Part shown: positions 1 to 22,186 of the stretch, one piece after another
Layout of the letters: every line of letters starts with the position of its first letter
How positions within the stretch are numbered: position 1 is the stretch's first letter
IMG/VR virus record: IMGVR_UViG_3300020200_000206
Span: 1 to 22,186 of that record
DNA length: 22,186 nt
From: a virus
Direction: 5' to 3' (one strand)
Position numbers and translations under genes: made by a program
The notes under the pieces: generated by a model
Databases searched by the model: none
What the model saw: only the letters and a program-made list of their open reading frames with translations
What the model was told of the DNA's origin: nothing

Positions 1-1695
1 TTGCTGATATCCGTTGTTCTGTTTTCCGTATGTATTAGCCTTGTCCCATGTATGTCCTTCAAAATTATTAATGAAATCAGCTCGACCGTTGTTAAACGTT
101 CTACGCAAATCTTGTCCGTCTCTGGGTTTAGACGGTGAAAGTTTAACAGTAAACTTCATTTCAATAGGAAAATCGTCGGGCCCAAGCTCTTCACCAAAAT
201 CCAATTTACATTCTCTAACTATCAAATTGCCTATTCTTAAAATAGGGTTCATTGGATTACCCACCGTTAAGTGCCAGTTTCCAGTATTAATATCCGCAAC
301 CGCAGCTCTTTGTTGAAGAAATGCCGGAAAACTATCAGCTAGTGCTTTTATCGCCTCAATTTCAAGGGCGTTCAGCAAGGCTTTGTACTTGGGATCTTGT
401 TCTAAGTTATCTTTTAAGTTTTTTAAGGTGGTCATCACATCAGTCTTTCCGCTGAAGAGCGTCTTGGCAGCATCCACTGTAAACGCTGCACCTTGTTTAG
501 CAAGGTTAATTGACTGGTCAAGTATCCCCTTGGCCCGTGTCTTGGCAAGTGAAACAAAGGCCTCCGTTAATTTACCAGCATCTATTCCACCATCGTTTAA
601 GGCATTTTCAATCAGTATTTGCTCATCTGGGGAGATTGCAAGTCCGACTTTCTTATAATAAACGTTTAGGGATTGCAACCAATCCCCGTCCGAGTATGTT
701 AGGTTTATCATATTTGCAAGAATATCTAAACCTACTCTGCGCTGGTTCATTCCAAAATACGAATCTGTTCTATATTCAAAAACAATCTCCCATTGTGCAT
801 CGGGAGCAGCATTGCTTAATCCTCTATCTCTAATCAAAAACTGGTTTTTAACATTAACTGGACCTTGAATTTGATTCCAAAATGCACCATTCTCACTCCA
901 CAAAGTTTTTAAAAATGCCTGTTGTTTTTCTTCAATTACTGCTTTTCCAACCGAATTCAGCACTCTTTCAGGTTGCGTGCTTGAGGTTATCGCATCGACC
1001 TGTACGGAAATATTTTTAATTACAGCTTTCAAGCTCGCGTTCATATCGTCCGGCAAAAGCCTAAGCAAAGCCTCAGAGAAATTTGTTATTTCATTACCCG
1101 CAACCTCTTTGAGATCTACCCCCTTTCTTAGCCAAGGAATAGACCATGTATTTTGCCATAGTTTATTCAACTCATTGCCAGTGGGGCCTCCAAACCAAGT
1201 CACAGCCTGAGCAACAGGGATATTTTGAACTTCCAGATTAGTGTCCTCTCCCTTCACATTTAGTGAAGCGTCATCCCTTGATGCAAGTGGGTATTTTCTT
1301 AATGTAATTAATCTATTGTTTGGAACGATTCCATACCACTTACAAAATAAGAAATCGGACCAAGAATATGGAGAATTTTGAACGCCAGGATCCCCCTTCT
1401 TTGCATTTGCCGGAATAGATCTAGCCCAATCAACAATAGCGCTTGCCGTAGGATTACTTATGGTTTCAGGCTGGGCTCCATTTCGTGAGTCCTTATTGTT
1501 TGATATGTAGGTAGATGGATTAACCTGATCAGTACCGCCGCTGTATTTAAATACATAAAAAGCATTAAATAGAGAAACTGACGCCCCAGATGTCTCTGGG
1601 CGGCCGGTGTGAGTATCAAACGTCGTAATCTCTTTTCCGGTGTTATTAACCTTTGAAGATGATTCATTATTATTAACTAGATAATCAATTGGCAT
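1..1695 (-). CDS. Large virion structural-type protein, 3' end beyond the left edge
   Basis: I translated the minus strand from ATG at 1695 and found 565 consecutive sense codons with no stop to the window edge, so the C-terminus is missing. The protein begins MPIDYLVNNN. It has no signal peptide or membrane segment and no motif that gives an enzymatic role. Near the visible end it contains LDFGEELGPDDFPIEMKF followed by a Pro/Arg-containing stretch and RRTFNNG; I recall this pattern from large structural proteins of contractile-tailed phages, but I cannot name a T4 homologue. It is the last visible gene of the minus-strand run and lies 67 bases after the 240-residue gene. A GGG-containing leader (AAAAAGGGC) lies about 12 bases before the ATG. 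Plus-strand open frames over the same bases are shadows. That it is a gene is nearly certain; the structural role is inferred from context and the remembered pattern. Confidence 0.85.
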   Translation of the reverse strand, partial: MPIDYLVNNNESSSKVNNTGKEITTFDTHTGRPETSGASVSLFNAFYVFKYSGGTDQVNPSTYISNNKDSRNGAQPETISNPTASAIVDWARSIPANAKKGDPGVQNSPYSWSDFLFCKWYGIVPNNRLITLRKYPLASRDDASLNVKGEDTNLEVQNIPVAQAVTWFGGPTGNELNKLWQNTWSIPWLRKGVDLKEVAGNEITNFSEALLRLLPDDMNASLKAVIKNISVQVDAITSSTQPERVLNSVGKAVIEEKQQAFLKTLWSENGAFWNQIQGPVNVKNQFLIRDRGLSNAAPDAQWEIVFEYRTDSYFGMNQRRVGLDILANMINLTYSDGDWLQSLNVYYKKVGLAISPDEQILIENALNDGGIDAGKLTEAFVSLAKTRAKGILDQSINLAKQGAAFTVDAAKTLFSGKTDVMTTLKNLKDNLEQDPKYKALLNALEIEAIKALADSFPAFLQQRAAVADINTGNWHLTVGNPMNPILRIGNLIVRECKLDFGEELGPDDFPIEMKFTVKLSPSKPRDGQDLRRTFNNGRADFINNFEGHTWDKANTYGKQNNGYQQ

Positions 1696-1762
1696 GCTGT
1701 ATCTTTAGCCCTTTTTATTATCTATTTGTGAAAATAAAAAACCCGCGAGTATCAGCAATGGA

Positions 1763-2485
1763 TTAGCCGTTGTACATTGGATCGAGGTCTGGATTGGGAA
1801 TCATATTCCAGCGACGCTCTAGGTTTCCGGCCTGACCCCTTGCTAGTTGAATTTCGTGAGCACCTAATTTAATTGCCCCCAGTGCATTAATATAATCACC
1901 GTCATCCATAAGGGATTGAATAAGCTCTGCTGTATCTTCTGGTAAAAGCACACGATATACAACTGGATGGCGCTGCTCATTGAATCGGCACCGCATCACC
2001 ATCATATTTAATTGACCGTTATATTCTTTCATAACGCTCTTTCTTGTAGGTGCAGTTTCATCGGCCAGCCCTAGATCATGAATCCGGTCCAGCTTATTTA
2101 GATAATCGTGGTCAATATTTTCTCTAGTAAAACTTTCAAGGCCATGACAATCCGCAATTCCAAAATACCATACTAGGGTTTCTTCTGCTTCATTTATAAA
2201 ATTAGCAAATCTTAAAACCTTGCCCTCAGGTAGAGGTTCATTTACATCAATAAGATCAAGATCAGCATCTCTAAGATCGTATATTTCGTCAAAAGTGTTT
2301 TCTTCAAATTCGATTGGTTGATCAAGATCCACCATATAGAGAGTCTGGTCCGGCGAATAGTCTAATTTATAGACTTTTCCAATTGTAACAAGTTGACCGT
2401 CAATTGGCGCTCCAACAAGGTTTAGACGATCCAGCGTATCTTTGGAAAGTCTTAATTTAACCCTATCTCCTATTTGAAATGCCAT
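1763..2485 (-). CDS. Conserved phage protein, 240 aa, SH3/KOW-like N-terminus
   Basis: Function unknown. Residues 1-75 start FQIGDRVKLRL and continue with alternating beta-type segments (GQLVTIGKVYKL, TLYMVDLD), which suggests a small SH3/KOW-like barrel; the rest is mixed, with an acidic stretch around residues 62-85. There is no signal peptide, membrane segment or catalytic motif that I recognise. The start ATG follows the stop of the cupin-like gene as TAA-A-ATG, so the two are almost certainly co-transcribed and probably translationally coupled. The downstream neighbour is the large virion-type CDS. A virion or assembly role is inferred only from position. Confidence 0.8.
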   Translation of the reverse strand: MAFQIGDRVKLRLSKDTLDRLNLVGAPIDGQLVTIGKVYKLDYSPDQTLYMVDLDQPIEFEENTFDEIYDLRDADLDLIDVNEPLPEGKVLRFANFINEAEETLVWYFGIADCHGLESFTRENIDHDYLNKLDRIHDLGLADETAPTRKSVMKEYNGQLNMMVMRCRFNEQRHPVVYRVLLPEDTAELIQSLMDDGDYINALGAIKLGAHEIQLARGQAGNLERRWNMIPNPDLDPMYNG

Positions 2486-2486
2486 T

Positions 2487-2774
2487 TTATGATTTGCAGA
2501 TTTTTACTAACAGATTACCCTCTCCTTTAATTAGGCGATGCCAATCGTGCTTTTTAATATTTATTTGATTTGATTTAGTTAACTCAATCGGTAACTTATT
2601 ATCCAGCTGTATTTTCCAGCCCTGACCCTCGATTAACTCAAGAGATCGGGTTTCATCGTCCCGATGCCATAGTAGGTCAATTGGATCGATATCTTGAGTA
2701 AACTCTCTAATGACCCAACCATCACCAGATGAAATATCTGTGTATGGATGCATATTATTTAGTCTTTTTGACAT
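2487..2774 (-). CDS. Small cupin-like conserved phage protein, 95 aa
   Basis: The 95-residue protein carries a pattern resembling a single minimal cupin barrel: WHRDDETRSLELIEG (about residues 36-50) resembles cupin motif 1, with candidate ligands His37 and Glu47, and KKHDWHRLIKGEGNLLV (about 74-90) resembles motif 2 with His79. Between them lies WKIQLDNKLPIELT. I recall similar short proteins in other T4-like phages, without an assigned function. Known cupins use a His/Glu triad to hold a metal; whether this protein binds metal cannot be seen. It lies between the 176-residue gene (six-base gap upstream) and the 240-residue gene (TAAAATG junction). The fold call is inference. Confidence 0.75.
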   Translation of the reverse strand: MSKRLNNMHPYTDISSGDGWVIREFTQDIDPIDLLWHRDDETRSLELIEGQGWKIQLDNKLPIELTKSNQINIKKHDWHRLIKGEGNLLVKICKS

Positions 2775-2780
2775 TAATAT

Positions 2781-3311
2781 TTACCAATACCCAGGATAAG
2801 TTTTGCCGCCCCAAAGATGGGCATAACGATTAATACGACACGCCCAGTACCCGGCCTTGGTTTTATCCTTTTTAAGATGACACTGGTGCCTTGCCGCAAA
2901 GCTTGCCCTGGCCTTAGGGTTACTCACCTTTGCGGTAAGTCCTCCTTTAATATCGCCAAACTCAATCTTCATTACTCGATTGGTTTTTGGATTTTTTACA
3001 TAAACATGATACTTTTTAGTACCGTCGCCCCGTCTTGGATAGTTTAGTTCAACCTGCTTGCCTTTATATTCGGCCTCATTAATCTCCTCAATCGGAAAAT
3101 CGAGAGGAACCAATTCTCCGGCGTATTCTCCAATAAAACCTAACTCAGTTTTAATAAAAAGTTCTTCTGTAATTGGGTCAAAGCTTACTCCTTTTTCAAA
3201 ATAATACCTAGCCTCAGTTAATAGAGAAATATGTGCATCGCTGGCTGGTCTAAAAACCGACTCGGCAACACACAAATTTTCATTTAGGTGGTATTGTAGA
3301 TTTGGAGACAT
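2781..3311 (-). CDS. Conserved phage protein with ARHxC...YWxC C-terminal motif, 176 aa
   Basis: The C-terminal half (about residues 96-165) has the pattern KKYHVYVKNPKTNRVMKIEFG, then SFAARHQCHLKK and TKAGYWACRINRYAHLWGG. This combination recurs in many tailed phages as a conserved uncharacterised region. The Cys/His pair in ARHQC and the Cys in YWAC could be metal ligands, but there are too few for a classical zinc finger. The N-terminal half (about 1-85), with LGFIGEYAGELVPLDFPIEE, also resembles conserved phage proteins. It follows the 111-residue gene with a TAA-T-ATG junction. The function is unknown; the setting among small virion-type genes suggests a virion or assembly role. Confidence 0.8.
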   Translation of the reverse strand: MSPNLQYHLNENLCVAESVFRPASDAHISLLTEARYYFEKGVSFDPITEELFIKTELGFIGEYAGELVPLDFPIEEINEAEYKGKQVELNYPRRGDGTKKYHVYVKNPKTNRVMKIEFGDIKGGLTAKVSNPKARASFAARHQCHLKKDKTKAGYWACRINRYAHLWGGKTYPGYW

Positions 3312-3312
3312 A

Positions 3313-3648
3313 TTAGATTGGATCTTCTTGAATCAACTCTTTTTCCGTGGGCTCAATATCATTAACTAAGAAATTAAATACCTCTTCGATATCGTCCTTT
3401 GATGTTGCAACATGATCTGCTGCCCAGTCGTGTCCGTTTGAAAGAATTTGATCAACCTTTGCTGGATCCATTTGAAGTAGCTGATCAATATTTCTTTTGA
3501 TAGTTTGAAGATTTCCAAAAAACATATAATTTTCTTGGCCCATTTCGTGCTCTTCTTCTTGAGTGTGTGGCTCTTTTTTAAATGGCTGAATCATTGCAGG
3601 CTCAAAATCATCCTGTGTAAATGTTTCAAATGTTTTAATTTTTCTCAT
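3313..3648 (-). CDS. Small conserved phage protein with capsid-tag-like N-terminus, 111 aa
   Basis: The protein begins MRKIKTFETFTQDDFEP; IKTFETF matches the K-[ST]-[FY]-x-x-[FY] motif seen on other proteins of this window. After a Glu-rich linker (EEEHEMGQE) comes a conserved-looking block at about residues 42-95, with FFGNLQTIKRNIDQLL and SNGHDWAADHVATSKDDIEE, a pattern I recall from hypothetical proteins of many environmental phages. No enzyme motif or membrane segment is seen. It is joined to the 538-residue gene upstream by TAA-A-ATG and to the 176-residue gene downstream by TAA-T-ATG. A small virion or head-associated protein is the most likely role; this is inference. Confidence 0.8.
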   Translation of the reverse strand: MRKIKTFETFTQDDFEPAMIQPFKKEPHTQEEEHEMGQENYMFFGNLQTIKRNIDQLLQMDPAKVDQILSNGHDWAADHVATSKDDIEEVFNFLVNDIEPTEKELIQEDPI

Positions 3649-3649
3649 T

Positions 3650-5266
3650 TTATTTTTTTCCTAAATTTTTATAGAATGTCTTAAAGTCCATAATTGCTTT
3701 ATTAGACTTTTTCTTTGCTCTTGGTTGAAAATTATCACCCGAACCAAGCGAGGTTTGGGTCGGCGCAATGGGATCTCCCATACCACTAACTAAAGTTGGG
3801 GCTTGAAATGCAACACCTGGCGCGACAGCATCCTCTTTAACTTGACCTGATCCAACTTTAGTCGCTCCCTTTATTTTACTTTGTGGAGCATCCAATCCGC
3901 TCTCAGCACTGGTAAAAAGAAATCTGGTCCATTTTTCAGCTTTTAGCTGAGCCCCCTTTCCTCCGGCTGCCTTTGCCGTTCTAGAAATGGTTCTTCCTAT
4001 AATTGGAAGAGTTGCTTTTCTAAATCTTTCAATGTGATTTGCTAAATTTTTAACTTCCGCGCTTCCGTAAAATTCATCTGGTGCAAGCAATGTTCCTAGA
4101 TATGTACCAATTTTTAAAAGGTAATTGAGTCTACTTGAATCTAACATCTGCTTTGATGTTACTGCGATTTTAATTCTTTCAAAAAGTGGCAAATTTATTG
4201 ATGGAGAGTATGAAACCCCCTTATATTTTTTTACATCAAGGTCAGTTTTATATTTTCCCAGTCTAGCCTTTGCCTCTAAATATGCATCAATTGCTTCTGA
4301 CATGTATTGACGCTTAGCTGAAGAGTCCAATTTGGTGGAATACACTTGTCTTTTGGTGACAGGGTCAAACTCTCTTTTCTCGTCAGTCATAATGGTTATT
4401 CTAACCTTAACAAACTGTGATTCTAACGTATTTAAATCTTGCCAATTTCTTAATTCTTCTATAGCAGATCTAATAATTACATCACGTTTAGTAATATCAC
4501 GAGCAAGACCTCCACTATTATCGTTAAACTTATTAGTAGATTTTCTAAAATCGTCAACTTCTTTTTCAAGTTCAGTTTGAACCTCTTCCCATTCTACATC
4601 AGTAATATCTGGTTCTGGTCTTTTTTTGTCTTCGTCTTTATTTGAAAAATCAGAAATAATAAAAGCAACCTTTACTGAATCATCAACAGTTTTCTTAAAA
4701 TTTTCGGACTCCGGCCCAGTCTCTTGCATTTTTTCCTTAGCCGCAGACGTCAGTAGTTTGGTAATTTCAACTTCGGTTTTCTTTTGATCTGTAAAGGAAA
4801 CTTTAATTTTTTCCAATAATTGATTTACCTCAGCGGTCCAGTTACTCTCTTCAATTGTATTGTATGCTTCCCATATAATTGCAAGACGACCTTTATATGC
4901 TCTGATTCTTTCTAGCTGCAGTTCAACCGCTTCTCCATTTTTAACCATCTTATCTAAAATTTCAGTTTCATATTTTAGAATTTGAGAAACAAACTCAATG
5001 TATTTGTCTAAGATTTTAACCCATTCTGTATTTAAAAAGGCTTGGATTAAAGTTTGGAGAACTTGAGGATCGGTTTTTGCTTTATTTAAAACATCGTTTT
5101 CGATAAGTCTAGTCAAAAACTCATCGACCTTTTTCATAATATCCTCTTCCTTTTGCTTATTTTCTTTGGCAAAAGTAATAATGTCGGAAATTTCGTTTCC
5201 AATAATAATCAGGTCAGATTCTAGTAAAAGTTTTTCTAGAATATTTATGTGTTTAAATTTAAGCAT
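3650..5266 (-). CDS. Probable virion or core protein, 538 aa, helical
   Basis: I do not recognise a family. Residues 1-300 are strongly alpha-helical and charged with many Lys/Glu repeats, and probably form coiled coils; about 400-450 is a basic segment (GRTISRTAKAAGGKGAQLKA); about 455-520 is a low-complexity Gly/Ser/Pro/Thr-rich linker. The protein ends in IMDFKTFYKNLGKK. FKTFYKNL is the same terminal motif found at the N-termini of other proteins here, but placed at the C-terminus. The N-terminus (MLKFKHINILEKLLLESD) may also be a tag with an LxE site. The start ATG overlaps the stop of the Dps-like gene (TAATG). A scaffold, core or packaged protein is inferred, not shown. Confidence 0.75.
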   Translation of the reverse strand: MLKFKHINILEKLLLESDLIIIGNEISDIITFAKENKQKEEDIMKKVDEFLTRLIENDVLNKAKTDPQVLQTLIQAFLNTEWVKILDKYIEFVSQILKYETEILDKMVKNGEAVELQLERIRAYKGRLAIIWEAYNTIEESNWTAEVNQLLEKIKVSFTDQKKTEVEITKLLTSAAKEKMQETGPESENFKKTVDDSVKVAFIISDFSNKDEDKKRPEPDITDVEWEEVQTELEKEVDDFRKSTNKFNDNSGGLARDITKRDVIIRSAIEELRNWQDLNTLESQFVKVRITIMTDEKREFDPVTKRQVYSTKLDSSAKRQYMSEAIDAYLEAKARLGKYKTDLDVKKYKGVSYSPSINLPLFERIKIAVTSKQMLDSSRLNYLLKIGTYLGTLLAPDEFYGSAEVKNLANHIERFRKATLPIIGRTISRTAKAAGGKGAQLKAEKWTRFLFTSAESGLDAPQSKIKGATKVGSGQVKEDAVAPGVAFQAPTLVSGMGDPIAPTQTSLGSGDNFQPRAKKKSNKAIMDFKTFYKNLGKK

Positions 5267-5685
5267 TAGTCTAGGGTTAATCTATATGAGAGTCTATTTT
5301 TAAGAGATAAAAATTCATCTCTCAAATTGTAAAGTTCAGTATTAGATTCGGGTTCAAATATCTCACAAAAATCTTGGATAAAGACTTTTTCAATATTTTG
5401 AATAAAAATCGGCATAGCCGATTCATAATCCATTAACATAAGCCCACAGCCGCCGACTTTAAATCTGCCGTATTTTCCAATAACCTCTTCTGCCATTTTA
5501 TCAACTAGCGCAAGAAACTCATCATAAAAAATGCCAAAGGCATTATGTTGTGCTTCATTTGTGGTTTGCCAGTGCAAAATGTGGGCCTGGTCTCTAATTT
5601 GTAAAAGACTTAGCATAAAAGTAGATACGTCCATACCCTCAGTTTGAGGCTCGTCTAATCCTGTTTGTAATTCAACTGGAATCAT
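5266..5685 (-). CDS. Dps/ferritin-like four-helix protein, 139 aa
   Basis: Residues 30-74 contain HILHW, then His47, FYDEF and VDKMAEE, the layout of the Dps ferroxidase half-site. In E. coli Dps, His63-Asp78-Glu82 are spaced 15 and 4; here His47-Asp62-Glu66 have the same spacing, while the HW pair (His38-Trp39) sits nine residues before His47 instead of twelve. The Dps Asp67 equivalent is Gly51, so one ligand appears missing. Dps oxidises iron and protects DNA; related short ferritin-like proteins occur in phages without proven function. The gene starts inside the stop of the 59-residue gene (ATGA) and ends in TAATG with the 538-residue gene. The fold call is fairly good; iron binding is inference. 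Confidence 0.75.
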   Translation of the reverse strand: MIPVELQTGLDEPQTEGMDVSTFMLSLLQIRDQAHILHWQTTNEAQHNAFGIFYDEFLALVDKMAEEVIGKYGRFKVGGCGLMLMDYESAMPIFIQNIEKVFIQDFCEIFEPESNTELYNLRDEFLSLKNRLSYRLTLD

Positions 5686-5861
5686 TTTTTAGTGGTGTGT
5701 TTTTTCCAATCAGCGAATGGCTTGATCCAAAAGTTTCGGCTAGTCTCCTTTTTTAACATTGCTATAATTTGATTTTCTCCGCTTGGATGCTGCAGCACAG
5801 CATTTTCTAGTCTGGCTTTGCCGCGGAGATAATCTTTATAGTTTTTCTGAGAAGAGTTCAC
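5682..5861 (-). CDS. Small basic protein, GTG start, 59 aa
   Basis: Reading the minus strand between the 964-residue gene and the Dps-like gene gives an uninterrupted 59-codon frame: GTG at 5861 (VNSSQKNYKDYLRGKARLEN...) to TGA at 5684-5682. An AAAAGGG sequence about nine bases upstream of the GTG is a reasonable ribosome site. The TGA overlaps the next gene's ATG as ATGA, typical of coupled phage genes, which strongly supports its being real. The product is basic and aromatic near its end (NFWIKPFADWKKH), with no known domain. An ATAAATA promoter-like motif lies 19 bases upstream of the start. It is easily missed because it is short and does not begin with ATG. Confidence 0.75.
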   Translation of the reverse strand: MNSSQKNYKDYLRGKARLENAVLQHPSGENQIIAMLKKETSRNFWIKPFADWKKHTTKK

Positions 5862-5880
5862 AAAATTCGCCCTTTTATGA

Positions 5881-5887
5881 TATTTAT
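5881..5887 (-). promoter_or_regulatory. Putative late-promoter motif (ATAAATA)
   Basis: The minus strand reads AATAAATATCAT just before the 59-residue gene, with 19 bases between the motif and the GTG start. T4 late promoters use TATAAATA as their only core element. The motif lies between the stop of the 964-residue gene and the next gene, where a promoter for the virion-gene run would be expected. AT-rich sequence makes chance matches common. Confidence 0.4.
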
Positions 5888-5903
5888 TTAGGCGGTTCCG
5901 GTC

Positions 5904-8798
5904 TTATTCTTGGTTTTGAGGTAGGAACGAATCCATATTGAGGTCTATTCCCAATAAAGAGTCCGAGGAAGTTGATTTGGCTCTAATATTGTTGGCCTGC
6001 CCAACTTTAAAGTATTTAAGTTGGTCGTCTGTGATCTTGCCATTAATTAAAATGTAGTCTCCGGTGTGCTTATTTACAGCCATAAAGTATTTACCGTCCT
6101 CTAAATATCTGTCAAACTCAATTTTAAGCACCCCATCTAGGTAGGCTTTATTATTAAATACCCCCTCGTCGCTAATTGCTAAATTAAAAGTCTGGATAAG
6201 CTCAGCCCGATAGTTTTTATAAATTAAGTTAAAGCCACTGGCTAAAATATCAACAACCTCGGCCTTGGATGAAGCTTTAACCGCGGCTTCGATTCCCTGA
6301 CTAAAATATTCTTTTCTGGGTTTATCGGATGCCGTTGGGGTAAAGCTTGATGAATCATCTAAATATTCCGGAATGGGATGTTCTGCCTCTTTAAATAGGT
6401 CAGAAAGACCTTTTCTAATATAGTTTCCAGCGTCCGCGCCCAGTCCAGTTCCGCTCTGTCCAGTTAATCTAAAATTGTCGCCGCTCGATTTAAGTTCAAT
6501 CGAATCCGATCCAATTTTAATGTCTCCCTTTGTACGATTATCTGCATTTACTGCATCTTTAATTAAGATTGAGATTAAAATTTCACCGCGACCAATATTT
6601 ACATTACCGACTGATCCAATTAGATTGAAAAGAGAATCATATAGTTCTGGCTTAAGCCCGGTACTCTTAAAGAGAGTTTTCAAATTGCCGCTTGCGGTTG
6701 AGGTAAGATCTGTCAGTGTAAGAGTCGGTGTTTGAAGATATATCATTAGGTCATCATCTTGATCAAGTTCATCTGCAAGTGCAACAATTGTTTTTGCAAG
6801 ATCTTTCCAGCCTTTAGTCTTTGATAAAAACTCAGTTAAATCATTAGTATTATCTTTGTGAGTTTTCTTTAAAAGTTTTTCAATCTTTTTATAGATCTTT
6901 TCATTATAGGGTGCATCAATAATCAAATCAAGTAGATCCGTTTTCTTTTTCTCAAGTTCTTCAACCGAAATTGACTCAGTCAATAGGGATTCTTCAATCT
7001 CCTTTGTCATATTATAAAATTCGGAATGCAATGGTTTGCTAGTTAAGTTCTTATAGAGAACAAAATCTTGATCCTTTACTGATTTAATTAGATCGCCTTC
7101 AAATTCGATTTTTGGAACTTCTACCACCTTTAATTGTGAAGGGATTTTAGCATACGGTGCTCTTTTATTGATTCGCTTTAGATCAATTACAAGATCTGGT
7201 ATAAATTCTGGATTTGTTGCAACGGCTTTGATTGAATAGCCCTGGCCAACTGCAGAAATTAATTCATCGATTCCAACTGAATCAACGGTAGATCCGCCAA
7301 CTACATAATCAGAAGTTTTTGCCAATCTATCAATTGACCCCTTAACCGTTTCCAGTGTCATTGGAAAAGCCGAACTTCGTTGGCCGGGATGGTACGCTAC
7401 CATTAAACAGGCTGCATCGTACTTGCCCTTAATATTAGCTGCAATTTTTTCGTGCTCTTTGCTTAGCGGTTGAAACTTGTCTAAATAAACAACGACCTCA
7501 ATTTCTTTTTTTTTATTTTGGTCCGCTTGAAACTGACTAAAAAAGTCAGTGGCATCCTCATCAGTTCCAAAAAATTGATTAAAGGTCGGAAAAAATGATT
7601 CGTTTAATTTGTCCTCTGCGGCAAGCTGCACTTTGGCAATTTGATTTTTTAGAGTCTCTTTCATAGTCTTATTAAAGAATGTTGAGCTAACTCTAATGTT
7701 TTTCTTTCTAAAAGTATTTAAAAAAACTCTATAAAGTTCTTTAAGGGTTTTATCTGAATCAATTAACTTAATAATAATATCGTCATTAATTAGTTCGCGG
7801 TTAACATCAAATTCTGGTTTATTTAAAAATTCGGGTGTGGTAATTTCAAGACCACGGTATTTTGCTCCATACTCTTGCACAAAATCCTTAAAGATGGCAT
7901 TAATTATTTGAATATATCTCTTTTCAAACGTTTTTCCATCGGGTTTAATTGCACTAAGATCTGCCTGCGAATAGGTTTCAATAAAATTCATTAGATCGGC
8001 TGTCATAATCCAAATATAATCATCTGTCTTAGGCGCCTCGACTCTGGCTTGAGCCTTTTCTTTTGCTCTTGCTTGGAACACTGGGTCAACGAGTTTTGCT
8101 AAAAATACTGAATCTTCACCACTGGGTTCGTAAAATCTAAAAACAATCCCCTCAATATCTTTGTCTGCCGTATCTCTTAAGAATGAAGTTTTCAATTCTG
8201 GGTTTAGGACATTAATAATATATTTAGTAAAAGAAGCAGTCTTAAATTTTCCAACCAATTCATCTAATGGAGTATAGACAAAATCAAGAATTTTTTCTCG
8301 CTGATCGTCAGTAAGTTTACCCTGAAAAATAATTGGCGGCCTTTCAATTTCTAAAATATCTGCCCATTTGTCGAGTTCAGCTTTATCTTGAATAGTTTCT
8401 GAAGGCTCTCCGCTTTGGTCTAACTTATGGATATAACTCAAAATAAGGTGATTCTTTGGAAGTCTATCATATTGAATTGACTGAGCAGTTGGCGAGCTAA
8501 AATACTCCATGCCAAAGTGATAATTGCATGGTAATTTTTCAATCGTCTCTGTCGAAATTGAATCAAAATGCTTTAGCGCCGGATTATAATATGAACTTAG
8601 GACACGGTCAACTCCAGTCAACTTAGTATTACGCTTAAAAAAGTCAAAGGGTTCTTCGCTGTTTCCACAGTTTCTTTGCGCACCAAAAAATGCACCGTCC
8701 ATTTTTTCATTAACGATCACCTCTTTGTTAAGTAAGGCCTCTAAAAATTCTTTGCCCTTTTTTTCGTAAATATCTTTTAAGTGGTTTAGCCCTGCCAT
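5904..8798 (-). CDS. Ligase / HIGH-type nucleotidyltransferase / PD-(D/E)XK-like fusion protein, 964 aa
   Basis: Three catalytic-looking blocks lie in one frame. (1) Residues about 25-245 resemble the adenylyltransferase core of ATP-dependent RNA/DNA ligases: motif I EKMDG with nucleophile Lys32, motif III FGMEYF (95-100), motif IV IEGIVFR (215-221) and a motif V-like FLAKLVDP (232-239). (2) Residues about 433-565 resemble the NMNAT/cytidylyltransferase fold: VVVYLDKFQPLSKEH (435-449) matches the GxFQPxHxGH signature, but the first His is Ser446 and the Gly is Glu448. (3) Residues about 735-775 have GRGEI, KGDI and IELK, giving Glu739, Asp759 and Glu768-x-Lys770, as in PD-(D/E)XK nucleases. 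Helical linkers separate the blocks. The gene lies 18 bases after the 166-residue gene and downstream of a HAD phosphatase and a P-loop kinase, which suggests nucleic-acid end repair. The ligase call is good; RNA versus DNA substrate and activity of the second and third blocks are open. Confidence 0.8.
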   Translation of the reverse strand: MAGLNHLKDIYEKKGKEFLEALLNKEVIVNEKMDGAFFGAQRNCGNSEEPFDFFKRNTKLTGVDRVLSSYYNPALKHFDSISTETIEKLPCNYHFGMEYFSSPTAQSIQYDRLPKNHLILSYIHKLDQSGEPSETIQDKAELDKWADILEIERPPIIFQGKLTDDQREKILDFVYTPLDELVGKFKTASFTKYIINVLNPELKTSFLRDTADKDIEGIVFRFYEPSGEDSVFLAKLVDPVFQARAKEKAQARVEAPKTDDYIWIMTADLMNFIETYSQADLSAIKPDGKTFEKRYIQIINAIFKDFVQEYGAKYRGLEITTPEFLNKPEFDVNRELINDDIIIKLIDSDKTLKELYRVFLNTFRKKNIRVSSTFFNKTMKETLKNQIAKVQLAAEDKLNESFFPTFNQFFGTDEDATDFFSQFQADQNKKKEIEVVVYLDKFQPLSKEHEKIAANIKGKYDAACLMVAYHPGQRSSAFPMTLETVKGSIDRLAKTSDYVVGGSTVDSVGIDELISAVGQGYSIKAVATNPEFIPDLVIDLKRINKRAPYAKIPSQLKVVEVPKIEFEGDLIKSVKDQDFVLYKNLTSKPLHSEFYNMTKEIEESLLTESISVEELEKKKTDLLDLIIDAPYNEKIYKKIEKLLKKTHKDNTNDLTEFLSKTKGWKDLAKTIVALADELDQDDDLMIYLQTPTLTLTDLTSTASGNLKTLFKSTGLKPELYDSLFNLIGSVGNVNIGRGEILISILIKDAVNADNRTKGDIKIGSDSIELKSSGDNFRLTGQSGTGLGADAGNYIRKGLSDLFKEAEHPIPEYLDDSSSFTPTASDKPRKEYFSQGIEAAVKASSKAEVVDILASGFNLIYKNYRAELIQTFNLAISDEGVFNNKAYLDGVLKIEFDRYLEDGKYFMAVNKHTGDYILINGKITDDQLKYFKVGQANNIRAKSTSSDSLLGIDLNMDSFLPQNQE

Positions 8799-8816
8799 AA
8801 AATCTTACACTGTTGT

Positions 8817-9317
8817 TTAATCTAAACTTCCCAGGTCCCCTGACGACATTGCCTTAGCAAACTCTTGGCCAGCCTTAGAAGAAACGCTTAAATTGAGACC
8901 TTTTAGGAGGCCAGCATCTTCTGGATTTTCTTCAAAATAGGTAATTAAATTAGCAAGATTTACATTTTGATAAGGAATAATTGTTCCCTCTGGAAGTTTC
9001 TTTTCCAGCGCTATGCCTGAAGAATAATCTTTCCATTTTAGGTTCCAGCAATAGAATTTAACCTCTTGCTTCATTTTTGAGGCAAAATAGTGATCAATAT
9101 CTGCCAATCTAGCCTGCACATCAGAAAGATCTGTTTTATACGAAGTCGAGTGACCGTAAATATCTGCCGGTGTACCGATTTCTAAATTATCAGAAGTTAA
9201 GTCAGTCAGTTTGGCTAAAATTTCCATTAGCTCTTTAAAGGGTAAGCCTTTAAGTTCTTTAGGTTCTTCTGCCTCGTTTAGAAATTGTTTAAAATCTCCA
9301 ATAACACGTTTTGTCAT
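8817..9317 (-). CDS. Capsid-tagged small protein in the repair cassette, 166 aa
   Basis: The function is unknown. It begins MTKRVIGDFKQFLNEAEEP; DFKQFLNEA closely resembles the T4 internal-protein tag (YQEFIAEA in IPII/IPIII), including an (L/I)xE site, Leu13-Asn14-Glu15, where a gp21-type prohead protease would cut. The body has no motif that I recognise; residues about 25-95 are helical and 95-130 mixed (KFYCWNLKWKDYSSGIAL). It lies between the kinase (20-base gap, holding an ATAAATA motif) and the ligase fusion (18-base gap). Its position suggests a link to the cassette and its N-terminus suggests entry into the head; both are inferences. Confidence 0.75.
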   Translation of the reverse strand: MTKRVIGDFKQFLNEAEEPKELKGLPFKELMEILAKLTDLTSDNLEIGTPADIYGHSTSYKTDLSDVQARLADIDHYFASKMKQEVKFYCWNLKWKDYSSGIALEKKLPEGTIIPYQNVNLANLITYFEENPEDAGLLKGLNLSVSSKAGQEFAKAMSSGDLGSLD

Positions 9318-9337
9318 GTGATGTTGCCTATTTCTAA

Positions 9338-9937
9338 TTATTTATCCCGAACCAGCTTTTGAATTAAACCGCAGAACCCATCAACCGACTCTTGATCAAA
9401 ATTATTAGTAAAATGGTCAAATGAATTGCCGAGCCGCTCATCTCTAAATCTAAACGGGGTATCTTCAATAAGCCGTTGCATAATTCTTTGCTCGTCTTTA
9501 GACAAAACTAATCCATCCCAAAGGTCTTTTTTGCGAGCGTGATCCTGTTTAAGGTCGTCAAGCGCATCAATAAAAACTGTTTTGCAGTTTTCATAGCCGG
9601 GGCGACTGATTAGGCCACAAAGTTCGGTCTTGGCCCGGTCATAATCTATTCGATTCCATAGGGTTGCCCAAGCGGCTGCCGTAATATGGGCTCGATCAAA
9701 TATAAAGATTTTTTCTGGAAAATGCTTGTGCAGATCAAGAATAGTCATAATATTACCCATGCTAAAATAGTGAATACCCAGGGCAGACTTTTCCCAGTCT
9801 TTAACAATTGCCGAATATTCATCGGCTAAATAAAATTTGTAGTAGAAAAGATTAAGATCGGCACCGTGCTTTTCAATTAGCTGATTTAGCAGATATGTTT
9901 TGCCAGAGTGCCTGGTGCCCTCGATAAAAATAATCAT
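9338..9937 (-). CDS. P-loop kinase, probable polynucleotide or nucleotide kinase, 199 aa
   Basis: Residues 1-20 form strand plus Walker A: MIIFIEGTRHSGKT, with Gly7...Gly12-Lys13-Thr14. A Walker B/DRxH segment is at IFIFDRAH (77-84), as in deoxynucleoside and nucleotide kinases, and a basic lid-like stretch DHARKKD (131-137) follows. This combination fits the P-loop kinase class that includes T4 polynucleotide 5'-kinase, thymidylate kinase and dNMP kinase; sequence alone does not settle the substrate. Its ATG overlaps the stop of the HAD phosphatase gene (ATGA), so the two are coupled. In T4 these activities are fused in Pnkp (PseT) with the kinase first; here they are separate and the phosphatase comes first. 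The pairing favours a polynucleotide 5'-kinase; a dNMP kinase is the main alternative. Confidence 0.75.
   Translation of the reverse strand: MIIFIEGTRHSGKTYLLNQLIEKHGADLNLFYYKFYLADEYSAIVKDWEKSALGIHYFSMGNIMTILDLHKHFPEKIFIFDRAHITAAAWATLWNRIDYDRAKTELCGLISRPGYENCKTVFIDALDDLKQDHARKKDLWDGLVLSKDEQRIMQRLIEDTPFRFRDERLGNSFDHFTNNFDQESVDGFCGLIQKLVRDK
9339..9345 (-). promoter_or_regulatory. Putative late-promoter motif (GATAAATAA)
   Basis: The minus strand reads GGGATAAATAATT, ending 21 bases before the ATG at 9317. The same GATAAATAA with the same 21-base distance precedes the 75-residue core-like gene at 22030. This matches the T4-type late core ATAAATA and would drive the tagged protein and ligase fusion separately from the kinase. 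Confidence 0.45.
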
Positions 9938-10464
9938 GAGTATTTAAGTTGTAGTCTTTCTCTTGATATTATACCAATTTTTTGATTAAGCTGGAGCAGT
10001 TCAGTTTTGTCAACAAACCAGTATTCAACCGAATCAGTAACTTTGGAAAGATATGGATTTTTTATGTATTTGTCTAACTGAACCAGAGAGTCCTCGAATA
10101 TTCTAATCTTATCAAAACTTGGCCCAACTTCATCTAAATATTCAAGGAGAATTTGAGGCTTGTCTAAATCCCTTTCGCCAAGGATAATTTTATCAAATCT
10201 CTTACTAATACCAAACTTATATAAAACTGCCTCCAGTGCCTTTCGTGTTGCTTCAACTCGATGACTTAAAATAATTGTTGTATTTTCTTTATGGAGATGA
10301 TTAAAAACTGTCTCGATAAGCTGCAGCCTATACAAATTTGTATTTAAGGAGTTGGGGCTATCAAACCACGCATAGGGTTTCTTAAATTCTGACCCAGCGT
10401 GGGTAAAGCCCGGAACCCTAAATAGGGTCTCATCAAAATCGACGACGTTTAAAATTTTCTCCAT
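9934..10464 (-). CDS. HAD-superfamily phosphatase, RNA-repair (Swiss-Army-Knife-like) type, 176 aa
   Basis: All four HAD motifs are visible: motif I DFDETLF with Asp9 (nucleophile) and Asp11; motif II ILSHR with Ser67; motif III Lys102 in DKPQ; motif IV IRIFEDS with Glu124-Asp125. The form of motif II followed by FGISKRFDKIILGE and of motif IV resembles the HAD domain family named for Swiss-Army-Knife RNA repair proteins. HAD enzymes of this kind, such as the T4 Pnkp C-terminal domain, remove 3'-phosphates to prepare RNA ends. It is the first gene of the minus-strand run, is divergent from the gene at 10501, and its stop overlaps the kinase start (ATGA). A polynucleotide 3'-phosphatase is the best guess; a nucleotidase is possible. 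Confidence 0.8.
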   Translation of the reverse strand: MEKILNVVDFDETLFRVPGFTHAGSEFKKPYAWFDSPNSLNTNLYRLQLIETVFNHLHKENTTIILSHRVEATRKALEAVLYKFGISKRFDKIILGERDLDKPQILLEYLDEVGPSFDKIRIFEDSLVQLDKYIKNPYLSKVTDSVEYWFVDKTELLQLNQKIGIISRERLQLKYS

Positions 10465-10468
10465 GCAA

Positions 10469-10475
10469 ATAAATA
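10469..10475 (+). promoter_or_regulatory. Putative late-promoter motif (ATAAATA)
   Basis: The plus strand reads AAATAAATAAC in the 36-base divergent gap, 25 bases before the TTG start at 10501. It resembles the T4 late core element. It may drive the 10501-13027 block; chance is possible in such AT-rich DNA. Confidence 0.35.
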
Positions 10476-10487
10476 ACTTTGAAATAA

Positions 10488-10497
10488 TATTATACTA
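10488..10497. promoter_or_regulatory. Shared divergent-gap motif TATTATACTA
   Basis: This 10-mer occurs in both divergent intergenic gaps of the window (here and at 15109-15118). On the minus strand it reads TAGTATAATA and contains a perfect TATAAT -10 hexamer 24 bases before the ATG at 10464. No good -35 is seen. It is a candidate early or middle promoter for the minus-strand genes. Confidence 0.4.
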
Positions 10498-10500
10498 AAG

Positions 10501-10962
10501 TTGAACTTAGAGTTTATAAAAGGGGAATATGAAGGCAATCGGGTTAATCTTATTCGGGAAACCGTACAAAGAAAGCAGCCCTTTGCAATCTTTACCTTTA
10601 GTAATCCAAAGATTTATCGACAGTTTTTAACAGATCTTTCCAAATTTGCAGCCCTGCCCTATGTGCGTCAAACCTTTATGGCAAACCATCACATGGGAGG
10701 CTATCCATTAATCTATCCAAGCATTTTTGTTACAAATGTTGGATCCGAGGTGTCAGATTCAAACTTTAAACAAATGATGCTAGGCTGCTTAAAGCAATAT
10801 CATATTGATTCTATTATTTGTCTCTATGCAGGCCAAATCTCATCTTATTACAAAAACGGCGAGCGCCACTCTATTGGGACAGATATCTACACAAGCCTAG
10901 ATCCTCTAGTATTTGAAAACTATTACTTTAAAGTCGAAAGTACCTGCTACACATTTGTCTAA
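10501..10962 (+). CDS. Hypothetical phage protein, 153 aa, TTG start
   Basis: I do not recognise a family. The frame is open from just after a TGA at 10480-10482, and TTG at 10501 is the most plausible start because no ATG occurs until about residue 60. The product reads NLEFIKGEYEGNRVNLIRET near the N-terminus, has a hydrophobic strand FAIFTFSN (about 28-35), a short YPLIYPSIFVTNVG segment in the middle and a late DSIICLYAG strand, compatible with an alpha/beta fold. There is no signal peptide or transmembrane helix. It is the first gene before the UvsY-like and UvsW genes, so it may belong to recombination or replication; nothing in the sequence proves it. Confidence 0.65.
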   Translation: MNLEFIKGEYEGNRVNLIRETVQRKQPFAIFTFSNPKIYRQFLTDLSKFAALPYVRQTFMANHHMGGYPLIYPSIFVTNVGSEVSDSNFKQMMLGCLKQYHIDSIICLYAGQISSYYKNGERHSIGTDIYTSLDPLVFENYYFKVESTCYTFV

Positions 10963-10992
10963 ACCTTAAGTCCAGCCCTAGTAAAAGAAGGT

Positions 10993-11442
10993 ATGGAATT
11001 TGAACAACCTGCACCAGAAGCAAAGAAAAGCTTGGCCGAAGTATTTTCAGCCAAGCGTAAAGCTGTATCGGAAGAGGTACAGGAAGGGATCGGCTATATG
11101 AATAATATTAAACGCTTAGCTGATGCCCAAGTCTATTTTTTAAGTCTTCGCCAAAGGTTATTAGAAGAAAACCATACACTTATTGAACACTACAACCGTT
11201 ATAAAAAGAAATACCGCGAGCAAAAGGGAGAGGAGTGGGAAGCCGTCTCCAGAACATCACAGCTAAGATACAATTCTAACGAAAAGACTACTATTGTCGA
11301 CGGAAAAACGTCTAATATCAAAGAAACTATCGAACAAATTGAAAGCCAAACTCAATTTTATCTAGACACTATCAAGACAGTAGACGCCGCTCTTTTCGGC
11401 ATTAAAACTAGACTTGATATCGAAAAGATGCTGGGTGTATAA
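10993..11442 (+). CDS. uvsY: Probable UvsY-like recombination mediator, 149 aa
   Basis: The protein is small and helical. Its middle (about 45-75) is LSLRQRLLEENHTLIEHYNRYKKKYREQ, and its C-terminal half has TSNIKETIEQIESQTQFYLD then a terminal amphipathic block with FGIKTRLDIEKML. UvsY in T4 (137 aa) loads UvsX recombinase on Gp32-coated single-stranded DNA and has a similar size and a C-terminal region ending in an IK-rich helix. The strongest support is position: it lies directly upstream of UvsW, and uvsY and uvsW are neighbours in T4. A clear AAGGT ribosome site precedes the ATG at 10993. Direct sequence similarity is weak, so the name is a probable assignment. Confidence 0.6.
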   Translation: MEFEQPAPEAKKSLAEVFSAKRKAVSEEVQEGIGYMNNIKRLADAQVYFLSLRQRLLEENHTLIEHYNRYKKKYREQKGEEWEAVSRTSQLRYNSNEKTTIVDGKTSNIKETIEQIESQTQFYLDTIKTVDAALFGIKTRLDIEKMLGV

Positions 11443-11452
11443 AAACATCCAA

Positions 11453-13027
11453 ATGAGTTTGTTAAAGTTTAAGTTAACACAAGACAAAAGATATTTTCAA
11501 TTAGTACACAACGACCTTAAAAAAGAATTAGTTGATCTAAAAAACTTTTTTAAAAAGAGGGCAAAGGGCTATCACTTTAGCCCGTTATTTCAGCGGCGGC
11601 TTTGGGACGGATACAATAAATTTATTGACAGAGAAAACCGAATTGGGGTTGGGCTTTGGTATCAAATCCGGCAGTTTGGTCAAATCTATGGACATGAAGT
11701 TGAATTAGAAGGATTGGATGCTCTGCTTAATATGGAGTTTACCAAAGATCAATTAGAGAAATTTGCAAGTGTTCTCCTAGATGGGGTTGATCTTACGCCA
11801 TACGATTATCAAATGGAGGCCGCATACCGGGCTCTTAAGTTTAAATTTAGTGCTCAAGAATTAGCCACCTCTGCCGGTAAAACACTTATCCTATTTCTAT
11901 ATTTAAGTTTCTTAAAGCGCAAAGGCATCATTAACGGTAAGGACAAAAAAGCCCTTATTGTAGTTCCTAATATTTCGCTAGTTGGCCAAACCGCTGAAAA
12001 ATTTGTAAAGGACTATCACACCGGCCTAATTAACTGGAATATTTTAGAAATTGGCGGTAAAAACAAATATTCTGATAAGAAATTTGAAGATGCCGATTTA
12101 GTCATTTCAACCTATCAAAGTTTAGCCAAACGGGATGGCGATTTCTTTAAGAAGTTTACTGTACTTTGTGTCGATGAGTGTCATACTTCAAGGGGAGACA
12201 CAATTAAGGATGTTCTCTTAGCTTCAACTAATGTTGAATATAAATTAGGACTCTCTGGTACAATTCAAGTCGATGAGGATTTTTCAGACTTCTACAAAAT
12301 TCAAGAATATATTGGTCCGCTAAGTATGACCCTAAAATCAAGTTTCTTAATTGAAAACAACCACTCTCCTGATGTTTTTATTAAAATGCTTTCGCTAAAA
12401 TATCCAGAGAACGAGCCGTTTATTCAAAACTACCGATATATGCAGGAGCACGGTAAAAGCCAGTTTCACAGAATTGAAGACTATGGTAAAAACATGTTTC
12501 AAATGGAAAAGGATTTTATTATTTCGTATGAACCCCGAGTAGATTTTATCTCAACCCTTGTTCAAAAACTTGGCGGCAACTCCCTTATTCTTTTTATTAA
12601 TGTAAAAGACAAATACGGCCAGCGCATTAAGGAAAAAATCACCGAATGGAATCCCAATTCATTCTATATTGACGGCGAAGTAAGCGGTGATGATCGGGCA
12701 GAATACAAAGAGGCGATGGAGGCTGGGTCTAATGTGGCACTTGTTGCAAGCTATGCAACCTTTGCAACTGGAATTGACCTAAAAAACGTACAAAATATTA
12801 TCTTTGCTGAAAGCTATAAATCTGAAATTACGGTTAGACAGGCGGTGGGTAGAGGAATGCGTAAGCTTGCTGGAAAACACAAAGTAACAATCTACGATCT
12901 TATTGATGATCTAAATGGTTATATTGTAAAACACGGTAAAGTTAGAGAAAAAATTTATGAAAAAGAAAAGTGGGTTATCACAAAACACACTTATGATTTA
13001 AGTAAATTTATTAAGCAAGATTCTTAA
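11453..13027 (+). CDS. uvsW: UvsW-type superfamily 2 ATP-dependent helicase, 524 aa
   Basis: Clear SF2 helicase motifs: PYDYQ (116-120), Walker A ATSAGKT (138-144), DECH (241-244), GLSGT (266-270) and motif VI QAVGRGMRK (463-471). UvsW unwinds branched DNA and R-loops and helps T4 switch from origin to recombination-dependent replication. The length (about 500 in T4) and the N-terminal region with FSPLFQRRLWDGYNKF agree. I chose ATG at 11453, 10 bases after the preceding stop; an upstream TTG at 11414 would overlap the UvsY-like gene by 29 bases and adds a sequence unlike the family. The 3' end overlaps the tail of the opposite-strand GNAT gene by 17 bases. Confidence 0.93.
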   Translation: MSLLKFKLTQDKRYFQLVHNDLKKELVDLKNFFKKRAKGYHFSPLFQRRLWDGYNKFIDRENRIGVGLWYQIRQFGQIYGHEVELEGLDALLNMEFTKDQLEKFASVLLDGVDLTPYDYQMEAAYRALKFKFSAQELATSAGKTLILFLYLSFLKRKGIINGKDKKALIVVPNISLVGQTAEKFVKDYHTGLINWNILEIGGKNKYSDKKFEDADLVISTYQSLAKRDGDFFKKFTVLCVDECHTSRGDTIKDVLLASTNVEYKLGLSGTIQVDEDFSDFYKIQEYIGPLSMTLKSSFLIENNHSPDVFIKMLSLKYPENEPFIQNYRYMQEHGKSQFHRIEDYGKNMFQMEKDFIISYEPRVDFISTLVQKLGGNSLILFINVKDKYGQRIKEKITEWNPNSFYIDGEVSGDDRAEYKEAMEAGSNVALVASYATFATGIDLKNVQNIIFAESYKSEITVRQAVGRGMRKLAGKHKVTIYDLIDDLNGYIVKHGKVREKIYEKEKWVITKHTYDLSKFIKQDS

Positions 13028-14222
13028 CTAAAAGATCTTTTATTCCAGTTGAATCGCATGGCCTATAACCAAATCCAGCACATAGATTTTGAGCAACCGT
13101 ATTATCACAATTTGTAATTAATAGAATATGGGACATGCCATTAGCCTTTGCAATTTCATGACACTTTTGTAGTAGCTGCTTGCTTAAACCCTGACCTCTA
13201 TATTCAGGTTCAACTCCCATGCTGTGGAGATAATATGTATTATCATTAGTAAAAGGCCCAGCGTCTCTATTTAAAAAATCAACCAGATCTGGATCAAAAT
13301 CATTTGAATTTGAATTATCCAAATTTATTATTCCAACTACCCCTGCTTCTTTATCGCCATTACTTAGTGCAATCCTAATGCCTGATTCAGAATTAGCATC
13401 TCCTTCAGTTTTAATAACAAATGATGAATGGTTCTCAGAGAGGTGACCATCCGAAACCTCTTCCTGAATAAAATCTAGAAAATACTTTTCAGCATTTTTT
13501 ACAAATTCACGGTGTTGTCTTTGAATAGCTCTAAGATCCTCCTCAATTTGTATAAGATTTCTAATTTCTGCATCTAACCACTCGGTTACGCTCCTTAACT
13601 TATTAACAATGACAGTAACAGATTCTTCGTCTTCAACTAAACCTAAATCAGAAAGTCGCTGCCACTCTGGATTATCAATTGCTTTGCCAATCTCCGCCAA
13701 GTCTTCTTCATCAAATTCTTCTCTAGTGTCTAAATAATCCTGAATCTCTTCTTCTGCTTTTTCTAATAATTGGTCCGCGCCATTGTCTGGATAGATATGA
13801 ATCCAGCCGCCGCTGTTTCCACCCCATGAAATATTATCAACCCAGCGATAAGACTCTTTAATATCCTCTTCAAACATTTCGGCTTGATCTTGTAACCATC
13901 TATACCAAATATCACTAAGTCTCTCATCATCAAGGCCAACACCGGTTAAAGCTTTTACTTTTTCGACTGATGGCCAAACGTGAACTTTTACATTTAGTGC
14001 AAAGTAGTCTCCGTTATATCTACCGTAACTTTGACCTCTATTTAAATTCCAATTATCTGAAAATGTTGAATCGACTTGGCGCTCAAGCGCGTCCAATGCG
14101 TCCAATACCCTTTTTTCGAGGTTAAATGATGACATCTTACCTGAATAAAAGGCAGTTAGAGAATTATTATTCTGCTTTGGATAGTCTCTACTAAAATTTT
14201 CAAATAATTTAATATGCTTCAT
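13011..14222 (-). CDS. GNAT N-acetyltransferase domain protein with capsid-tag-like N-terminus, 403 aa
   Basis: The C-terminal 140 residues form a GNAT fold: a strand YYLHSMGVEPEYRGQGLSKQLL (331-351) holds motif A with Arg342-Gly-Gln-Gly-Leu-Ser, followed by HILLITNCDNTVAQNLCAGFGY (365-386). GNAT enzymes move an acyl group from coenzyme A to an amine; the substrate is unknown. Residues 30-270 are a long acidic, helical region without known domain. I chose ATG at 14222, giving MKHIKLFENFSRDY, which resembles the other capsid-tag-like N-termini here; a TTG at 14240 would add six residues. Upstream genes are unknown, and the 3' end overlaps the UvsW gene tail to tail. A virion-delivered acetyltransferase is a guess; a virion or host-modifying enzyme is also possible. 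Confidence 0.8.
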   Translation of the reverse strand: MKHIKLFENFSRDYPKQNNNSLTAFYSGKMSSFNLEKRVLDALDALERQVDSTFSDNWNLNRGQSYGRYNGDYFALNVKVHVWPSVEKVKALTGVGLDDERLSDIWYRWLQDQAEMFEEDIKESYRWVDNISWGGNSGGWIHIYPDNGADQLLEKAEEEIQDYLDTREEFDEEDLAEIGKAIDNPEWQRLSDLGLVEDEESVTVIVNKLRSVTEWLDAEIRNLIQIEEDLRAIQRQHREFVKNAEKYFLDFIQEEVSDGHLSENHSSFVIKTEGDANSESGIRIALSNGDKEAGVVGIINLDNSNSNDFDPDLVDFLNRDAGPFTNDNTYYLHSMGVEPEYRGQGLSKQLLQKCHEIAKANGMSHILLITNCDNTVAQNLCAGFGYRPCDSTGIKDLLVKNLA

Positions 14223-14271
14223 TAGTTCTTGATTTAGCAATTAATCACATCTGTAATACCTACAGTAATTA

Positions 14272-14469
14272 TTATGATCCGGGCTGTGCTTTTGCATTTA
14301 GTTTAGATAACAATATGCTATCTGCTTGGGGCCTCTGTTGAATCTTGGCAGCAATCTCTGTCACCCTATCTCTGATTTCACAAATTTTTTGATAATTTTG
14401 CTTATTTAATTGAGGAGATCGCTTATTAACCGAAGCACTTTGCCTTGACAATTTGTCGATTTGAGACAT
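14272..14469 (-). CDS. Small basic hypothetical protein, 65 aa
   Basis: The function is unknown. I chose ATG at 14469 (MSQIDKLSRQSAS), one base after the stop of the upstream gene (TAA-A-ATG), instead of an earlier in-frame start that overlaps that gene by 23 bases. The product is basic and hydrophilic with a helical stretch QNYQKICEIRDRVTEIAAKI (about 30-49). There is no domain, membrane segment or Cys cluster. It lies between the 204-residue gene and the acetyltransferase gene, probably on one transcript. Confidence 0.6.
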   Translation of the reverse strand: MSQIDKLSRQSASVNKRSPQLNKQNYQKICEIRDRVTEIAAKIQQRPQADSILLSKLNAKAQPGS

Positions 14470-14470
14470 T

Positions 14471-15085
14471 TTATATCGATATTTTTGCAGCAATGATTAA
14501 TCCAAGGACAAGCTTGCAATAAATCATCTGGAAATCGTAATATGTCATAATAATGTCGTACTGTTTTTTATCCATTTTTATTACATTTGCTCCCAAGGAC
14601 AACTTGTTAATATTATTTATCAACTGAACCGTCTCTTTGAGTTGCGTGATGCCTATTAGGCGCGTTAAAATGTCATTAAATGTACTATAATTTAAGGTTG
14701 CGCGGTCGTCAGCGATCTTTTTGAGCCAGTGTTCAACAACAAGGACAGCATCCCGTTTTTTAATAATGTCACCTGAGTTCAGGCCTTCACTAATGATATG
14801 AGCAATATCGTCCAATTGGCTAATTGTCTCTGCTCTGGAGCTTAACCAGGCAAGCTCTCTGTCAAAAACTGAAATTGCAGTCCGCTGTTTGTCCCGAGTG
14901 TAGATAAAATTAATAATAAACGGATTTGTGACAGAAGTCGGCACCGTAATGTACTCCCCATCCTCAACTTGGGGGCTTTTTACCTCCTCGGCTTCAATGT
15001 GAAAGTCCTGGAAAGGAAAATTTCTTAAAAATGGATAATTTGAGTAAACTTTTGATAAGGTTCGGTCTTGGGCCACCACTTGCAT
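14471..15085 (-). CDS. Hypothetical phage protein, 204 aa
   Basis: I do not recognise the family. Residues 1-70 have several aromatic clusters (YPFLRNFPFQDF) and a beta-type segment NPFIINFIYTR; the rest is helical, and it ends in a hydrophobic stretch IYCKLVLGLIIAAKISI (about 188-204) that could be a C-terminal membrane anchor or a buried helix. No catalytic motif is seen. It is the first gene of the minus-strand block 15085-13011, divergent from the DNA polymerase gene, with an ATAAATA motif 13 bases before its ATG. I see no resemblance to the T4 helicase loader gp59. Confidence 0.65.
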   Translation of the reverse strand: MQVVAQDRTLSKVYSNYPFLRNFPFQDFHIEAEEVKSPQVEDGEYITVPTSVTNPFIINFIYTRDKQRTAISVFDRELAWLSSRAETISQLDDIAHIISEGLNSGDIIKKRDAVLVVEHWLKKIADDRATLNYSTFNDILTRLIGITQLKETVQLINNINKLSLGANVIKMDKKQYDIIMTYYDFQMIYCKLVLGLIIAAKISI

Positions 15086-15098
15086 TGCTAATTTTTAT

Positions 15099-15105
15099 TA
15101 TTTAT
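15099..15105 (-). promoter_or_regulatory. Putative late-promoter motif (ATAAATA)
   Basis: The minus strand reads TAATAAATAATAA, 13 bases before the ATG at 15085. It matches the ATAAATA core found ahead of other minus-strand genes, though at a shorter distance. Next to it lies the TATTATACTA motif, so the gap may hold both promoter classes. Confidence 0.35.
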
Positions 15106-15118
15106 TAGTATTATACTA
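15106..15118. promoter_or_regulatory. Palindromic promoter/operator candidate TAGTATTATACTA
   Basis: This 13-base odd palindrome sits in the 75-base divergent gap between the 204-residue gene and the polymerase gene. It includes the 10-mer TATTATACTA also found at 10488-10497. Read on plus it gives TATACT, on minus TATAAT, so it could serve as a bidirectional -10 or as an operator. No clear -35 on either side. Confidence 0.4.
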
Positions 15119-15160
15119 TTACCGTAAACCAAGAACAGCTAGCAAGTAAAACACTTATGT

Positions 15161-16591
15161 ATGCAAACTAAACAACAGCTCGACAAAGAAATCAAGCGGC
15201 TTAATCTTGAACAAAATGCACTCAAAATCTTGATTAATTCGTTTTACGGTGCGTTTGGTAACAAATATTTCTATTTTCACGATACAGATATTGCTCAATC
15301 AATCACACTACAAGGCCAAGACCTAATTAAATTTTCAATTAAGGCAATAAATCACTATTTTAGAGAAAAGTGGCACATTGACACTGAACTTCATGAAAAA
15401 TTGGGTATCTCGCAGCTTAAGATTAATAAAATCGAAGAAGATTCGGCAATTTATACAGATACTGATTCTTGCTATGTGTGTTTTCACCCAGCAATTAAGT
15501 CAATTGAAGGTCTTAATCTAAATGATAACGATGCTCTTAAATTTTGCTTAGCAATTAATCGCGAGCGCCTTAAAGACTACTTCAAAGCTGCATTTCAAAA
15601 GTATGCGTCTGCATTTAACACCAATAATCGCCAAGATTTTGAACTAGAAAATTTATCAAGGGCTGCAATTTGGTGTGCTAAGAAAAAGTATGTACTTAAG
15701 GTTAGTTATGAAGATAATCCAGCTGAAGAATTAGCTGAACGTGAAAATCAAGTCGTAAAGGGTCTTGAAAAGGTCCAATCATCTTATCCAATTTGGGCAA
15801 GAAATCACCTTGAAAAATTATATGATTTCTTTTTAGATCGAGGTTATGCGCTAGATCTTGAAGGTGAATTAATTCCAAAACTACAGGTGCTAAGAGCCGA
15901 AATGGAATCCCTTACGCCCGATGATATTAGTTTTTCATTCTCAGTTCGCACCTATGACAAATACGTTAAAAGTGAATCACCTCTTCGTTTAGATAAAGGC
16001 GCTCCGATTTATACAAGAGCGGCCGCTTATCATAATTTCTTATTAAAAGAAACCGGTAATAAAAAATACAATCGAGTAGTAAGCGGTAAGGTTAAATTTT
16101 ACTACGCTACTCAAAACCAGTACGATTTCGATATTTTTGCATTTTCTCCAGGGGTTTATCCTTCAGAATTTGCAATTCCAATGGACAAAGATCAACAATT
16201 CTTTAGGTTAATTTGCGAACCCCTAAACAAGCTGCTTCTTGCAATGGGATTGCCTCAAATTAATCTTCAACTAAGACGTGCAATCGAAGTAGTTAAACAC
16301 AAACCGAAAAAGGGTCAAGCCGCTCAAGATTTTCCAATCCATATTGTTGATTCAGAAACTTTTGAAAATACCCTTGTGCCAGAGTCTCTTCAGGAATTTA
16401 TTGCAAATCCCGAATTAGCTGTGCCGCCTCAATTGATGCCACAATACTTAAATATTGTTTCAAAGTACGGTTTAAATACGGTAGTTGTGCCAGATGCCGA
16501 ACTTGCCAAATATATTGATAAAATCAAGAAAAAGAAAACTTCCAAAGCCGTTGTAGTTGAAGAAGACGAGTTGGAGGAGGTAGAAGATTAA
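15161..16591 (+). CDS. Family B DNA polymerase, C-terminal (polymerase) half of a split gp43, 476 aa
   Basis: The protein begins about 20 residues before motif B: ALKILINSFYGAFGN (21-35), followed by motif C YTDTDS (98-103, two catalytic Asp) and the KKKY element (about 173-176). These are the polymerase palm, fingers and thumb parts of T4 gp43-type replicative enzymes. The 3'-5' exonuclease domain and motif A (SLYPS with the first catalytic Asp) are absent, and the preceding DNA is an oppositely oriented gene, so they must be encoded elsewhere. It is not a recent truncation: the start is clean, in a promoter-like gap. A long acidic C-terminal tail (VVVEEDELEEVED) is present. Three bases separate its stop from the primase start. 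T4 gp43 has about 900 residues. Confidence 0.88.
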   Translation: MQTKQQLDKEIKRLNLEQNALKILINSFYGAFGNKYFYFHDTDIAQSITLQGQDLIKFSIKAINHYFREKWHIDTELHEKLGISQLKINKIEEDSAIYTDTDSCYVCFHPAIKSIEGLNLNDNDALKFCLAINRERLKDYFKAAFQKYASAFNTNNRQDFELENLSRAAIWCAKKKYVLKVSYEDNPAEELAERENQVVKGLEKVQSSYPIWARNHLEKLYDFFLDRGYALDLEGELIPKLQVLRAEMESLTPDDISFSFSVRTYDKYVKSESPLRLDKGAPIYTRAAAYHNFLLKETGNKKYNRVVSGKVKFYYATQNQYDFDIFAFSPGVYPSEFAIPMDKDQQFFRLICEPLNKLLLAMGLPQINLQLRRAIEVVKHKPKKGQAAQDFPIHIVDSETFENTLVPESLQEFIANPELAVPPQLMPQYLNIVSKYGLNTVVVPDAELAKYIDKIKKKKTSKAVVVEEDELEEVED

Positions 16592-16594
16592 TAG

Positions 16595-17701
16595 ATGGAC
16601 ATAAACGAAGTTTCCAAGTTTGTTAAGAGTGTCTTGCTTGCCAGGTTTCCTGGCATCCATGATAAACAGATTATTGAAGAGAGCGAAAACAAATTAAATT
16701 TTGCCTGTCCATTTTGTGGAGACTCCAAAGTTAAGGCATCAAAGAAAAGGGGCCACCTCTATATGGAGACTAATACCTATAAGTGTTTTAACGATGGGTG
16801 CATGGCGTGGATGAGTCTTGGTGAATTTGTTGCAAGTCTAAGTAATCAGTATGGCATTATCTCTTCGTTATTTTTAGAAGAGACCGATCTGGAAGTCAAT
16901 TATAAAAAGACTACAGAAAACCACCTTGTTCGTTTCTTGACGTCTAATCGAAAGGGCATGATTTCAATCACAGATGTGATTAATCGCTTTTCGCTAAAGC
17001 GGCTAGATCAAATTTCAGAAAAATCGGCGGCATTTAGATTTGCCCAAGCTAGAGGTTTAACCAAAGTTAAAAACTTTGGAGACATTATGTATGCTGATGC
17101 AATGGACAACAAGGTTTATATTTTTAACTTTGATCATCGGTCTGGTAAAGTTTTAGGACTTGCAACCAGAAGCCTAGATCCATTTACTGATCGAAAATAT
17201 CTAATCAAGTCCTACAATGAGGTTTCAAAGATTTTTTCAAACAGTGACACCCCTGAAATTATTGACGATGCCAACTATCTAAATAACTATTTTAATATTC
17301 TTAACGTTGATTTTACCCAGCCACTAATGGTAACTGAAGGTCAAATCGACTCGATGTTTTTAAAGAATGGGCTTGCCACTTCAGGAGTTTCCAAAGCAAA
17401 ATCTATCCTAAAGGCAATGGGAGCAGTGGACATTAAAATTATCTTTGATAGGGATAAGGCGGGCAAGGATTCAATGCTAGGTTTTATTAAGGACGGCTAT
17501 TCTGTATTTTTATGGAATGCTCTCATTAATGAATTAAAAAAGAACTATCCAACCCAAATTATCAAGATTTCTAAAATCAAAGATATTAATGATCTTTTTT
17601 TATTTTTAAATACACAAGATCCATCTATTACACTCGATCAATTTCAATCACTAATCGGTAAGTACTTTAGCAGCTCAGTATACGATATCGCCTATCTATA
17701 A
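16595..17701 (+). CDS. DNA primase, gp61-like (DnaG/Toprim type), 368 aa
   Basis: The N-terminus has a zinc-binding motif CPFCGDS...YKCFNDGC (Cys38, Cys41, Cys64, Cys69), and the C-terminal half has a Toprim domain: MVTEGQIDSM with Glu248 and IIFDRDKAGKDS with Asp285 and Asp287. Such primases make RNA primers for lagging-strand synthesis and act with the replicative helicase; T4 gp61 is of similar size (342). The ATG is four bases after the polymerase stop (TAA-TAG-ATG), so the two are co-expressed. A GGAGG in the polymerase end is too far upstream to be sure of. No replicative helicase gene is visible in this window. Confidence 0.92.
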   Translation: MDINEVSKFVKSVLLARFPGIHDKQIIEESENKLNFACPFCGDSKVKASKKRGHLYMETNTYKCFNDGCMAWMSLGEFVASLSNQYGIISSLFLEETDLEVNYKKTTENHLVRFLTSNRKGMISITDVINRFSLKRLDQISEKSAAFRFAQARGLTKVKNFGDIMYADAMDNKVYIFNFDHRSGKVLGLATRSLDPFTDRKYLIKSYNEVSKIFSNSDTPEIIDDANYLNNYFNILNVDFTQPLMVTEGQIDSMFLKNGLATSGVSKAKSILKAMGAVDIKIIFDRDKAGKDSMLGFIKDGYSVFLWNALINELKKNYPTQIIKISKIKDINDLFLFLNTQDPSITLDQFQSLIGKYFSSSVYDIAYL

Positions 17702-17704
17702 ATA
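17697..17704 (+). promoter_or_regulatory. Exact T4 late-promoter sequence TATAAATA
   Basis: The sequence matches the T4 late consensus exactly and overlaps the primase stop codon (CTA-TAA). It lies only five bases before the ATG at 17710, so a transcript starting at the usual distance would begin at or near the ATG (leaderless) or would express the genes after it. It separates replication genes from head genes. Partly forced by the TAA, so chance cannot be excluded. Confidence 0.4.
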
Positions 17705-17709
17705 ATAAC

Positions 17710-18222
17710 ATGATAGGTAAAAACCAAAATCGTAATATCAAATCTTTTCTTAAGCCCAGACTTGGAGGTTTAGTTAAGCAGGGTTATTTTAGACCACAAA
17801 ATCCAGAAAAATATATGGGGAATCCGGGTCAAATTATTTATAGATCAAGCTGGGAATTTAAATTTTTAAAGTGGCTTGACTCTAGTCCATCTGTCGTTAA
17901 ATATTCGTCGGAGCCGATCGGAATTCCATATTACAGTCCTCTAGATAAGAGGGGCCATGTCTACTATATTGACTTCTTTGTTAAAATAGGAAACCCTGAT
18001 GGTAGCGAGGAAAATTGGCTAATTGAGATCAAACCTAATAAGTATGTTGCCCCTCCAACTAAACCAAAGCGGCTGACTGATAAAAAGACTGCAAATTATG
18101 TCTATGCTGCAAAGCAGTTTATTATGAACCAGGCTAAATTTGAAGCAGCCCGTGACTATGCTGCACAAAAAGGGATAAAGTTTGGAATTATTACCGAAAA
18201 CTTCTTATTTAAAAGTTTGTAA
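17710..18222 (+). CDS. Head-completion protein/nuclease, gp4-like, 170 aa
   Basis: A PD-(D/E)XK nuclease core is visible: YRSSWEFKFLKWLD (44-57, Glu49), then SEPIGIPYYSPLD (67-79), HVYYIDFFVKI (83-93, Asp88) and WLIEIKP (103-109, Glu106 and Lys108). This arrangement matches T4 gp4 (head completion, also called gp50/65), which is needed to finish filled heads so tails can join. The N-terminus is basic (KNQNRNIKSFLKPR). The ATG follows the primase stop by eight bases, and the portal gene lies two genes downstream, so the context is head assembly. Confidence 0.85.
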   Translation: MIGKNQNRNIKSFLKPRLGGLVKQGYFRPQNPEKYMGNPGQIIYRSSWEFKFLKWLDSSPSVVKYSSEPIGIPYYSPLDKRGHVYYIDFFVKIGNPDGSEENWLIEIKPNKYVAPPTKPKRLTDKKTANYVYAAKQFIMNQAKFEAARDYAAQKGIKFGIITENFLFKSL

Positions 18223-18231
18223 AATATAGAG

Positions 18232-18897
18232 ATGATCAAGCCAACATTTAACGATCAAATAGATGACTTTACAAATAAAGGCGAAAGACTGGAAGATCCA
18301 TTTTTTGGAGATCTTGCCCCTTTACCCGAATCCATTTTTATACCAGGGCACGTCTACACCTTTTTTTCTCAACCAGTAGATGATTCGCTTATTCCAACTC
18401 CAGATCAATATGGAGACCCCAAAGAACTTGCAAAATACCCAATTAAAAGACCCTATTACGACCAGCGGCCTATCGGCATCTGCTTAGCTAATGAGATAGA
18501 TGGCGTAGTTATATTAAATCTTAAAATAATGTCGATCGGGGCTACCCAGATCATCCTGAACATACTTTGGCAGGCATTTAATAATATCATAAGTAAATCA
18601 TATAATGATAAAGGGGAGTTTATTGGAGATACCAGAAGACTGTATGAGCTTCCGGAATATGCTCCTTTAATAGGATTTAATGCAAATCCATTTGCCCTGG
18701 TTGAATTTTTTCAAAACGCGAGCGGAGACCGATTTAACATCCGTTATGCAGTAAATAAATATCAAAAAGCGACTATTATAAATCCAAAGCTTATTCCATT
18801 TCATCTGGTGCCCAGGGTAGCTCAAACAAATATCTTTGACGGCATCCAGACCAGATCCTTAAGCATGGATTCAGTAATATCACAATTTAACGCATAA
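18232..18897 (+). CDS. Virion assembly-type hypothetical protein, 221 aa
   Basis: Residues 30-90 have IPGHVYTFFS and KRPYYDQRPIGICL; I recall the pattern PGxxYxF...YYDxxP from uncharacterised T4-like virion or assembly proteins, but I cannot name a T4 gene with confidence. A hydrophobic central segment (IGATQIILNILWQAFNN, about 102-118) looks like a buried helix. It lies between the gp4-like nuclease and the portal; in T4 the gene after 4 is 53 (baseplate wedge), yet I see no sequence similarity to gp53. It starts nine bases after the previous stop and ends two bases before the portal ATG. Alternatives: DNA-end protector, neck or baseplate protein. Confidence 0.7.
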   Translation: MIKPTFNDQIDDFTNKGERLEDPFFGDLAPLPESIFIPGHVYTFFSQPVDDSLIPTPDQYGDPKELAKYPIKRPYYDQRPIGICLANEIDGVVILNLKIMSIGATQIILNILWQAFNNIISKSYNDKGEFIGDTRRLYELPEYAPLIGFNANPFALVEFFQNASGDRFNIRYAVNKYQKATIINPKLIPFHLVPRVAQTNIFDGIQTRSLSMDSVISQFNA

Positions 18898-18899
18898 CT

Positions 18900-20606
18900 A
18901 TGGCAGGATTTCTAGACAATATCGGCTTAGGCGGACTTAAATCAAGACTATCTGATTTAAGCAGAGTCGGTATGAAGTACGAAGATCTTTTAATTAAGAA
19001 TTCACAATCGATAGGTTTTATTGAAAGCCAGCTCATGCAGGCCAGGGGTAATGTACTTGGCGGAACCCAAGATTCTTTGGCCCGTGCAACAATGGCCATT
19101 ACAGATACAACCTCTGCGCTTAGAACCAAAGCAATCGCCTTTTTTCAATTAGACTACGCAACAAAACGTGAAAGGCTTAGAGATCTAGCCTCAAACGGGG
19201 AAATAGAATTTGTAATTGAATCAATAACCGATGATGCAATTGTATTTGACGAGGATAATAGATTTGTCTATCCAAATGACCTTGTCGGAGAAATGCTGTA
19301 TAAAGGCAAAAACAAAGAACAGCGCCTTAAATATCAGGAAAAGGTTATCGATAAGTATAATGAAAACTTTGAAAAGGTTTATAATGCTTGGGGTTTCAAT
19401 GAGGGAATTTCAGCATGGCAGTATTTTTTTCAGTGGTTAATTGAAGGCCACCTCGCCTTTGAAATTTTATATGATGATCTACAAAATCCAAGAGAAATTA
19501 TTGGATTTAAAGAGATCGATCCTTCTACCCTCTATCCACAAATTAAAAAAGATGCAGTCGGTAAAATCGTTTTAGAGTGGGCCCAAAAGGTTGCCGGCGA
19601 CTCTAGAATAAGAACCCTAACCGATTCTCAAGTTATCTACTTATCATATTCAAATCATTTTAGAACAAAACGTATTTCATTTGTTGAAAGAATGGTTAGA
19701 TCATTTAACTTAATGCGTGTAATCGAACACTCTAAAGTTATTTGGCATACGATGAATGCCCCCATTCGGTTAACAACTAAGGTTCCAATTGGAAGTAAGT
19801 CCCTAAATAAAGCAAAGGAGGACGTTAGAGAATTTGCAAATCAATTAAAGGAGGATATTTTCTTTGATACAAATACTGGAGAAATTCAAGTAGACGGTCG
19901 ACCCAATCTTCTCTTCTATAAGAATTACATTCTCCCAATTAATGACCAAAACCAATCAATTGACATTGCTCCTCTTGAATATGCTGGGCCAAATATGTCA
20001 GGTTCCGAACTTCTTAATTATTTTAAAGATAAACTAAAGATGGACTCTAAGATTCCATATTCAAGATGGGATTCTGCAAATGGTGCCGGTCAATATACAA
20101 TGAATGCTGAAGGTATCCGTCGTGAAGAAATTCGTTATAATAAATTTGTAACACGTCTTCGCTCAGCCTTTAAAGAATTATTAACCAAGCCAATATACCT
20201 TCAAATGTGTCTTGATTTTAAAGACCTAAAAGACGATTACCGATTTAAAAATGCAATTGGTGTTAACTGGCATGATGATAACGTGTTTGAAGAAATCAAA
20301 CAACAGGATCTTCTGAATAAGCGCCTTGCTACTCTTAATGCCCTTAAAGGGGTTGTTGATGATGAGGGTAAACCTTACTTCTCAACCGAGTACTTGGTTA
20401 AAGAATATCTTCGTATAAGTGATGAGGATCTTCAAAAGAATAAAGACTATATGAATCAGGCGCCTTCTGCTGAGGGTGAAGCTGTGGAGGCTGCAGCAGG
20501 TGGCGCGGCCGTTGAGCCCGGTACTGCACCAGAAGGAGGAGCAGGAGCTGAGGCAGCGGCAGGTAAAGAAACTGCAACTGAACTTGGCGCACCCGGAGCA
20601 CTTTAA
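18900..20606 (+). CDS. Portal protein, gp20-like, 568 aa
   Basis: The portal (T4 gp20, 524 residues) forms the dodecameric ring at the unique vertex through which DNA is packaged and to which the neck attaches. Sequence signs are IIGFKEIDPSTLYPQI (about 199-214), a region with SKVIWHTMNAPIRL, the long stem-like helical part, and the PYSRWDSANGAGQYTMNAEGI region (about 385-405), all in the order of T4-like portals. The last 48 residues (521-568) are an Ala/Gly/Glu-rich low-complexity tail not expected in T4. The gene ends just before a strong terminator. A prohead protease and major capsid gene are not seen next to it. Confidence 0.9.
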   Translation: MAGFLDNIGLGGLKSRLSDLSRVGMKYEDLLIKNSQSIGFIESQLMQARGNVLGGTQDSLARATMAITDTTSALRTKAIAFFQLDYATKRERLRDLASNGEIEFVIESITDDAIVFDEDNRFVYPNDLVGEMLYKGKNKEQRLKYQEKVIDKYNENFEKVYNAWGFNEGISAWQYFFQWLIEGHLAFEILYDDLQNPREIIGFKEIDPSTLYPQIKKDAVGKIVLEWAQKVAGDSRIRTLTDSQVIYLSYSNHFRTKRISFVERMVRSFNLMRVIEHSKVIWHTMNAPIRLTTKVPIGSKSLNKAKEDVREFANQLKEDIFFDTNTGEIQVDGRPNLLFYKNYILPINDQNQSIDIAPLEYAGPNMSGSELLNYFKDKLKMDSKIPYSRWDSANGAGQYTMNAEGIRREEIRYNKFVTRLRSAFKELLTKPIYLQMCLDFKDLKDDYRFKNAIGVNWHDDNVFEEIKQQDLLNKRLATLNALKGVVDDEGKPYFSTEYLVKEYLRISDEDLQKNKDYMNQAPSAEGEAVEAAAGGAAVEPGTAPEGGAGAEAAAGKETATELGAPGAL

Positions 20607-20626
20607 TACTATTTAAACTTCATAAA

Positions 20627-20655
20627 AAAAGCCGCTTTGCGGCTTTTGTTTTTTA
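20627..20655. terminator. Bidirectional intrinsic terminator
   Basis: AAAAGCCGC-TTT-GCGGCTTTT forms a 9-base-pair stem with a three-base loop at 20627-20647, followed by a T-rich run on plus and, on minus, by a T run from the A-tract at 20624-20630. It lies between the convergent portal (+) and gp25-like (-) genes and would stop both transcripts. Confidence 0.92.
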
Positions 20656-20668
20656 TACATATCATTAA

Positions 20669-21046
20669 TTAATCGTATGCTATAACAAAGGTTACAGTTT
20701 TGTCAACTGTTAATACTGCATGAATAGTATCTCTGTGCTGATCAATACTATCCGGTACAATAACTGCAGAAACGTCCCAATCTCTATTCCTGAGTAAAGT
20801 GCAATATTTTTTTAGCTGAAATCTTAAAGATGCTTCCAGAGATTCTAAATCAACTGAATCTGAAAAATTAAATAGGATGCTTTCTTCATCGACTCCATAC
20901 TCTGAAAAGCCTAATACTGAACGATTTGGAGTTAACAGTGTCATTTTAATTTGAGATAGTAGTACTTCAAATTCTTGAGACTCCATAATTGAATCTTGAT
21001 TATATCCAGGGTCATTAATATGTTTTAGGTAAATATCTCTAATCAT
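20669..21046 (-). CDS. gp25-like baseplate wedge protein, 125 aa
   Basis: The middle of the protein reads IKMTLLTPNRSVLGFSEYGVDEESILF, which resembles the GPW/gp25 pattern (IK..LLTT..G.....FG.DL...LF). The family forms the inner baseplate wedge and links to the sheath initiator in contractile tails. The C-terminal half has two beta-type strands (VSAVIVPD, AVLTVDKTVTFVIAYD), as in gp25. I chose ATG at 21046, two bases after the previous stop; an earlier ATG at 21073 would overlap that gene by 25 bases. The size matches T4 gp25 (132). The call rests on pattern recognition and is moderately sure. Confidence 0.65.
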   Translation of the reverse strand: MIRDIYLKHINDPGYNQDSIMESQEFEVLLSQIKMTLLTPNRSVLGFSEYGVDEESILFNFSDSVDLESLEASLRFQLKKYCTLLRNRDWDVSAVIVPDSIDQHRDTIHAVLTVDKTVTFVIAYD

Positions 21047-21048
21047 AA

Positions 21049-21783
21049 TTAAAATCTCATTGTGTACATCCAACCTGCAGGGTTTTCAGTTTTAAATGCA
21101 TCCAGTACAGCAGTCAGTTCAGCATCAGCCTTTGTGACAAGATTAGTATAACTTATTTTAACGTCGCCTGGGAGAACATAATCAAATGTTGTAAGCATTT
21201 CACCAAGTCTTTGTTTTGATTTTGCTCTACAGTATCTCTGAAACATTTCGTCTTCGTAAAGATTGGACTCATCTATTTTTTTGGCAACCTCTAATACGGC
21301 TCCTCTTTTTGGAGTTCGGCCTAATATAGTTATCTGCTTTGTATTTTTATTATAGTCGTAAGTGATAGTATCTAGTAAAAATGCTCGGGTCAAATCCAAG
21401 AATGAAAACATTACGGTTCTGTACATTAAGGACTCTCCAATAAAAGGGGTTAGGTAAACTTCGGCTCCAATAAATTTATTTTCACCAAAATCACGATCCA
21501 TCGTTGAAAATACTGATGCCCCAGTAGGTTCAACCGCTTTGTGTACAAATTGAACACAATCGGGTAGAGTGATAGTACGACTCTCTTTGAATTGAGCCGC
21601 ACTAAAAACTTCGACTGGGATCTGTAAATATGCTTTAGATAGAGCATAGTGCCAGTTATCATAAAAGAAATTTTCAGCATTCTTGATAACCCGTTCAACC
21701 TCTTTGGTTGGCAGCCGATAAGGAAGCGCCCCCGAAAAGGTTACTTCATCAATAATATCTGATATTAATTCTTGTCTAGTCAC
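21049..21783 (-). CDS. Structural-type conserved phage protein, 244 aa, GTG start
   Basis: The protein starts at GTG (21783), giving MTRQELISDIIDEVTFSGALPYRLPTK. Other blocks are NFFYDNWHYALSKAYLQIPVEVF (40s to 60s), TYDYNKNTKQITILGRTPKRG (about 142-162) and, near the end, RLGEMLTTF, LPGDVKISY and NPAGWMY. I recall this set of patterns from virion structural or connector-type proteins of T4-like and larger phages, with no firm T4 name. There is no enzymatic motif. The 3' end is two bases from the gp25-like start, and the 75-residue gene lies 19 bases upstream, suggesting one baseplate/neck unit. Confidence 0.75.
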   Translation of the reverse strand: MTRQELISDIIDEVTFSGALPYRLPTKEVERVIKNAENFFYDNWHYALSKAYLQIPVEVFSAAQFKESRTITLPDCVQFVHKAVEPTGASVFSTMDRDFGENKFIGAEVYLTPFIGESLMYRTVMFSFLDLTRAFLLDTITYDYNKNTKQITILGRTPKRGAVLEVAKKIDESNLYEDEMFQRYCRAKSKQRLGEMLTTFDYVLPGDVKISYTNLVTKADAELTAVLDAFKTENPAGWMYTMRF

Positions 21784-21802
21784 ACGGGGTGAGTTATTTT
21801 AA

Positions 21803-22030
21803 TTAGGAAATTGGTGCCATCGCAGCTGCTGCTTGGTCCGCCTGCGCTTTCTTTTTGGCCTCTTCTCCTGCAATCCTATTGGTGTCAGCAATTTTTAAAC
21901 GAATTGCATCAAGCTCCTTCTGGGCGTCATCTACCTTCTTCATTGCAACTGCCTCTTGGGTATTTAAAGTTACCAAATCAGTCGCCGCGTCCTCGGTTAG
22001 GCCAAAATAGGTTTGAAAAGATTTAATCAT
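21803..22030 (-). CDS. Core-like small coiled-coil protein with capsid-tag-like N-terminus, 75 aa
   Basis: The protein begins MIKSFQTYFGLTEDAA: IKSFQTYF matches the tag motif, and Leu11-Thr12-Glu13 is an (L/I)xE site as cut by the T4 prohead protease gp21. Residues 25-65 are a charged helix (VDDAQKELDAIRLKIADTN) with heptad-like Leu/Ile/Ala spacing, followed by an Ala/Lys/Gln-rich tail ending AAAAMAPIS. Size and make-up resemble small T4 prohead-core proteins, though I see no direct similarity. A GATAAATAA motif lies 21 bases before the ATG. Confidence 0.7.
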   Translation of the reverse strand: MIKSFQTYFGLTEDAATDLVTLNTQEAVAMKKVDDAQKELDAIRLKIADTNRIAGEEAKKKAQADQAAAAMAPIS

Positions 22031-22050
22031 TTTTAGTTAATTATTTTTTG

Positions 22051-22186
22051 TTATTTATCGGAAATAAAGTCCGAAAAAGTTTTTATTCGGCTTGTTCCAG
22101 CCGCGGGACTGGCGCCTAGTTCTTGTCTACTTGCTCTGTACATTGTCCATTGGGCTGGAACTCTATTTCCTCCACCAACTCTTTGA
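22051..22186 (-). CDS. C-terminal end of a gene entering from the right, tag-like terminus
   Basis: An open minus-strand frame enters at the right edge and gives 44 residues before TAA at 22053-22051. The visible part is Gly/Arg/Gln-rich (QRVGGGNRVP, MYRASRQELG) and ends SRIKTFSDFISDK. IKTFSDFI is the terminal motif seen at N-termini elsewhere in the window, here at the extreme C-terminus as in the 538-residue protein. The start and function lie outside the window. The stop codon overlaps the ATAAATA motif of the next gene. Confidence 0.65.
   Translation of the reverse strand, partial: QRVGGGNRVPAQWTMYRASRQELGASPAAGTSRIKTFSDFISDK
22052..22058 (-). promoter_or_regulatory. Putative late-promoter motif (GATAAATAA)
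   Basis: The minus strand reads CGATAAATAAC, ending 21 bases before the ATG at 22030, the same sequence and distance as at 9339-9345. It overlaps the stop codon of the gene from the right edge. It is a candidate T4-type late promoter for the 22030-20669 genes. Confidence 0.45.

Follow-up and report, generated by a model that had tools for sequence, protein, structure and literature searches.

Phage enzymes that repair nucleic-acid ends are standard laboratory reagents, and their presence also marks host RNases directed against phages. Pnkp of Clostridium thermocellum joins kinase, phosphatase and ligase in one chain, with a metallophosphoesterase as the phosphatase, and T4 combines Pnkp (PseT) with the ligase Rnl1. 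For jumbo phages, passages of a survey describe standalone HAD proteins of the Swiss Army Knife (SAK) type that work together with ATP-dependent RNA ligases (Iyer et al. 2021, PMC7824862).

The window analysed here is a 22,186 nt stretch of viral DNA (IMG/VR record IMGVR_UViG_3300020200_000206), for which an end-repair cassette of four genes had been predicted. All four open reading frames are real and lie on the minus strand:

9934..10464, minus strand: HAD phosphatase gene, 176 aa, HAD_SAK_1-like (Swiss Army Knife RNA-repair HAD family) by Pfam and catalytic residues
9338..9937, minus strand: P-loop kinase gene, 199 aa, predicted deoxynucleoside/thymidylate-kinase fold by AF2 model, fold and profile matches
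8817..9317, minus strand: gene of a 166-aa protein, fold without assignment, N-terminal capsid-targeting-like tag FKQFLNE
5904..8798, minus strand: ligase fusion gene, 964 aa, Rnl2-like RNA ligase, NMNAT-fold and PD-(D/E)xK-like parts
7599..8798, minus strand: ligase domain, residues 1-400, by PF09414, Foldseek match to T4 Rnl2 and motif table
within 8694-8708, minus strand: codon of ligase motif I K32
6981..7505, minus strand: NMNAT/cytidylyltransferase-fold domain, residues 432-606, by fold match and CTP_transf_like
6489..6593, minus strand: putative PD-(D/E)xK-like signature GRGE ... GDIKIGSDSIELK, residues 736-770, by motif pattern

The HAD and kinase genes overlap by 4 nt (ATGA), as the original prediction had it, and gaps of 20 nt and 18 nt separate the kinase gene from the 166-aa gene and the latter from the ligase gene. 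Gene order and domains also bear out the proposed architecture, with the putative healing enzymes split between two genes, the phosphatase first, and the putative sealing enzyme placed in a multi-domain protein. Our preferred reading, to which we assign a probability of about 0.5, is that large T4-like phages conserve these genes as a heal-and-seal operon, distinct from the repair module found in their tRNA arrays.

Searched one sequence at a time against PDB, PHROGs and NCBIfam, the four proteins yielded little, so that profile searches were needed. Relatives were counted as distinct when kinase identity was below 95% (n = 51). A survey of whether the genes stay together, which the original prediction had suggested, found the neighbourhood of HAD, kinase and ligase conserved: the ligase lies downstream of the kinase in 50 of 50 judgeable distinct loci, within about 630 nt, and the HAD gene upstream in 48 of 50, mostly with the 4-nt ATGA overlap. 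This order recurs among relatives down to about 30% identity and is therefore not due to chance. Since the surrounding pol-uvsW block is syntenic among relatives as well, the linkage partly reflects general synteny, which is a point against the heal-and-seal reading. By sequence, HAD, kinase and ligase are a conserved unit across many uncultured phages; neither the HAD nor the kinase had a tblastn match in a set of 50,697 phage records, which leaves the cassette without a known cultured host. In the ligase tree the cassette forms one clade (support 100, one change), and on this evidence it has a single origin. Families, motifs, linkage and this origin can be read directly from the sequences. 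The idea that the presence of HAD and kinase drives retention of the ligase lysine was abandoned, because a one-off origin leaves one independent pair and makes the association untestable. Compared with close relatives, dN/dS was 0.03-0.14 for every part, with dS near saturation, and was lowest for the ligase domain.

The HAD protein had been claimed to carry all four motifs of its superfamily. These are present, and D9/D11/T13, R69, K102 and E/D124-D125 are invariant in 47 of 47 distinct complete homologues. Its assignment to an RNA-repair family is upheld by Pfam HAD_SAK_1 (PF10307), which matched 6 of 11 homologues (best 7.9e-9); when the genomes were searched, one copy scored above the cut-off. 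The window's own HAD gave no match to this profile at E up to 1, only its homologues did, and this position below HAD_SAK_1 speaks against heal-and-seal. A 5′-nucleotidase profile matched the family weakly (0.019, two members). We discarded phrog_415 ('polynucleotide kinase') as evidence of PNK function, since it matches 8 of 11 HADs but also gives matches in 10 of the 14 bacteria and archaea taken as controls.

The Walker A motif (GK[TS]) and the DR of the predicted DRxH are invariant in all 51 distinct kinases, but the H is not conserved (DR[SAC][IH]). An AF2 model (pLDDT 80, pTM 0.80) superimposed on thymidylate kinase (TMK) with Z 17.0 and an rmsd of 2.6 over 178 residues, and on dCK with Z 14.7; among the fold matches listed nearly all were TMK, followed by dCK and one adenylate kinase. 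A deoxynucleoside kinase (dNK) profile matched at 3.3e-5, and Thymidylate_kin (PF02223) matched 4 of 13 members, best 0.0015, under its curated cut-off. In contrast, none of the 13 members gave a match to AAA_33 (PF13671, the Pnkp family) with E up to 0.1, while this profile does pick up different kinases of these genomes, at up to 3.5e-13. The Pnkp-like reading of the kinase is thus not supported; by sequence and modelled fold, its place is among the deoxynucleoside and thymidylate kinases. That it resembles nucleoside and nucleotide kinases, and no known polynucleotide kinase, is an observation that weighs against heal-and-seal. Relatives of the dNK type phosphorylate the 5′-OH of nucleosides, the same chemistry as 5′ healing.

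These matches give some weight to an explanation that we nevertheless consider unlikely, namely that kinase and HAD serve together in nucleotide metabolism (as a nucleoside or dNMP kinase and a nucleotidase) and adjoin a ligase-like gene by chance. The best kinase folds are thymidylate kinases, the profile matches are to dNK and TMK, and ten large contigs of relatives contained no further thymidylate kinase above the Pfam threshold. However, the cassette kinase does not reach the cut-off of Thymidylate_kin either, and its invariant YYKF and HYFS stand where the acceptor motifs of known TMK and dNK would be. The original prediction had counted kinase matches to dNMP kinases, HAD matches to nucleotidases and the lack of a conserved neighbourhood as arguments against end repair. 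Only the kinase part of this was found; the HAD family matches HAD_SAK_1 far better than 5′-nucleotidase, and the three genes stay together through deep divergence.

In the 964-residue protein, all the claimed ligase motifs are present (I, E-K32-M-D-G; III, E98; IV, E216; V, K235), and the proposed sealing protein does contain an RNA-ligase domain. PF09414 (RNA_ligase) matched the window protein over its cut-off (29 bits versus 27, E 1.4e-6) as well as 20 of 28 members, and the top Foldseek match of the model was T4 Rnl2 (2hvr, 8.4e-7), with Trl1 and REL1 also among the top folds. As to an Rnl2-type fold that takes in the C-terminal domain, superposition on 2hvr over the whole alignment gave TM 0.41 and rmsd 22. 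Sequence and model indicate that an Rnl2-like ligase is joined to a domain of NMNAT fold, which is degenerate in the window protein. The C-terminal tail had no match in the libraries searched and its model was poor; a PD-(D/E)xK-like pattern is common to the window protein and homologues L150, L153, L156 and L158, and the tail may be a nuclease part in some members, as judged by this motif.

The genomes carry 6-35 tRNAs, and seven of eight large cassette-bearing contigs also encode a conventional AAA_33 kinase and RNA ligase among the tRNA genes; six of the eight have, at another site, a gene for an ATP DNA ligase. A second role is therefore needed for the cassette. The T4-style role in tRNA repair that had been proposed is weakened, since close relatives already have this kinase-ligase pair inside their tRNA arrays; the nearest T4 analogue is therefore that pair. 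The cassette looks like a second, non-redundant system of end healing and sealing and less like the tRNA-repair module of the phage. Its neighbours in relatives are uvsW, a weak UvsY-like gene (phrog_231, 0.041), pol and primase, and the ligase gene keeps its place beside uvsW/pol even in phages without HAD and kinase. Together with the possible PD-(D/E)xK tail, this would suit DNA-end repair tied to recombination, in which the cassette would act with the UvsW/UvsY-like proteins to process and seal broken DNA. We regard this as quite unlikely: the ligase resembles RNA ligases in sequence and fold, the HAD_SAK family is one of RNA repair, and the separate ATP DNA ligase already stands in most of these contigs. 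RNA is a somewhat more likely substrate than DNA.

Of 50 distinct cassettes, 47 retain K32, 47 an acidic residue in motif III, 45 one in motif IV, and all 50 the motif V lysine. Motif V has one lysine rather than the usual KxK (window LAKLVDP; LAK[LMI][VIM]DP in 50 of 50). The family-wide lack of the second lysine, the loss of Lys32 in 3 of 50 cassettes (two of which, L163 and L196, keep the HAD) and the existence of lysine-less relatives are further observations against heal-and-seal. Outside the cassette clade the motif I lysine is absent in many homologues (L014-L018, L058, L060, L076-L117), so part of the family works without ligation. It is very unlikely that the cassette protein is likewise structural or regulatory and non-catalytic, a role that has to be assumed for the relatives without the lysine in the largest phages, despite its single motif V lysine: nearly all cassettes retain Lys32, and in the window clade constraint is strongest on the ligase domain (dN/dS 0.03-0.04).

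The NMNAT-fold domain matched archaeal NMNAT 1f9a over residues 434-605 (Z 15.4, rmsd 2.6 over 151), with NadR among its fold matches, and CTP_transf_like matched 13 of 28 members. The (H/T)xGH motif is degenerate in the window (SKEH), and ISSTxxR is absent there. A split NadR-like route of NAD metabolism (nicotinamide riboside kinase, NMNAT NAD synthase, HAD NMN phosphatase) would agree with this fold and with AAA_28, which covers NadR kinase domains and matches 9 of 13 kinases (best 1.9e-5), but is hardly credible, as all cassette members read at the ISSTxxR site lack its arginine, HxGH is lost in the window clade, and it is mainly members lacking kinase and HAD that have intact NMNAT motifs.

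The tag predicted on the 166-residue protein is present and T4-like: an N-terminal aromatic pair with spacing 3 followed by (I/L/V)xE was found in 32 of 36 distinct homologues, and in 50 instances across all ORFs of 150 aa or more versus a shuffled mean of 3. It agrees with the T4 capsid targeting sequence (CTS; PMC9026906), and a T4 gp21-type prohead protease gene (PF03420) is present in 9 of 10 contigs. Profile and structure library searches gave no family match and no convincing PDB match for the protein, which is probably packaged in the virion.

For the heal-and-seal operon we infer substrate, order of reactions, partnership and packaging as follows. The 166-aa protein may enter the virion and be injected to act early as a partner. 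The SAK-type HAD would remove a terminal 3′ phosphate (any 2′,3′-cyclic end would need prior opening by another enzyme), and the dNK/TMK-fold kinase would phosphorylate a terminal 5′-OH. The Rnl2-like domain would auto-adenylylate on Lys32, move AMP to the 5′ phosphate and seal; the degenerate NMNAT-fold domain is probably a binding or scaffolding part, and the tail, where present, may trim ends. A bolder extension, which on balance we find unlikely, is that the kinase is the first of a new class of polynucleotide 5′-kinases built on the dNK/TMK fold and, with the SAK HAD and the NMNAT-fused ligase, forms a second pathway, started by the capsid-delivered partner, for breaks that the tRNA-array module leaves. 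If true, the presence of a second operon for repair, whose kinase comes from another superfamily, alongside the conventional set would imply host damage or phage nucleic-acid processing beyond the Pnkp-Rnl route. The about 50 homologues are a ready set for testing nucleoside-kinase folds on polynucleotide ends.

The cassette differs from each described system. Clostridium thermocellum Pnkp holds the same three activities in one unit, whereas here they would lie in separate genes and the kinase and phosphatase come from other superfamilies. Microcystis phage Mel-JY01 protein WWT39297.1 likewise pairs a cytidylyltransferase-annotated region with a ligase-like region, but the latter is a different 420-aa family and no HAD or kinase is annotated beside it. 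With T4 Rnl2 the ligase shares PF09414, motif I EKxDG and the best Foldseek match; it differs in its one motif V lysine, its long extra domains and the poor whole-model superposition. The jumbo-phage sets have the same standalone SAK-type HAD, large phage, Rnl2-type ligase and many tRNAs, but the dNK/TMK-like kinase and the NMNAT-ligase fusion are absent from the passages of the survey in question (PMC7824862), and a conventional set coexists with the cassette in the same genomes. Pnkp and Rnl1 of T4 share the logic of 5′ kinase, 3′ phosphatase and ATP ligase, with HAD and P-loop parts adjoining a ligase. In comparison, the cassette has two putative healing genes with the phosphatase first, a dNK/TMK-type kinase and an Rnl2-like rather than Rnl1-like ligase, and adds a fused NMNAT-fold domain and a tagged partner.

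The window, which is identical to IMG/VR contig 3300020214_000081, represents part of an uncultured tailed phage genome. ORF calling placed all four cassette genes exactly where the original prediction had located them, and the ATGA overlap it described between the HAD and kinase genes is present in the window:

9934-10464, minus strand: HAD phosphatase (ORF call)
9338-9937, minus strand: kinase (ORF call)
8817-9317, minus strand: 166-aa protein, p166 (ORF call)
5904-8798, minus strand: 964-aa ligase-like protein (ORF call)

The four genes are kept in 12 close relatives, where amino-acid identity for their products is mostly 75-94% (in one of these relatives, L008, the sequence begins at the ligase). 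Purifying selection was seen on every part of the cassette and was strongest in the ligase domain, with dN/dS of 0.03-0.04 compared to 0.12-0.14 for the tail (dS is near saturation). At locus L012 (8913-9335) the ligase gene is broken across reading frames into pieces that are 77-92% identical, by frameshift or assembly error.

Viral contigs were scanned with profiles from the ligase, kinase and HAD alignments, reaching relatives down to about 30% identity, and 51 kinase sequences, mutually less than 95% identical, were used for counting. The ligase gene follows the kinase on the same strand in 50/50 judgeable loci (L195 ends before it could be judged). Upstream of the kinase lies the HAD gene in 48/50 (L183 starts too late), usually with the same 4-nt overlap. 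At L190 and L194 no HAD was detectable despite available upstream sequence; both have kinase and ligase, the latter with an odd motif I (NKKTDG, NENING). P166 was found in 36 of the 51 loci, and is elsewhere absent or replaced by another tagged protein. Because of this near-constant linkage, HAD, kinase and ligase constitute the core. Cassette-bearing proteins form a single, fully supported group in the ligase-domain tree, and therefore the HAD-kinase pair was joined once. Since pol, uvsW and a uvsY-like gene are likewise syntenic around the cassette, linkage by itself is no proof of common function. Every relative with HAD and kinase is metagenomic. In L288 (CAIWBA010000291.1, 254 kb, binned with a Bacteroidetes MAG) all three core genes occur, flanked by the neighbours seen elsewhere; this contig may be a misbinned phage genome, and its binning is a weak hint at hosts.

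Pfam HAD_SAK_1, which comprises the 'Swiss Army Knife' (SAK) HADs of RNA repair, matched 6 of 11 diverse HAD members (best 7.9e-9), while the window's own HAD searched alone gave no match to it; the catalytic residues are invariant among homologues. According to Iyer et al. (2021, PMC7824862), standalone SAK HADs in jumbo phages are linear phosphatases partnering ATP-dependent RNA ligases. For the kinase, a usable AlphaFold model was obtained (pLDDT 80, pTM 0.80). Thymidylate kinases (TMK) ranked first against it in Foldseek and VIA-align (Z 17.0, rmsd 2.6 over 178 residues), deoxycytidine kinase (dCK) reached Z 14.7, and deoxynucleoside kinases (dNK) topped the profile search of PDB sequences (3.3e-5). 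None of 13 kinase members matched the Pnkp-type family AAA_33 or reached the TMK cut-off, and the proposed Pnkp-type kinase was thus not confirmed. The motifs YYKF, HYFS and DR are invariant and specific to the cassette family; we take the first two to be unlike the acceptor motifs of TMK and dNK. Sequence and model together predict a dNK/TMK-fold kinase. DNKs phosphorylate a 5′-OH, and therefore a shift to a polynucleotide 5′-OH acceptor would be chemically easy; the cassette kinase may have made such a switch. Nucleotide kinases as nearest folds would also fit the chief alternative, a nucleotide-metabolism pair of HAD and kinase beside an unrelated ligase-like gene; the ligase belongs to the conserved core, and we regard this alternative as unlikely.

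Residues 1-400 of the 964-aa protein exceed the cut-off of the RNA ligase family PF09414, and their best folds are T4 Rnl2, fungal Trl1 and trypanosome REL1. The predicted ligase motifs are well preserved among 50 cassette ligases: the motif I lysine in 47, the acidic residue of motif III in 47 and of motif IV in 45, and the motif V lysine in all; a second motif V lysine occurs in none of the 50. An NMNAT fold was recognised in residues 432-606 (Z 15.4), and CTP_transf_like matches 13/28 members (best 9.3e-9). The (H/T)xGH motif of this domain is mostly retained in cassettes, the ISSTxxR arginine is missing from every cassette member read at the site, and the window clade also lacks HxGH (SKEH there). 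L014, L055, L060 and L074, loci without HAD and kinase, retain more NMNAT motifs. L014, L058 and L060 have lost the ligase lysine, as has the large EDIQG clade found in the biggest phages. In L015-L018 and L076-L117, which come from the largest phages (records of 634-735 kb, with relatives), the ligase homologue has 425-494 aa and lacks the lysines of motif I (EDIQGSK) and motif V; it is a conserved, probable pseudo-ligase. The tail of the window protein gave no match in the libraries searched; its GxGE...GD...IExK pattern, common to L150, L153, L156 and L158, is suggestive of a PD-(D/E)xK nuclease.

An FKQFLNE-type tag ([FY]xx[FY][ILVM]x[ED]) is present in 32 of 36 distinct p166 homologues. 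It agrees with the T4 capsid-targeting sequence, where targeting is controlled by residues 4 and 7 and processing by residues 8 and 10 (PMC9026906). N-terminal tags are enriched at cassette loci (50 observed versus 3 in shuffles), and cassette-bearing genomes encode a T4 gp21-type protease. We infer that p166 is packaged into the capsid. Proteins at 3313-3648 and 13011-14240 of the window start with weaker tag-like sequences (MRKIKTFETFTQD and MKHIKLFENFSRD, the latter preceding a GNAT acetyltransferase domain), which suggests more packaged proteins. In phages without HAD and kinase, a protein of about 420 aa is encoded immediately upstream of the ligase gene (L014:10704-11969, L060:6714-7988, L071:6540-7811). 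It combines a capsid-targeting-like N-terminus with the ligase-like motifs EK[TL]DG, EG[IL]VF and YKLTG, has a homologue in Microcystis phage Mel-JY01 annotated as 'cytidylyltransferase like protein', and may be a virion-packaged nucleotidyltransferase.

To healing followed by sealing we assign a probability of about one half. The HAD would act at the 3′ end and the kinase at the 5′ end, and the Rnl2-like ligase would join the healed ends, as judged from predicted activities; the NMNAT-fold domain would play no catalytic role in the window clade, and p166 might be a partner delivered with the capsid. The window's cassette sits among recombination and replication genes, as recombination-linked DNA repair would have it; we rank this second among the alternatives and consider it less likely still than the nucleotide-metabolism pair.

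The result that alters our reading of the cassette came from a genome-content search of eight large cassette-bearing contigs (G001-G008, 114-271 kb; G003 and G004 near-identical) with 6-35 tRNAs each. An ATP DNA ligase was above cut-off in six (G001, G003-G007). In seven, an additional RNA ligase (358-400 aa in those read, motif I KIHGTN or KMDGS) and an AAA_33 kinase (134-158 aa) are encoded within or beside tRNA arrays; the two genes are adjacent in five contigs and separated by about 9 kb in the other two. The pair is missing from G007. Conventional pairs of RNA ligase and AAA_33 kinase in the tRNA arrays of cassette-bearing phages are:

L281:6597-8190
L282:6653-8196
L283:6533-8029
L284:10617-12423

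We thus read the window's cassette as a second system; the window itself being a fragment, coexistence of both sets was seen in close relatives (the L007 and L010 contigs). This weakens the T4-style tRNA-repair role originally predicted for the cassette, as T4 tRNA repair is more closely paralleled by the ligase and AAA_33 kinase module of the tRNA arrays.
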